From Verrucomicrobiota bacterium (lineage in GTDB: Bacteria; Verrucomicrobiota; Verrucomicrobiia; Palsa-1439): a DNA stretch of 64,000 nucleotides. Under the pieces are notes generated by a model. The model was not told where the DNA came from, did not search any database, and saw only the letters and a program-made list of their open reading frames with translations. The position numbers were made by a program, and so were the translations under genes. The stretch is taken from assembly GCA_003152315.1 (NCBI GenBank), contig PLZV01000043.1:1-64000 (forward strand). Direction: 5' to 3'. Shown here in pieces: positions 1 through 64,000 of this stretch (its first letter is position 1; each line of letters begins with the position of its first letter).

Positions 1-234
1 GATCCCACCCATTGGTGAGCAGGACACCACCGATATCCAGAAACAGAGTTGTGATCGGAATTGCTCCTTTCATTTGGCCTCTGTCATTGCTGTCTGCAAT
101 CCTTGATAGCCCGTTCGTCGAGCCAAAAGCATCGCGCTGGACTGGGAGCCCGGGCGCTAAGTGCCCCGTGAGAGGATGGCAACGGGGTCACACCCTTCCG
201 AACGTGACCCCCGCCGAAATCCTGCAACAAGGTT

Positions 235-798
235 TTATCGGCCAGCAGTTGCACCCACGACGCTCTCTTTAGCGAGGCTGCGTTCCGGCTGATGGTGTTC
301 CGCCAGTTCCGGGCTTGTGCGTTTGATGATCTCGTGGGCCCGTGCTGCTTCCTCCGAGGAGCCGTGGGCGATCAGGACAAATTTGTCGGTCTTGAGCGCC
401 GTCTCGTATCGCAAGATGCTGTCCTTGGGAATGCCCACGCCGTACAAGCCGGCCCCAATCGCGGTCAGGCCACCCACCACGACAGCGCCTTCCAGCGCCC
501 CCACAATCCAGGCAACGAGGGGTCCCGCCACCAAAACCTGCCCGACACCAGGAACCCAAAAGAACGCGGAACCAAACAACAATCCCCAAAACCCACCCCA
601 GAAAGCCCCCAGTTTCCCCCAGCGTTTCATGCGGTCGCCGGTATTGTAATAGCCGACCACGTGTTCGTCCGTGTGATAGTCGCGTCCGACAATCGACAGC
701 TTCTTCATATCAAAACCGGATTGCTGCAGTTCCTTAACGGCAGCTTCGGCTTCGGCGTGCGATTTGTAGATCGCCACGACGCTATTGTTCTTGGTCAT
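235..798 (-). CDS. General stress protein 17M-like / DUF1269-type membrane-associated protein
   Basis: 187-aa ORF; N-terminal 'VVAIYKSHAEAEAAVKELQQSGFDMKKLSIVGRDYHTDEHVVGYYN' then a Gly-rich hydrophobic stretch, typical of this family. Confidence 0.8.
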   Translation of the reverse strand: MTKNNSVVAIYKSHAEAEAAVKELQQSGFDMKKLSIVGRDYHTDEHVVGYYNTGDRMKRWGKLGAFWGGFWGLLFGSAFFWVPGVGQVLVAGPLVAWIVGALEGAVVVGGLTAIGAGLYGVGIPKDSILRYETALKTDKFVLIAHGSSEEAARAHEIIKRTSPELAEHHQPERSLAKESVVGATAGR

Positions 799-1002
799 GT
801 TTGTTCTTTCGGTTCGTTATTGGTTGTTGTGTTCAGAATGAGAAAATACTCCGGGTAACCGTATGGGCACTATGGGGTGTTTGGCCCATGCCAGACTTGA
901 TGAATCCAGCCCCGACACGGCAGATCGGAAGAGGGGGTGAGCGAAACCTGACGGGACCCGGACAAGTCGGAGCGAGGTGAAGAACCCCAAAAGCTTCCGG
1001 CG

Positions 1003-1680
1003 CTAAACGATGGTCGACTGGACGTCGCTGTCGATGATACCCGCGCTGATGGCGTAGCGGGTGAGACCGGCGGTGTCGTGGATGTTGAGCTTGCTCATGA
1101 TCTTCGCGCGATGTTTTTTGACGGTCGTCGTGCTGATGCCCAGTTCGGTGGCCGCTTCCTTGTTGGCCTTGCCTTCGGCAAGCAGTTGGAGCACCTCTAT
1201 CTCGCGCGAAGTCAAGCGGCTGTCGCGCGGCTTCGGCCGTCCAGCTGGATCCAACGACTTTCGCTCGCGTTCGGGAAGAAGCTTCCCGACGAACGGGCCG
1301 AAAAAGCTATGCCCCTTATTGACTTCCCGAATCCCCTCGAATAGAAGCTCGGCGGAGGCTTGTTTGAGCAGAAATCCCACGGCACCGGACTCCGTTGCTG
1401 ATTTGATATACACGCCATCATTGTGCGCCGTGAGAATGAGTATTCTGGTGCTGGGGAAGACTTCGAGAATCTCGCGGGTGGCTTCCAAGCCATTGAGCAG
1501 CGGCATTGCGATGTCCATGACGACCACTGCAGGACGGAGTTCTTTGACCAAGGCGACCGCCTGGCGGCCGTTTTCCGCTTCGCCGACGACCTCGAAGTCG
1601 TCTTCCAGCTCCAGCATCTTGCGAAGCCCTTCGCGCACAACCGTATGGTCGTCCGCCAGCAATACCGTGATTCGTTTCAT
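1003..1680 (-). CDS. NarL/FixJ-family response regulator (REC + LuxR HTH)
   Basis: 'ITVLLADDHTVVREGLRKML...VVVMDIAMP...' and C-terminal 'LTSREIEVLQLLAEGKANKEAATELGISTTTVKKHRAKIM'. Confidence 0.93.
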   Translation of the reverse strand: MKRITVLLADDHTVVREGLRKMLELEDDFEVVGEAENGRQAVALVKELRPAVVVMDIAMPLLNGLEATREILEVFPSTRILILTAHNDGVYIKSATESGAVGFLLKQASAELLFEGIREVNKGHSFFGPFVGKLLPERERKSLDPAGRPKPRDSRLTSREIEVLQLLAEGKANKEAATELGISTTTVKKHRAKIMSKLNIHDTAGLTRYAISAGIIDSDVQSTIV

Positions 1681-1776
1681 CGACTTTCAATTTAACATAT
1701 GCGCACGGATTCCTCAAAAGAAGCGAGAAAGCAGCCATGATGCGACTGCTTGCGCGATGAACTCCGGCCCATTGTC

Positions 1777-2634
1777 CTAACGCGGGTTCGGCAACAGTTC
1801 CAACCCCTGTTGTAGCGTCAGATCGTTCGACATGCGGTGGAAGTTGCTCGTCTTGCTCACTGAGTCAGTGCGGGTGTTCACAAACAGAACGATCCGGCTG
1901 GTATAGTGCATGGACAACGTAGTGATTGCCCACCGATCACTCCCAACGCCTTGCTGCTCCAATAAGAAACTGCCTCCGCTATGGATACGGCCGAAGATGC
2001 CCCAGCCAAAATCAACATCTCGAAACAATTCGGCTTCTACCCGCACCAGACGCTCGTCTACAGGGTCGATCAGCATGGCCCCTTCCATTCCTTGCAATAC
2101 CCGCAGCTCCAATGAACGCATGGTCAGGTTTGCATTGGGACTGAATTTCAACCGAATTAGTTCTCGGACGGAACCGTTCTTTTCCCTGCCGTCGTCCTGA
2201 AAAAGGAATGCCTCTGGCAATGACTTGATCATCCGGCGGGCGCGTGCTTCATCCCTGTGCGTCTGGATTTGGAATCTCTCCAGATGTTCGGGATCTGTCA
2301 ACAGGTCGCGCAAGCGTTCATCCTCTTCTTGTCTCTGTGCGCGAGCAAGCGGTTTGCCGTTCTTGAGAACCAGACGGCCGATCAACCAATTGCGGGTCTC
2401 GACCATATCGCGGGTCTCTGAGCCGTGCGGCGTCTGTTCGTCAATCCGGTACCTATAGTGGCCGCTCGCATTTGCCGCTGCCAGTTCATGCGCCACCGTC
2501 TGGTGCACCAGCTCGATTGCCGGAACATTCGGAGGCTGTGCTTGAGATGCTGGTTGTAACGCCACCAGCAGTAACGAAACAAATGCCATCCTCCTGAATG
2601 GGACAAGACTAACAATTGTGCGCTTGGGAATCAT
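1777..2634 (-). CDS. Hypothetical secreted protein
   Basis: 285-aa ORF with signal-peptide-like N-terminus (FRRMAFVSLLLVALQPASQAQ). Confidence 0.6.
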   Translation of the reverse strand: MIPKRTIVSLVPFRRMAFVSLLLVALQPASQAQPPNVPAIELVHQTVAHELAAANASGHYRYRIDEQTPHGSETRDMVETRNWLIGRLVLKNGKPLARAQRQEEDERLRDLLTDPEHLERFQIQTHRDEARARRMIKSLPEAFLFQDDGREKNGSVRELIRLKFSPNANLTMRSLELRVLQGMEGAMLIDPVDERLVRVEAELFRDVDFGWGIFGRIHSGGSFLLEQQGVGSDRWAITTLSMHYTSRIVLFVNTRTDSVSKTSNFHRMSNDLTLQQGLELLPNPR

Positions 2635-2689
2635 TTTGGCAGTCTAACTCCACCTCCACTCGACAGGAAGTCCAGCAACCGCATCCCGA

Positions 2690-2720
2690 AAAGAAAACGG
2701 GCGGGCTCGAAGCCCGCCCG
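2690..2720 (-). terminator. Intrinsic terminator downstream of the PEP-CTERM gene
   Basis: Perfect 10-bp stem cgggcgggct/agcccgcccg (2698-2707/2711-2720) followed on the minus strand by a T-rich tract (TTTTCTTTTC). Confidence 0.75.
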
Positions 2721-2745
2721 CCCTCTCCGTTTAAGAATTCTGCGC

Positions 2746-3678
2746 TTACTTCCGCTTGCGAATCACCACCAGCCCGCCCAGGGCCATGGCCAGTAATGAA
2801 ATCGTGGTCGGTTCGGGTACGGTAGCGACGTTCGTCATAGAGAAGTCGTCAACGTAAATGCCCTGACCGCCGTCAGCACCCGATCCGCCAAAGCCGGTGC
2901 GGTCGGAAACGACAGGACCGGGGGCCTGTTCGGCACTGGGGTTAAGGGCATAGTAGTTTTCCCATGATCCAATGGTGACGCTCCAGACGGGCGTGTTAGC
3001 AGCGTCGGCGATAGAGTAGGTGACGAGGTCATTGTTGGGGCCGTTGACGTACTGTTCGGAGATGGTGGCATGGTACCACTGTCCCCAGCTGAGGGCGGGG
3101 CTAAGGGACTGCTGGAAGTTTCCAAGGACGTCAACCTCGTAGGCCCCGACGTAGAGGTTGCCGGCAGTGGCTCCGGCTTCGGTGCCTTCCATGACGCCGA
3201 GCCAGGTATTGCGTACCGAGGCGGGATTGCCCATGGAGGTGCTGACATAGAGTCCGGTGTCGGCGGTGAGAGCGACGGTGCGGAACCAGAAGTCGGTTTC
3301 CATGAAGTTGCTGGCAGGTGTGGGAACGTAAACGCTGGGCGTTTCGCCAGAAGGAGCGAATATAGGCGTGGAACTCTGGACGACGTTGCCATCACTGCCG
3401 GGGGCGACGAGGAGGGATTGCGTACCGCTGTGAGCGGCAGCGGTGGTGATGCTTTCGACGGAAGAACCGTAGGCCGACCAGCCGCTCTGTCCGTTGACGC
3501 TACCTGCGGCGAAGGAGTCTGACGACTCGAAGCCTGTGGTATAGGAAAAGGTTTGGCCGAGCGCGGCGCTGCCGAAGCCGTGCAGGGCGCCGAAAGCCGC
3601 CATTAGAGCGACGGCAATCGTTGGCCGTTTCATTTGTAGAACTGCGGTGAACTGCTTTTTGATCGATCCCGTTTTCAT
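2746..3678 (-). CDS. PEP-CTERM sorting domain-containing secreted protein
   Basis: Signal peptide; C-terminal 'VPEPTTISLLAMALGGLVVIRKRK'. Confidence 0.9.
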   Translation of the reverse strand: MKTGSIKKQFTAVLQMKRPTIAVALMAAFGALHGFGSAALGQTFSYTTGFESSDSFAAGSVNGQSGWSAYGSSVESITTAAAHSGTQSLLVAPGSDGNVVQSSTPIFAPSGETPSVYVPTPASNFMETDFWFRTVALTADTGLYVSTSMGNPASVRNTWLGVMEGTEAGATAGNLYVGAYEVDVLGNFQQSLSPALSWGQWYHATISEQYVNGPNNDLVTYSIADAANTPVWSVTIGSWENYYALNPSAEQAPGPVVSDRTGFGGSGADGGQGIYVDDFSMTNVATVPEPTTISLLAMALGGLVVIRKRK

Positions 3679-4308
3679 ATCTGTTCTTCTCCCCGATTGA
3701 TGGATTGAATGGATTCAACTCGTGGTCATAGTTTTACCATTTGGTTTGGCCGACCGGGGCAAGGAACCGCTATCGTGGTAGAGGTATGACAAGCGCTGAG
3801 GAGTACCCAATGAAACGCCCTTAAGAGAAGCTTAAGTAACACTTCCAATCCGACTGGTAGATTTACTCGCCGCGCCTCAACGCGCCCGCATACTTATCGT
3901 ATTCCACATGAACCGCTCGCAACGGCCCAAAGGAACTCCACTGCCCACAACCGACGTGACACTACGTTCGTGCTTATACTACACATGGGGGAATTATTGC
4001 AAGAACATTTCCCGTGTATGGCAACTTCTGCTACTTTGCCAACTTGAAAAAATAGCAGTCGCAGGCTCAGTGCCGATAAGTTTTCCCACCAAAGAAGATT
4101 CTTAAGAATCTTACTGTCGGACAGTTGCGCAAGTGGTCAGTGCCTTACTACTCTCCAACAAGACGTTCTTTTCGGTCGCTTCAGTTTATTTACTCACCGC
4201 TGGCTGCAGCGCACTGGTTGGGCTATTGACGAGTGCCATACCACTTGTCGGCAAAAGATTTGTCTTTCATGAGCGCGTGCGGCGAACTCCACAATTGGGC
4301 TGCTGTTT

Positions 4309-4740
4309 TCATCCAGGACCAAAGGCCATATTCTGCGCCCTTATGGTGCTGCCACAGTCGATGTGGTATTCTTGTCTCATCGTCTGAACTGCATCCTGCA
4401 TTAGCTCGGGAGAAGGCCAGGAGTCCGCATCAATAAACAACAGCCAATCACCAGAAGCTGCTCTTGCTGCCGCATTTCGCGCTCGAGCTATCTGATTGAC
4501 AGGTTCGAACACTATCCTGCAGCCAAGCTCTTCCGCAATGGCAGCCGTTCGGTCCGTTGAGTTGTTGTTGCACACGACGATCTCGCTGCCAGCGAGGAGT
4601 CGAGCAACTCGGTCGAGCGCGACACGCACTCGTCTAATACATTCGCTGATCCCAACCTCCTCATTAAACGCTGGGATTACCACTGAAAGCTTATGAGAGA
4701 TGGCGGTCAGGGTATCAGCCCAGACTCCATAGAAGACCAT
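4309..4740 (-). pseudogene. Truncated family 2 glycosyltransferase
   Basis: 'LSVVIPAFNEEVGISECIRRV...VVCNNNSTDRTAAIAEELGCRIVFEP...ARARNAAARAASGDWLLFIDADSWPSPELMQDA' is a GT2 N-terminal half; the ORF stops ~30 aa later. Confidence 0.7.
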
Positions 4741-5589
4741 CTATGCATCAGCCCCGTGGCGATGAAGGATTTCAGCGATGGCTTCGTAGCCGTGCTTCAG
4801 CGCCAATTGCAACGACGTATGGCCTTGCTCGTCCTTGGCGTTAACATCTGCTCCATGCACGAGGAGGCATTCCACCATGCTCCTACTACCCTTGTCTGCC
4901 GCAATGTGCAGTGGGGTGTAACCGTAACGACCGTGCCTGTGGACATCGGCTCCGTGTACCAAAAGGAGTTCGGCCACATCCCTGCGATCCTTCTCCGTCG
5001 CCCGATTCAATGGAGTTGAGCCGTATCGTCCTGTCGCGTTGACATCGGCTCCGTTGGCCAGGAGTATTTCTACAATTCGCTTGTGGCCCTGTCTCGCCGC
5101 CCGATGCAGCGGTGTGGTCCAGTAACCATCCTTGGCCTTTGCCAGTCTCGCATCGGTTCTTAGAAGAGATTCCACACGATCCACGTTACCAAGCGAAGAC
5201 GCCGTGAAGATGTCCAAACTGGCTTCGTGGGAGAGAAGCAGTCGGACAATATCCTCGTGGTCATTTTCGGCAGCCCAATAAAGCGGCGTCCAGCGCCTGG
5301 AGTCCTTCACATTTACATCCGCCCCATTTGCCAGCAAAACCTGTACGACTTCCTTTCGTCCGAGGCTCACCGCACTATGAAGGGGAGTCCCGCCGCCTGG
5401 ACTCGTGGCATTCACATCCGCACCGTTGGCCAAGAGCAGCTCTACTATTCCCTGATGACCAATCTCTGCCGCCCAATGGAGCGGGGTCCAGCCGAGACCA
5501 TCCTCGCTACTGACATCCGCCCCTTTAGCCAACAAGAGCACCACCTCAGTTTGCAGACCTTTTGAAACCGCCTCGTGCAGTGGATTCAT
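4741..5589 (-). CDS. Ankyrin repeat protein
   Basis: Multiple ~33-aa repeats of type 'GADVNATSPGGGTPLHSAVSLGRKEVVQVLLA'. Confidence 0.93.
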   Translation of the reverse strand: MNPLHEAVSKGLQTEVVLLLAKGADVSSEDGLGWTPLHWAAEIGHQGIVELLLANGADVNATSPGGGTPLHSAVSLGRKEVVQVLLANGADVNVKDSRRWTPLYWAAENDHEDIVRLLLSHEASLDIFTASSLGNVDRVESLLRTDARLAKAKDGYWTTPLHRAARQGHKRIVEILLANGADVNATGRYGSTPLNRATEKDRRDVAELLLVHGADVHRHGRYGYTPLHIAADKGSRSMVECLLVHGADVNAKDEQGHTSLQLALKHGYEAIAEILHRHGADA

Positions 5590-6120
5590 TGTACGGATTC
5601 CTCTATTTGGCAGCGTCTGCCAAGATTGTTGCCTGCCGAACTATACATGTGGGCTATCGTCGTGTGCTAGGGACGAACGCAACCGTCGGATTTTTTGACA
5701 ACCGCCAGCTCTCCTCGTTCACAACTAAAGGTCAGGTCAAACTACTGGCGCACGACTACGTTTCCCACTATCATTCGTCAATTGCAGAAGCCAGGGCCAA
5801 ATCCTCGTGGGTCTGTTCCGGCTGGCATGTAGTTGGCGACCATCAAAACGATTGTCGGAATGAGTGACGCTGCCAAGTACAGTTGTCGAGCCAATCGCAT
5901 ACCCTCGCGGCTACGAAGATGGATTGCCTTGGACTGCCCCGCAGGTGCTACACACCAGCACCAACCACTTGCCAAGCCCACCATTCACGACACGGGCCTT
6001 TCATGCTGGAGAATGTACGGGGGCCGGAAGGCTTCGTTGGTGGGGGGATTCGGACGGGGCCAGAAACTTCCGCTATCGGTTGAGCTTAGAAACGGGGCCG
6101 GGTCGTAGGCAAAAAAACTT

Positions 6121-7974
6121 TTGCTTTATCGGGAGACACGCCTTCATTATGTCTGGCGGATGGATGGCACAACTTCGATGAGCCTGCTAGCGAGATCTTG
6201 GGCCCGGATTCGGACGCATAGTCTTAGCCGGTTGGTGTTGCTCAGCATCGTCGTCGGGATTGTGGCAGGATTTGGGGCGTTGGTCTTTAACTTCGTACTC
6301 GATTTCGCCAACCAGACGATGATGGTGCAGACGGTAGGATATGATCTACCAAAACCTGGCGGCGAAGGGGCGACGGTGATGCCGCCGCCGCCGTTGCGAC
6401 GGTGGTTGTTATTCCTTGTGCCGGCGGTGGGCGGGCTGGTGTCGGGATTGCTGGTGTTTTCCGTTGCGCCGGAAGCGGAAGGTCATGGCACGGATGCGAT
6501 GATCGAGGCGTTCCATCACAAGCAGGGCGTCATTCGAAAACGGATTCCGTTCGTGAAAACCATCGCGTCGGCGTTGACGATTGGCAGTGGCGGGTCAGCG
6601 GGACGCGAGGGGCCGATTGCCCAGGTGGGCGCCGGGTTTGGGTCGGCGTTGGCGACGTGGTTGAACATGACCGACCGCGAACGGCGCCTGCTGATGTTGG
6701 CCGGCGCAGGTGCGGGAATTGGCGCGGTGTTCCGTGCGCCGTTGGGCGGGGCGCTGTTTGCGGCGGAGGTGCTGTATCGGGAAATGGAGTTTGAGTCGGC
6801 CGCGTTGGTGCCGGCCTTTGTGGCCGCCATCACGTCGTACTCAATCTATTGCGGGGTCAGCGGCAAGTGGGGCGCCATTTTTTCCATCCCGAACCTGCAA
6901 TTCAATCATCCATTGGAATTGCCGTTGTACGTCGGGCTGGGATTGATCTGCGCGCTCATGGGCACTGTGTACGTAAAAGTGTTTTACGGGGTGCGCGATC
7001 ATGTGTTCCACAAGATTCCCCTGCCCAAGCATGTGAAACCGGCGTTGGGCGGGTTGGCCGTCGGGGCGATCGGTTTTTTCATGCCACAAGTGTTGGGCAT
7101 GGGTTACGGGTGGGTGCAACTCGCCATGGATGGACATCTGGCTTTGTCGCTGGTCATCGGGATTGCCGTAGTTAAGATTCTGGCGACCGCATTGACGATC
7201 AGTTCGGGCGGCAGCGGCGGCGTGTTTGCACCGTCGATGGTGATCGGCGGGATGACGGGTGCGGCGATGGGAATGGTGTTTCACACCTGGATGCCGGCGG
7301 TGGTGACGCAACCGGCCGCATTTGCGTTGGTAGGCATGGCGGGATTTTTCGCGGGAGTAGCCAAAGCGCCCGTCTCGTCGTTGATCATGGTTTCCGAAAT
7401 GACAACAGGCTACGGCCTACTAGCGCCGTTGATGTTGACCACGGCGACCGGCTACCTACTGACGCCGAAAAGAATCTCGATCTACGAAAACCAAGTCGAT
7501 TCACGGCTCGATTCACCCGCAAACGAAGGCGACTTTCTTATGGATGTGCTCGAACGAATTGACGTCAAAGACGCACTCCCGTCCGCTGCCAACCCGGTCA
7601 CCTTCCGCCGCGACACGCCATTGTCCGAAATCCTGGAAGCCGTCTCGACGAGCATGCAGCACGTGTTTCCCGTCCTGAATGCCGACGACACGATGGCCGG
7701 CGTCATCTACTTCGACGACATTCGGGTATTTTTCACGGAACGCGGTCTGCCACCGCGCGCCGTCGTCGCGCAAGATCTGCTGGCACCCGTGATGACGGTG
7801 GTGTCGCTGGATGAAGACGTCTCGTCGGCGTTGCGGAAGTTTCGCATGACGATGCGCGAAGAACTGCCGGTCGTTGCCGCGAATGATTCCAAGCGCGTCG
7901 TTGGCGTTCTGAGCCGTCATCATGTGCTGGTGGCCTACCAGGACCGCGTCATCAAGCAACGGACGAAAAAGTAG
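6121..7974 (+). CDS. ClC-family chloride channel/transporter with C-terminal CBS domains
   Basis: 'GSGGSAGREGPIAQVGAGFGS', 'APLGGALFAAEVLYRE', 'SSGGSGGVFAPSMVIGGMTGA', C-terminal CBS pair; true start may be an internal ATG near 6160-6178. Confidence 0.92.
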   Translation: MLYRETRLHYVWRMDGTTSMSLLARSWARIRTHSLSRLVLLSIVVGIVAGFGALVFNFVLDFANQTMMVQTVGYDLPKPGGEGATVMPPPPLRRWLLFLVPAVGGLVSGLLVFSVAPEAEGHGTDAMIEAFHHKQGVIRKRIPFVKTIASALTIGSGGSAGREGPIAQVGAGFGSALATWLNMTDRERRLLMLAGAGAGIGAVFRAPLGGALFAAEVLYREMEFESAALVPAFVAAITSYSIYCGVSGKWGAIFSIPNLQFNHPLELPLYVGLGLICALMGTVYVKVFYGVRDHVFHKIPLPKHVKPALGGLAVGAIGFFMPQVLGMGYGWVQLAMDGHLALSLVIGIAVVKILATALTISSGGSGGVFAPSMVIGGMTGAAMGMVFHTWMPAVVTQPAAFALVGMAGFFAGVAKAPVSSLIMVSEMTTGYGLLAPLMLTTATGYLLTPKRISIYENQVDSRLDSPANEGDFLMDVLERIDVKDALPSAANPVTFRRDTPLSEILEAVSTSMQHVFPVLNADDTMAGVIYFDDIRVFFTERGLPPRAVVAQDLLAPVMTVVSLDEDVSSALRKFRMTMREELPVVAANDSKRVVGVLSRHHVLVAYQDRVIKQRTKK

Positions 7975-8133
7975 ATCGACTGACGGCCAATAGGTGTGCC
8001 ATATAAATACTCGTATGCCCTTTAAGGATTCGGGTTGCGGCGCGCTACTGCACATTGCTGCAGAGTGTGGTCGCACAGGTCGTTGAACCTGTTTGGTTCC
8101 CCATGAAGCTCGCAAAGTGCAACATCGCTGACC

Positions 8134-8179
8134 CGGACTTACAATCCCTTGGTCGTAGGGTCGAGTCCTAAACAGCCAG
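8134..8179 (+). other. Degenerate tRNA 3'-half-like fragment (possible att scar)
   Basis: 'cggacttacaatcccttggtcgtagggtcgagtcctaaacagcca' resembles anticodon loop + T-arm + acceptor 3' strand; stems are imperfect and the 5' half is not recognisable. Confidence 0.35.
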
Positions 8180-8246
8180 TCAATTCAATCTCGAAACCTG
8201 ACCGTTATCCAATCGTCTACCGACGCCTTCAAAATCGAAAGTCGTG

Positions 8247-8642
8247 TTAGTAAGTGCTCCAGTCAATTCCCACGCCAGCCAAAGCAGACTTGGTGGTCGT
8301 GGCGATGTTGACTTGACCCGTTCCAACCGTGTTAAGTACGAAAGGGTGTCCCAAAATGTCGTTTGACTTCCACGTTGACTTCAAATAGGTCGCGGCAGCC
8401 ACCGTATCGACGGTGTCGCCATCCTTCTTGCAGTACTCCATCGCCCACTGGTCAACCGCCGCATCCATTAAACGGGCGTCATTCAAAATGCGTCGCCCCT
8501 GGGACTGTTTACGGGACTTGATGAAGGAAGGCAACACTAACACCGTCAGCAAACCGATGATGGCAACGACAATCATGATTTCGACGAGAGTAAACGCAGC
8601 CGTATAATGCTGTGTTCTCTTGTTTATCTGACCTCTCCTCAT
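8247..8642 (-). CDS. Type II secretion/type IV pilus pseudopilin-like protein
   Basis: Prepilin N-methylation motif 'AAFTLVEIMIVVAIIGLLTVLVLPSFIKSRKQSQ'. Confidence 0.9.
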   Translation of the reverse strand: MRRGQINKRTQHYTAAFTLVEIMIVVAIIGLLTVLVLPSFIKSRKQSQGRRILNDARLMDAAVDQWAMEYCKKDGDTVDTVAAATYLKSTWKSNDILGHPFVLNTVGTGQVNIATTTKSALAGVGIDWSTY

Positions 8643-9349
8643 TTCCTGAATTGGAACTTATTCTAAATCGCAACAATGGCCTTTTGGTGTTTCACCGAGT
8701 GACAGTGAAAGCATTCCATATGCCAGAAAGAATCACGGATTGAGAAGGGCAGTTACGCTGATACCAACCGTAGGAGTTTCGCAGTCGGTACCATGCTCCG
8801 CGATTCTACGGCGAATCCGCCAGAGTAACGCGTTATTACAAGAGGGTGGGAACGAGCCGCCAAGCCGTTCGCACCGGAACTAATTTCAACATACGGACGC
8901 CGGCAGTCGGATATCCGACTCGCCAGCGATGTCACCGTTTGTGCATCACGCGTGGTCACAACGTTCGCCGAAAACCTCACCGTCCGCGTTTCACTTCGCA
9001 TCCGCGTGCGGAATCGGCTGTCCGCCGCAACCGCCCGCGCGGGCAGTCAAAGACTTCACGTTTTTCGCTGCGGCACAAACGGCGGTGCGCCGCTGCAAAA
9101 CCCGAAGACTTTGGCCTTGCCGGTGGCGATCCGATGCCGCTCCGATGTCACCACTGCGAGCCGTGGGTTCTCGCGGTCACATCGTTTTCCGCAATCTCAG
9201 TTCCGATACGCATTCACGCTGGATTCAGTCGATATGCGTGAATTGCCTTCCAATTGTATGGCTCGCTGCGCGCCGTCAATATATTGCTCGTTCCTGTGCT
9301 CCATATTGACCGTGCTCGCTCTGCCAACGCCCTTGGTTTCTAAGACTTC

Positions 9350-9736
9350 ACGCTGGAGCAAAGTCGCGCCGATACCCTCACACGGTGGTGTGCTTCCACA
9401 ACACATGGGCCGTTGTCGACCAGGGCCGCAATTGAAACCGATTTGGGTAGTGAGAAAGTGATTTCAAAGAAGATTCGCCATTTCACACACCCGAACGGTT
9501 TTATCGACAACCGTGCGGGTGGCGTTGAGTTGTTGCGTCAATCGCTCCTCGGTCTGTGGGTGGAGATTGTCGCACAGGTGGAGAAACTTCTCTCGCCCTA
9601 CCCGGCCCGACAGTCCCAGCAATTCAGCACTTTTTCCGAACCATTGACCCAGAACGCCGTCGCTCTCGCCGTAATAATCGCCAAGACAAAGGTGTTCCTC
9701 AAAGTACTGCTTGGCGTTAATGAGGCTGTATTTCAT
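9350..9736 (-). pseudogene. Frameshifted, truncated TrwC/MobF-type conjugative relaxase (N-terminal part)
   Basis: Frame 1 'AKQYFEEHLCLGDYYGESDGVLGQWFGKSAELLGLSGRVGREKFLHLCDNLHPQTEERLTQQLNATRTVVDKTV', then stop; overlapping frame continues 'KWRIFFEITFSLPKSVSIAALVDNGPCVVEAHHR' (cf. RR-FFDFTxSPPKSVS motif). Confidence 0.75.
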
Positions 9737-9911
9737 TTTGCCGACAGCATGTGAGAGGACTTATCACTTGCCACCGCGAAGCTTGTTCCCATTTGGGAAC
9801 AACATTTTCTAGCCGGATGCGCTTTATTGGAGCGCATGAAAACAAAAGACGCACGACCTCTAACTCCCGTTAGAACTTTGTGTGCCACCGGGATGACAAT
9901 CACCTGTGCCA

Positions 9912-10265
9912 ATGAATGCGCCGTCTACGTCTGATCAAACGAGCTACCGATTTGCCGAGGCCGTGCAGGCCTATGCCCCGACTGTGCCACGGAAGTGGCA
10001 GAAGCTTCTCACGCTTAAACCGGGGATTGCCGAGTTTCGGCGCAAGGGCGCGTCGTACCAGTCCATCACGGAAATTCTGCGTGCCGCCGATGTGCCGGTT
10101 TCGCGCACGACTGTCGCGCGGTTTTGCCGGGACGTCCTGCGTCCGACCCATCCACGGAAGCAGCGCCGTCCCGCTTCCCGAAACTCGCCATCTCAACCAC
10201 AACGATCTTCCGTGCCGCCCGTGAACACCGGCGGACCGCGCATCGCCAATCCCCGGACCATCTAG
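9912..10265 (+). CDS. Small HTH-like mobilization/regulatory protein
   Basis: 'WQKLLTLKPGIAEFRRKGASYQSITEILRAADVPVSRTTVARFCRDVL' helix-turn-helix-like; lies between relaxase relic and ParA-like gene. Confidence 0.6.
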   Translation: MNAPSTSDQTSYRFAEAVQAYAPTVPRKWQKLLTLKPGIAEFRRKGASYQSITEILRAADVPVSRTTVARFCRDVLRPTHPRKQRRPASRNSPSQPQRSSVPPVNTGGPRIANPRTI

Positions 10266-10267
10266 CC

Positions 10268-10640
10268 ATGCAAAGGCAGCTAAACCCGATTCTGAACGGA
10301 AAGGGCGGCGGCGGGAAGAGTTTCTTTGCCGTCAACTTCATCCAGTACCTCAAGGACCAACAGATCCAGCATACTGCCATTGACACCGACAATGAGAACT
10401 CGACCTTGAAGCGATTCCACCCGGAAGCGCGATTCGTGAATCTGGCGAACGCACGGGAACTCGACGAACTCGTTGCCGCCGTCGAAACCGTACCGCTGGT
10501 GGTGGTGGATTGCCGGGCCGCGCCGACGGACCTGTTCTTGGCCTACTTCGCCGAATTGGCCGTCTTTGGTGTCCTCAAAAGTATAGACACAGTCCTGACG
10601 GTTGTATCACCGGTCAATCATGATCTCGACAGCGTGGAGC
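10268..10640 (+). pseudogene. ParA/MinD-like P-loop ATPase, probably truncated
   Basis: 'NPILNGKGGGGKSFFAVNFIQYLKDQQIQHTAIDTDNEN...VVVDCRAAPTD...VLTVVSPVNHDLDSVEQV'; after ~10640 the ORF (open to 10972) becomes low-quality and overlaps the opposing integrase 3' end. Confidence 0.6.
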
Positions 10641-10852
10641 AGGTTCGGATCTTGCCGTCCTATGGAATTCGGCACGCAGTGCGTACCGAACCATGGCAGC
10701 CGGTAGGCTCAGCGCACAGTTGTAGTTCTTCCAGTCACCATCTGGAACTATCCGGAGCCGGCGAGCGTCCCGCTTCGCGTAAACACCGAAGCGCTATTGC
10801 CACACGTCCAAGGTCCCCAGTTGCACGTATCACTTGCGCCCATTGGATGTCG

Positions 10853-11983
10853 TCAAGACTGGCTCGACGGAGAATCCGCAAAGGTGACCTTCTGAGCCAT
10901 TGCCGCAGAGTGCTGGTCACGCAGATGACCGTACGTCTTCATTGCCAGTGCGCCGCCGTCTTTGTGTCCTAGCCAGCGGCTCACCGTTGGGATGTCGACA
11001 CCAGATTCAATGCATCGCGTGGCAAAAAGGTGCCGCAGGTCGTGATGGGTGATCCTGGCCAAGCCGAGCTTCTTGCAGGCGGTATCAATGGCCTTTTGAC
11101 ATTCACGAACCCCCATGACCGTTGCATTCATCCACTCTTCTTCTTCGCGTCCAGAACGAATGCGCTCAAGGAGCCGTCGCATATCCGTGATCATCGGGAT
11201 ACGGCGGATCTCCCAGTTCTTGGTGCCAGTCACCGGATCACCGTTGATAACAATCTCTCCTTTTGTGAAGTCACAATCCCGTCCATGAACGCGCGCAGCC
11301 TCGCCTTTGCGGCAACCACTGTACGCAAGGAACTCCGTTAAGTCCCCGCAAGACTTGCTGAAGCCACTACCGGCTGCTCGGATGGACCGAACCATCTCCA
11401 GAAATTGCTTTTGTTCCGGTAGTTTGAGAACCTTCTGACGGACTTTGACTTTGGGGATCGTGTGCGCCGGATTGCCATACCGGGCCCCTGCTTGTATGCC
11501 AATTTCCAAAATATGCCGCAGTGTGCCGACGGTATTATTGTATAGGGAGGGAGAGTATTTCTGGCCGAATAGCGCCGCCCACTCCAAGCAGTCTCGTTGT
11601 GTGATTTTCCGTATGTCGGTCGCATCGAGACCAGGCCATGTCTTGCACAAGTCTTTGATCGTTGTGTTCCTATACACCTTCGCGGCTGGCTTGAGACGTT
11701 GGTTGTTTGCGAGATTGGCCTCGTAGATCTTTCGAGCGTCTCCGAACGTCATCTTGCCAGAGGAAGACGCCCTCCAGACTTCAGCAGCTTTGCGTTGCTC
11801 CTGAATCAAGTCGGTGAGACGGATCTGTGCAACCGAAAAAACATCGGTCTTGAGGCTCTGGCGAATTAACTTGCCAAACACTCTGACGCGGGCAAAATAA
11901 ACACCTGATGCTCTATAGCGGACAAGATTGGCGACAGACGTTTTCGCCCAAAGTGGTTTTGCTTGGGATTTGCTCTGCTTCAC
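10853..11983 (-). CDS. Tyrosine-type site-specific integrase
   Basis: 376 aa; 'AYSGCRKGEAARVHGRD', 'ITHHDLRHLFATRCIESGVDIPTVSRWLGHKDGGALAMKTYGHL' (R...HxxR...H...Y). Confidence 0.93.
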   Translation of the reverse strand: MKQSKSQAKPLWAKTSVANLVRYRASGVYFARVRVFGKLIRQSLKTDVFSVAQIRLTDLIQEQRKAAEVWRASSSGKMTFGDARKIYEANLANNQRLKPAAKVYRNTTIKDLCKTWPGLDATDIRKITQRDCLEWAALFGQKYSPSLYNNTVGTLRHILEIGIQAGARYGNPAHTIPKVKVRQKVLKLPEQKQFLEMVRSIRAAGSGFSKSCGDLTEFLAYSGCRKGEAARVHGRDCDFTKGEIVINGDPVTGTKNWEIRRIPMITDMRRLLERIRSGREEEEWMNATVMGVRECQKAIDTACKKLGLARITHHDLRHLFATRCIESGVDIPTVSRWLGHKDGGALAMKTYGHLRDQHSAAMAQKVTFADSPSSQS

Positions 11984-12064
11984 AAATACAGTATCATATA
12001 GCAGTATCAGAATTGCAAGTACCGAGTTTTGTTTGCTACGTAACTACCTTGTTGTAAATATGAT

Positions 12065-12140
12065 GCGCCGTTAGCTCAATTGGCAGAGCGAGTGACTCTT
12101 AATCACTAGGTTGTAGGTTCGATTCCTACACGGCGCACCA
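12065..12140 (+). tRNA. tRNA-Lys(CTT) with encoded CCA
   Basis: Full cloverleaf: acceptor GCGCCGT/ACGGCGC, D-stem GCTC/GAGC, anticodon stem AGTGA/TCACT with loop CTCTTAA, T-stem GTAGG/CCTAC, 3' ACCA. Confidence 0.95.
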
Positions 12141-12284
12141 AATTCCACTTCCCCTGCAACGACTTACGCAAGTCCAAGTTTGCCGACAACCCCCAAAAAC
12201 CGCTCGGGTCTGCCCAAAGGTCTGCCCACCCGTTTTTTTCCCCCTCTCGTAACGGGATGTAACAGAGCGTATCGATGGCGTCGG
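12131..12284 (+). repeat. att-like direct repeat copy 1, starting inside the tRNA-Lys 3' end
   Basis: Shares 'cggcgcaccaaa', 'gacttacgcaa', 'ccccaaaaaccgctcgggtctgcccaaaggtctgcccaccc', 'cgggatgtaacagagcgtatcgatggcgtcgg' with 16112-16268. Confidence 0.85.
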
Positions 12285-12292
12285 TTGATTGA

Positions 12293-12424
12293 TTAGATGA
12301 CGCCGTTAGAGAGGCCAAGGCACTCTTGGAGGTTGTCGGAGGCCGAGATCCCCACCCAGATCAAAGAGTTCAGACCAGCAGCGTGCGCCAGCGGAAACAA
12401 CAATTCTTCGCGAGTCGGGTTCAT
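12293..12424 (-). pseudogene. Start of a second Ser/Thr kinase-like gene, truncated
   Basis: ATG overlaps the stop of the upstream kinase gene (ATGA); 'MNPTREELLFPLA' resembles the N-terminus of kinase-WD40 paralogs, then homology is lost. Confidence 0.4.
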
Positions 12425-15400
12425 GGCCGCGGAACTTCCGCCTTCTCCCTGACCTCTGCTGCCGCGATTTCCGCCCACGATGGTGCTTGCCAGAGATAGA
12501 GGGTGGTCTGGTTCATCCAGGCGATGGTATTGTTATCCGGAAATATCTCCACGCCGCCGAGTCCGACGCCGGGAGATTCTAGAGTGAACACGTCCTGGCA
12601 GCTTTCCGTGTCGCACAATCTCACCGCTTCCTTGTTATCGCTGCCGATGGCCAACCGTTTGCCGTCCGGTGAAAACCACACATGATGCGGCGCGTTTAGA
12701 AAGCCACCCAAGGTCGCCACGGTTCGCCAGGTGTCAGCATCCAAAATCCGGGCATACCCCATTTGATCAGCTACAGCCAGCCTCTTTCCATCCGGAGAAT
12801 AAAAGGCATCGGCAGGTTCCGAAAAATTTAGATCCGGCTTTGTCTGGCTTCCGTCAACGAGGTTTCGGTAGACATCGTCTCCCCCAGAACCTATGGCAAT
12901 GATCGAGCGTTCGTCCGGCGTAAGCGCCATGGCATTAAATGACACCGGTGCCTGCCACGACTGGATTTCCAAACCGGTCGTGAGATCCAATTCGTGAAAC
13001 AATTTATCGCTCTGGGACCAGGTTATCAGCTTCGTTCCGTCGGCAAGAAAGGTTTGTGCCAACACGCGACCTGTGGTGTTGGTCAGTTGACGCAACAAAA
13101 CCCGTTGTGACGGGTCCCAAACCTGGAGGATCCCGTTGGTCCAGCAAAGTGCCAGAAAACGTCCATCTGGCGAAAAGGAGGATGACAAGACATTTGTTCC
13201 CAATTCCAGCAACGGTGTCTTTTGCTGAAAATCCGCGCCCGCCCACTGCGCCACCTGGCCTTGCCAATCCAGCGTCAGGATGGAACGGCCGTCGGATGCG
13301 AAGTTCCAGTTGGCAATGTCATGTGCCGGGACGGTAATGCGGGACTGATGCGGATGCGGGACGGATGTGTCCCAGAAGCAAACCGTGCCGTCTTTGCAGC
13401 CGCTGACCAGCGTTTTGCCATCGGGCAGCATGGCGAGCGACCATATCTCCTGACGATGACCGCGCAGCACATCCAGACATGTTTGACTTGTCACGTCCCA
13501 GATGCGAATCGTCTGGTCGGCGCTGCTCGATGTGAGTTTTTTTCCATCGGGCGAGAAAATCAGGGAACTCACCCAGGAGCCGTGTCCTTCTAGCTTTCCG
13601 ATTTCCTTGCCGGTGGAGACATCCAACAAATGGATTTCCGAGTCGACGAACCCGTCCCCGGACGCCAATGTTTTTCCATCCGGGGAAAATGCCAGTGCGG
13701 TGAAGGAGGCAACCTTCCCCGTCACCGTGGTCCAAAGCTGCTTGCCGGTGTGCAGATCCATGGCGCTGATCCGGTTGTCTGCGGCTGGCACCTTGTAGGC
13801 GGCAAGGCTCAGGTCCGGTGTCGTGGCAAAATCGTTTCCAAAATGTCGCACTCCCGAAACTACTTGCGTAAGATAATTGGTGAGCGGGGTTCCCTCGGGC
13901 ATCCACCAGAGAGTCGTGTGGCCGCCAATGGTAGCGGTGACCAGCGTCTTGCCGTCTCTGGCGAACGCCAAACCCATGCACTCGGCATCCAGTGGTAGTT
14001 CGGCCACCATCTGTCGCGTCGCGGTATTCCAAAGCCTTAAGGTCGTCCGAGGCAGCCCGGACGAGGGAATGGTGGAGCTGGTGAACGCCAGCAGCGGATC
14101 CGTGGGGGAAAAGGCGGCGTAAACCAGTTGTTCCTTATTCACCAAACGGATCAATTCTTGTCGCGTCCGCAAATTCCACACGGCCAGGCCGCCTTGATCT
14201 AGGCTTTCTGCCAGCAAACCGCTGTCGGGTGAAACCGCCAGCGAATCGATCTCGGCGGACTGTTGGCAAAGGGTGAACAAGGCATCGGTGCGGGTTTGCT
14301 GCCAGAGATAACGCCATTCCCAGCCCCGCAAATCGCGCTGGCCGGGCTGAGGTCGCTGGCGGTTGAGCAAGTCCAGTGCGCGGCCGAGATTGTTTCCGTC
14401 GAGTTGCTGCTTGGCGACATTCATGTCCGAGGCGTAGGCCCGCTGGCGGGCGGCAAGTTCGGCGGCTTCGGCTTGCTGGCGCAGTTTAGCTTCTTTTGCA
14501 CGCGCCTCGACGGCCTTCTGTTCATTGGCTTCGGCTCTTTGGCGTTGGACTGATTCGCTGGCTTGTGCCTCGACGGCTTGCGCTTGCGCCGCCAGGGCCT
14601 CCCGTTTGGCGCGGGTGGCCCGCACCGCCTGCCAGGCACTGGCGATGATGCCGAGCAATAAGGCCGCGGCGATGGCGACGCCGGCGGTGAATACCAACTT
14701 GTTGCGCCGAACCAATTTCTGGAAACGGTAGGCCGAACTCGGCGGGCGTGCGACAACCGTTTCATTGTTCAGGTGGCGCTTGAGATCGACCGCCAGTCCA
14801 TTGGCCGTTTCGTAACGCCGTGTCCGGTCCTTCTCCAGACACTTCATTGCGATCCAGTCCAGATCGCCCCGGAGCTGGTGCATCAGTTTCGAGGTGTCGG
14901 TGGAACGGCGACGGGCCGTGGTTGTCAACTCCTCACCTTGGAGAGTCGCGAAGCGGGTGCTCGGCCGCACCGGCTCTTTCTCGCGGATCGTCTTCCGCAT
15001 CATGTCAATGCCTTGGGACATCAATTCATTCGCGTCAAACGGTGTGCGGCCGGTCAGCAATTCGTACAGCAGCACGCCGAGGCTGTAGATGTCGCTGCGG
15101 GTGTCAATGTCCAGGCCGCTCATCTCCGCCTGCTCGGGACTCATGTAGGCTGGCGTGCCGATGAACTGGTGCAGTTGCGTATAGACCGTCACGTCGGTCA
15201 AGCGGCCTTCCGTCGCCTTGGCGATGCCGAAATCAATCACCTTGGGCACCGGCACGCCGTCGTGGAGCGTGACGAGGATGTTCGACGGCTTGATGTCGCG
15301 GTGAATGATCCCCTTCTGATGGGCGTGTTGGATCGCTTGGCAGACCTTGATGAACAGGTCGATCCGTTGGTGCGTGGAGAGATTATTCTGGTCGCAGTAC

Positions 15401-15924
15401 TCAGTGATTGGCACGCCGCGCACAAGTTCCATGACGAAGAACGGTCGGCCCGTGTCGGTCGCCCCTGCATCGAGGACTTTGGCGATGTTGGGATGGTCCA
15501 TCAAGGCCAGTGCCTGCCGCTCGGCCTCGAAACGGGCGATGACCTGTTTGGTGTCCATGCCCAGCTTGATGACCTTGATCGCCACGCGCCGGCGAACCGG
15601 CTCGGTCTGTTCAGCGACATAGACCACGCCGCAACCGCCTTCACCGATTCGCTCCAGCAGCTTGTAGCGACCAATGCGGTCCCCGGGCTTTTCGGTGATC
15701 GGCACGACCGTCGGCTGGTCCGTCGACGGGGAAGATTTAATGGTCACATCCGGATCGATGGAGTCGCCAGCCTGCTCGTACGCCTGGAGCAGTGCTTCAA
15801 CGCCTTGCCGCAGTGCCGCGTCACCTTCGCACGCGTCCTTCAGGTAAGCAGCGCGTTCCTCCCGCGTCGCCAACGGTAACGCGGCGATGAATATTTGTTG
15901 TTCGCGAGATGGCTGATTGGCCAT
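12421..15924 (-). CDS. Ser/Thr protein kinase with C-terminal WD40 repeats
   Basis: 'IGRYKLLERIGEGGCGVVYVAEQ', 'VAIKVIKLG', 'IIHRDIKPSNILV', 'VIDFGIAKA', one TM segment, then WD40 motifs ('FSPDGKKLTSSSADQTIRIWDV'). Confidence 0.97.
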   Translation of the reverse strand: MANQPSREQQIFIAALPLATREERAAYLKDACEGDAALRQGVEALLQAYEQAGDSIDPDVTIKSSPSTDQPTVVPITEKPGDRIGRYKLLERIGEGGCGVVYVAEQTEPVRRRVAIKVIKLGMDTKQVIARFEAERQALALMDHPNIAKVLDAGATDTGRPFFVMELVRGVPITEYCDQNNLSTHQRIDLFIKVCQAIQHAHQKGIIHRDIKPSNILVTLHDGVPVPKVIDFGIAKATEGRLTDVTVYTQLHQFIGTPAYMSPEQAEMSGLDIDTRSDIYSLGVLLYELLTGRTPFDANELMSQGIDMMRKTIREKEPVRPSTRFATLQGEELTTTARRRSTDTSKLMHQLRGDLDWIAMKCLEKDRTRRYETANGLAVDLKRHLNNETVVARPPSSAYRFQKLVRRNKLVFTAGVAIAAALLLGIIASAWQAVRATRAKREALAAQAQAVEAQASESVQRQRAEANEQKAVEARAKEAKLRQQAEAAELAARQRAYASDMNVAKQQLDGNNLGRALDLLNRQRPQPGQRDLRGWEWRYLWQQTRTDALFTLCQQSAEIDSLAVSPDSGLLAESLDQGGLAVWNLRTRQELIRLVNKEQLVYAAFSPTDPLLAFTSSTIPSSGLPRTTLRLWNTATRQMVAELPLDAECMGLAFARDGKTLVTATIGGHTTLWWMPEGTPLTNYLTQVVSGVRHFGNDFATTPDLSLAAYKVPAADNRISAMDLHTGKQLWTTVTGKVASFTALAFSPDGKTLASGDGFVDSEIHLLDVSTGKEIGKLEGHGSWVSSLIFSPDGKKLTSSSADQTIRIWDVTSQTCLDVLRGHRQEIWSLAMLPDGKTLVSGCKDGTVCFWDTSVPHPHQSRITVPAHDIANWNFASDGRSILTLDWQGQVAQWAGADFQQKTPLLELGTNVLSSSFSPDGRFLALCWTNGILQVWDPSQRVLLRQLTNTTGRVLAQTFLADGTKLITWSQSDKLFHELDLTTGLEIQSWQAPVSFNAMALTPDERSIIAIGSGGDDVYRNLVDGSQTKPDLNFSEPADAFYSPDGKRLAVADQMGYARILDADTWRTVATLGGFLNAPHHVWFSPDGKRLAIGSDNKEAVRLCDTESCQDVFTLESPGVGLGGVEIFPDNNTIAWMNQTTLYLWQAPSWAEIAAAEVREKAEVPRP

Positions 15925-16111
15925 TGACCCGGACTCCCTCGGCGGAGATTATCACGCGATTCCGTGTCGGGAAAAGAACTAAAGCCGAGGAGCAGACGCG
16001 GCTATTGGTGAGGTGTTCTTCAGCATGGGAACCACGGAAATAAGTTTCACTGCCATTTTCACAAGTAATTTCAAATCAATCGTTTACAGCAAGTTCGAGT
16101 TGTCGACAATT

Positions 16112-16268
16112 CGGCGCACCAAACTCCCCTTGCATAGCAAAGACTTACGCAATCCTCAGTTCGCCAACATGCCCCAAAAACCGCTCGGGTCTGCCCAAAG
16201 GTCTGCCCACCCATTTTTGCTTCTCCCGTCTTGTAGCGGGATGTAACAGAGCGTATCGATGGCGTCGG
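16112..16268 (+). repeat. att-like direct repeat copy 2 (tRNA 3'-end duplication + element-end sequence)
   Basis: Begins 'cggcgcaccaaa' (last bases of tRNA-Lys) and is collinear with 12131-12284. Confidence 0.85.
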
Positions 16269-16643
16269 ACTGGTTTGTAAACAGGGATGGCGAGGAGCGA
16301 ACACGGGGAACCGTCGCTACCCCCAACAGATAGTGCAGGCCAATCATCGCACCTTGTGCATCGCCTTGATTAGCGGATCGCCGTAGCTTCGAGAAGGCAA
16401 ACCCCCTGATGCCTATGCGGCTGCGCGGTTAAGAGTTGCTGACGCGACCGCCGCCAAGTCCCTCCAGCCCACCGTATCGGCTGTCCACTCCAGCCGAGTG
16501 GCAACCAGCTCTGTCCGCATGATTCTCAGCGCCTCTACACTGTCGCACGTTGTCACAACCCCGTTGCCGCATGATTCAAGTAGTCGTGAAACCGATTTGC
16601 GCATCGGACGAAGTCTCATCTCCTCTCAGCCGATCTCCGAATA

Positions 16644-16704
16644 GGAAACCATCCTTCCACCGATTGTGCAGAGGCCAGTCGTTGGCGTAATAAAGGGAGC
16701 ACAA
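16644..16704 (+). repeat. Imperfect direct repeat copy A upstream of the PEP-CTERM gene
   Basis: 'gaaaccatccttccaccgattgtgcagaggccagtcgttggcgtaataaaggg' matches copy B at 16890-16950. Confidence 0.75.
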
Positions 16705-16766
16705 AAGGTTCACCAGGGAGCGCATCGAGAGTCGTCAATCGGTAAGCTGGACCTGAAATTAAACGC

Positions 16767-16809
16767 GCTGAAGCTGCCACTAGGGAAATCAGGGAGTGGC
16801 AGCTTCAGC
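16767..16809. other. Perfect 15-bp stem hairpin with 13-nt loop
   Basis: gctgaagctgccact (16767-16781) / agtggcagcttcagc (16795-16809). Confidence 0.85.
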
Positions 16810-16889
16810 CGAAAAAAGGGTGAAGATGGGGAACGCAAGAAGTACGTCGGACGGTTACTTAAAGGGAGAAGCAGGGGCATCTCCTGGCA

Positions 16890-16950
16890 GAAAACCATCC
16901 TCGCTCCGATTGTGAAGAGGCAATCCATTGTCGTAATAAAGAGGGCGTAG
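16890..16950 (+). repeat. Imperfect direct repeat copy B upstream of the PEP-CTERM gene
   Basis: 'gaaaaccatcctcgctccgattgtgaagaggcaatccattgtcgtaataaagagggcg' matches copy A. Confidence 0.75.
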
Positions 16951-16996
16951 GAACAATCATGGATCAAGAGCGGGAGTTGGAAGAAAGAAGGCCACT

Positions 16997-17890
16997 ATGA
17001 AAAGAACCTACAAAGGGTTAACCCTCGTTGCGAGGATCGGTCGTAATTTGGCTCTGAGTCTGGTGATGTTCGCTGCGGTCCGGGCGAACGCAACGTTGCC
17101 CCACGAGTTGATGTATGCCACCGAATTCTCCACGGACAACATCCTCTCGTTCTACAGTGATGCGCCGGGCACAATCCTCAGTTCCCACGCGATCACTGGG
17201 CTTCAGTCCAGTGAAGAAATTCAAGGGATCGACGAGTTTAATGGCGTGCTCTACGGATTAGGCAGTTCCAGCCGTCTTTACACGATCAATCCGAATACGG
17301 GGGCGGCCACTGCAATCGGCGGCCAATTCAGTACGATTCTGAACGGCTCCACTTTCGGAGTCGATAACGGCCCATCGGGATTCCAAGTCGTCAGCTCTCT
17401 GGGACAGTCACTTTTGGTTAATCGCTCCACCGGGGTCGCTACGGTCCAACCGTCTCCGGTCTACGCCGCGGCTGACCCACACTTCGGAGCGACGCCGAGC
17501 ATCGATGCGCTGGCCTATAACTCGACGAACGGAACGTGGGTTGCCGGAGATTCACTGCAAAACTCTTTCACGACTTTCAACCCTTCCACGGGTGTCCTCA
17601 ACACCATCGGCCCTGCGGGCATCGATTTCTCACCCGCTAACGGGCTGGACTTTTCCGATGCGTCGGGTCTGCTGTACTTGGCTTCACCTTCAGCGAGCGC
17701 CGATCCACAAGCGAACCTCTGGACGGTCAACCCGGCCACTGCCGCAGTGACTTTGATCGGTCAAATCGGCCTGCCAGGGGACAACATCCTGATTCGCGGT
17801 TTGACAGTGGCAGCCATCCCTGAGCCGAGTTCGCTGTCGCTGCTGGCCATGGGTGGCTTGTTGATTGGCTTCCTGCGTCGCCGGAAGTAA
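16997..17890 (+). CDS. PEP-CTERM protein with DUF4394-like beta-propeller-type region
   Basis: Signal peptide; 'LYTINPNTGAATAIGG', 'LWTVNPATAAVTLIGQIG', C-terminal 'IPEPSSLSLLAMGGLLIGFLRRRK'. Confidence 0.88.
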   Translation: MKRTYKGLTLVARIGRNLALSLVMFAAVRANATLPHELMYATEFSTDNILSFYSDAPGTILSSHAITGLQSSEEIQGIDEFNGVLYGLGSSSRLYTINPNTGAATAIGGQFSTILNGSTFGVDNGPSGFQVVSSLGQSLLVNRSTGVATVQPSPVYAAADPHFGATPSIDALAYNSTNGTWVAGDSLQNSFTTFNPSTGVLNTIGPAGIDFSPANGLDFSDASGLLYLASPSASADPQANLWTVNPATAAVTLIGQIGLPGDNILIRGLTVAAIPEPSSLSLLAMGGLLIGFLRRRK

Positions 17891-17921
17891 ATTGTTCGAG
17901 TTGGTGTTTATAGCTTTTCTT

Positions 17922-17949
17922 AATGGCCGCAACGCGCGTTGCGGCCATT
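17922..17949. terminator. Perfect 28-bp palindrome, likely terminator of the PEP-CTERM gene
   Basis: aatggccgcaacgcgcgttgcggccatt is its own reverse complement and lies 31 bp after the stop; the following T-run is weak. Confidence 0.55.
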
Positions 17950-18839
17950 CTGCTTTCGCAAGCACGCCATGCAGTAACAGCTTGGCACCTGTGCAAAAAC
18001 TAATTCCGATTATTCCTTGGGAAAAGAGTGTAACTGATGGGCATTTGTTTTTTGCCTCGCCGCCGAAATCGAGCAGGTTGTCTCAACCACATCCTCAACG
18101 TTCGGGTTGGGCCTGAAGCTGAAGGCGTGGAACCGACATTCAGTGGGATGAACTCGACCTCCGTGAAGCATCAGGCAGGGAGGAGCAACTTCGTCGAATT
18201 CAGGGCTGGGGCAAGGTGAGAAACATAAAGGTCAGGGATCCCAACGCATGAACCAGCCCCACGTCATCGGCGTCATTTCCGATACACCAACAAAGACGAA
18301 CTACTTAAAAAGGTGACAGAGAAAACTGGTAAGCTCCTGCGGTCAGTCGAGTTCGGCTATCAAGTGCTGAAATCGAAAACGCACAAGAGCAACGGTGGGC
18401 GGAGCTGCGAGCTTCAAGAGGGCGACAAGGTGAAACTCATCGCCATCCGGAAACCGAGCACTGAATGAGCCCTGAGGAGGAAGCATGGCGCTCAAAAAGG
18501 GCAAGACCGAGCACGGTGGCGACCGATCCCAAGGGAGGAAGAATGGTTATTGGGGTCCAAGAGCGGTGGCGAAATGAGTTTCTCGAAGGTTGCGCCGCAT
18601 CCATGACAAGGATGCGGTGAGGCGTCAAAATGACCCGGATTAGCCAGAAAATTGATGCCCGGAATCGGGGCTTTCGTCGTTTATTGACCCTTCCGGTAAA
18701 AAACCTTGGATCCGTAGTTTTTAGGCAACCCGTCAATTTGTTAGGAAACTTGAAGATCTTGGTCTGGGAGACCCCCAAATGTTCAAAAATACGAGTGCGT
18801 TGTCAGCGATAAAATTAGGCGCACTTCCAACCGCTGCTT

Positions 18840-19358
18840 TTGACGAAGGGCGATGGCTCCGAAACGCCACTGCCTGCGTGTCACCTCAACAGCGGCACTT
18901 CATGCAAACTGAGCGGAGGGAGATCTTCTGGCGGCCAACGGACCGTGCCTCAAACTGAGCTGACGGTCACGACGCTCGATCTAACATTCCACGAAAACTT
19001 TCTCATCAATTTTCTCAGGACACGTTCAGCGCAAGAGTGGAACGATTGGATGAAGAAGATGTTCGATCAAAACATTATCTGCTCTGTCTGGTCTGAGCAT
19101 GAACAACCGCCGCCCTTGACCTTGCACTTCGATTTCAGGGGGGCCGACTTGAGGAACCTGAACTCGGACGGACTGAATTTCTGCGAGCGCGATCTAACCG
19201 GTGCGAATTTCTCCCCTGCGTCGTTGCAAGAAGCGATATTCCGATGGGCACCCATGGATGCCACTGGAGCGGAGTCTCTCGGCGTCAGTTCCGATGGAGT
19301 GCCGACCGCACCCACTCGTGATCCAGCGATCCCAGCAGGGCTTGTCGGAGGGCATTGA
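18840..19358 (+). CDS. Short pentapeptide-repeat-like ORF, possibly a gene fragment
   Basis: 'FRGADLRNLNSDGLNFCERDLTGANFSPASLQEAIF'; 3' end overlaps the opposing regulator gene. Confidence 0.4.
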   Translation: MTKGDGSETPLPACHLNSGTSCKLSGGRSSGGQRTVPQTELTVTTLDLTFHENFLINFLRTRSAQEWNDWMKKMFDQNIICSVWSEHEQPPPLTLHFDFRGADLRNLNSDGLNFCERDLTGANFSPASLQEAIFRWAPMDATGAESLGVSSDGVPTAPTRDPAIPAGLVGGH

Positions 19359-20562
19359 GGTCACGGCGTGAGAAGATCGCGGGGCCGGAAGCCCGACAAG
19401 CCGCGCTGTCGGCCGCCACGCCGGGTTTCATTGGGCTGCGCGCCACGAAACTGAGAACCTTGAGGGCCAACTCCGAGAACAGAAATGGCTTGGTAACGAA
19501 ATCATCACCTCCATGCAACACGGATTCTGTCCGCTGTTCAAAATTACCGTGCGCGGTGAGAAAGATGATGGGGGTTCGCTGGTACTGCGGCAGGCTGCGC
19601 AATTGTGAGCACAAATTGAATCCGTCCGTGTCCGGCAACTCGATGTCCAGCAAGATCGCGTCAAAGCGACTTTGGCGCGCTTGTTGGAGTGCGCGGGCCG
19701 CATTGTCCACGCAGGTGACCTTCAGGTTGACCTTCTTGAGAGCGGCGCTCACTGCCCGCCGGGTAAACTGGTCATCGTCAACGACCATGATCCGTCCTCG
19801 GAGCGGCTGCCGCCACGCGAAACTGTCACTATGGGTGAACAGAAACTTCAAGGTGTCGAGCGCGTGGGCAATGGTCAGCAGCACGGACGCAGTCACGAGC
19901 CGGGGTTTCGCGAGGAGATCCCGTAACAGCGTTTCCAAAGCGGCGCACAGCGGAGCGATACGGTCCGGGCTCATGCCGGCAACGGCCGCCGTCAAGGACC
20001 GGACCCTCATCGCCAGTTCCCGCAAGTGGCGCAGGTTTTTCGGTTCGGTCACAAGCGCCCGCAGTGACAGCCACAAGGCAGCCAAAGTCGCGGGTGCGCC
20101 GTTTAAGAACTTCGCCCGCAAGTTGGTATCAACGACTGCATTCTCTGCCTCTTTCCAGCCTTCAACGGTGCCGGAGCGGACCGTCTGGGGCAAACCATCC
20201 ATGGCGCTTTGGACCAATTGGATGATCAGTTTGGGGGTCATCGTGGCCTTGGTGATCACTTGATTGGCTCCGGCCTCCCAGGCCTGCTGCACCATACCGC
20301 CGATATAGGCACTGGTGATGACAATCACTGGAACGTCACGGGGACCGAATTGGGAGCGGACCGCCTTCAACACCTCCACTCCGCTCATCTGTGGCAACAT
20401 CAGATCGAGCAGGATGAGATCCGCCTTGTGGCTATCGAACATCTCCAACCCGGCCTTGCCATCGGCGGCCACATGGACAGCGAACCCCTCGCTCCGCAGT
20501 CGGTCACGGTACACGTCGGCCATGAGCCGGTCATCTTCGACAATAAGAATTCTTTTCATCAT
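19285..20562 (-). CDS. Dual-receiver response regulator (REC - helical HPt-like - REC)
   Basis: 'RILIVEDDRLMADVYRDRL...LILLDLMLPQMSG' and second 'RIMVVDDDQFTRRAVSAAL...AILLDIELPDTDGF'. Confidence 0.9.
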   Translation of the reverse strand: MMKRILIVEDDRLMADVYRDRLRSEGFAVHVAADGKAGLEMFDSHKADLILLDLMLPQMSGVEVLKAVRSQFGPRDVPVIVITSAYIGGMVQQAWEAGANQVITKATMTPKLIIQLVQSAMDGLPQTVRSGTVEGWKEAENAVVDTNLRAKFLNGAPATLAALWLSLRALVTEPKNLRHLRELAMRVRSLTAAVAGMSPDRIAPLCAALETLLRDLLAKPRLVTASVLLTIAHALDTLKFLFTHSDSFAWRQPLRGRIMVVDDDQFTRRAVSAALKKVNLKVTCVDNAARALQQARQSRFDAILLDIELPDTDGFNLCSQLRSLPQYQRTPIIFLTAHGNFEQRTESVLHGGDDFVTKPFLFSELALKVLSFVARSPMKPGVAADSAACRASGPAIFSRRDLNALRQALLGSLDHEWVRSALHRN

Positions 20563-22745
20563 TTGATCTCCGATAGGATGCGTTTTACGTGCTCAAACTC
20601 AGTTTCGATTTGTGCGTACAGCCCGGGAGTGTCTGCCAGTCGGCCATCGCAGCCCGCGCTCTCCATCTCGCGGAGAAGGTCAGCGAGGTGTGTCACACCA
20701 TACATGGCGCTCGAACCCGTCGCGCTATGAGCGAGACGTTTGACTTCCAGGCCGGCGCCGGCAGCGACTGCGGTGCGAAGCTTGGCCAGCTGCTTGGTTG
20801 TCTGTTGAATGTAACGGCCCGCCAATCCGCGCGAGCCCGCTGCGTTGTTGCCGGCCACTTCCATGAATACCTTCCGGTCCACGAATGAACGGGAATCCTC
20901 CGCACCGGGAGGTTGTTCTTCCTCGCCATCGGCCGGTGCCTGATCTTCCGGGGAATTGCGGGCGTGAGTGTGGGTCTCGACCATCGTCGCCGTCGCTGGC
21001 TCGTTGAGCCAGTTCGAAACAACGCTCTCCAGATGGGCCACGCGAACGGGCTTGCTGAGAAAGTCGTCCATACCTGCTGCCAGGCATTTGTCGCGGTCTT
21101 CCTTCATCACATGCGCGGTCATCGCGATAATCGGGATGTGTCGCTGGCCGTCTTCTCGACGCCGGATTTCAGCAGCGCAGGCGTAACCGTCCATCTCCGG
21201 CATCTGGCAGTCCATCAGTACCAGGGCGTAGGGAATTCTACCGAAGGCTTCCAGCGCCTCGATGCCGTTGGCCACCGCGTCGACGCCAAATCCCATTTCC
21301 CGCAACTGGCGCTGCACGACCTTCTGGTTAAAGGCATTGTCCTCCACGACGAGGATGCGCATGTGCTTGCGACGTTCTTTGGGCACCGGCGACGCGGGAG
21401 GAACCGGCGCCCTCGCGGCGATGAGAGATAAGAGAGAGGCGTCCCGGGCCGATGCGGCGACGTCCGTTTTCTCAAACTGAACGGTGAACCAAAAGGTCGA
21501 TCCTTTGCCGGGAATGCTGTCACAGCCAATTTGACCGCCCATAAGGTTGACCAGTTGCTTGCAGATGGCCAGCCCAAGCCCGGTGCCGCCGTATTTTCGC
21601 GTAGTGGAGGCGTCCACTTGCGAGAAGGGCTGGAACAGACACGCGCGGGCTTCCTCCGGAACGCCGATGCCGGTGTCCGCAACCTCCAGCCGCAAGACCA
21701 CCTGCGTTTTGCTTTCCGTTTCCTTGGAGACGCGAATGGTGATCCGGCCGTGCGGCGTGAATTTAATGGCGTTGCTGACCAAATTGGTGAGCACCTGCCG
21801 CAAGCGGCCCGCATCTCCTCGCACAGTCCCGGGCACGTTCGCGCCGATGACCGAGGTCAGTCGCAGCTTCTTGGAATGCACCGGCTCAACCAGGAGCATG
21901 ATCACCTCTTCGACGGTTGAACGCGGTTCAAAGTCCAACATTTCGAATTGTAGCTTGCCGGCCTCGATCTTGGAGAAGTCGAGGATATCATTGATGATCG
22001 TGAGCAGCGACTCCCCACTCATGCGCACGATCTCCACAAATTCCCGTTGCTCGGACGTCAGTTCCGTATTGATCAAAATATCCGTCATGCCGATGATGCT
22101 GTTCATGGGCGTGCGGATCTCGTGACTCATGTTGGCAAGGAATTGCGATTTCAGGCGGGCCGATTCCAGGGCCGCATCGCGCGACCGCGCCAACTCCATC
22201 TCGCGCTGGCGTTCCGTCATGTCCATCATCGAGCCGATCATCCGCACGCCGCGGCCCTCGCGGTCGCGCAGGATGTAGCCGCGGTCAAAGATGTTCGCGT
22301 AAGACCCGTCGGCGCGGCGGAAACGATACTCCGCCGACCAGAAGTCCTCATTGCCATTCACGTGCGTGCGGATGCCGGAACACACACGCTCACGGTCTTC
22401 CAGATGAACGTGCTGCGTCCACCACTCCCGATGAAACTCAATTTCCTCCTCCGAATAGCCAAACACCGTTTGGACGTTGCGGTTCCACCACTGCGCATTG
22501 GTTTGCAGGTTCCAGTCCCACACCGCTTCGCTAGTGGCGCGGGTCAGTATGCGGAAGCGAAGTTCGCTTTCCTCCAGCAATTCTGCGGTGCTTTTCTGCG
22601 TGGCCACCGCGGCAGCCGTCCGGCATGCCTGTCTTCGAAATACCACCACGAGCACGCCGGTCAGTGCTAGCACAAGTACGGTCGGTGGTATTGAGGCCAG
22701 CGGATTCATGATTATCGCGGAAGCGGTCAGGAGTGTGACACACAC
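20559..22745 (-). CDS. Hybrid sensor histidine kinase (TM-PAS-HisKA-HATPase-REC-HPt)
   Basis: '[23 protein letters not shown]', '[21 protein letters not shown]', '[19 protein letters not shown]...[14 protein letters not shown]', HPt '[16 protein letters not shown]'. Confidence 0.95.
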
Positions 22746-23149
22746 TCGGCTGACAGCGAGGCCTGACGGGCCTGCGCCAGATGTTTTTGAACGCAGGCGA
22801 CAATGGTTTGCGTTCGCGCCGGCTTGGCGATGTACTCGTGACGTCCGACGGTGATGCTGCCGGTTTTACCCGCTTCCCGCGGCGTCACGATGCTGGTCAG
22901 AAAGACGACGGGGGTGGCGGCAAAGTCGGGGTCGCTGGTGATCTTCTCGGCGACCTCGCTTCCCTCGATGTCGGGCATGCAAACATCGAGCAGGATCAGG
23001 TTGGGCCTGAAGTCGCGGGCCGCTTCCAGGCCCTGGGCGGGATCGTTGAGTTCTCGGACCTCATACGAGCCGGTTCTCTCAAGCGCCAATTTGACAATGC
23101 GCGTGGCGTTAAGGTTGTCGTCAATGACCAGGATTCGGTTTTTTTTCAT
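22727..23149 (-). CDS. Stand-alone receiver-domain response regulator
   Basis: 'RILVIDDNLNATRIVKLALE...LILLDVCMPDIEGSEV...PVVFLTS...YIAKP'. Confidence 0.92.
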   Translation of the reverse strand: MKKNRILVIDDNLNATRIVKLALERTGSYEVRELNDPAQGLEAARDFRPNLILLDVCMPDIEGSEVAEKITSDPDFAATPVVFLTSIVTPREAGKTGSITVGRHEYIAKPARTQTIVACVQKHLAQARQASLSAECVSHS

Positions 23150-23161
23150 GAAAAGTTCCTT

Positions 23162-23566
23162 TCACGTGGAGAGTGGGTCGGCAAAGTGCGCCATCTCGAG
23201 ATTGCTCTCTATGCAGGCGATCAACCGCTGTAGCCGTGGCGGCTTGGCAACGAAATGAAAAGCTCCGACGGGTGTGCCATCGGTGATGGCTTCCCGCTCC
23301 GAGACAAGCGATGTCAGGAAGACAACGGGGGTTCTCTGCAGTTCATCGTCCGATCGAATCTGGAAGGCAACTTCGACGCCCTCGGCGCCGGGCATGCGGA
23401 TGTCAAGCAGGATCAAATCCGGCTTGACCTCCCGCGCCACAGCCACAGCCCCGGCGGAGTCGTTGAGTTGCCAGACCTCGTAGCGGCCCGTCCCTTCGAG
23501 GGCCAATTTGACCATGCGGGTGGCATTGACATCGTCGTCGATCGCCAGGATTCGCGTTTTTTTCAT
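23162..23566 (-). CDS. Stand-alone receiver-domain response regulator (paralog of the 22727 gene)
   Basis: 'RILAIDDDVNATRMVKLALEGTGRYEVWQLND...LILLDIRMPGAEG'. Confidence 0.92.
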   Translation of the reverse strand: MKKTRILAIDDDVNATRMVKLALEGTGRYEVWQLNDSAGAVAVAREVKPDLILLDIRMPGAEGVEVAFQIRSDDELQRTPVVFLTSLVSEREAITDGTPVGAFHFVAKPPRLQRLIACIESNLEMAHFADPLST

Positions 23567-23587
23567 GGGGATTTTCTTTCCGTCTTC

Positions 23588-24550
23588 TCAACGTATTAGG
23601 AGAGAAGTCGGGTTCGCGACAGCCGATACATGTTCATACCCCGCCTGTGTTTCCTCATGCAGCGAACTCTCATCCGGCTGGGCGATCTGTTGCTGCCTCT
23701 GGCGCAATTTCATCACCGTGCGCTGCAGGCCGCGATTGGTGCCCAGTAAGGCAGCCTCCACACCTTTGCGCTCGGTGATGTCCTGAAACGTCAGGACCAC
23801 TCCCATGGTTTCATCGCCGTCGCGCAGTGGCGTGCAAACGTACTCGATAGGGAAAGCCGAGCCATCTTTACGCCAGAATATTTCGCCATCCATCCCGTGC
23901 GCCAGGCCGTCGCTCGGCGTTGCGCACAGCGAACAATCCTGCCTGGGTACCGGCGTTTGGTCGTCCCAACCGTGATGGACGATGTCGTGCAGCGATTTGC
24001 CGATCAATTCCTCCGGCTTCCAACCAATCAATTTCGCTCCGCGCGGATTGATGAACGTGATGACTCCGTTGACGTCCAGACCGCAGATTCCTTCGCCCGC
24101 GGCCTCCAGGATTAATTCGGTGCGGTGGTGGCAATAGTCGAGCGCCAGCTCGGCGCGCCGGCCCTGGCGGCGGGTTTCCACCTCGCGCAGTTCGCGCGCC
24201 ACGGCGGGCACCAGCCGCGTGAGATTATCCTTCATGATGTAGTCGTGCGCCCCCGCTTTCATGGCGGTCACGGCCAGCTCCTCGCCGATGCTGCCAGACA
24301 CGACAATGAACGGGAGATCGCAGTCACGCTCTTTGTATAACTTCAGCGCCGCCAGCGAACTGAACTGCGGCATGCGATGATCGGAGATGATGATGTCCCA
24401 GCCGCCCCGCTCCAGCGCCGCGCTCATGGCCTCGGCAGTCTCGACGCGTTCGCTCGTGACCTCGTAGCCGCCGCGCGTCAGATGACTCTTGAGCAGCTGG
24501 CAGTCGTCTTCGGAATCCTCGATGATTAATGCTCGCAGGGGTGTGTTCAT
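23588..24550 (-). CDS. REC-PAS signalling protein without output/kinase domain
   Basis: 'RALIIEDSEDDCQLLKSHLTRGGYEV...IIISDHRMPQFSS' then PAS 'ILEAAGEGICGLDVNGVITFINPRGAKLIGWKPEELIG'. Confidence 0.88.
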   Translation of the reverse strand: MNTPLRALIIEDSEDDCQLLKSHLTRGGYEVTSERVETAEAMSAALERGGWDIIISDHRMPQFSSLAALKLYKERDCDLPFIVVSGSIGEELAVTAMKAGAHDYIMKDNLTRLVPAVARELREVETRRQGRRAELALDYCHHRTELILEAAGEGICGLDVNGVITFINPRGAKLIGWKPEELIGKSLHDIVHHGWDDQTPVPRQDCSLCATPSDGLAHGMDGEIFWRKDGSAFPIEYVCTPLRDGDETMGVVLTFQDITERKGVEAALLGTNRGLQRTVMKLRQRQQQIAQPDESSLHEETQAGYEHVSAVANPTSLLIR

Positions 24551-24978
24551 GTTAGCTCCATCGATGCAGGCGCCGCTTTGTTCAACACTTGCCAATCGAG
24601 ACCGAGTTGGCGCACAGACTCGGTGAACTGCGCGAAGCCGATCGGCTTGCGGATGTATCGGTTCGCACCCAAAGGATGGCCGTTCGCCAGGGCCCGCTCT
24701 TTCTTGGACGTCGTCAGAATGACGACCGGCAACCGGCGCGTGCGCGGCGCGGCGCGGACGCTGCGCAAGACCTTTAGACCGTCCACCTTGGGGAGCTTCA
24801 GGTCCACCAAAACGAGCGCGAGTGGCACGTAGCTTTTGCCCAGCAAGTAGTCGACTGCTTCGGCACCGTCACGGGCAACGATGACCTCGTTGGAGATGTT
24901 GTTCTGTTTGAGGGCGCGCAACATGAGCGCCTCGTGATCGGGATTGTCTTCCACCAGCAGGATGGCTTTGTTGTTCAT
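24547..24978 (-). CDS. Rcp1-like stand-alone response regulator
   Basis: 'AILLVEDNPDHEALMLRALKQN...ALVLVDLKLPKVDGLKVL...VVILTTSKKE...NRYIRKPI'. Confidence 0.93.
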   Translation of the reverse strand: MNNKAILLVEDNPDHEALMLRALKQNNISNEVIVARDGAEAVDYLLGKSYVPLALVLVDLKLPKVDGLKVLRSVRAAPRTRRLPVVILTTSKKERALANGHPLGANRYIRKPIGFAQFTESVRQLGLDWQVLNKAAPASMELT

Positions 24979-24990
24979 GGGTGACCTCCT

Positions 24991-25398
24991 TCAATTAGGC
25001 GGCGATCCGACGAATGCCGCACGGGTTGGTTGATAGTCGCGCTCGAAAGCCGGCGTTTCCGCTTCGATTGAGTACAGCGCACCGGCAAGTTTGGTCAGGG
25101 TCTGCTCCAGTGTCGTGAATAGCTCCGGTTGGGTCGCGAGACGAGCCCGGCCGATGCCCCCCAGCGTGCGCAAGACCAGCTTGCTGACCGCCCGCAACTC
25201 GTGTGCGTCCACGGCGTGAGCAGCATACTCAAGGACCCAGACCCGCTGGTGGACCTGCCGGAGGGCGGCGGTACGAGTCTGCTCGTCCGTCGCCTCACCT
25301 AGTTCCTCCAGGTCGGCCCAAAGCGCGCGGACCTGCGGGTGGGCCTTGCGCTTGAACTCGGCCTGCAGTGAAAATCGGAAGTGATCATAGGTGTTCAT
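24991..25398 (-). CDS. Hypothetical all-helical protein, possibly HPt-like
   Basis: 135 aa; good start context, sits in the signalling gene run; 'QVHQRVWVLEYAAHAVDAHELRAVSKLVLRTL'. Confidence 0.6.
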   Translation of the reverse strand: MNTYDHFRFSLQAEFKRKAHPQVRALWADLEELGEATDEQTRTAALRQVHQRVWVLEYAAHAVDAHELRAVSKLVLRTLGGIGRARLATQPELFTTLEQTLTKLAGALYSIEAETPAFERDYQPTRAAFVGSPPN

Positions 25399-25654
25399 GG
25401 TTTCACCTCATCAAGCCAGCGTGAAGCGATCGCGCACCCGATGCCAATTTTGCTTTTAATCATCCACTTCATGTTTTTTGCGTAGTCTGCTGAAAAGCAG
25501 ACACCAAGCCCGGAGGTAAAAACTTGAGAGAAATCAGGGAAACTGGGTACGTCGAAACAGTCGCCCCTAATGGATTGCCTGTAGGGTTGGCGCAAGCACG
25601 CGAACAATTCTGTCGCAGCGCGGGCCGAGGTGAAACGGGAGACAGCGGATCGGG

Positions 25655-26350
25655 CTACGGGCGCACGAGCCCGTGGTGCATGGCGTAGCGCACGAGCTTG
25701 GCCGCGGATTTCAGTCCGAGCTTGCGCATGATATTCCGGCGGTGAGATTCCACGGTCTTGGGGCTGATGTTGAGGGTTGCGGCGATTTGTTTGTGGCTTT
25801 GGCCTTTCGCCACCCCTACGACAATGTCACGCTCACGACTCGTCAGCTTGGCGGGGGCCGCGTCCGGCTGGGTCGGGTCTGTGCCCAAAGGGCGCAGCGA
25901 GTTCCGCATCACCATCCCGGAAGCCTGCGAGGCGTAGAACGGTTCGTGTCTGGCGAGGGCTGCCACGCCAATGATGAGATCGTCCGCGGCGTCGGATTTC
26001 ATCACGATGCCATGCGCGCCCGCCTCGGAAGCGTTGCGAACCGCTTCATCGGAATTATCAACCGTAAGAATAAGAATTTCGCTGCGGGGATTGGCGGCGA
26101 GGATCACCCGCGCCGCTTGCAGGCCGTCCGTTTCGGGCATGTGGATATCCAGGACGATGATGTCGGGCTGAAGTAGTTGCGCCTTCTCAATGGCTTCACG
26201 ACCGGTGACCGCTTCGCCACAGACCTCCCAGCCCGGGTGCGCTTCCAGCAGTGTTCGCAATCCCTGGCGCACGAGCGGATGATCGTCGGCCACCAGGATC
26301 CGCAATGTTTGCGCAACCATTGGCGTCGTGCTTTCCGTCAGCGTCTTCAT
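25655..26350 (-). CDS. NarL/FixJ-family response regulator
   Basis: 'RILVADDHPLVRQGLRTLLEAH...IIVLDIHMPETDGL' + 'LTSRERDIVVGVAKGQSHKQIAATLNISPKTVESHRRNIM'. Confidence 0.95.
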   Translation of the reverse strand: MKTLTESTTPMVAQTLRILVADDHPLVRQGLRTLLEAHPGWEVCGEAVTGREAIEKAQLLQPDIIVLDIHMPETDGLQAARVILAANPRSEILILTVDNSDEAVRNASEAGAHGIVMKSDAADDLIIGVAALARHEPFYASQASGMVMRNSLRPLGTDPTQPDAAPAKLTSRERDIVVGVAKGQSHKQIAATLNISPKTVESHRRNIMRKLGLKSAAKLVRYAMHHGLVRP

Positions 26351-26500
26351 GGGCTGCCTCCTTGATCAGTCCAGCAGTTTATGACTGCGAGTTCAGCGCC
26401 ATTGTCGACCGATCCACGAGATTTCGCAATACAGTGAATTGGGTAGACGCCTGACGGCAATCCCGTAGGGCGTAATCGGGCCGCGAAGATCCTCGCAGCC

Positions 26501-27136
26501 TCACGGCGTGATAATCTTATGGCGGACGGCGTAGTGCACCAGTTCGGCGATGGAATGCAGACCGAGTTTGTGCATGATATTGGCGCGGTGCGTTTCCGCC
26601 GTCATCACGCTAATATCGAGAGCCGTGGCCACTTCCTTGTTGCTCTTGCCCTCCGCCAAAAGTTGCAGCACTTCGTGTTCGCGCGGAGTCAGGGCGACGC
26701 TCGTGTGCTCCTTGTTCAAGTAGGCGCGGAGCGCGATCTGGGCAATCCTGGAGGTGAAGAAAGTCTCGCCCTGCCGCAGGGCTCGCAGCGCCGCGGTCAG
26801 TTCGTGCCCGGCGTCGGACTTCAGCACGTACCCGTGCGCGCCGGCGTCGAGTATCTCCCGCACCAGTTCCTTGGACTCGTGCACACTGAGGATCAACACT
26901 TGCACGCCCGGAACGGTTTTCAGGATTTGGCGGGCCGCCTCCAGCCCGTTTAACTCCGGCATGGTGATGTCCATCACGACGATATCGGGTTTGTGTTGCT
27001 GGGTCAGGGTCACGGCCTGGCGCCCCGTGACCGCCTCGGCGCAAACCTCACAACCCGGTTCGCTCTCCAACAACGACCGCACGCCGGCCCGAACGACTTC
27101 GTGATCGTCGGCCACGAGAATGCGCAGCTTGGTCAT
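26501..27136 (-). CDS. NarL/FixJ-family response regulator
   Basis: 'RILVADDHEVVRAGVRSLLES...IVVMDITMPELNGLEAA' + 'LTPREHEVLQLLAEGKSNKEVATALDISVMTAETHRANIM'. Confidence 0.95.
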   Translation of the reverse strand: MTKLRILVADDHEVVRAGVRSLLESEPGCEVCAEAVTGRQAVTLTQQHKPDIVVMDITMPELNGLEAARQILKTVPGVQVLILSVHESKELVREILDAGAHGYVLKSDAGHELTAALRALRQGETFFTSRIAQIALRAYLNKEHTSVALTPREHEVLQLLAEGKSNKEVATALDISVMTAETHRANIMHKLGLHSIAELVHYAVRHKIITP

Positions 27137-28494
27137 TGAACCGCTCCGCTGAGGGGCAAGATCACCCGGACCTTCGTGCCCTCTGAATCGCTCTCCATCT
27201 CCATTTGGCCGCCCAATTGTTTGACTCGTTCGCGCATGCCCGTGATGCCCACGCCCAGCGGAACCACATAACCATCACTCGGTGGTTTCGGCAATCCCTT
27301 TCCGGTGTCTCGCATTTCCAATTGGACATGGTTCTGAACCACCATCAGCCGAATCGTGGCCGTGGAACTTCCGGAGTGGCGATGGGTATTGGTGAGACCC
27401 TCCTGCACGATCCGAAACAGCGCCATTTCAATTGTCCCCGGAAGCCGTTGCAAATCCGGTGGCACCTCCAGTTTGACTTGCACCCCACTGCGCTGGGTGA
27501 AGCCGTCCGCGAACCAGCGCACCGCCGCGGCCAGGCCGCTCTCATCCAGCAGCGGCGGATGCAGCAGGTAGGACAACGTACGGATATCGCGCGAAGACTG
27601 GTCCAGCAGCGCCAGGCTCTCGGCCAGCGCCTTGCGCGCCCGCGCGTCGAGTGTCTCCGCTGACTTGCCGATGAGGCTGAGATTCATCGCCAACGCAGCC
27701 ATTTTCTGGCCCGTCGAGTCGTGTAATTCCCGCGCAATGCGGCGGCGCTCCTCGTCCTGCGTCTGCAAGAGGCGGACGGAGAGTTCCCGCAATCCCTGCT
27801 CGGCCCGCTCGCGCTCGGAAATCTCCTTCCGGAGGTTCGCAACTGCTCCGGCCAACTCCGCCGTCCGTTCCCGGACCCGGTCTTCTAATTCGTCGTGTGC
27901 CAGCCGCAGGATCTTCTCCGCCTGCTTGCGCTCGGTGATGTCGGTGATGGCCGTTCGATACGTCGTAGACTGGCCGATGAGATCCAGAATCGGGACGCTG
28001 TGCAATTGCACCGGGACCGGATCGCGGTCACGCACCGCCAGGGTCAGTTCCGTCGTCACCGGGCCGCCGCCTTGCTGGCATTGCCGCAGATGACCATGAA
28101 ACGCGCTGAGATCGTCCCTGGCGACCGCCACGCTGAACAACGTCCCCAACAATCGCGAACGCTCCCGCCCGAGGATTGTCGCGCCGGTCAGGTTGATCTC
28201 GCGAATGTGTCCCTTCTCATCGAGGGTGGCATAACCGATCGGGGCAAAGTCATAGAGATCCGCGTAGCGGTCGCGGGAGGCCTCCAACAGTTGCTGGGTC
28301 TCCCGCAGTTCCTCGTTTTGCGCTTCCAGTTCTTCCTGGTGAACCTGGAGTTCGTGCACGACGCGTTGAAACTCAGCTTTGCTCTGGATCGTCGCTGTTG
28401 CTGCCGCGGGACTTCTCCCGGGTCGTGGCTTCGGGCCGGGTGGTCTCAGCGATCGCTTCATCGTCAAGCGCGCGGCTGGTTTATGCTTTTTCAT
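27133..28494 (-). CDS. PAS sensor histidine kinase, HisKA_3 type
   Basis: 'LLQTQDEERRRIARELHDSTGQKMAALAMNLSL', 'RIVQEGLTNTHRHSGSSTATI'; 4-bp overlaps with genes on both sides. Confidence 0.94.
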   Translation of the reverse strand: MKKHKPAARLTMKRSLRPPGPKPRPGRSPAAATATIQSKAEFQRVVHELQVHQEELEAQNEELRETQQLLEASRDRYADLYDFAPIGYATLDEKGHIREINLTGATILGRERSRLLGTLFSVAVARDDLSAFHGHLRQCQQGGGPVTTELTLAVRDRDPVPVQLHSVPILDLIGQSTTYRTAITDITERKQAEKILRLAHDELEDRVRERTAELAGAVANLRKEISERERAEQGLRELSVRLLQTQDEERRRIARELHDSTGQKMAALAMNLSLIGKSAETLDARARKALAESLALLDQSSRDIRTLSYLLHPPLLDESGLAAAVRWFADGFTQRSGVQVKLEVPPDLQRLPGTIEMALFRIVQEGLTNTHRHSGSSTATIRLMVVQNHVQLEMRDTGKGLPKPPSDGYVVPLGVGITGMRERVKQLGGQMEMESDSEGTKVRVILPLSGAVQ

Positions 28495-31400
28495 GCAGTC
28501 GGCGTTCTCTGCCGCGTCGTGTCCTCGATGGCCAACAGGATGGCCTTTAGTTCGTTGTCTTTACCGAGGATCCGCCGCGCATTCAGCAACATCCGCTTGC
28601 GTCCGATACGCGGAAACTCATGTTCCACCGAGAAGTCGTTGAACACGGAATTGCGGGGCAAAATCTCTTCCAGGAGCTGGCGCAACTTGGGAATATTCCA
28701 CTGGCCGTCACCCAGGTCGTAGAGGAAGCGGCCCTCGGTATCTTCGGGGGTAGCCTGAAATATCTTATAGAACATGGCGTTGGCCCTTGTCACACGTAAG
28801 TCGGGATTGAGGACGACCAGCGGATCGCGCAGAGTCTCCACGATGGCATTGGCGAAGTCGTGAGCCTCATCGATCAACACGGCGCTGCGTCTGGCGGCGT
28901 CAATATCCATGAAGGTGAGCACCGCGCCGTCAATCTTGCCGTCCGCCGTCTTGTAGGGCCGAATGCGCAAGGAATACCAACGCCCCTGTCGATCCTGCAA
29001 CTCACGTTCACAGGTGGCGAGGGTGTCCATCACTTCGAGGATCAACGGCCCGAGATCGGGAACGTTGACGTTTGGCTGGATATCGCCCAGCGGTCGCCCC
29101 ACATCGGTGGGGATCAGGTTCGCCACGGCTTGCGCGGCGGCCGTGAAACGACGGATGCGCAGGTCGCCGCCTACCATCACGATGGCGACGTGCGCGCTGC
29201 CCAGGAAATTAATGAGGTCATTGTTGACCTCATTCAATTCGGAGTTGTGCGTTTGCAGTTCCTCGTTGAGGGTGGTCAACTCTTCATTGGTCGACTGCAA
29301 CTCCTCCTTGGCTGTTTCCAATTCCTCGTTCGTGCTCTGCAATTCCTCGTTGCTGGATTGGATCTCTTCGTTCGCTGAGCGGAGTTCCTCGCGACCCGCA
29401 TCGTGTTCTTCGAGCACCGAACGGAGGTACTCCTTGGTGGCTGACAGTTCGTGACGCAATTGCGCCCCGGGGGAATGTGCGACCCGCCGGCCCTTGTCGG
29501 CCCCGGCCCGCTTGTCCGGGATGGCTTCGGAGGCGCCGCCAGTTGCCGCTTCCTCGAAAACGATTAAAAAGAAACGTTCTTTCGACGGCGTGCTTTTGAA
29601 GGGAAGGACGTCGAGAGTGATCCGCCGGGAACGATCGCCGGCCTCGAGCGGCAGCCCTTCCTTGCGGACCCGTTCGTTGGTCTTGCGGGCGCGTTGGATG
29701 GCGCTGCGCAAATCCAGCCGCAAGCCTTCGCGGACCATCTGCAAGAGATCGAGACTCGCCTCGCCCGGCGACGGCGCCAGGAAGGGGCTGGTGATGCCCC
29801 GGAACTGGACGATTCGCAACTCGTCGTTGACCAGCACGCTCGGCGGCGCGTATTGGGACAGCATCAAGCTGTCCGCTTCCTTGTAGAGGCTGGGCACGAC
29901 GGGCAATTCCTCGCCGCTCCGCACCGCCTGGCCCCTCGGCCGCTGTTCGCCCGGGCGCTCGGTCGCGGCCGGCGCAATCATCGGCGGGTAGCGGCCCGGC
30001 TTCTTCGTGTAAATCTTCTCTTTCTTGTCCACGAGAACAAACAGATCGGAGAACGCGCCGATGGTTTCCGAGGAACCAAGCATGAGAAGGCCGGTGGGTT
30101 TGAGGGCGTAATGGAAGATCGGCAGCAGCCTCTTCTGCAAAACCGGTCCCAAATAAATCATCACGTTGCGGCAACTGATGAGGTCCAGCTTGGAGAACGG
30201 CGGGTCTTTGACCGCGTTTTGCCGGGCGAACACGCACATTTCGCGGACCCCCTTCTTGATCTGATAGCCGTGTTCCGACTTCACGAAGAAGCGTCGCAAC
30301 CGTTCGGCGGACACATCCTGCTCGATGCTTTTGGGATAGACCCCGGTCCGGGCTTTCTCGATGGCCGCGCCGCTGATATCGGTCGCGAAAACCTGTACGG
30401 GAATTTCGGCGCGCTTGTCTCCGATGGATTCCAACAAGCTGATGGCAATCGAATACGCTTCCTCGCCCGTGGAACAGCCCGGCACCCAGACGCGCACGGA
30501 CTGATCCGGGCCGCGATTCTTCAAGAGGCGGGGAAACATCTTTTTCCTCAATGCCCGAAATGAGTCCGGGTCGCGGAAAAAGCTGGTTACGTTGATGAGC
30601 AGGTCCTGGTATAAGGCCTCCACCTCGTCGGCATGTTGCTGGAGAAACTGCACGTACTGGTCCATCCGATCAATCCGATGCAGGAGCATGCGCCGCTGGA
30701 TGCGCCGGCGGATGGTCGTGTGCTTGTAATCGGTAAAATCCACTCCCATGTGCGTGCGCAACACGATGAAGACCTTATTGAGGACGTCCGTCTCTCCGGA
30801 GGTCCACTCCCTCGTTTGCGCTTCTTGGGAAAGCATCACGTACGGGTGCCGACTGAGCCGTGCCAGCTCCCGCGCAATCCCTTCGGGAGGCAGAATGCAG
30901 TCCACAAATCCGCTCAAAATTGCGCTGCGCGGCATCCCGTCGTATTTGGCCGACTCTTCGTCCTGGGCAAAGGTGACCCCGCCTTCCGCCTTGATCGCCT
31001 TCAGTCCCATTGTGCCGTCGGAGGCGGTCCCCGACAGAATCACACCGACCGCCCGGCCCCGTCGATCTTCGGCCAGCGAGCGCAGGAAATAGTCAATCGG
31101 CAGGTGGAGCCCCTGCTTTTCGTCGCGCGGCATCAGGCTGAGCCTGTGGTGCAAAATGGCCAGATTGGTGTTGGGCGGAATCACATACACATGATTCGGC
31201 TCGACCCGCATCCCGTCTCTGACTTCGGTGACCAGCATCGCCGTTGCCCGCGAAAGGATCTCCGTCAGCGCGCTCTGGTGCGTGGGATCCAGATGTTGCA
31301 CCAGCACAAACGCCATGCCGGTGTCGTTGGGCAAATGCTTGAGCAACTTCGTGAATGCCTCCAGCCCGCCCGCAGACGCCCCAATGCCCACAACCGGGAA

Positions 31401-31661
31401 AGGTTCGTTGGTGGAGCCTCGCCGCCTGCGCCGTTTTTCGGGTGCCGTAGCCATTGCGTTTGGTTTTCCGGAGGATCGCGCCGCCGTCGCGCTTCTGCCC
31501 CGGCCTCCCAACTTCACAACGGCTCTCTCTTTCTTTTCCAAACCACGTAAGTGTTTAACGCTCATTCGTTTCTGTTTGCGCCTGTATGGCGCCATTGGTT
31601 GGCTGTATCTGCGTGAGAGAATGGTTTCGACACGTCGAGGCCAGCGGAAGTGATTTCGCAA
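28491..31661 (-). CDS. CheB-CheR fusion with PAS domains
   Basis: CheB 'PVVGIGASAGGLEAFTKLLKHLPNDTGMAFVLVQHLDP', CheR 'VRVWVPGCSTGEEAYSIAISL...DLISCRNVMIYLG', coiled-coil, PAS; start may be 31565. Confidence 0.95.
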   Translation of the reverse strand: MRNHFRWPRRVETILSRRYSQPMAPYRRKQKRMSVKHLRGLEKKERAVVKLGGRGRSATAARSSGKPNAMATAPEKRRRRRGSTNEPFPVVGIGASAGGLEAFTKLLKHLPNDTGMAFVLVQHLDPTHQSALTEILSRATAMLVTEVRDGMRVEPNHVYVIPPNTNLAILHHRLSLMPRDEKQGLHLPIDYFLRSLAEDRRGRAVGVILSGTASDGTMGLKAIKAEGGVTFAQDEESAKYDGMPRSAILSGFVDCILPPEGIARELARLSRHPYVMLSQEAQTREWTSGETDVLNKVFIVLRTHMGVDFTDYKHTTIRRRIQRRMLLHRIDRMDQYVQFLQQHADEVEALYQDLLINVTSFFRDPDSFRALRKKMFPRLLKNRGPDQSVRVWVPGCSTGEEAYSIAISLLESIGDKRAEIPVQVFATDISGAAIEKARTGVYPKSIEQDVSAERLRRFFVKSEHGYQIKKGVREMCVFARQNAVKDPPFSKLDLISCRNVMIYLGPVLQKRLLPIFHYALKPTGLLMLGSSETIGAFSDLFVLVDKKEKIYTKKPGRYPPMIAPAATERPGEQRPRGQAVRSGEELPVVPSLYKEADSLMLSQYAPPSVLVNDELRIVQFRGITSPFLAPSPGEASLDLLQMVREGLRLDLRSAIQRARKTNERVRKEGLPLEAGDRSRRITLDVLPFKSTPSKERFFLIVFEEAATGGASEAIPDKRAGADKGRRVAHSPGAQLRHELSATKEYLRSVLEEHDAGREELRSANEEIQSSNEELQSTNEELETAKEELQSTNEELTTLNEELQTHNSELNEVNNDLINFLGSAHVAIVMVGGDLRIRRFTAAAQAVANLIPTDVGRPLGDIQPNVNVPDLGPLILEVMDTLATCERELQDRQGRWYSLRIRPYKTADGKIDGAVLTFMDIDAARRSAVLIDEAHDFANAIVETLRDPLVVLNPDLRVTRANAMFYKIFQATPEDTEGRFLYDLGDGQWNIPKLRQLLEEILPRNSVFNDFSVEHEFPRIGRKRMLLNARRILGKDNELKAILLAIEDTTRQRTPTA

Positions 31662-32202
31662 ACACGCAGTGCCCCCCGGTATATCGGTTCGATTGACAGA
31701 TACGGAAAAGAAGGATCAGTAACGACGCTCACTCCCTGATCTCGACCACAACGACGGGACCTTGAGAATGTCAGCATGACTGCACTCAACTTATAAAGCG
31801 CTGACTGATAACAGTTTTCCGCGAAACACCTCGCTGGGACATCACTTACTAAAACCTTGGCGGGCAGTCAAGAAACTTGTGCGTGGAGAATGCGCAATGA
31901 CAACGTTGTGGTCTCGCCAGTGATCATCAGTCGATGGATTTGATAAACGAGAATGCAGAATATCCATGCCACCGTCCACGAGCTGAAATGCTCCTTGTTG
32001 AGCGCACGTGTGCCATGCTGACTCGCTGTGTCAGGCTGACTACCTGAATTCCCTTAGTGTGAACACCCCATATCGCCCAGTCTATTTTGGTCTGTGTAAT
32101 GCTCTGTAAGATTACGGCAAGAAGGCGCGTCATCATGTGCATGTTTTTCCGATATCAGCTGAGGATGCGGACCCAAACGTGATTTGTAATGGAGGTGAAC
32201 TA

Positions 32203-34011
32203 ATGAAGCATAATCAAGACGCTGACGTGATCCCCAACGAAATACAGATTGAGCAGGCCGAGGCACGGGTTGATAAGGCTGAAGCGCGGACGGAGCAGGC
32301 CGAGACGCGGACGGAGCAGGCCGAGACAAGGACGGAACGGGCCGAGACACGTACCGAGCAGGCGAAGACAAGGACCGAGCAGGCCGAGACACGAACCGAG
32401 CAGGCGGAGACAAGGACAGAACTGGCCGAGGCGCGCGTTGAGCAGGCCGAGACCCGGACGGAACAGGCTGGCATGCAGAGTGACGAGGCGTTACGCGCCT
32501 CCGAACTCAGCTATCGGCGACTGTTCGAAGCGGCGAAGGATGGCATCCTGATTCTGGACGTTGACACGGGACGCATCAACGATGTGAATCCTTTCCTTTT
32601 TAAACTATTGGGTTTTTCCCAGAGCGAAATGGTTGGCAAAACCGTCGGCGAGCTCAGTCCATTCAAGGACATCGAGTCGAACAAGGTCATGCTTGAGCGA
32701 TTACAAAAGAACGGTTATGTCCGCTATGAAGACCTGCCGCTGGAAACAAGGGACGGCCGCCACATTGCCGTGGAGTTTGTCAGCAACGTGTATGAAGCCG
32801 GTGACCGCAACGTGATCCAATGCAACGTCCGCGACATCACGGAACGCAAGCGATCCGAAGAACAACTAAAAGCCTCATTCAAGGAAATCGGCGACCTAAA
32901 ATCCGCACTGGATGAGCACTCTATCGTGGCCATCACTGACCCGCAAGGTAAGATCACCTACGTCAACGACAAGTTCTGCGCGATCTCCCAATACTCCCGC
33001 GAAGAATTGTTGGGACAAGATCATCGCTTCATCAATTCGGGCTATCACTCAAAGGAGTTCATCCGCGACCTTTGGTCGACCATCACGCACGGCAAGGTCT
33101 GGCATGGCGAACTCAAGAACCGAGCCAAGGATGGGTCGTATTATTGGGAGGACTCCACGATCGTGCCGTTTCTCGACGAACAGGGCGAACCCCGCCAATA
33201 CGTGGCCATCCGTACTGACATCACCGATCGCAAAGCGGCAGAGGAACAGATTCGTCAACTGAATGTCGACCTGGAGCAGCGCGTCGTCGAACGCACGGCG
33301 GAATTGGAGGCGGCCAATAAGGAACTGGAAGCGTTCAGCTACTCCGTCTCCCACGATTTGCGCGCACCGCTGCGCCATGTTATCGGTTTCGTGGAACTGC
33401 TGCAACAAGACGCCGCGCCGTCACTTTCCGAAAAGAGTCTCCAGCATCTGACAGCTATTTCCCAGTCGGCAAAACGGATGGGAGAGTTGATTCATGACCT
33501 GCTGGCGTTCTCGCGCGTCGGGCGGGCGACCTTGCAAAAGTCGGACGTCAATCTCGACGAGCTGCTCCGGGAAACGTTGAGCGATTTTCAGGCGGAGACA
33601 AAAGTGCGGGATATCGCGTGGAACATCCACTCGCTGCCACCCGTGCGCGCCGATCGTGCCTTGCTGCGAATGGTGCTGGTCAACCTGATTTCCAATGCGG
33701 TGAAGTTCACCGGCGCTCGCGCCAAGGCCACAATCGAAATCGGTTGTGCTCCCAACGGAAACAGCGAAACCGTGATCTTCATCCGCGACAACGGCGCCGG
33801 TTTCGATCCGCAGTATGCCGACAAACTATTCGGCGTGTTCCAACGCCTGCACAGCCAGGCCGAGTTTGTGGGCATGGGCATCGGGCTGGCCAATGTCCAG
33901 CGCATCATTCATCGGCACGGCGGCCGCGTCTGGGCGGAAGGCGTGGTGGACGGCGGCGCGACGTTTTTCTTTTCACTCCCCAAGCAAAACGGAGGCACCC
34001 ATGGACACTGA
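32203..34011 (+). CDS. PAS-PAS sensor histidine kinase with N-terminal heptad-repeat region
   Basis: SD 'ggaggtgaacta' before ATG 32203; 'RTEQAET' repeats, PAS, 'EAFSYSVSHDLRAPLRHVIGF', 'GMGIGLANVQRIIHRHGGRV'. Confidence 0.93.
   Translation: MKHNQDADVIPNEIQIEQAEARVDKAEARTEQAETRTEQAETRTERAETRTEQAKTRTEQAETRTEQAETRTELAEARVEQAETRTEQAGMQSDEALRASELSYRRLFEAAKDGILILDVDTGRINDVNPFLFKLLGFSQSEMVGKTVGELSPFKDIESNKVMLERLQKNGYVRYEDLPLETRDGRHIAVEFVSNVYEAGDRNVIQCNVRDITERKRSEEQLKASFKEIGDLKSALDEHSIVAITDPQGKITYVNDKFCAISQYSREELLGQDHRFINSGYHSKEFIRDLWSTITHGKVWHGELKNRAKDGSYYWEDSTIVPFLDEQGEPRQYVAIRTDITDRKAAEEQIRQLNVDLEQRVVERTAELEAANKELEAFSYSVSHDLRAPLRHVIGFVELLQQDAAPSLSEKSLQHLTAISQSAKRMGELIHDLLAFSRVGRATLQKSDVNLDELLRETLSDFQAETKVRDIAWNIHSLPPVRADRALLRMVLVNLISNAVKFTGARAKATIEIGCAPNGNSETVIFIRDNGAGFDPQYADKLFGVFQRLHSQAEFVGMGIGLANVQRIIHRHGGRVWAEGVVDGGATFFFSLPKQNGGTHGH
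32242..32475 (+). repeat. In-frame tandem 21-bp repeats encoding (A/T)RTEQAE heptads
   Basis: About 11 consecutive heptads 'IEQAEARVDKAEARTEQAETRTEQAETRTERAETRTEQAKTRTEQAETRTEQAETRTELAEARVEQAETRTEQAG'. Confidence 0.9.
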
Positions 34012-34205
34012 GATGGTAAACATCAAGAACATCCTGTTGGTCGAAGACGATCCGCGAGATGTGGAACTGACGTTGGCCGCGCTGGAGGAGCACCACCTGG
34101 CCAACAAGGTGGCGGTCGTCCACGACGGCGCGGCGACGCTGGATTATCTTTACCGCCGGGGAGAATTCAAAACGCGCACGACCGGCAATCCCGTCGTGGT
34201 GCTGC
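34001..34205 (+). pseudogene. Truncated Rcp1-like response regulator
   Basis: 'MDTEMVNIKNILLVEDDPRDVELTLAALEEHHLANKVAVVHDGAATLDYLYRRGEFKTRTTGNPVVVL' near-identical to the paralog at 36658, which continues 'LDLKMPKVNGLEVL'; here sequence diverges before the phospho-Asp. Confidence 0.85.
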
Positions 34206-34214
34206 GCGAAAGAT

Positions 34215-34384
34215 TCAATCCGCGCACCTGGCACTGCGCTGACAATTGCATCCTGCGTGAAGCCGCACTTTCGGCGCAGCTCGCACACCAGCGGCCCGAC
34301 GACGTTCGTGGTCTCGCCATCAGCCCAAACCTTGTTCAACCTCGTTTGTTTCTTCCGTCGGCTCTTGTTTGGCATGAACATTAA
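34215..34384 (-). pseudogene. XRE-type HTH regulator relic, frameshifted
   Basis: 'VVGPLVCELRRKCGFTQDA' then, in the shifted frame, 'QLSAQCQVRGLNLSR'; cut at the response-regulator junction. Confidence 0.55.
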
Positions 34385-34544
34385 TTTGCACTAATGCTTT
34401 GAGTTAACATGTTTTCTCGACATTGCACTCCGAACAGGAGCAATCACAAGAATGCTAGAGGCGCGACCATGACCGAAACCCAGCGTTGTTCAGCCTGGAA
34501 AAGCCGTCGTGACCAGTCGTGGCAGAGCGGCGGTTCGCAGTGAG

Positions 34545-36668
34545 ATGAGCATGAAACCCACCCATACTTTGGTTCAGGGATTTGTCGGGGCGCTGGCGCT
34601 GCTCGGCGGCGTGGCGGGGTTCAACTGGCAACACACCAACCGCATGCAGGAGACGATGAAGTGGGTGCTCCACACGCACGAGGTGCAGGAGCAATTGACC
34701 GAACTGCTCTCGTCCGTGCAGGATGTCGAAACTGGCGTGCGGGGGTTTGTGATCACCGGCCAACCGGAGTATCTCGAACCCTTCGTGGCGGTCCGGACCA
34801 AAGTGACCAGTCAATTCAGCAAGGTGCGCACGCTCACCCGCGACAACGCGCGCCAGCAGGCCAACTGCGATACCCTGGAGCCGCTCCTCGCCCGGCGCGT
34901 GGCCATTGCGCAGTCCAATATGGATCTGCGCCGGAACTCCGGCTTGGAGGCGGCGCAACGGGAAATTGCCAGCGGCGAGGGCAAGGCCGTGATGGATCAA
35001 ATCCGCGCCATGATTGCCCGGATGGACATGGAGGAACACACGCTGCTGAGCCAGCGCTCCGCCGCCACCCGACGCGAGGCGAGCACCGCCCGCTGGCTGA
35101 CAATCACCGGCACCGGCCTGAGTTTCGCCCTGCTCATCGGGGTCTTCGCGCTCGTGCTGCGCGAGAACCGCCTGCGCCTGCGGTCGGAGGCGGAGCTGGA
35201 CCGGTTCTTCACGCTCTCGCTGGACCTGCTGTGCATTTCCAGCGCGGATGGTTATTTCAAGCGCATCAGCCCCGCATTCACACAGACGCTGGGTTGGAGC
35301 GTGGAGGAGATTCTGGCGCGACCGTTCCTCGACTTGGTGCATCCCGACGACCGCGCCGCCACGCTCCGCATGGTCGAGCAGCAGGTCGTCGCCGGTGAAA
35401 AGGTCCCCCAATTTGAAAATCGCTATCGGCACAAGGACGGCTCGTGGCGTCTGCTGTCGTGGAACTCGGTGCCCCAGCCGGGCGGGCTGATGTACTCCAC
35501 CGGGCACGACGTGACCGAGCGGAAGCGCGCCGAGGAGTCCCTGCGCGAGAATGCGGAGCGCTTCCTCACCTTGGCCAACAATATCTCGCAACTGGCGTGG
35601 ATGGCCGACCCGCAAGGCTCGATATTCTGGTATAACCAGCGGTGGTTCGATTACACCGGCACGACGCTCGAAGAGATGGTCGGCTGGGGCTGGCAGAAAG
35701 TTCACCATCCCGACCACGTGCAACGCGTGGTGGACAAGATTAAACACTGCTTCGAGACGGGTGAAGTCTGGGAAGACACCTTCCCGTTGCGCGGCATGGA
35801 CGGGCATTACCGCTGGTTTCTCTCGCGGGCCGTGCCGATCCGCGACGAGCACGGCACGGTGCTCCGCTGGTTTGGCACGAACACCGACGTCACCGAGCGC
35901 GAACAGGCGGAGGAGCAAATCGTCCAACTCAACGCCGACTTGCAACAACGCGCGGCCCAACTCGAAGAAGCCAACAAGGAACTGGAAGCGTTCTCCTATT
36001 CCGTCTCCCACGATTTGCGCGCACCGCTGCGCCATGTCATGGGCTTCGTGGACCTGTTGCAAAAAGACGCCGGGCCGTCGCTTTCCGAAAAAAGTCTCCG
36101 GCAGCTGACAACGATTTCCCAGTCGGCAAAGCGGATGGGAGATTTGATTGACGACCTGCTGGCCTTCTCGCAGATCGGGCGTGCGGCCTTGCAAAAGACA
36201 GACGTCAATCTCGACGAGTTGCTCCGGGAGGCCTTGGCCGATTTTCAGGCGGAGACAAAAGAGCGGAGTATCGCGTGGAACATCCACCCGCTGCCAGGGG
36301 TGCGGGCCGACCGTGCCCTACTGCGAATGGCGCTGGTCAATCTGATTTCCAATGCGGTGAAGTTCACCGGCGCACGCGCCGAGACCACAATCGAAATCGG
36401 TTGTGCTCCCAACGGAAACAGCGAAACCGTGATCTTCATCCGCGACAACGGCGCCGGTTTCGATCCGCAATATGCCGACAAACTTTTCGGCGTGTTCCAA
36501 CGCCTGCACAGTCAGGCCGAGTTTGAGGGCACGGGTATCGGGCTGGCCAATGTCCAGCGCATCATTCATCGGCACGGCGGCCGGGCCTGGGCCGAAGGCG
36601 TGGTGGACGGCGGCGCGACCTTTTACTTTTCGATCCCAAAACAGAACGGAGGCATCAATGGAGACTAA
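34545..36668 (+). CDS. CHASE3-PAS-PAS sensor histidine kinase
   Basis: N-terminal TM + CHASE3-like 'LLSSVQDVETGVRGFVITGQPEYLEPF', two PAS domains, 'EAFSYSVSHDLRAPLRHVMGF', 'GTGIGLANVQRIIHRHGG'. Confidence 0.95.
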   Translation: MSMKPTHTLVQGFVGALALLGGVAGFNWQHTNRMQETMKWVLHTHEVQEQLTELLSSVQDVETGVRGFVITGQPEYLEPFVAVRTKVTSQFSKVRTLTRDNARQQANCDTLEPLLARRVAIAQSNMDLRRNSGLEAAQREIASGEGKAVMDQIRAMIARMDMEEHTLLSQRSAATRREASTARWLTITGTGLSFALLIGVFALVLRENRLRLRSEAELDRFFTLSLDLLCISSADGYFKRISPAFTQTLGWSVEEILARPFLDLVHPDDRAATLRMVEQQVVAGEKVPQFENRYRHKDGSWRLLSWNSVPQPGGLMYSTGHDVTERKRAEESLRENAERFLTLANNISQLAWMADPQGSIFWYNQRWFDYTGTTLEEMVGWGWQKVHHPDHVQRVVDKIKHCFETGEVWEDTFPLRGMDGHYRWFLSRAVPIRDEHGTVLRWFGTNTDVTEREQAEEQIVQLNADLQQRAAQLEEANKELEAFSYSVSHDLRAPLRHVMGFVDLLQKDAGPSLSEKSLRQLTTISQSAKRMGDLIDDLLAFSQIGRAALQKTDVNLDELLREALADFQAETKERSIAWNIHPLPGVRADRALLRMALVNLISNAVKFTGARAETTIEIGCAPNGNSETVIFIRDNGAGFDPQYADKLFGVFQRLHSQAEFEGTGIGLANVQRIIHRHGGRAWAEGVVDGGATFYFSIPKQNGGINGD

Positions 36669-37209
36669 AATGATAAACATCAAAAACATCCTGTTGGCCG
36701 AAGACGATCCGCGGGATGTGGAACTTACGTTGGCCGCGTTGGAGGAACACCATCTTGCCAACAAGGTTTTCGTCGTCCGCGACGGCGCGGCGGCGCTGGA
36801 TTATCTTTACCGCCGGGGAGAATTCAAAACCCGCGCGGTTGGCAATCCCGTGGTGGTGCTGCTCGACCTCAAGATGCCCAAGGTCAACGGACTGGAAGTG
36901 TTGAAGATCATCAAGGCCGACGAACATTTGAAAATAATTCCTGTCGTGGTGCTTACCTCCTCGCGCGAAACGCCGGACTTGGTCGAGTGTTACCAACACG
37001 GGGTCAACGCCTACGTGGTGAAACCGGTGGATTTTGCCGACTTCATGAAAGCGATCAAACAACTCGGCATTTTTTGGGCCGCCATTAACGAGCCGCCGCC
37101 ACATATAGGGAGAGAAGACACTCCGATTCAAAGCGGTGAAGTCATTTCTCCGGAAAGGAAGGAGGTTGCCAATGAAATCCCCGCTCCACATCCTGCACCT
37201 GGAGGATGA
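36658..37209 (+). CDS. Rcp1-like stand-alone response regulator
   Basis: 'NILLAEDDPRDVELTLAALEEH...VVVLLDLKMPKVNGLEVL...VVVLTSSRE...NAYVVKPVDF'. Confidence 0.93.
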   Translation: METKMINIKNILLAEDDPRDVELTLAALEEHHLANKVFVVRDGAAALDYLYRRGEFKTRAVGNPVVVLLDLKMPKVNGLEVLKIIKADEHLKIIPVVVLTSSRETPDLVECYQHGVNAYVVKPVDFADFMKAIKQLGIFWAAINEPPPHIGREDTPIQSGEVISPERKEVANEIPAPHPAPGG

Positions 37210-38797
37210 TCCAAACGATGCCACGCTCGTTCAATCCACCCTGGAAACCGAGGGCATCGCTTGTGCGAGCACCTGCGTGCAAAACCACGATGATTTTGTG
37301 GCGGCGCTGGAGCGCGGCGGCATCGATATCATCTTTTCGGATTGCGCGCTGCCGTCTTTCGATGGGATGGCCGCGCTAAAAATCGCCTGGAAACAGTTTC
37401 CTGACATCCCCTTCATCGTCGTCTCCGGCACGCTTGGCGAGGAATTGGCAATTGAATCGCTAAAGGGTGGGGCCACGGATTACGTCCTGAAGCAACGCCT
37501 TTCACGCCTTGTTCCCGCGGTACGTCGCGCGATGCAGGAGGTCGATGCCCGCGCCGGGCACAAGCGGCTTGAGAACCAATTTATCCAGGCCCAGAAAATG
37601 GACGTGATCGGCAATCTGGCCGGCGGCGTGGCGCACGATTTTAACAATATGCTGGGCGTCATCATGGGCTATAGCGAAATCATCATGCTCAAACTTCCGG
37701 CGGAAGATCCCGTGCGGGAACATGTCGAACAAATCCAACACGCCGCCGAGCGCGCCCTGGGTTTGACGCGACAGCTCCTGGTCTTCAGCCGCAAACAAGC
37801 GGTGCAACCGGTGGTGCTCGACCTCAACGCAACGCTGGGAAACATGGACAAAATCCTGCGGCAGCTGATTGACGAGAACATCGACTTGCGGATCGTCGCT
37901 GGAAAAGAACTCGGGCGAATCAGCGCCGATTCGGGCCACGTCGGACAGGTGCTGATGAACCTGGTCGTGAATGCCCGTGATGCCATGCCCAACGGCGGCA
38001 AACTCACCATCGCCACCAACAATGCCACGCTGGATGAAAACTACGCGGGCACACACACGCGCGCAATTCCCGGCGACTACGTGGTGCTAAGTGTCAGCGA
38101 CACGGGAACCGGCATGACCGACGAAGTCAAAGCACATATGTTTGAAGCGTTTTTCACGACCAAGTCAAAAGGCAAAGGCACGGGTTTGGGACTGGCAACC
38201 TGCCAGACCATCGTCCAACAATCCGGCGGTCATATCGGCGTTTACAGTGAGGTTGGCAAAGGCACGACCTTCAAGATTTATTTCCCGCAGGTCGAGCAAC
38301 CCCTGAATGTCGCGGCCAGATCGATCCAGACCGGTCCGTTGCCCCGCGGGACGGAAACCTTGCTGGTCGTGGAAGATGAGCCATCCGTCAGGCACCTGGC
38401 TCGCGGTGTATTGGAAACCCAGGGTTACCAGGTGCTGTCGGCCGCCAACGGTCAGGATGGATTGCGCGTGGCGCGTGAACATAAAGGCGCACCGATTCGT
38501 TTGGTGGTCACCGATGTCATCATGCCGCAAATGGGCGGCAAAGCGATGGCCGACTGGCTGAAAACAACCTACCCCGATCTCAAAACCCTCTTCACGTCTG
38601 GCTACACGGACGAGGCCATCGCACACTACGGCGTGCTTGATGCGGGAGTTGAGTTCCTGCCAAAACCTTATACGCCAGCGATTCTCGCGCGCAAAGTGCG
38701 TGAATTACTGGATAACGGAGTTGTGCCCCACCAAGAGGCGGAAAAAGGAACCCCCGGGTGCGAGCCCCGCTACCACCTGATGAAGCAGAGCGGCTGA
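37172..38797 (+). CDS. Hybrid histidine kinase REC-HisKA-HATPase-REC
   Basis: SD 'aaggaagg' before ATG; 'LHILHLEDDPNDATLVQSTL', 'GGVAHDFNNMLGVIMGYSEII', 'GTGLGLATCQTIVQQSGGHI', 'TLLVVEDEPSVRHLARGVL'. Confidence 0.95.
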   Translation: MKSPLHILHLEDDPNDATLVQSTLETEGIACASTCVQNHDDFVAALERGGIDIIFSDCALPSFDGMAALKIAWKQFPDIPFIVVSGTLGEELAIESLKGGATDYVLKQRLSRLVPAVRRAMQEVDARAGHKRLENQFIQAQKMDVIGNLAGGVAHDFNNMLGVIMGYSEIIMLKLPAEDPVREHVEQIQHAAERALGLTRQLLVFSRKQAVQPVVLDLNATLGNMDKILRQLIDENIDLRIVAGKELGRISADSGHVGQVLMNLVVNARDAMPNGGKLTIATNNATLDENYAGTHTRAIPGDYVVLSVSDTGTGMTDEVKAHMFEAFFTTKSKGKGTGLGLATCQTIVQQSGGHIGVYSEVGKGTTFKIYFPQVEQPLNVAARSIQTGPLPRGTETLLVVEDEPSVRHLARGVLETQGYQVLSAANGQDGLRVAREHKGAPIRLVVTDVIMPQMGGKAMADWLKTTYPDLKTLFTSGYTDEAIAHYGVLDAGVEFLPKPYTPAILARKVRELLDNGVVPHQEAEKGTPGCEPRYHLMKQSG

Positions 38798-39022
38798 AAG
38801 CGCTGCGCCGTGCGGGCGGCGACCAAGCCCTGCACCCCTTCAACAACGAGACGACCAACCCATTGATCTGCTCTTCACGAACGTCGTGATGCCGAACGTG
38901 AGCGACAAAGACCTTTCGGACCACGTCCTGGCAGCGTACCCAAGACGAAAGTCCTTTTCATCTTCGCCGACACGGCGCGCCAACATTTCACGCAACAGCC
39001 ACAGGGCAGCATGTAAGTTACC
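38798..39022 (+). pseudogene. Receiver-domain remnant, frameshifted
   Basis: Fragments 'IDLLFTNVVMPNVSDKDLSDHVLAAYP' and, in another frame, 'KVLFIFADTARQ' match the REC core order. Confidence 0.55.
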
Positions 39023-39072
39023 GGCGTGACGCCCTTCTCACTCCAGGGCGAGCCGTCGCCGGGTGAACCGAA

Positions 39073-40689
39073 TCAGTTGGCCTTCGCATCGCCGATCCGT
39101 TCGGCCAACCAGACATCGGTGCCATCACCATCAACCAGAACCATCCCCGGCGTGTCTCGCGGAATGAGAGTCAATTTGTATTGACCACTCTGCCGCACCC
39201 GTAGATCGAACCACGCGTTCACGTGCTGATCGAAGTAGAGGAACCGTTGGTGCTGCGAAAGAAAATCCGGGCTGTTGACGACGTGCGACAGCGGGTAGAA
39301 ACGGCGGAGGCCGTCGACAGTCTGATCGTTGATGTTCGCCCCCGGCTCGCTGTGAGGATCCATGGATGCCTCCCAATCGAGGACGTAGTAGTAATTATTG
39401 TTGGTGCCGAGGTAATACATGCGCGGCAGGAACGCATGCGGTGTTTTCAACGCGATGGGCAATCCCTCCAAACTGGCCGGCAGCCGCTCGGCATTCGGTC
39501 GCGGAATGCGAGGATGCATCAGCGCGTGGAATACGGGAAACGCGAGAAACACGGCCAGCAGCAACCATGGGCTAAGCCGTCCCCGCTCGAACCGGCCGGC
39601 TGACCCTGATCCCGCACCCGACTCTCCATCTTCGGTTGCCCCCAACCCCAGTTCCTCGCAGAGGTAACTCAGAATAATCGCCCAACCCAGCGTACTCGCG
39701 ATCATATACCGATCCCAAAACACCGATCGAAACACCCGCGAGAAGATCCACAGCGCCAGCGGTACCAGCACAATGAAAATGACACTCAGCAAGAACAACG
39801 CTTCCTGCGCGGAGGTTTGCGGCCGCCGCGTTGTGCTCGCTCGCTGCCGCTGATTCAGCAGCACAAATCCGATAATGAAGATCAAGGCCAGGGGAAGGTT
39901 GATCTTGAGCCCGGATGCTTCCAGTAGGTCCGTGACCGTGGGTATCGGGATCCAGGAACCGTGCTGAAAGACTGCCGTTTGACGGCGGAAGATCGGGAGC
40001 CATGGCAGAAAGATCAGCCATCCAATCGCCACCGAGGCATACACGGCCGGCCGCCAGCGACGTTGCCATGCATCGGCCGTTATCCAAGCCAGCAGGATGC
40101 AGCCGCTGTACAACACCCCGAATACATGGGCGTAAACTATGCCCGCGTGCGCTACCGCAATCAACGCCATCTGGCCCAGACGGAGACGGTTCGACTCGTG
40201 GACCCGGTCAAAAACCCAAACTCCAAAGGCCACCACCCCCAGGAAGAAAGGGTAAAACCGCGTTTCGGTGTTGTGATAGAGCACCAATCGCGACAAACAA
40301 AAGGCAGCAGCGCAACCTACCGACCCCGGCCAGTAGCCGTACCGGCGGCGAAGAACAACCCAGATCATCGCGAAGGCGACGCTAATCCACAGCCAGGAAT
40401 GCAGCCGCAGGGACAACTGCGATACGCCTGCCACACGGGCCCAACTCCACGCGGACACATAGTAAAGTGGGGGGACGGCGTCCGCGCCGCCTGCCAGTGC
40501 GTGCAGCATGTGTCCAAAGGAGTGATCCTGTATCAAATAGACGCAAGCCAACTCGTCGGCCCAAAAAGGCTTCTTCCCGTTGACCCACACGCAACAGACC
40601 AAAAAGACCAGACTGACCAGCAAGGGCAAACACCACCGAGTGCCACCGGGACAGGAGGCACGCTTCGTATTGGATGTGCTGGCTGTCAT
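39073..40689 (-). CDS. Polytopic membrane glycosyltransferase, family 39/PMT-like
   Basis: 'NGKKPFWADELACVYLIQDHSFGHMLHAL...PPLYYVSAWSWARVAGVSQLSLRL' and ~10 hydrophobic segments. Confidence 0.8.
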   Translation of the reverse strand: MTASTSNTKRASCPGGTRWCLPLLVSLVFLVCCVWVNGKKPFWADELACVYLIQDHSFGHMLHALAGGADAVPPLYYVSAWSWARVAGVSQLSLRLHSWLWISVAFAMIWVVLRRRYGYWPGSVGCAAAFCLSRLVLYHNTETRFYPFFLGVVAFGVWVFDRVHESNRLRLGQMALIAVAHAGIVYAHVFGVLYSGCILLAWITADAWQRRWRPAVYASVAIGWLIFLPWLPIFRRQTAVFQHGSWIPIPTVTDLLEASGLKINLPLALIFIIGFVLLNQRQRASTTRRPQTSAQEALFLLSVIFIVLVPLALWIFSRVFRSVFWDRYMIASTLGWAIILSYLCEELGLGATEDGESGAGSGSAGRFERGRLSPWLLLAVFLAFPVFHALMHPRIPRPNAERLPASLEGLPIALKTPHAFLPRMYYLGTNNNYYYVLDWEASMDPHSEPGANINDQTVDGLRRFYPLSHVVNSPDFLSQHQRFLYFDQHVNAWFDLRVRQSGQYKLTLIPRDTPGMVLVDGDGTDVWLAERIGDAKAN

Positions 40690-40814
40690 CTCCTAAATAC
40701 CGCCGCCAATTACCAAATCTCTCTTTATCGTCAGTGCGGCCAACCACCCCACGCAGCGCGCGACATCTGGCGCGATCCTTCGCACGCGGTTAAACCGTAA
40801 ACCAAAATGGGTGG

Positions 40815-41945
40815 CTACGAACGGGCAGGTGCGGCCACGGACTGGCGGTCGATGATCTCTACTGGAAATAGGCGATGTTCGACTTTCGTCTCACCCGCGT
40901 TCTGCAATCGATTCATCAGCAATTCCGCGGCGGTTCGACCCAGTTGCGCCATCGGTTGACGCACGGTCGTGAGCGGCGGCGTGACGCGCGTCGCCCATCG
41001 CGAATCATCGAAACCCACGACGGAAACGTCCGCGGGACAATTGATCTTCTCCTTCGCGAGAGCTTGCAGCACGCCAACAGCGATCTCGTCGTTCCCACAG
41101 ATCACCGCGGTTGGGCGCGGCGTGCATGTCCCAATCTGTTGCCAGCCCTGCAATCCCGCTTCCACGGTGAATTCCACGTGAATGATCGCCTGCGGGTCGA
41201 CGAGTCCCTGGCCTTTCTTCATCGCTTCGAGGAAACCTCGCTCGCGTTCCCACGCATCGCGCACCGTTGTTGGACCACCGATCAATCCAATCCGGCGATG
41301 GCCCAGTTTCAGCAAACGCGTCGTCAACTCACGCGTCGCCGCAAAATTGTCCACCGCAACCGTATTGACACGGCTGGTCGAGAGATCGATGTGTGGCGGC
41401 AGGCTTCCGCCCATCACCACCACGGGCCGGACAAAGTCCTCGAGCTTCACCAATTGCCGCATGGTCAGCGGCAGCGCCATGTACAACAGCCCGCCCGCGC
41501 CAATCGCCACCCGCTGCATCTGCTCCAGAATGTCGCCGCCGTCGGGGTCGATCAACGCCACACGCGTCTCCGTCCCGCAATCGCGCGCGGCGGAAATAAC
41601 ACCGGACAAGACCACGCCATAGTACTCGCTCATGAACGCACCCGTCTCCAACGGCAGCAAGACGGTGATGAGGTGGACCCTCGGTTTGCGCATCAACTGC
41701 GCGGCCGGGTGCGGGACGTAGTTGGCCTGCTCGGCCAGTTCGAGAATCTTCTGCCGCACCTCCGGGGCGACCATCTCGCAGGTGTCCTTTCCCAAAGCCC
41801 GGGAGACGGTCGATATCGATATATTAAGCTTCCGCGCGATGTCTTTCAGACGGACGATAGAAGTGCTCGGCAGCGTCACGTTCACTATTCTGCTCCTGAT
41901 CCGGTCGATTGCGAGCCAAATTTGCAACAGCCTACGCCATGTCAA
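40815..41945 (-). CDS. LacI-family transcriptional regulator
   Basis: 'VRLKDIARKLNISISTVSRALGKDTCEMVAPEVRQKILELAEQANYVPHPAAQLMRK', periplasmic-binding-like C-terminus; probable start downstream of the ORF start. Confidence 0.93.
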   Translation of the reverse strand: MTWRRLLQIWLAIDRIRSRIVNVTLPSTSIVRLKDIARKLNISISTVSRALGKDTCEMVAPEVRQKILELAEQANYVPHPAAQLMRKPRVHLITVLLPLETGAFMSEYYGVVLSGVISAARDCGTETRVALIDPDGGDILEQMQRVAIGAGGLLYMALPLTMRQLVKLEDFVRPVVVMGGSLPPHIDLSTSRVNTVAVDNFAATRELTTRLLKLGHRRIGLIGGPTTVRDAWERERGFLEAMKKGQGLVDPQAIIHVEFTVEAGLQGWQQIGTCTPRPTAVICGNDEIAVGVLQALAKEKINCPADVSVVGFDDSRWATRVTPPLTTVRQPMAQLGRTAAELLMNRLQNAGETKVEHRLFPVEIIDRQSVAAPARS

Positions 41946-42082
41946 TATTAATTATGCGGAATGACGCTCAGTCGGCAGGTTTTTACTCATATCCGTCCAG
42001 GCACTCGGACCCATCCTGAAGGATCCGGCTACTTGAAAAGCGACCAAGAACGACCAAAACACTCCTAAAACTCCTCCCATAA

Positions 42083-42108
42083 TGGGTTCGTTTTGGAAAA
42101 CGAACCCA
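42083..42108. repeat. Perfect 12-bp inverted repeat with 2-nt spacer
   Basis: tgggttcgtttt-gg-aaaacgaaccca; half-site motif recurs at ~42184 ('gtgggttcgttt'). Confidence 0.7.
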
Positions 42109-42499
42109 CCAAGTGTTCCGGCACATTTACGACACAAGTCTCTCGCTAAAGGGACGTTGCATCAGAGAATCCTTCCGAAAACGGTGGGTTCGTTTCGCAG
42201 AATCATATACGGGCCCCTCTTCTACCCCCATTACCCGAATTGCTACGACCCGATCCATCTCCTCTCCCCTGCGCGATAGGATTGAGGTGGGAGGCATTTG
42301 CGTCCTCGCGAAGTACATTATCAAAGAACCACGTCGATCATACCCATCCGCTCACACTCTGTCCAGAAAAATAATCGAGTTACGATAGGCAAGCATGTTC
42401 CCCTTCTCGGAGGGGACAAGGGGTGGGTGCTTCGCCCCCATTCCCAAACCAGCGCGCCAACACTCTCGACCCGTGCCCTGTCTTTGGTATTATCCATCC

Positions 42500-45337
42500 A
42501 TGCCGCTGTCATGGAACGAAATTCGCCACCGTGCCATCACCTTTAGCAAGGAATGGAAACGCGCCGAAAGCGAGAGTGCGGATAAACAAACATTCTGGAA
42601 TGAGTTCTTTAATGTTTTCGGCATTCAGCGCAGGACCGTTTCCAGCTTCGAAGTGCCAGTACTCAAAACTTCCGGCAACTTCGGTAAGATCGATCTTCTC
42701 TGGAAAGGCGTTGTCCTTGTTGAGCACAAGAGCGCCGGTGAAAACCTCGATAAGGCAAAGACACAGGCCTTTGACTACATTCAAGGCATGGCAGCGGAGG
42801 GACGGCACAAGGAAATTCCCCGTTACGTCATTGTCTCGGATTTCGCGCGCATCGTCCTTCACGACCTCGCACCGGAAGATCAGAAAGACTTACCGCTCTT
42901 CGCTGGTCGCCGCGTGGCAACCATCGAGTTTCCGCTGGCTGAACTTCATAAGAAGATTCACGCCTTCGCATTCATTCCAGGCTACAAGCAGCACAAGTTC
43001 GAGGAACAAGATCCGATCAACATCGAGGCTGTTGAAATCATGGGGCGACTCCATGATACGCTAGAAGCTGGCGGTTACACGGGACATCAACTTGAACGTT
43101 TTCTCGTTCGTATCCTATTCTGTCTCTTTGCTGAGGATACCGGCATCTTTGAGCGTGAATCATTCAAACTCTACCTACTGAACCGTACAGTTGATGATGG
43201 TTCTGACCTCGGCTTGCACCTCGCGCGCCTTTTCGACGTACTGAACACCGCGCCCGACAAACGCCAGAAAAACCTCGACGAAACTCTCGCCGCGTTTGCC
43301 TACGTTAACGGCGATCTCTTCTCTGAAAATCTCGGGTTCGCCGATTTCAACCGTGACATGCGCAACGCGCTGCTTTCCTGCACCAGCTTCGACTGGTCGC
43401 GCATCTCCCCGGCGGTTTTCGGCTCGCTCTTCCAAGCCGTCATGTTGCCGAAGGAGCGCCGCCAAATCGGTGGACATTACACCAGCGAGCGCGACATTCT
43501 CAAAGTTGCCCGCTCGCTATTCTTGGACGACTTGCGCGCGGAATTCGACCGTGTCAAAACCAGCAAAGCCGAACTGAAACGGTTTCACCAAAAAATTTCT
43601 CAACTCCGCTTCCTCGATCCGGCCTGTGGCTGCGGTAACTTCCTCGTCATCACTTACCGGGAATTGCGTTTGCTGGAAATCGAAGTCCTCAAGCTGCTCT
43701 ATGGCGGCACGCAAAGAGAACTCGACATCCAACACCTTTCACTCGTGGATGTGGACGCCTTCTACGGCATTGAAATCAGCGAATGGCCCGGCCGCATTGC
43801 CGAAGTCGCCATGTGGCTCATGGATCACCAGATGAATATCCGGCTCTCGGAAGCTTTCGGCCAGTACTTCGTTCGCCTTCCGCTCAAAAAATCTCCGACC
43901 ATCGTGTGCGGCAACGCGCTCCGTCTTGACTGGCGGAAAGTCCTCGCCCCGGCCAACTGCTCCTACGTACTTGGTAATCCGCCGTTCGTTGGGAAGCATT
44001 ATCAGAACGCCGATCAGCGCGCCGACATGGTCACCGTGTTTCGCGACTTCAAGAATACCGGCGACATGGACTACGTCGTTTCGTGGTTCTACCGCGCCGC
44101 CGAGTACATTCAAGGAACACAAATCCGCGTCGGCCTCGTCGCCACCAACTCCATCACGCAAGGCGAGCAAGTGCCGATAGTCTGGGGATTGCTTTTCGGT
44201 CGCTACCGGGTGAAGATACACTTTGCCCACCGAACGTTCGCATGGGAAAGTGAAGCGCGCGGCAAGGCGCATGTCCACGTTGTTATTATTGGCTTTGCTG
44301 CATTCGACATCACCACAAAGCGCATCTACGACTACGATACGGACTCCGATCATCCGGTGGTCAGCGAAGCCAAGAATATCAGTCCTTATCTGACTCCCGG
44401 CTCTGACAGCTTCGTGACCAAGCGCACCAAGCCGCTCGCGAATGTCCCCAAAATGCGGTGCGGCAGCAAACCGTCCGATGGCGGCAACTTCATCCTTACC
44501 GATACCGAGAAGGAGGAACTCCTCGCCGTCGAGCCAGCAGCCGCGAAGTTCCTCAAACGCTTTACCGGCTCCGAAGAATTCATCAATGGGAACATGCGCT
44601 GGTGTCTTTGGCTCAAGGACGCCAGCCCCGTAGAGCTTCGCGCCTTGCCCGAAGTCATGAAGCGCGTCCAAGCTGTAAAAGAATTCCGCGCGAAAAGCAC
44701 CGCTGCGCCCACGCGCAAAGCCGCGCAGGCGCCAACGCTATTTTTCTACATCTCGCAGCCGGCGACGAAGTACATCCTTATCCCGGAAGTTTCATCCGAG
44801 CGTCGCAACTACATTCCCATTGGCTTCATGTCGCCGGATGTGATTTCTGCAAACACAAACTTCTTGGTGGCGTCAGACAGTCTCTATCTGTTCGGCGTGC
44901 TCACATCGGCAATGCACATGGCGTGGATGCGGCAAATCGGCGGTCGTTTGGAATCTCGATACCGGTATTCCGGCAGCATGGTTTACAATAACTATCCGTG
45001 GCCGTCACAGATCACGGACAAGCAGCGGACGGGGGTGGAAGCGTCGGCACAGTCGATATTGGACGCGAGGGCGAAGTTTTCTACCTCGACGTTGGCCGAT
45101 CTCTACGATCCGCTGACCATGCCGGCGGAGCTGCACAAGGCGCATCAAGAACTCGACCACGCCGTGGATCGCTGTTACCGTCCCGCGCCATTCGACAGTG
45201 ACCGCCACCGCGTCGAATACCTTTTCACTCTTTACGAAAAAATCATCGCGCCGTTGGTCGCCGCAGCGAAGCCGAAAAGGAAGCGACGATCATCTTACGC
45301 ATCAGGCGTCGCGGGGCCGGCCGCGGAAACGCGATAG
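42500..45337 (+). CDS. MmeI-like single-chain restriction endonuclease-methyltransferase (type IIG/IIL)
   Basis: PD-(D/E)XK-like 'FGKIDLLWKGVVLVEHKSAG', SAM motif 'FLDPACGCGNFLVITYREL', 'VLGNPPFVGKHYQNADQRADM'. Confidence 0.88.
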   Translation: MPLSWNEIRHRAITFSKEWKRAESESADKQTFWNEFFNVFGIQRRTVSSFEVPVLKTSGNFGKIDLLWKGVVLVEHKSAGENLDKAKTQAFDYIQGMAAEGRHKEIPRYVIVSDFARIVLHDLAPEDQKDLPLFAGRRVATIEFPLAELHKKIHAFAFIPGYKQHKFEEQDPINIEAVEIMGRLHDTLEAGGYTGHQLERFLVRILFCLFAEDTGIFERESFKLYLLNRTVDDGSDLGLHLARLFDVLNTAPDKRQKNLDETLAAFAYVNGDLFSENLGFADFNRDMRNALLSCTSFDWSRISPAVFGSLFQAVMLPKERRQIGGHYTSERDILKVARSLFLDDLRAEFDRVKTSKAELKRFHQKISQLRFLDPACGCGNFLVITYRELRLLEIEVLKLLYGGTQRELDIQHLSLVDVDAFYGIEISEWPGRIAEVAMWLMDHQMNIRLSEAFGQYFVRLPLKKSPTIVCGNALRLDWRKVLAPANCSYVLGNPPFVGKHYQNADQRADMVTVFRDFKNTGDMDYVVSWFYRAAEYIQGTQIRVGLVATNSITQGEQVPIVWGLLFGRYRVKIHFAHRTFAWESEARGKAHVHVVIIGFAAFDITTKRIYDYDTDSDHPVVSEAKNISPYLTPGSDSFVTKRTKPLANVPKMRCGSKPSDGGNFILTDTEKEELLAVEPAAAKFLKRFTGSEEFINGNMRWCLWLKDASPVELRALPEVMKRVQAVKEFRAKSTAAPTRKAAQAPTLFFYISQPATKYILIPEVSSERRNYIPIGFMSPDVISANTNFLVASDSLYLFGVLTSAMHMAWMRQIGGRLESRYRYSGSMVYNNYPWPSQITDKQRTGVEASAQSILDARAKFSTSTLADLYDPLTMPAELHKAHQELDHAVDRCYRPAPFDSDRHRVEYLFTLYEKIIAPLVAAAKPKRKRRSSYASGVAGPAAETR

Positions 45338-46053
45338 CCTGCGTGCGCTGGTTGACCCATCTTTGCCCAGGCTTTGTTGAAGAGGAAGTCATCGATCTGG
45401 AACATTGTAAGCATTGTCCCCTTGAATTTGCCTGTATTCGGATCGTAATTCCACGGCCATATCCGACATCTTGGATCCTCGGGGTGCTCGAGAATCGATG
45501 CGCGCTTTAGTTCGATACCGCGAGCAAGAGTCCGGCACATTATGCCATTATAAAGCCTGCCGGAAATATGTCCGCAGGCGCGAAAATCCTGAGCGCAGAT
45601 TGAGCATTCCAGCCTACGTATAAGTAGGTCCGGACTCAGGTACATCCCGTTTCCGAAGTGTGCTTGATAGAATGATGCAAGCTTTGTCAGAAGGCTGGAT
45701 AAATGGTCTGAGAAATCGCCACCTGCGATATTTTGAGAGAAATCAAAGCGCGTTTTACAATCCCAATACTTCCTCCACACGTAGTCCAACAAATCGGCGT
45801 TCCGATACCAGTTGCTATCCTGTAAAACCATGCAAATCTGTATATAGTCGTAGAGGCCCCGGATGAAGACGGAACCTACATACTGGTAGTTGCGCTCCTC
45901 CGGGGAGTTACCAGTTCCGCTTGAAAGTTGCTGGGCAAGATCGTCTACGAAGTTCTCCGTATCTCCGAGCAGTTTCTGAAGGTCATCCTTTTCGAGATCC
46001 TTTATCCATTGCGAGGCAAAATCATTCAGCCGCGTGAGCAATTTTTCGGACAT
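45295..46053 (-). CDS. Uncharacterised Cys/His-rich-motif protein
   Basis: 252 aa; 'ECSICAQDFRACGHISGRLYNGIMCRTL' putative metal-binding motif; convergent 43-bp overlap with the RM gene. Confidence 0.7.
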   Translation of the reverse strand: MSEKLLTRLNDFASQWIKDLEKDDLQKLLGDTENFVDDLAQQLSSGTGNSPEERNYQYVGSVFIRGLYDYIQICMVLQDSNWYRNADLLDYVWRKYWDCKTRFDFSQNIAGGDFSDHLSSLLTKLASFYQAHFGNGMYLSPDLLIRRLECSICAQDFRACGHISGRLYNGIMCRTLARGIELKRASILEHPEDPRCRIWPWNYDPNTGKFKGTMLTMFQIDDFLFNKAWAKMGQPAHAGYRVSAAGPATPDA

Positions 46054-46528
46054 CTTTCAATCCCTCCAGCACTTTGATGAGCGTTTTGCCATCCCCATCA
46101 TAATCTATGAAGGAAAATCCGCCATCCACATCGCCAATAACAATGCGAGCGTGAACAATGGGGTGACTTGGGGGTGGCTGGCCTCTGTCTGGCGATTCAG
46201 CAATCTTCATAGCTAGGAGTGAGCCGAGAGTTCCTATGACGAGTGGAATTGCCACCATGTCACGAATCCAAATGCAGCCCAGCCAACGGTCAGACCCACG
46301 CCTTTCAAGTGCTGGAACGTCCACTCCAAAATTAAAAGCCGATGCACACTTACATCCTGCTTCTTGGAGTCTTTTTATCAAATCGGCTGCCCCAAGCGCC
46401 TCGAACAGTTCTTCCACCTTCTCGAAGGAGCCGATGTTTTCGGGAAGAATTAGAACATCGAATGTTCGTGCATCGGCAAGGCCTATCCCCGCCTTCTCGA
46501 TTTTTTGGATAAAGTCCTTGTAGTACAT
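46022..46528 (-). CDS. Uncharacterised protein with one hydrophobic segment
   Basis: 168 aa; 'DMVAIPLVIGTLGSLLAMKIAES'; overlaps the downstream gene start by 32 bp. Confidence 0.65.
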   Translation of the reverse strand: MYYKDFIQKIEKAGIGLADARTFDVLILPENIGSFEKVEELFEALGAADLIKRLQEAGCKCASAFNFGVDVPALERRGSDRWLGCIWIRDMVAIPLVIGTLGSLLAMKIAESPDRGQPPPSHPIVHARIVIGDVDGGFSFIDYDGDGKTLIKVLEGLKDVRKIAHAAE

Positions 46529-46957
46529 TGTTTGTTATCCTTTCTCTAGCGAACAGTTTGCTCTGCCGCATTCCGACTATTATAATATACGGTTTTCCGT
46601 CGAGCATCTTTATATCTGCTCGGTTATTGACGCTGGCGGTGGACAGCCCTGCTACAATTACAATCAAGATAAGTGTTCGGCGATTCAGCGACGGCGTCAA
46701 GCTCCGTTTCAAAAGGTAAAGACACCTCGACAAGCACTATTGATCAAGCGTCGAACCTAAACCGTTCCTGATAATTCCCGCTGGCCTTCACATCCCCCCG
46801 CGGCCCGCACCCGCCACCTACGCCTTCCACCTCGCTTCGTATTTTTCGTGTCTCCTTCGTGCAATTCGTGGACCTGCCTGCGAAGCCCGCCCTGAAAAAT
46901 TGTCCGCTTCCGTTGCGCGGTGTCCGTGTGGTAGTTTCGGCGCGGGCAACGTAAATT

Positions 46958-48499
46958 ATGCAGACCGCACCCCCAACAAATCCACTCCAGGAAGGCCTCA
47001 GCGCACAGCGGACGCCGGAACCGTGCGTGGTCGTTATCTTCGGCGCCACCGGTGACCTCACCCATCGCAAGCTCGTCCCGGCGCTCTACAATCTCGCCCA
47101 CGAAGGCCAGCTCCCGCAGTCCTTCGCCATCGTCGGGTTTGCGCGCCGACCGAAGACCCACGACCAGTTCCGCGCCGAGCTGCGCGACGCGGTCGCGCAC
47201 TCCTCGCGTTTTCAGCCGATCAACCCGGCTGTCTGGGAGTCGCTGGCCCAGGCGATCTTCTACCATCAATCGGAGTTTGGGGACGCCCAGGGTTACCAGA
47301 AGCTCAATGCGTTCCTGCAAAAACTGGACGCCGAACGCGGCACCGCGGGCCATCGTCTCTTCTATCTCGCCACCGCGCCCACGGAGTTCATCGGCATCAT
47401 CGAACAACTCGGCGCCAACGGTCTGATCCACTCGCAGCACGCCCCCACCGCGTCCCAGCGCATCATCGTCGAAAAACCTTTTGGCCACAGCCTGTCCACG
47501 GCGGAGGAGTTGAACCAGGCGCTGGCCGGCGCGTTCGACGAGCGGCAGATTTTCCGCATCGACCACTATCTCGGCAAGGAAACCGTCCAGAACATCGCCG
47601 CGCTCCGGTTCGCCAACGAAATCTTCGAGCCGCTCTGGAACCAGAAATACGTGGATCACATCCAGATCACCGTCGCCGAGTCGCTGGGCGTGGAAGGTCG
47701 CGGCAGCTACTACGACGGCTCCGGCGCGCTCCGTGACATGGTGCAAAATCACATGATGCAGTTGCTCTCGCTCGTCGCGATGGAACCGCCCACGACACTG
47801 GATGGCCCGGCCATCCATGATGAAAAAGTGAAGGTCCTGCGCGCGATCCGCCCGATGACCCCGGAACAGGTCCAGCAGTTCACGGTGCGCGGCCAGTACG
47901 CCCGCGGCTCGATGGCGGGCCAGGCGGTTCCCGCCTATCGTGAGGAAAAGAACGTGTCGCCCGACTCACGAACCGAGACCTTCGTCGCCCTGAAGCTGTT
48001 CATCGAAAACTGGCGCTGGTTCGGCGTGCCGTTTTACCTCCGTCACGGCAAGCGGCTGCCCAAGGGCGTCGCCGAAATCGCCGTCCAATTCAAAGCGCCG
48101 CCCGCGGTGCTCTTCGGCGCCGAATCGACCACGCCGCTCCAGCCGAACGCCCTGGTGATGCGCATCCAGCCCGACGAAGGCATTGCCATCCGCATGAACG
48201 CGAAGGTCCCGGGTAATGCGCTGAACTTGCAGCCCGTCAAAATGGACTTCCGTTACGGGGGCAGCTTCGGCGCGCACTCGCCCGAAGCGTATGAGCGACT
48301 GCTCCATGACGCGATCATCGGGGACTCGACATTGTTCACGCGTCGCGACGAAGTCGAGCGCTCGTGGCAGATCGTCGATGCGATCATTGAGGGCTGGAAC
48401 TCGGCGCCCGCACCCTTCCCCTACGAGTCCGGCATCTGGGGTCCGCCCGAGGCTGACAAGTTTATTGAACGTGACGGCCGTGAATGGAGACGCCCGTAA
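46958..48499 (+). CDS. zwf: Glucose-6-phosphate 1-dehydrogenase
   Basis: 'VVIFGATGDLTHRKLVPALYNLA', 'RIDHYLGKETVQNIAALRFANEIFEPLWN'. Confidence 0.98.
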   Translation: MQTAPPTNPLQEGLSAQRTPEPCVVVIFGATGDLTHRKLVPALYNLAHEGQLPQSFAIVGFARRPKTHDQFRAELRDAVAHSSRFQPINPAVWESLAQAIFYHQSEFGDAQGYQKLNAFLQKLDAERGTAGHRLFYLATAPTEFIGIIEQLGANGLIHSQHAPTASQRIIVEKPFGHSLSTAEELNQALAGAFDERQIFRIDHYLGKETVQNIAALRFANEIFEPLWNQKYVDHIQITVAESLGVEGRGSYYDGSGALRDMVQNHMMQLLSLVAMEPPTTLDGPAIHDEKVKVLRAIRPMTPEQVQQFTVRGQYARGSMAGQAVPAYREEKNVSPDSRTETFVALKLFIENWRWFGVPFYLRHGKRLPKGVAEIAVQFKAPPAVLFGAESTTPLQPNALVMRIQPDEGIAIRMNAKVPGNALNLQPVKMDFRYGGSFGAHSPEAYERLLHDAIIGDSTLFTRRDEVERSWQIVDAIIEGWNSAPAPFPYESGIWGPPEADKFIERDGREWRRP

Positions 48500-48502
48500 A
48501 CC

Positions 48503-49588
48503 ATGCCCGACACCGCGCAACTGCAGACTTTCACCGCCGGCGTTGAGACCGCCGTGGACGTGGCGCAAATTGAGCGCCAACTTCACGAACTCTGGCAGCT
48601 TGCCGCGGAATCGGCGAAAGATCCGTCGCAACGCCAGATCACCCGCGCCTGCCTCCTCAATTTCATCGTGTTTTGCGAAACCGACGCGGAATCGGCGCAC
48701 GCCAGTGAAGTGATCAGTACGCTCACAAGTCAGCATCCCTGCCGGGCGATCGTGCTGCTGGTGCAGCCAGACGTTGCGTCAGCGGAATTGTCCGCCTCGA
48801 TCTCCGCCCATTGCCACCTCGCCGGCACCGGGCAGAAACAAGTTTGCTGCGAGCAGATTGCGATTCACGCCAGCGGTCCGGGCGTCGCGCACCTGGGCGC
48901 GGCGGTGTTGCCGTTGCTGGAATCCGACCTGCCGACCGTCCTCTGGTGGCAGGGTGATTTTTTGAAAAGAATCGATCTCTTCCGTCGCCTCGTGGCCGTG
49001 GCGGACCGGGTGATTTACGATACGTCGACCTGGACAGACCCACAACCGCAACTGGGGGATCTGGCACGGCGCATCACCGAGCATCCCCGGTGCAGTTTCG
49101 TTGATTTGAGTTGGACCCGGCTGGGCTTGTGGCGCCGGCTCGCGGCGGAGTTTTTCGATGCGCCAAACTGTCGGACGGAACTGGCGCGGATTCGCACGGT
49201 GGACATCGTGCACGGTCACGGGCCCGGCGCCAGTTTGCGGGCGCTCCTGTACGGTTCCTGGATCGCGGCGCAATTGAACTGGCCGGTGGCCGAGGCCAGG
49301 CAGAAGATCCACCTCTCCGCCCGCGAGGACCGCGATGCGACCTCGGTGGGTATCCTCTCGATTGCCATCAAGACGGACGACGCCACCTTCTCGATTCGCA
49401 AAAACTTCGGGGAGAGCACGGCCAGCGCAACCGTTGACATGCCCAATGCCTGCGGCCTGCCCCACAAGCGCGCCTTCTGGCCGGAGGACGACACCTCGCT
49501 CTTGTCGCAAGAACTCGATCTGGGCACGCGCCACACCGTCTATGAGAAGGCGCTGGCGTTGGCGGTGATCGAGGACGTCTCGCGCTAA
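48503..49588 (+). CDS. opcA: Glucose-6-phosphate dehydrogenase assembly protein OpcA-like
   Basis: Directly follows zwf; 'TRACLLNFIVFCE', 'DLPTVLWWQGDF', 'DRVIYDTSTW'. Confidence 0.88.
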   Translation: MPDTAQLQTFTAGVETAVDVAQIERQLHELWQLAAESAKDPSQRQITRACLLNFIVFCETDAESAHASEVISTLTSQHPCRAIVLLVQPDVASAELSASISAHCHLAGTGQKQVCCEQIAIHASGPGVAHLGAAVLPLLESDLPTVLWWQGDFLKRIDLFRRLVAVADRVIYDTSTWTDPQPQLGDLARRITEHPRCSFVDLSWTRLGLWRRLAAEFFDAPNCRTELARIRTVDIVHGHGPGASLRALLYGSWIAAQLNWPVAEARQKIHLSAREDRDATSVGILSIAIKTDDATFSIRKNFGESTASATVDMPNACGLPHKRAFWPEDDTSLLSQELDLGTRHTVYEKALALAVIEDVSR

Positions 49589-52500
49589 GGCAGTGAGATG
49601 TCGATCCGGTAGAACCTCTGCGGATCAACTGCGTTGGTGTCGGTAATCGTGACCTGGTTGCCGTTGGTCACGGGACCGGTGTACCCCGGCAGAAGCAACC
49701 AAACACCACCCACCAAATCCGTGCTGAACTGCGGCGTGTAAGTGCGGCCGGTAGCGACCGGGTTAAAGAGCAGGCTCTCCTGCGACGTCTGGTTGGTAAC
49801 CGCAACCACCTGCAGTTGGAACACCGAAGACGGGTTCGTTGGATCCAGACCCGCCACATACTTGAAGAGGTTGTTTTGGCCGGTGCCGTCGGCATCCACG
49901 CCGGATGCTGCGTTCGGGTTGTTGGTGCTGCCGAAATACTGGACCTGCCAGGCCTGGAACGCCGTGAGCACATTGATGTAATTCGGCTGCGTATTGGTGC
50001 CGGCCCCCCCGAGGCCACTGGCTATGAGCGTTACCGTGTACGCACCGGCGGCGTACGTGTGGACGATACTATTGGTCGTAATGTTCGTTGTGCTCGTGTC
50101 GCCGAAATCCCAGAACCGATTCGTGATTGTCCCTGTCGAGGTATCACTGAAGGTCACCACCAGGGGCTCCGTGCCGCTGGTCGGGCTGCCGCTGAAGCTC
50201 GCCACGGGCGGCAGAGCGCCCAGAAGGTCGTTGTACACCGTCGCGAAACTGTCGGCGACGACGGCTTTGCCAATCGACCCGCCGTCGCTATGGACGGTGG
50301 TGGTGCCGAACTCCGAGATCACCAACGAGCCAACCGTCGCCGGCGGCGAACCACTCCCCACTGGGTTGTTTGCATACTGTGTCTGTGCCCCTTGCGTGGT
50401 GCTCGTTGGATTCACATACACAATCATGTTGGTTCCGGTCGCCGAAGCCTGGACAATGACCCGGTACTGCGTCCCGTAATTGAGAGTGGTTGTCCCGAAA
50501 GTGTAGGGATTACCACTCTGTCCCGTCACGCGGACTCCGAGCAGGAAGTTTGTATTGGCTGCGTCACCCGATTTCGCGCTCAGCCGGTAATTGGCGAATC
50601 CGGTGGCATTGTTGCTGGTGTAGAGCGCGGTGAAGTACGACACGCTGCCGCTGTTCACCGTGTTTGTGAGCGTCAGGGTGAGGCCATAGTACACGGTTTC
50701 ATTGGTGAGCGTGAAATTCTTGTAAGCCGTCTGGCTGCTGGCTGTCAGCCCGCCAGTAAAGAACACCTTGCCGCCACTCACCTGCAACGCCGCGGCGGAG
50801 ATCGTACCCACTTGCGTCCAGCTGTGCTGGCCGACGAGATTGCCCGACGCGAACGTGCTGAAGTCGTCGTAGAACCCGAAACTGCTGATGTTGAGGCTGA
50901 CCGCGCGCGTCGTGTTGCCCGCGCCACTCGTGGTGTTGGTGAACCCGATCGTGTCTGAATAATTGGCGGCGGTCAGGCTGTTGGCGTTGGCATTGATTGT
51001 GGCGGTGACATTCGTGCTGGCGCTGGGCGCCAGTGTGCCGCCGGTGGCGGACAGGGTCAGCCAGTTGGCGGAATTATTCGCCGTCCAGGTCATGGTCGCG
51101 CCGCCGATGTTGCTCAGGGTATAGATCTGGTTCACAGGATTGAACGGACCGCCCGGTGCGCCCGCGGAACTGAATCCCGAGCCGGGGCTGACGGAAAGTT
51201 GCGAAGAGACACTGTTGACCGTCAGGCTGACGGGGCGGGTCGTGTTGCCGGAGCCATTGGACGTGGCAAACGAGATCGTATCCGAGTAGCCGCCGCCAGC
51301 CAGGCTGTTGGCATTGGCGTTGATCGTGGCAACGATGTTCGTACTGCCGCCGGCCGCGAGCGTGCCACTGGTCGCGGAAAGGGTCAGCCAACTGGCCGTG
51401 TTGCTAACGGTCCAGGCCATGGCCACACCGCCGGTATTGCTCAAGGTGTAGATCTGGCTGCTGGGACTGAATGGACCGCCTACCTGACCGCTGGAGGTCA
51501 GTCCCGATGCCGGGTTGACCGCGAGATTCGCCCCGAAAACAAAGAGATCGCTCAAGTCGATGGCGTTGACCGCGTCGCCCAGCAACGGTCCGACGTTAAA
51601 AATCTCCTGCATGGTCAACAGGGTGGAACTGTGCGTGTAATGGTTGGTGTTGGAATAACCACCGCCCTTGGCCAGGGGAGAAAGCACGATCATGCCAATG
51701 GGGCCATCGCCACCCTCCCCTTCGTCCCAGGTGACGAAAATCACGCCGTTGTTGCTGTAAGCCTGGGAGCTCACGATCTCGGCCACCGTGTTCGACAGCC
51801 AGGTGTCACCGGCCGTTATCAATGCATTGCCGGTCAGGCATCCCGTGTTGCCGTGCATGTCGTTGCAGAGATTCGGCGTGATAAAGTTGTAGCGCGTGAC
51901 TACGTTACTTTGGAGGTCGCCGGCCAGTTCCGTAAACGGTCGCACATTGGAGATGCAGTACGTCGAGCCGGTGTTGTTCGTGTTCGTGACGTCGTCGAAA
52001 TGCACCATGGGATTGTGCTTAGCCACGTACTGGCCGCTATCCGTAAGGGGACACGTGGTCCCACTGATACCCTCCTGGAAAGAGGTCCACGAGACGCCCG
52101 CGTTTTTGAGCAGCGTGACCAGATGATTGGTGGTGCCCTCGTGGTAAGTCAAGGCGTCACCATCGGCCAGGATCCCAAAGTTCGTGCCCGCCTCCAGCCA
52201 GAAGTAGTTCGGCAGGCTGGGATGGATGCCGGGGGGGTTGTAGTACTGCAGGGTATACGAGGACTTCGGCAGCAGACCGTTGTTGATGTACGGTGCCGCC
52301 GCATTGCCACTGATCGAAGCCCAGTTCTGGTTTTCCTCCAAAATGATAAAGACTGTCTGAATGCTCTGTGGGGAATACGGCGCGGCAACCGGGATGGTGT
52401 AATCGGCCACCTCGGGGAGGTGATCGCTGCCGGTAGTAAGATACTGGTAGAGTTGTGCGGCGGTGATCCCCGTCACATTCGTGTTAAGATCGTTGTTAAG

Positions 52501-53514
52501 CGCTGTATCGGAACCGGAATTCATGTTGCCGTTGTAAGGCGTCGTGCCATTGTTGCCGAACGTGTGGTATGTACCGGGGATGTACGCCAACCCGCCGGCC
52601 ACACTGTGAAGAACATTGCTCGTCATCATCTGATAATCGTCACGGTATCGAAGATTCGTGGCTGATTCGGTTAACACCGCCAGAATCCCTGTAGAGGTGG
52701 TACTCGAGCCCCAATCGTTAGTGGTCAGCCCGGATGGGTTCAGGACGTCGTACCCTTGATTGGCGCCCCCGGCAATCAGTGTCTGGTACATGGCTTCGCC
52801 ACTGGTACTGGCATTGAAATCGCCTGTGTAAAGAATTCGGGTATTGCTGGGCAACGTCGCCGAGTCAGCGCGGACGATCTGGGCCTCCCCGTTGCGATCA
52901 GTAATGTCGCCCGAAGTCGTGCCCGATTTGTAGTGGCTCACATAGACGTAGAACTCGTTGTTGGTCGTCGGCGTAACACCGGCCGGCGCAAACTCGTAAC
53001 GCACCACCTGACGATATTCCCCGTTCGATGAACCGCCCGGCGTTCCGACTCCGACCGAAGCGACCAACTGTAACGTATTCGTATTGTAGACCATCGCATT
53101 CGGGCCGTTTCCGGCGTTGGAGCCACCAGTATCCGTCCCTTGGTACGGGCTCATCGCGTACCCGGCGGATAAGCTGCGGGAAGAATAAAATGCATTGAGA
53201 CCGTCGACTATCGGCTGGACGGTAACCGGGTTACTGGTCGTCTCCTGCAATGCGAGAATATCGATCGGCTGTGCCGGGTCGCTGCCGAGGATCTCTTCTC
53301 CGATCCCTTCCAGTACACCGCCGTTCGTCACGCTTCCACCGCTGGAGGGACTAATTAAACCCGGGAGCGGAGTGGTCGCGTTACTAATGTCGTCTTCAAT
53401 GTTGTACGTAACGACACGAATCGTGCGCGTTTGCGCGGAAGCGATTGCTGTGATTCCGTAGGCCGCCAAAAAAACCACCCAGCCCAAAAACACACGTCTT
53501 GCGATTGTTCTCAT
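49585..53514 (-). CDS. Large secreted multidomain protein: EEP nuclease + phosphoesterase + Ig-like/anchor repeats + PKD
   Basis: 'TIRVVTYNIEDD...ILALQETTS...YVSHYKSG...ILYTGDFNAS...GSDHLPEVADY' (EEP); 'QTVFIILEENQNWASI...FVTWDEGEGGDGPIGMIVLSP' (phosphoesterase); PKD 'PVASFSGSPTSGTEPLVVTFSDTSTGTITNRFWDFGDTS'. Confidence 0.9.
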   Translation of the reverse strand: MRTIARRVFLGWVVFLAAYGITAIASAQTRTIRVVTYNIEDDISNATTPLPGLISPSSGGSVTNGGVLEGIGEEILGSDPAQPIDILALQETTSNPVTVQPIVDGLNAFYSSRSLSAGYAMSPYQGTDTGGSNAGNGPNAMVYNTNTLQLVASVGVGTPGGSSNGEYRQVVRYEFAPAGVTPTTNNEFYVYVSHYKSGTTSGDITDRNGEAQIVRADSATLPSNTRILYTGDFNASTSGEAMYQTLIAGGANQGYDVLNPSGLTTNDWGSSTTSTGILAVLTESATNLRYRDDYQMMTSNVLHSVAGGLAYIPGTYHTFGNNGTTPYNGNMNSGSDTALNNDLNTNVTGITAAQLYQYLTTGSDHLPEVADYTIPVAAPYSPQSIQTVFIILEENQNWASISGNAAAPYINNGLLPKSSYTLQYYNPPGIHPSLPNYFWLEAGTNFGILADGDALTYHEGTTNHLVTLLKNAGVSWTSFQEGISGTTCPLTDSGQYVAKHNPMVHFDDVTNTNNTGSTYCISNVRPFTELAGDLQSNVVTRYNFITPNLCNDMHGNTGCLTGNALITAGDTWLSNTVAEIVSSQAYSNNGVIFVTWDEGEGGDGPIGMIVLSPLAKGGGYSNTNHYTHSSTLLTMQEIFNVGPLLGDAVNAIDLSDLFVFGANLAVNPASGLTSSGQVGGPFSPSSQIYTLSNTGGVAMAWTVSNTASWLTLSATSGTLAAGGSTNIVATINANANSLAGGGYSDTISFATSNGSGNTTRPVSLTVNSVSSQLSVSPGSGFSSAGAPGGPFNPVNQIYTLSNIGGATMTWTANNSANWLTLSATGGTLAPSASTNVTATINANANSLTAANYSDTIGFTNTTSGAGNTTRAVSLNISSFGFYDDFSTFASGNLVGQHSWTQVGTISAAALQVSGGKVFFTGGLTASSQTAYKNFTLTNETVYYGLTLTLTNTVNSGSVSYFTALYTSNNATGFANYRLSAKSGDAANTNFLLGVRVTGQSGNPYTFGTTTLNYGTQYRVIVQASATGTNMIVYVNPTSTTQGAQTQYANNPVGSGSPPATVGSLVISEFGTTTVHSDGGSIGKAVVADSFATVYNDLLGALPPVASFSGSPTSGTEPLVVTFSDTSTGTITNRFWDFGDTSTTNITTNSIVHTYAAGAYTVTLIASGLGGAGTNTQPNYINVLTAFQAWQVQYFGSTNNPNAASGVDADGTGQNNLFKYVAGLDPTNPSSVFQLQVVAVTNQTSQESLLFNPVATGRTYTPQFSTDLVGGVWLLLPGYTGPVTNGNQVTITDTNAVDPQRFYRIDISLP

Positions 53515-53815
53515 TAGACCCCTATTGCCCTCAGGCAGTTAACCAGATCGTGCGACAAAAAGGCACCTGTTCTTACAGGTATACCCTTTGCGCTGAAGGA
53601 GTTTATCGCCCCAGCACTGCATTCTTGCCCGCGCCCGACCAGAGACACTCAACTTTTTCTTGCATAAAAGATACCACATTTTGCGTTGCTAAACAATGTC
53701 GGAAACATTACAGATTTGTTAGGAAAGCTCGCACGACTTCCACGTGGTCGCAGGCCACGGTTTCTGAGATTGACCGTCTCGGAAATCTTCACCTACAGTG
53801 ACGCCCGAACTCGCC

Positions 53816-55087
53816 ATGAGAATCCTGATCATTGGAAGCGGCGGGCGCGAACATGCGCTCGCTTGGAAAATCGCCCAAAGCCCGCGCGTCACCAAACTCT
53901 TTTGCGCGCCGGGCAACGCCGGCATTGCTGAACTGGCTGAAACCGTGCCCATTCCGGCAATGGAAATCGACAACCTGGCGGCGTTTGCTTCCGCGCAGAA
54001 AATCGATCTGACTATTGTCGGTCCCGAGGGCCCGTTGTGCGCCGGCATTGTTGACTTTTTCCACAGCCATGGCTTGCGAGTTTTCGGCCCGAACAAGCGC
54101 GCCGCCCAACTGGAAGGCAGCAAGGTTTTCAGCAAAAAGATCCTTCTCAAGTACAACATACCCACCGCCGCCGCCGCCATCTTCGATAACCCGAGCGATG
54201 CCCGTGCCCACCTGCACAGGGTCGGGGTGCCGGTGGTCGTGAAGGCCGACGGCCTGGCTGCCGGCAAAGGCGTGATCGTCGCGGAAGCCGTCGCGGAAGC
54301 GGAGCAGGCCATCACCCAAATCATGGAGCGGAAAATCTTCGGCGCGGCGGGCGCCCAGGTCATCCTCGAGGAATGCCTGCATGGTGAAGAACTTTCGGTC
54401 ATGGCGCTCGTCGACGGCCGATCGTTCCAGATGCTGGCGTCTGCGCAGGACCACAAACGCGCGCTGGACGGGGACCACGGCCCGAACACCGGCGGTATGG
54501 GAGCGTATTCGCCCACGCCCCTGCTGAACGACCAGCTCACCGGGCAGGTTGCCGGGATTTTCGGGCAAACGCTGGCGGCATTACAGTTCGAGGGCATCGA
54601 GTACCACGGCGTGCTCTACGCGGGATTGATGATCACCGAGCGCGGGCCACAGGTGCTCGAATTCAATTGCCGATTCGGCGATCCCGAAGCCCAGGTCGTA
54701 CTGCCGCGAATGAATTTCGACCTGGTGGACGCCGCCGAAGCCACGATCGACGGCAGGCTCGACCGCCTTCCGCTGGAGTGGAAGAATGAAGCTGCGGTTT
54801 GCGTCGTGCTGGCCGCGGGCGGCTATCCCGGACCGTACGAGCGCGACCAACCGATTGCGGGGTTGAAAGATGCCGCCGAGTTGGATAAGGTTCATGTGTT
54901 TCACGGGGGTACACGGCGGAACGCCAGCGGCAGAATCGTCACGGATGGCGGACGAGTGCTGGGTGTTACCGCGCTCGGTGGGAACATTGAGAGGGCGGCG
55001 CAGCACGCCTACGAGGCGGTTGAGCGAATTCACTTTGACGGCGCGCACTTTCGCCGCGATATTGCCGCCCGTGCGATACGAACATAA
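53816..55087 (+). CDS. purD: Phosphoribosylamine-glycine ligase
   Basis: 'MRILIIGSGGREHALAWKIAQSP', 'VVKADGLAAGKGVIVA', 'LEFNCRFGDPEAQVVLPRM'. Confidence 0.97.
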   Translation: MRILIIGSGGREHALAWKIAQSPRVTKLFCAPGNAGIAELAETVPIPAMEIDNLAAFASAQKIDLTIVGPEGPLCAGIVDFFHSHGLRVFGPNKRAAQLEGSKVFSKKILLKYNIPTAAAAIFDNPSDARAHLHRVGVPVVVKADGLAAGKGVIVAEAVAEAEQAITQIMERKIFGAAGAQVILEECLHGEELSVMALVDGRSFQMLASAQDHKRALDGDHGPNTGGMGAYSPTPLLNDQLTGQVAGIFGQTLAALQFEGIEYHGVLYAGLMITERGPQVLEFNCRFGDPEAQVVLPRMNFDLVDAAEATIDGRLDRLPLEWKNEAAVCVVLAAGGYPGPYERDQPIAGLKDAAELDKVHVFHGGTRRNASGRIVTDGGRVLGVTALGGNIERAAQHAYEAVERIHFDGAHFRRDIAARAIRT

Positions 55088-55117
55088 TACTGGCGGCTCG
55101 GGCCGTCGGAGCGAAGC

Positions 55118-56287
55118 GTGATCTTGCGAGGTATGATGAAGACAATTATCGTTGGAATTACCGCGGGCCTTTTGTTGTTTGTGGCTGGTGTCACCCCACG
55201 GTGCCGCGCCGCCAGCGTCGGCACGTCATTGCAACCCACGGCGGAAGTAATCAGCGTTCTCAAATCGAATTATGTCGACCGCGATAAACTCAATGAGAAA
55301 CTGCTGAACGAAGCCACGGTCACGGGCATCCTTGATGCCGTGGGCCGCGGCGCAGTGATCGTGGAACCGGAATTACCCTCGACCAACGCCGCCCCAGCCG
55401 CCGAGCCGAAGCCGACGCAGCCCCTCGCACGCGCGGAAGTCATCGGCTCCGACATCGGCTATATCCGCTTGGCCGAGGTGACCGAAGAAACACCCGCCGC
55501 GCTGGACGCGGAGCTGAAGAAATTTGCCGACGCGAAGGTCACCGGTTTCGTGCTCGACCTGCGTTATGCGGGCGGCACAAACTTCGCCGCCGCCGCTGCG
55601 ATCGCTGGTCGATTCCTGAACGACGGACAAGAGTTGTTCACCCTGAAAAGCTCGGAAAAAAGCGCGCAAGTTTTCCGTGCCAGCGCCGAGATTAAACCAG
55701 CATCGACTGCAGGCACGGATCTGACTTCGGCCCCGCTGATGTTGCTGGTAAATGCGGAAACTCGCGGCAGTGCCGAGGTCCTGGCCGGTGCGTTGCGCAC
55801 CGCGGATCGCGGAATCGTTATTGGTTCGAAAACCGCCGGCTCGGCGGCCGGCTGGCAACAGGTGAAACTGAGCGACGGACGTATACTGCGCATCGCTACG
55901 GCGAAGATCGTCCTGTCGCCACCGCAGGATGCGACGCAACCCGTCGAACTGTTCCCCGACGGGCTCACCCCGGACGTTGCCGTCAAGATTGACCCGAAGA
56001 CGGAACGCGACGTGGTACTGACTGTACAAACGAATGAAACCCTGACCGCGAGCCTGCAGCCCCGGGTCAACAAGAAAGGTTTGACGGAAGCCCAGTTGGT
56101 GAAAGTATTCCACGGGCAGTCGATCGATATTGAGCTGCCGATCCGTAAATCGGTGCCAAACACAGACCCGTCATCGACCGACAAGGAACATGAAGAAGAA
56201 GACGAGATTCAAAACGTGCGCGATGTGGTGTTGCAACGCGCCGTGGACATTTTGAAGGGCATCCGCGTGTTGTTGACCTGGCAATGA
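55118..56287 (+). CDS. S41 (C-terminal processing) peptidase-like protein, probably catalytically degenerate
   Basis: '[24 protein letters not shown]...[25 protein letters not shown]...[33 protein letters not shown]'. Confidence 0.8.
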
Positions 56288-56336
56288 GGCCCGTCGGAAC
56301 GATGCGGCCAGCCTGCCCGGCACGCCGGAAAACTCA

Positions 56337-58556
56337 ATGAAGAAAATTCTCTTCGTTTGCACGGGCAATGTTTGCCGCAGCCCCATGGCGGAGGGTTTGC
56401 TCCGGCACATGTTGCGGGGCCGTAACGACATTCAAGTTGCCTCGGCGGGCCTGGGCGCGCTCGAGGGCGTTGGAGCGACGGGCGTGGCCATCGAGGTGAT
56501 GGCGGAACTTGGGATCGACATTTCGTCGCATGTCAGCCAATCGCTCGGCAGTGAACTCGTTCGCCAGGCCGATTTCATCCTCACGATGACCCGCCAGCAC
56601 TACGACGCGATCCAGGCGCTCCATCCCGCGGCGGCTGAGAAGACGTTTCTCGTGCGTGAATTCGAGGAATTGCGGGCGGACGAGAACAAAGACATTGCCG
56701 ACCCGATTGGCCAATCCCTGGAGGTGTATCGCCGTACTCGTGACCAGGTCCGCGACGCGTTGCCGAGCCTGATCGTCTTTATCAACCAGACGGCGGCCAC
56801 AACGGGCCAGGCGACCCGGGAAGTCGCGGCCGCCACGAACGATGAAACTCGCGCGCTGCGCATCGCCCTGGCGGGCGACCACGGCGGTGTTGAGATCAAA
56901 GCCGCGTTGAAAGACTGGCTCGCCCAGCAGGGATATGCATTCGCTGATTTCGGCACGCATACCACCGACCCCGTGGATTATCCGGAGTACGCGTTTCTCG
57001 TCGCGCGCGAACTGCTCGCGGGTAATTTCGACCGCGGCGTGTTGATCTGTAAGAGCGGCATCGGCATGAGTATTGCCGCCAACCGGTTTCCCGGTGTGCG
57101 CGCAGCCATGGTCAGCAACGAGCACTGGGCCCGCCTCAGCCGCGAACATAACGACGCCAATGTTCTCGTGCTATCGGCGATCGATCTCGATGCCGAGCAG
57201 GCCAAACACCTCCTGGATGTCTGGCTGCACACGAACTTTGATGGCGGCCGCCACGCCCGCCGCGTCGATGAAATGGACCATCCACCCATCATGAACACAA
57301 CCTCTACGCCTGCGAAAAAGACTTCCGCGCTCGCGGTGACCGACCCGGAGATTTTCAACGCTGTCCAGCGCGAGAAACAACGGCAGCAGGAAAACATTGA
57401 GTTGATTGCCAGCGAAAACTTTGTTTCACCGGCCATCCTCGAAGCGGCGGGCACGGTGTTGACGAACAAGTACGCGGAAGGCTATCCCGGCCGCCGCTAT
57501 TACGGCGGTTGCGAATACGTGGACATCGCCGAGCAACTCGCCATCGACCGCGCCAAACAGCTTTTCGGGGCCGAACACGCCAACGTCCAGCCGCACTCGG
57601 GCTCGCAGGCAAACATGGCCGTATATTTCGCCGCGATCCAACACGGAGATACTATCCTGACGATGGAACTCGCTCATGGCGGCCATCTCACACACGGTTC
57701 ACCGCGCAATTTCTCAGGCCGCTTCTATAAGGTCTTCCACTATGGCGTGCGTCAGGACAATGAGATGATCGACTACGATCAACTCGCGAAACTCGCGCAC
57801 GATTGTCGCCCGAAAATGATCACGGCCGGTGCCAGCGCTTATCCGCGCGTCATCGACTTTAAGCGGATGCGCGAAATTGCGGATAGCGTTGGCGCGTTAC
57901 TGTTTGTCGACATGGCCCACATTGCGGGCCTGGTTGCCGCCGGGATTCATCCCAGCCCGGTGCCACTCGCCGATTTCGTCACTACGACAACCCACAAGAC
58001 CTTGCGCGGCCCGCGGGCGGGCTTGATCCTTTGCAAGGCGAAATACGCCAAGGACATCGACAGCTGGGTCTTGCCCGGCATCCAGGGCGGCCCGCTCATG
58101 CACATCATCGCGGCCAAAGCCGTCTGTTTTCTCGAAGCGATGAAACCCGATTTCAAAGACTATCAGCGGCAGATCGTGAAGAATGCGAAGGCGCTCGCGA
58201 CGGCCCTGACAGCACTCGGTTTCCGCATTGTCAGTGGCGGCACCGACAACCACTTGATGCTCGTGGATCTGCGCCCGAAGAAACTCACCGGCAAGATCGC
58301 CCAGGAATCACTCGACCGCGCCGGCATCACCACGAACAAGAACCTCATCCCCTACGACCCGGAAAAGCCGCTCGTAACGAGCGGCATCCGCCTCGGCACG
58401 CCGGCAGTCACCACGCGCGGGATGAAGGAAGCCGAGATGGAGCAAATTGCCGCCCTCATCACGGAAGTGCTGGAAAAACCCGACAATGCAAACGTACAGG
58501 CCAGCGTAAAGGAAAAAGTCCGGGCCATAACTGCGAAGTTCCCCCTACCCTACTAA
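56337..58556 (+). CDS. Three-domain ORF: low-MW protein phosphatase (YwlE-like) - ribose-5-phosphate isomerase B - serine hydroxymethyltransferase
   Basis: '[19 protein letters not shown]' (CX5R); '[20 protein letters not shown]...[21 protein letters not shown]'; '[45 protein letters not shown]...[14 protein letters not shown]', all in one frame without a stop. Confidence 0.95.
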
Positions 58557-58565
58557 GGAATCCAA

Positions 58566-58910
58566 ATGATTAAAGGTATTGCCAATGTTGTTTTCAAGGT
58601 GTCCGACATCAGTCGTTCCTGCGACTTCTTCGAGAAAAAACTCGGCTTGAAGATCGCCTATCGCGAAGCGAATTGGGCCGAGGTCGATCTCGATGCGGTC
58701 CACCTCGGGCTGATGCAAGCCGAGCCGGCTGGCGGCGCTCGCAATCCGTTCCTGAGCCTGCTGGTCGATGACATCAATGCCACCGTGGCCACGCTCAAGG
58801 AGCGCGGCGTGGAATTCAGCGGCGATATCAAGGACGAGCCCTTCGGCAAACTCATTACCGTCAATGACCCCGACGGCAATCAGTTCGACCTGTTCGAAGC
58901 CGCCGAGTGA
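58566..58910 (+). CDS. VOC/glyoxalase-family protein
   Basis: 'VVFKVSDISRSCDFFEKKLGLKIAYRE...LITVNDPDGNQFDLFEA'. Confidence 0.92.
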   Translation: MIKGIANVVFKVSDISRSCDFFEKKLGLKIAYREANWAEVDLDAVHLGLMQAEPAGGARNPFLSLLVDDINATVATLKERGVEFSGDIKDEPFGKLITVNDPDGNQFDLFEAAE

Positions 58911-59006
58911 CGTTGGAAATCAAGTTTGACCTGCGGGCGCGTGTTCGCTACTGTCAAGTGGCGAGCACGCCAGACGCACCCCGTTGTTCCGTGAGGAGAA
59001 TTTGAA

Positions 59007-59963
59007 ATGATTGTTACTACCGCGCAACTGTTCAAGATCGCCTATGGCAAATACGCCATCGGCGCTTATAACATCAACAATTTGGAACAGACCGTCGGCC
59101 TGTTCCAGGGCAATGTCCAGAGCAAGGCGCCCTTCATCATCCAGCTCAGCCGGGGCGCACGGAAGTACACGGACAAACGCTACCTTGAGGCGATGATCCG
59201 CACCTCACAAGACGTGTTCCCTGAGGCGATTTTCGCGGTCCATCTCGACCACGGCGACGAGCAGACCTGTTATGACTGCATCGCCTCCGGCTTCTACAGC
59301 TCGGTGATGATCGACGCCAGCCACGAGCCGTTCGAGAAGAACGCCGAGATCACCAAGCGCGTCGTGGACAAGGCACACGCGCGCGGCGTGTCGGTCGAAG
59401 CGGAACTGGGCATGCTCGGTGGCGTCGAGGAAGACATTGTCGGCAACGTCTGCCTTACCGACCCCGCTGAGGCGAAGACGTTTGTCGAAATGACGAAGTG
59501 TGACTCACTCGCAGTGGCCATCGGCACCAGCCATGGCGCTTACAAGTTCAAGGCCGAACCCGGCAAGAAATTCGGCCTGCATTTTGAAGTGATCGAAGCC
59601 ATCCAGAAATTGCTCCCCGGCTACCCGATGGTCATGCACGGCAGCTCCAGCGTGCCCAAGGACGAGGTGGATCGCATCAATAAGGCGGGCGGCAAAATGC
59701 AGGAGACCAGCGGCGTGCCCGAGGGAGATTTCCTCCCGGCCGCCAAACTCGGCGTCTGCAAGGTCAACATCGACACCGACGGCCGCCTCGTCTGGACGCG
59801 TGTCCATCGCGAGTTCTTCCGCGATCATCCCGAGAAGTTCGACCTCCGCGATCCGGGCAAGGTTTACATCGAAGAGTACGCCAAGATGATGGCGCACAAA
59901 AACCAGGCGCTCGGCTCCGCCGGCCAACTCGACGACGTGCGCGCGAAACTTGGCAAGAAGTAA
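59007..59963 (+). CDS. fba: Class II fructose-bisphosphate aldolase
   Basis: 'YAIGAYNINNLEQTVGLFQ', 'AIFAVHLDHGDEQTCYDCIASGFYSSVMIDAS', 'VMHGSSSVPKDEVDRINKAGG', 'GVCKVNIDTDGRL'. Confidence 0.95.
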   Translation: MIVTTAQLFKIAYGKYAIGAYNINNLEQTVGLFQGNVQSKAPFIIQLSRGARKYTDKRYLEAMIRTSQDVFPEAIFAVHLDHGDEQTCYDCIASGFYSSVMIDASHEPFEKNAEITKRVVDKAHARGVSVEAELGMLGGVEEDIVGNVCLTDPAEAKTFVEMTKCDSLAVAIGTSHGAYKFKAEPGKKFGLHFEVIEAIQKLLPGYPMVMHGSSSVPKDEVDRINKAGGKMQETSGVPEGDFLPAAKLGVCKVNIDTDGRLVWTRVHREFFRDHPEKFDLRDPGKVYIEEYAKMMAHKNQALGSAGQLDDVRAKLGKK

Positions 59964-59976
59964 GCAGCCGGGTTCG

Positions 59977-61086
59977 TTAGTGCTCTTGTGATGCAGGAAC
60001 AACGGTCAACCACTGGCCCGGCGGTTTGGGCGATCCGAGTTGCGGCGTAACCTGGGTGCCAAACGACTCCTGCGGGGGACGAGCGGCAACGACCAGCAGA
60101 AGCTTCTGCTCCTGCCCATCCCGCAGCACCGTGAACTCAACCGTGTCGCCGACACGGTGGCAGAACATCGTATTGAGAACATCCGCCGAGCGATGCACTT
60201 CATTGCTCGTGATGCTCAAGAGTGTGTCGCCATTGCGGAACCCCGCCATAGCTGCGGGCGTATTCGAGTAAATCTGCTGGATGAATACCTGCCATTGGTT
60301 GGAAACCGTTGGATTGATGGCCAGTTGCCGCTCCGAAACGCCGAGGCCCACCCAGGTGTATTGCGGTTGGCCAAACTGCAGGATGTCCGCGCAGATCTTG
60401 TGCGCGGCGTTGATCGGCAGCGCGTAACATTGGTCATCCGTGTGCGCGGCGACGGCGATGCCGATGACTTCCCCGCGTACGTTCAGCATCGGGCCGCCCC
60501 CCTGTCCCGGGCTTAGCCGGCAGCTGGCACGGAGGTGACTCGTGGCAAAGACGTGATTGCCACAGCGAATATCGATCCCGCTGATGAAACCCACCACGGG
60601 CGCGCTCGGCAGGTCGTAGGGAAATCCGATGGCGACGACCATCGACCCAACGCGAAGTTCATCCGAATCACCCTGCGGCAGGAACGGCGTCGCACTGTTG
60701 TCGGTCGGCTCAATCTTCAGCAGGGCGACGTTTGTTTGTGGATCGCGCCCGATGACGCGCGCATTGATTTTCTGGCCGTGCCACTCGATCCAGCAACTAT
60801 CCGCGTCGTCCACAACGGTAGCCGCCGTCAGCATGTGGCCCTCCTTGTCGATGAAGAACCCGGTGCCCACACGTTGCGAGGAACTGAAGGGCAAATTGCC
60901 GATTTGGAGTTGGCGCTGGGCGTGAACCTTAACGACGGTGTCCCGGGACTTTTCATAAATCGAGGAGACTTCCTGGTCGATGGTCTCCAGCAGCCCGGCC
61001 GCGAAGACTGCTGTTGTACTGGCGATAACGAGAAACACGGACCCGACTGTGATCCGCCGCCTAGAAATGGACGCTCGGTACGTCAT
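59977..61086 (-). CDS. HtrA/DegP-like trypsin-fold + PDZ protein with substituted catalytic triad
   Basis: 'GTGFFIDKEGHMLTAATVV', 'TNVALLKIEP', 'RLSPGQGGGPMLNVRGEVIGI', PDZ 'PAAMAGFRNGDTLLSITSNEVHRSADVLN'; N-terminal TM; start 61086 inferred. Confidence 0.88.
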   Translation of the reverse strand: MTYRASISRRRITVGSVFLVIASTTAVFAAGLLETIDQEVSSIYEKSRDTVVKVHAQRQLQIGNLPFSSSQRVGTGFFIDKEGHMLTAATVVDDADSCWIEWHGQKINARVIGRDPQTNVALLKIEPTDNSATPFLPQGDSDELRVGSMVVAIGFPYDLPSAPVVGFISGIDIRCGNHVFATSHLRASCRLSPGQGGGPMLNVRGEVIGIAVAAHTDDQCYALPINAAHKICADILQFGQPQYTWVGLGVSERQLAINPTVSNQWQVFIQQIYSNTPAAMAGFRNGDTLLSITSNEVHRSADVLNTMFCHRVGDTVEFTVLRDGQEQKLLLVVAARPPQESFGTQVTPQLGSPKPPGQWLTVVPASQEH

Positions 61087-61723
61087 AGCTGGCCGGTGTG
61101 ATGGAGATGCGATCCAGTACGTAGCGTGGGGCGGAGGAATCCGCGTGCGCCGAAGTGGGGACCAATACCACATTGCCCACTGACGCAGGCTGGTAATCCG
61201 CCGAAGTCGCAGGCGACAGGCTGGGGAGTGACGCGACGATTGTACTGGGTGTGGAATGCGGCGGGGGAAGCATCGCATCGGCATCGGCCAAAGACGAACT
61301 GGCCGCAACCGTCGGGTCGCTGGCAACGACGGCAGGATCGCCCGTCTGACGCAGGCCCATCCAGGTCATGCCTACGACCGCCGCCACGCCCAGCGCACTG
61401 GTGAAACTGTAACGCCACACCCGCATCGATTCGGCTGCCAGAAAATCATCCACGCTTCCCAACGCTCTTTCCCACCATCCGACTTGTCGCACTTTCGCCA
61501 GCAACCGGTCATGGAACTCGGTAAGGAAGTTGTCGAAATACTCCGGCGCCGGTCGCTCATACCGCTTGAGCGCGAGTACCCGCTGTAGGCGGCCGGTGCG
61601 TTGCTCCATGACCCGGCAGTCGGTGCAATCGGCAAGGTGCTGGCGCACCTGCGCGGCGGTCGCCGGCGCGAGCCGCTCGTGCGTGAGATCATCGAACAAT
61701 TGTTGTGCTTTCTGGCAATTCAT
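61061..61723 (-). CDS. Anti-sigma factor with zinc-finger-like N-terminus and one TM
   Basis: 'MNCQKAQQLFDDLTHERLAPATAAQVRQHLADCTDCRVMEQRT' (HxxxCxxC) + TM 'FTSALGVAAVVGMTWMGL'. Confidence 0.88.
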   Translation of the reverse strand: MNCQKAQQLFDDLTHERLAPATAAQVRQHLADCTDCRVMEQRTGRLQRVLALKRYERPAPEYFDNFLTEFHDRLLAKVRQVGWWERALGSVDDFLAAESMRVWRYSFTSALGVAAVVGMTWMGLRQTGDPAVVASDPTVAASSSLADADAMLPPPHSTPSTIVASLPSLSPATSADYQPASVGNVVLVPTSAHADSSAPRYVLDRISITPASYDVPSVHF

Positions 61724-61729
61724 GACGGT

Positions 61730-62398
61730 TTACAAATATTCGCTGAGTAATCCTTGCAGCTGTTGTCGCGCATAAAAAAGCCGCGACCGCACAGTGCCTT
61801 CCGAGCACCCCATTACCTTCGCAATGTCCGCGTGTGTCATGCCTTGAACGTCGTGCATAGTTACTACCGCTCTATGTGATTCAGACAGTTTTTGCAGCGC
61901 TTCGTTCAATTTTTCCTGAAGTTCGTTCAGGCCCACCTCACGCCGCGGCGTGGCATGAGACTGCATCTCCACCAGATCCGGATCGCTCTGGATCGAACTG
62001 TCCAGATCGTCGAGGCTGTACTGGTTGCGATTCTTACGGCGCTTGACGAAATTGATCGTGCGGTTCACGGCAATGCGATAGACCCACGTGTAGAAACTCG
62101 ATTGGCCCCGAAAACTCTGGAGGCTCTTGTAAGCTTTGATGAACGTATCCTGCACGAGGTCGTTGGCATCCTCGTGGTTCGACGTCATGTGATAGACCGT
62201 CGCGTAGAGGCGTTCCTTGTAGCGCTCGACCAAAACATCGAAGGCCGCGCTCTCACCCTTCTGGCTGCGTCGCACGAGCGCCTCATCCTCTTCATGCCGC
62301 AAATCAATCTCGCACTCCGCAGCGGGTGCGGGCGCGCTCGCCGGTCGCGGCACGGTGCCGCCGAGTCCGAGTTTTTCCTTTAGCTTCATTGCGATCAC
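61730..62398 (-). CDS. ECF RNA polymerase sigma factor (RpoE-like)
   Basis: 'FDVLVERYKERLYATVYHMTSNHEDANDLVQDTFIKAYKSLQSFRGQSSFYTWVYRIAVNRTINFVKRR', region 4 'MTHADIAKVMGCSEGTVRSRLFYARQQLQ'. Confidence 0.96.
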   Translation of the reverse strand: MIAMKLKEKLGLGGTVPRPASAPAPAAECEIDLRHEEDEALVRRSQKGESAAFDVLVERYKERLYATVYHMTSNHEDANDLVQDTFIKAYKSLQSFRGQSSFYTWVYRIAVNRTINFVKRRKNRNQYSLDDLDSSIQSDPDLVEMQSHATPRREVGLNELQEKLNEALQKLSESHRAVVTMHDVQGMTHADIAKVMGCSEGTVRSRLFYARQQLQGLLSEYL

Positions 62399-62434
62399 AG
62401 TGAATGTCCCTTGTGCCCTGGAACCAGCGGTGAA

Positions 62435-63481
62435 TTATGCGGAGGCGGTTCCCTTGAGGAGCGACCGGCTTTGTCCCGAAAGATAATCCGTGAGGGCTGC
62501 CAATGTCCTTGTGTAGACGTTGGGTGGTAGCGCCGAGAGATTGGCCCTGGCGCGGGAGATGTAGGTGTCGATCGTCGCGAGCGATTCCCCCACGACACCG
62601 TTGCCCAGCACGAGCCGGAGCAAATGCTGTTGCTCTTGCTGGCCGTTGCGAAGAATCATCTCGCCGAGTTCCTGCCGGCTCTCAGAACCAACGTGCTGCA
62701 ACAGCAACAGAAATGGGAGCGTTAGTTTTCCTTTTTTCATGTCTGTTCCGAGCGATTTCCCTGCCTGTCGTTCCTGGCCAAAAATATCTACGCAATCATC
62801 ATAAATCTGGTACGCGATTCCTAGATTGGTCCCAAATTCATTCATACGTTTGACGATGTTGGGAGGCGCACCGTTCAAAAAGGCGCCTAATTCGCAACTG
62901 ACTGCGAAAAGAGCCCCGGTCTTCATGTTTATGATGTCCAGATACTGTTCGAGGGTCAAATTAAGGTCGAAACGGTGTTGGGTCTGAACGATTTCGCCCG
63001 AACAAACGGTATTGGTCGCCTCGCTGACTCTACGACAAACATCTGTGGTTGAGTAACTTGCAGCTAGCCGCAGCGCGTGGGCAAACAAACAGTCACCAAG
63101 TAAAACGCTTATCTCATTGCCCCAGCGTGAGTTAGAAGTCGGAAGTCGATGTCTCATCTCGGCTTCGTCCAAAACGTCATCATGCACCAGAGTGGCGACA
63201 TGGATGAGTTCAACGATTACCGCCAAGGTAATGTGCTCTTCGGTAACTCCTCCCGTCGTTCCACCCGCCAACAGTGCCAGGCTCGGGCGGAGACGCTTGG
63301 CCGTGCCACCTAGGATATACTGGATATGCTCGCCAAGGCGCGGATCAAAGCCGCTGACTTGGTTCGCCAGCGCGACTTCCACCCGAGGCAATTCAGCCGC
63401 AATCGGTTCCAACAATTCCAAGAGATTGCCGCCCGAATGTGCCGTAAGTGAAGCACCAGCGCTCAATGTCGACCCCAGCAT
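62435..63481 (-). CDS. Polyprenyl diphosphate synthase
   Basis: 'GGTAKRLRPSLALL', 'LVHDDVLDEAEMRH', 'YQIYDDCVDIFGQERQAGKSLGTDMKKGKLTLPFLLLL'. Confidence 0.96.
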   Translation of the reverse strand: MLGSTLSAGASLTAHSGGNLLELLEPIAAELPRVEVALANQVSGFDPRLGEHIQYILGGTAKRLRPSLALLAGGTTGGVTEEHITLAVIVELIHVATLVHDDVLDEAEMRHRLPTSNSRWGNEISVLLGDCLFAHALRLAASYSTTDVCRRVSEATNTVCSGEIVQTQHRFDLNLTLEQYLDIINMKTGALFAVSCELGAFLNGAPPNIVKRMNEFGTNLGIAYQIYDDCVDIFGQERQAGKSLGTDMKKGKLTLPFLLLLQHVGSESRQELGEMILRNGQQEQQHLLRLVLGNGVVGESLATIDTYISRARANLSALPPNVYTRTLAALTDYLSGQSRSLLKGTASA

Positions 63482-63643
63482 AGTATTCTTACTCTACGGG
63501 CCACCCGAAAGGGTGTCAACCCAGAAGCCCGTGATTACTATCGTAGTTCCCTCTTGACCACTTCACAGCCAGAGTCAAAGATGCAGGGTGTCAGGTCTGT
63601 GGCACGCACCTGCTATTGGGATCAGTCTGTTGGTTTACTCATC

Positions 63644-64000
63644 ATGCTACGCATCGCTCTATTGATGACGGTTCTCTTGTTTGCTGGCTGTGCGCGAAGT
63701 CCTGAACAGCTCGCGCTTAACCAGGCCAATAAGCTACTGGATGAAGGCCGCATCCATGCCGCAGCGGACACAGTCGAGGCCTATCTTCGAGAACACCCCG
63801 ACTCGGCAGCCCTCTTGCGCATGCGAGTGGTGGTGCTGCTCCGCGCCGAGAAACCCGATTTGGCCGCGATCGCGTTGCAGCAAGTCCCCGCCGGCAAGTC
63901 ATTCACCCCCGAGTTACTTCGGCATCGCGACCGCATCGTTCGGGTGAATGCAGCCAAGCTCATTGCCGTCCAGCCCAACGCTGGCGACTTCCGTGAGATA
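63644..64000 (+). CDS. Lipoprotein with TPR-like region (truncated by window end)
   Basis: 'MLRIALLMTVLLFAGCARSPEQLALNQANKLLDEGRIHAAADTVEAYLREHPDSAALLRMRVVVLL' with lipobox LFAGC; open through base 64000. Confidence 0.75.
   Translation, partial: MLRIALLMTVLLFAGCARSPEQLALNQANKLLDEGRIHAAADTVEAYLREHPDSAALLRMRVVVLLRAEKPDLAAIALQQVPAGKSFTPELLRHRDRIVRVNAAKLIAVQPNAGDFREI

Follow-up and report, generated by a model that had tools for sequence, protein, structure and literature searches.

A 64,000-nucleotide stretch of verrucomicrobial DNA (contig PLZV01000043.1; here, "the window") holds a single gene for a genuine three-domain protein, in which an LMW phosphatase (LMWP), an RpiB isomerase and an SHMT follow one another in one polypeptide chain. 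This protein is not a sequencing artefact and, to judge from its sequence, it is very probably trifunctional. More broadly, it is likely that the gene is translated into a real trifunctional enzyme that locks an old purD–ywlE–rpiB–glyA string into co-expression and whose phosphatase is probably the partner of an McsB system. Each part is, of course, ordinary. Their combination, an LMWP-RpiB-SHMT fusion, is nowhere described in the literature searched.

The initial annotation had seen one open frame with three complete domains, and the frame, Pfam and NCBIfam all bear this out. The frame runs uninterrupted from start to stop codon (Table 1). Pfam places LMWPc at residues 4-145 (E 5e-33), LacAB_rpiB at 176-312 (E 3e-49) and SHMT at 333-708 (E 1e-170), each matched over approximately the whole length of its model. 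The RpiB domain scores 151.9 bits against TIGR01120 (cut-off 138.65) and carries the catalytic Cys/His/Asn/Arg set. The SHMT domain scores 655 bits against PRK00011 (cut-off 335) and has K554, Y379, Y389, S500, D525, H528 and R685 in place. The phosphatase has the CX5R(S/T) loop and the DP motif (C8, R14, S15, D122, P123), and the initial annotation was right about the motifs that it had picked out, [17 protein letters not shown] and [10 protein letters not shown]. These are the same full-length domains, with all catalytic residues, that are known from RpiB (TIGR01120) and from SHMT (PRK00011; B. stearothermophilus 1kkj/2w7d); the difference is that neither is free-standing in the window's fusion. 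Annotation of such a protein as "SHMT" alone would miss two enzymes.

Table 1. Features of the fused gene and its upstream neighbours in the window (aa, amino acids).
Feature	Coordinates	Strand	Evidence
Fused gene LMW phosphatase - RpiB - SHMT, 739 aa; ATG at 56337, stop ending at 58556	56337..58556	+	frame, Pfam, NCBIfam, same architecture in relatives
LMW phosphatase domain, aa 1-146; Cys8, Arg14, Asp122; selectivity position 12 = Val	56337..56774	+	Pfam LMWPc; residue table of 64 fusions
Linker 1, aa ~147-174; low-confidence/flexible at 156-171	56775..56858	+	AlphaFold pLDDT <50 at 156-171; dN/dS 0.16-0.30
RpiB domain, aa 175-314; Asp181, His182, Cys238, His271, Asn272, Arg305, Arg309 present	56859..57278	+	Pfam/TIGR01120; residue table
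Linker 2, aa ~315-333, flexible; holds non-conserved in-frame ATG 57291	57279..57335	+	AlphaFold pLDDT <50 at 304-329; dN/dS 0.10-0.32; start/SD scan
SHMT domain, aa 334-739; PLP lysine Lys554	57336..58553	+	Pfam SHMT, PRK00011; 65% identity to B. stearothermophilus SHMT structures
purD (GAR synthetase), conserved upstream neighbour; true start maybe downstream of 53798	53798..55087	+	Pfam GARS_N/A/C; frame as listed
S41-family peptidase-like gene between purD and fusion	55118..56287	+	Pfam Peptidase_S41

A Foldseek search of the fused protein against the PDB added only the match to the B. stearothermophilus SHMT. AlphaFold models the LMWP and RpiB domains confidently and the SHMT part with mixed confidence (mean pLDDT 79, pTM 0.55). 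In this model the low-confidence linkers fit flexible tethers, and the placement of the domains relative to each other is left unpredicted. The chain would most likely assemble by way of the dimer interfaces that RpiB and SHMT normally use, with the tethers flexible. Each domain would keep its usual activity: that of a phosphatase, the interconversion of ribulose-5-P and ribose-5-P, and the conversion of serine to glycine with formation of methylene-THF.

The same architecture was sought in relatives, as the initial annotation had proposed, and was found in one frame in approximately 35 of 57 related genomes, closed and single-contig genomes included, at 95, 85, 78, 72 and on down to 52% identity and with no internal stop. 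A 388-genome sample of the phylum adds further families, and named public genomes with the same three-domain frame belong to Verrucomicrobia (Pedosphaera, Limisphaera, Limisphaerales, Spartobacteria), which assigns the window, too, to Verrucomicrobiota. Outside Verrucomicrobiota, no triple fusion appears among the best 80 matches of one scan. A chance origin of the fusion was also considered; it is ruled out by the E-values of the domains and by the recurrence of the frame in dozens of other genomes.

Conservation was followed in an alignment of 29 full fusions and in a residue table of 64. Here, the phosphatase residues C8, R14, S15, D122 and P123 are invariant in all 64 fusions, as are the catalytic residues of SHMT, K554 included, wherever the sequence covers them. 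The RpiB residues C238, H271 and N272 are kept in 62 of the 64 (first set), the exceptions being two small lineages. Comparison of the three closest genomes gives dN/dS values of 0.09-0.10 for the phosphatase, 0.05-0.07 for RpiB and 0.03-0.06 for SHMT, and those of Table 1 for the linkers. Purifying selection thus acts on every part.

Does the fused RpiB work? RpiA was found in one of 29 relatives, and seven near-complete genomes (G007, G009, G010, G011, G015, G021, G026) yielded no RpiA and no second RpiB. The fused RpiB is, therefore, their only recognisable R5P isomerase. Conversely, there are lineages in which it has been abandoned. In families f7 and f20 (L118, L130, L188-L190, L198) the RpiB domain can still be recognised, although its catalytic Cys/His/Asn are gone; on either side of it, phosphatase and SHMT are matched over their full length and retain the catalytic residues wherever these were examined. 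The dead RpiB is, as far as sequence can tell, a pseudo-enzyme inside a working fusion. In families f9, f14 and f18 (L149-L153) RpiB has been deleted, leaving LMWP-SHMT. A strong stand-alone RpiB is found in 17/17 genomes whose fused RpiB is dead or absent, versus 4/34 whose fused RpiB is intact (Fisher p = 4e-10, a value inflated by shared ancestry, with apparently three or more lineages covered). This pattern, taken with the genomes having a sole isomerase, is the strongest computational case that the fused RpiB is active. The window's genome itself has two more RpiB proteins, so that the fused one is not unique there. One of the two is a second RpiB fusion, RpiB-DeoC, of 442 aa (G000:C62, L147 1977-3302, plus strand).

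The history of the fusion can be read from 127 fetched loci classed by domains per frame, a sample that is not unbiased and in which some loci stop at contig edges. Triple fusions account for 63 of these loci, and an LMWP followed by an RpiB-SHMT fusion for 34. The rest are RpiB-SHMT with no adjacent LMWP within the stretch examined (11), LMWP-SHMT without RpiB (7), LMWP adjoining SHMT (5), three separate genes (3), SHMT alone (3), and LMWP-RpiB split from SHMT (1). The outgroups have three separate genes, the Opitutales group has LMWP and SHMT separate, and Akkermansia-type genomes have RpiB-SHMT with the LMWP elsewhere. The RpiB-SHMT proteins of Akkermansiaceae and other Verrucomicrobiota share with the window's protein its two C-terminal domains in one frame, and differ in that their phosphatase is a separate gene, adjacent or elsewhere.

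Two MAGs with separate genes, one from the Omnitrophota and one labelled as an actinomycete, served to root an SHMT tree. The RpiB-SHMT form is found through the whole phylum on this tree. The triple fusions need several gains or losses: 17 changes, at least 10 of them forced by supported branches, counts that are indicative only, as the tree is quick, has many open forks and includes a recombined part of SHMT. In that part, residues ~431-620 look swapped (L009-L012 versus L001 and L005-L008); here, L010 is 88-94% identical to another family versus 54-78% to L007, a member of its own genus, and in the N-terminal half the relation is reversed.

The idea that a conserved gene string had collapsed into one polypeptide is supported by these data, as relatives display separate genes, two-domain and triple stages, with the string downstream of purD in many. 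In the old string, purD-(S41)-ywlE-rpiB-glyA, it would be rpiB and glyA that joined first and spread through Verrucomicrobiota sensu lato; the upstream LMW phosphatase would have joined RpiB-SHMT later, in several lineages. One phylum thus holds the string, the two-domain fusion, the triple fusion, a dead middle domain, a deletion and a re-split, all for essential enzymes. This makes it testable what gene fusion is good for.

What, then, might it be good for? SHMT is present in the window's genome in a single copy, the fused one, and purD is found close to the string in 31 loci, among them that of the Omnitrophota outgroup whose three genes are separate (L049); a gene resembling the S41-like one lies close by in 30. 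PurD couples glycine to phosphoribosylamine, SHMT yields glycine and methylene-THF, and PRPP derives from R5P. The likeliest benefit would be fixed co-expression of enzymes that supply R5P, glycine and one-carbon units to the PurD step and to purine synthesis. Direct channelling is implausible because RpiB and SHMT share no intermediate, and co-expression would explain the fusion better.

The phosphatase would be carried along as a partner in arginine phosphorylation by McsA-McsB-ClpC. In B. subtilis, ywlE, rpiB and glyA are neighbours in the same relative order as the domains of the fusion. In S. aureus, ptpB adjoins glyA (PMC8001253). The enzyme families and their relative order are thus shared with the window; the differences are that those genes are separate, whereas the window has one polypeptide, and that the selectivity residue has gone from Thr to Val.

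That residue deserves attention. Whether pArg or pTyr is preferred is set by position X5 of the P-loop: YwlE and PtpB have Thr there, pTyr enzymes Ile (PMC8001253). Across relatives, this position is Ile (in many), Ser, Ala, Leu or Thr, with Thr in just 7 of 64 triple fusions; Thr is common in adjacent unfused verrucomicrobial LMWPs and occurs in stand-alone Akkermansia-type LMWPs. The rule, tested for Thr and Ile only, would leave Val undecided, since Val and Thr are of similar size. The "YwlE-like" label of the initial annotation therefore holds in part. The selectivity residue is not that of YwlE, but the CX5R P-loop and the DP motif are shared, and the genome has mcsA, mcsB and clpC in a row (G000:C25, L146 1711-2238, 2246-3367 and 3364-5829, plus strand). 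What sets the domain apart from YwlE/PtpB, beyond Val at X5, is its attachment to metabolic enzymes.

An McsB-family kinase is found in 29 of 29 relatives (the match in G012 being weak). No other LMWPc protein was found in the window's genome save one of the ArsC type, which leaves the fused domain as the sole visible candidate for a phosphatase opposing McsB. It is, by this reasoning from gene content, probably the partner of the McsA-McsB-ClpC system. This points to arginine phosphorylation of the McsB/ClpC type in Verrucomicrobiota and names a candidate phosphatase for it. Literature searches on McsB in Verrucomicrobia brought up, as far as titles and counts go, only passing mentions.

The repeated loss and re-splitting show that the tether is dispensable. 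This, the extra RpiBs of the window's genome and Val at position 12 count against the reading as a whole.

Might the tether instead be a regulator? Here, the phosphatase would dephosphorylate (pArg or pTyr) the attached SHMT and RpiB, or their neighbours, and protein quality control would in this way be linked to the supply of one-carbon units and purines. The LMWP does remain joined to SHMT after RpiB died in place (f7, f20) or was deleted (f9, f14, f18), and McsB is in every relative tested. Such regulation is nonetheless unlikely, since the Akkermansia-type arrangement, and the fully separate genes of others, imply that attachment is not required. Equally doubtful is the specific form in which a covalent phosphatase-SHMT link puts an arginine-phosphorylation LMWP on one-carbon metabolism, some lineages keeping the dead RpiB as a scaffold.

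The reading of a single trifunctional chain must also contend with the linkers, which are variable and modelled with low confidence. The chain might be cut after synthesis, or SHMT might also be made from an internal start, so that separate enzymes do the work. A Met is available at codon 313 and, in the window, at codon 319; the latter is the in-frame ATG of the initial annotation, which does exist but begins at 57291, not 57292. A separate SHMT from codon 319 finds no support, as that ATG has no SD and its Met is replaced by Leu in a genome 95% identical (L005). Codon 313 is frequently Met in relatives, but as part of the RpiB C-terminus (RRVxKM). Several relatives have no ATG anywhere in linker 2, and a start codon with an SD-like motif occurs there in 3 of 29 sequences, the window's not among them. 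Promoter-like and terminator-like signals within the fused gene are no more numerous than in shuffles. The linkers, moreover, vary among relatives yet stay open, and have more synonymous than nonsynonymous changes per site (Fisher p = 0.0013, a rough test with fractional counts). With their dN/dS (Table 1), this implies that they are read as protein, under weaker constraint than the domains. Separate working enzymes are, for these reasons, very improbable.

Erasure of the stops between three genes by sequencing or assembly error has next to no chance of being correct: the window's genome is, to be sure, a 62-contig assembly, but an indel at the junctions is contradicted by coding constraint across both and by the same frame in many independent genomes, single-contig ones included, at 95, 85, 78 and ~60% identity. 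Relatives with separate genes, which the initial annotation had listed among the grounds for refutation, are indeed found, but they represent ancestral or derived states of other lineages and give no sign of error here. What the independent genomes have in common is a continuous frame without a conserved internal start, as expected of a genuine fusion of three genes.

Elsewhere in the window, the minus strand at 49585-53514 encodes a secreted-looking protein of 1309 aa, seemingly made, when inspected by eye only, of several enzyme-like and repeat-like parts.
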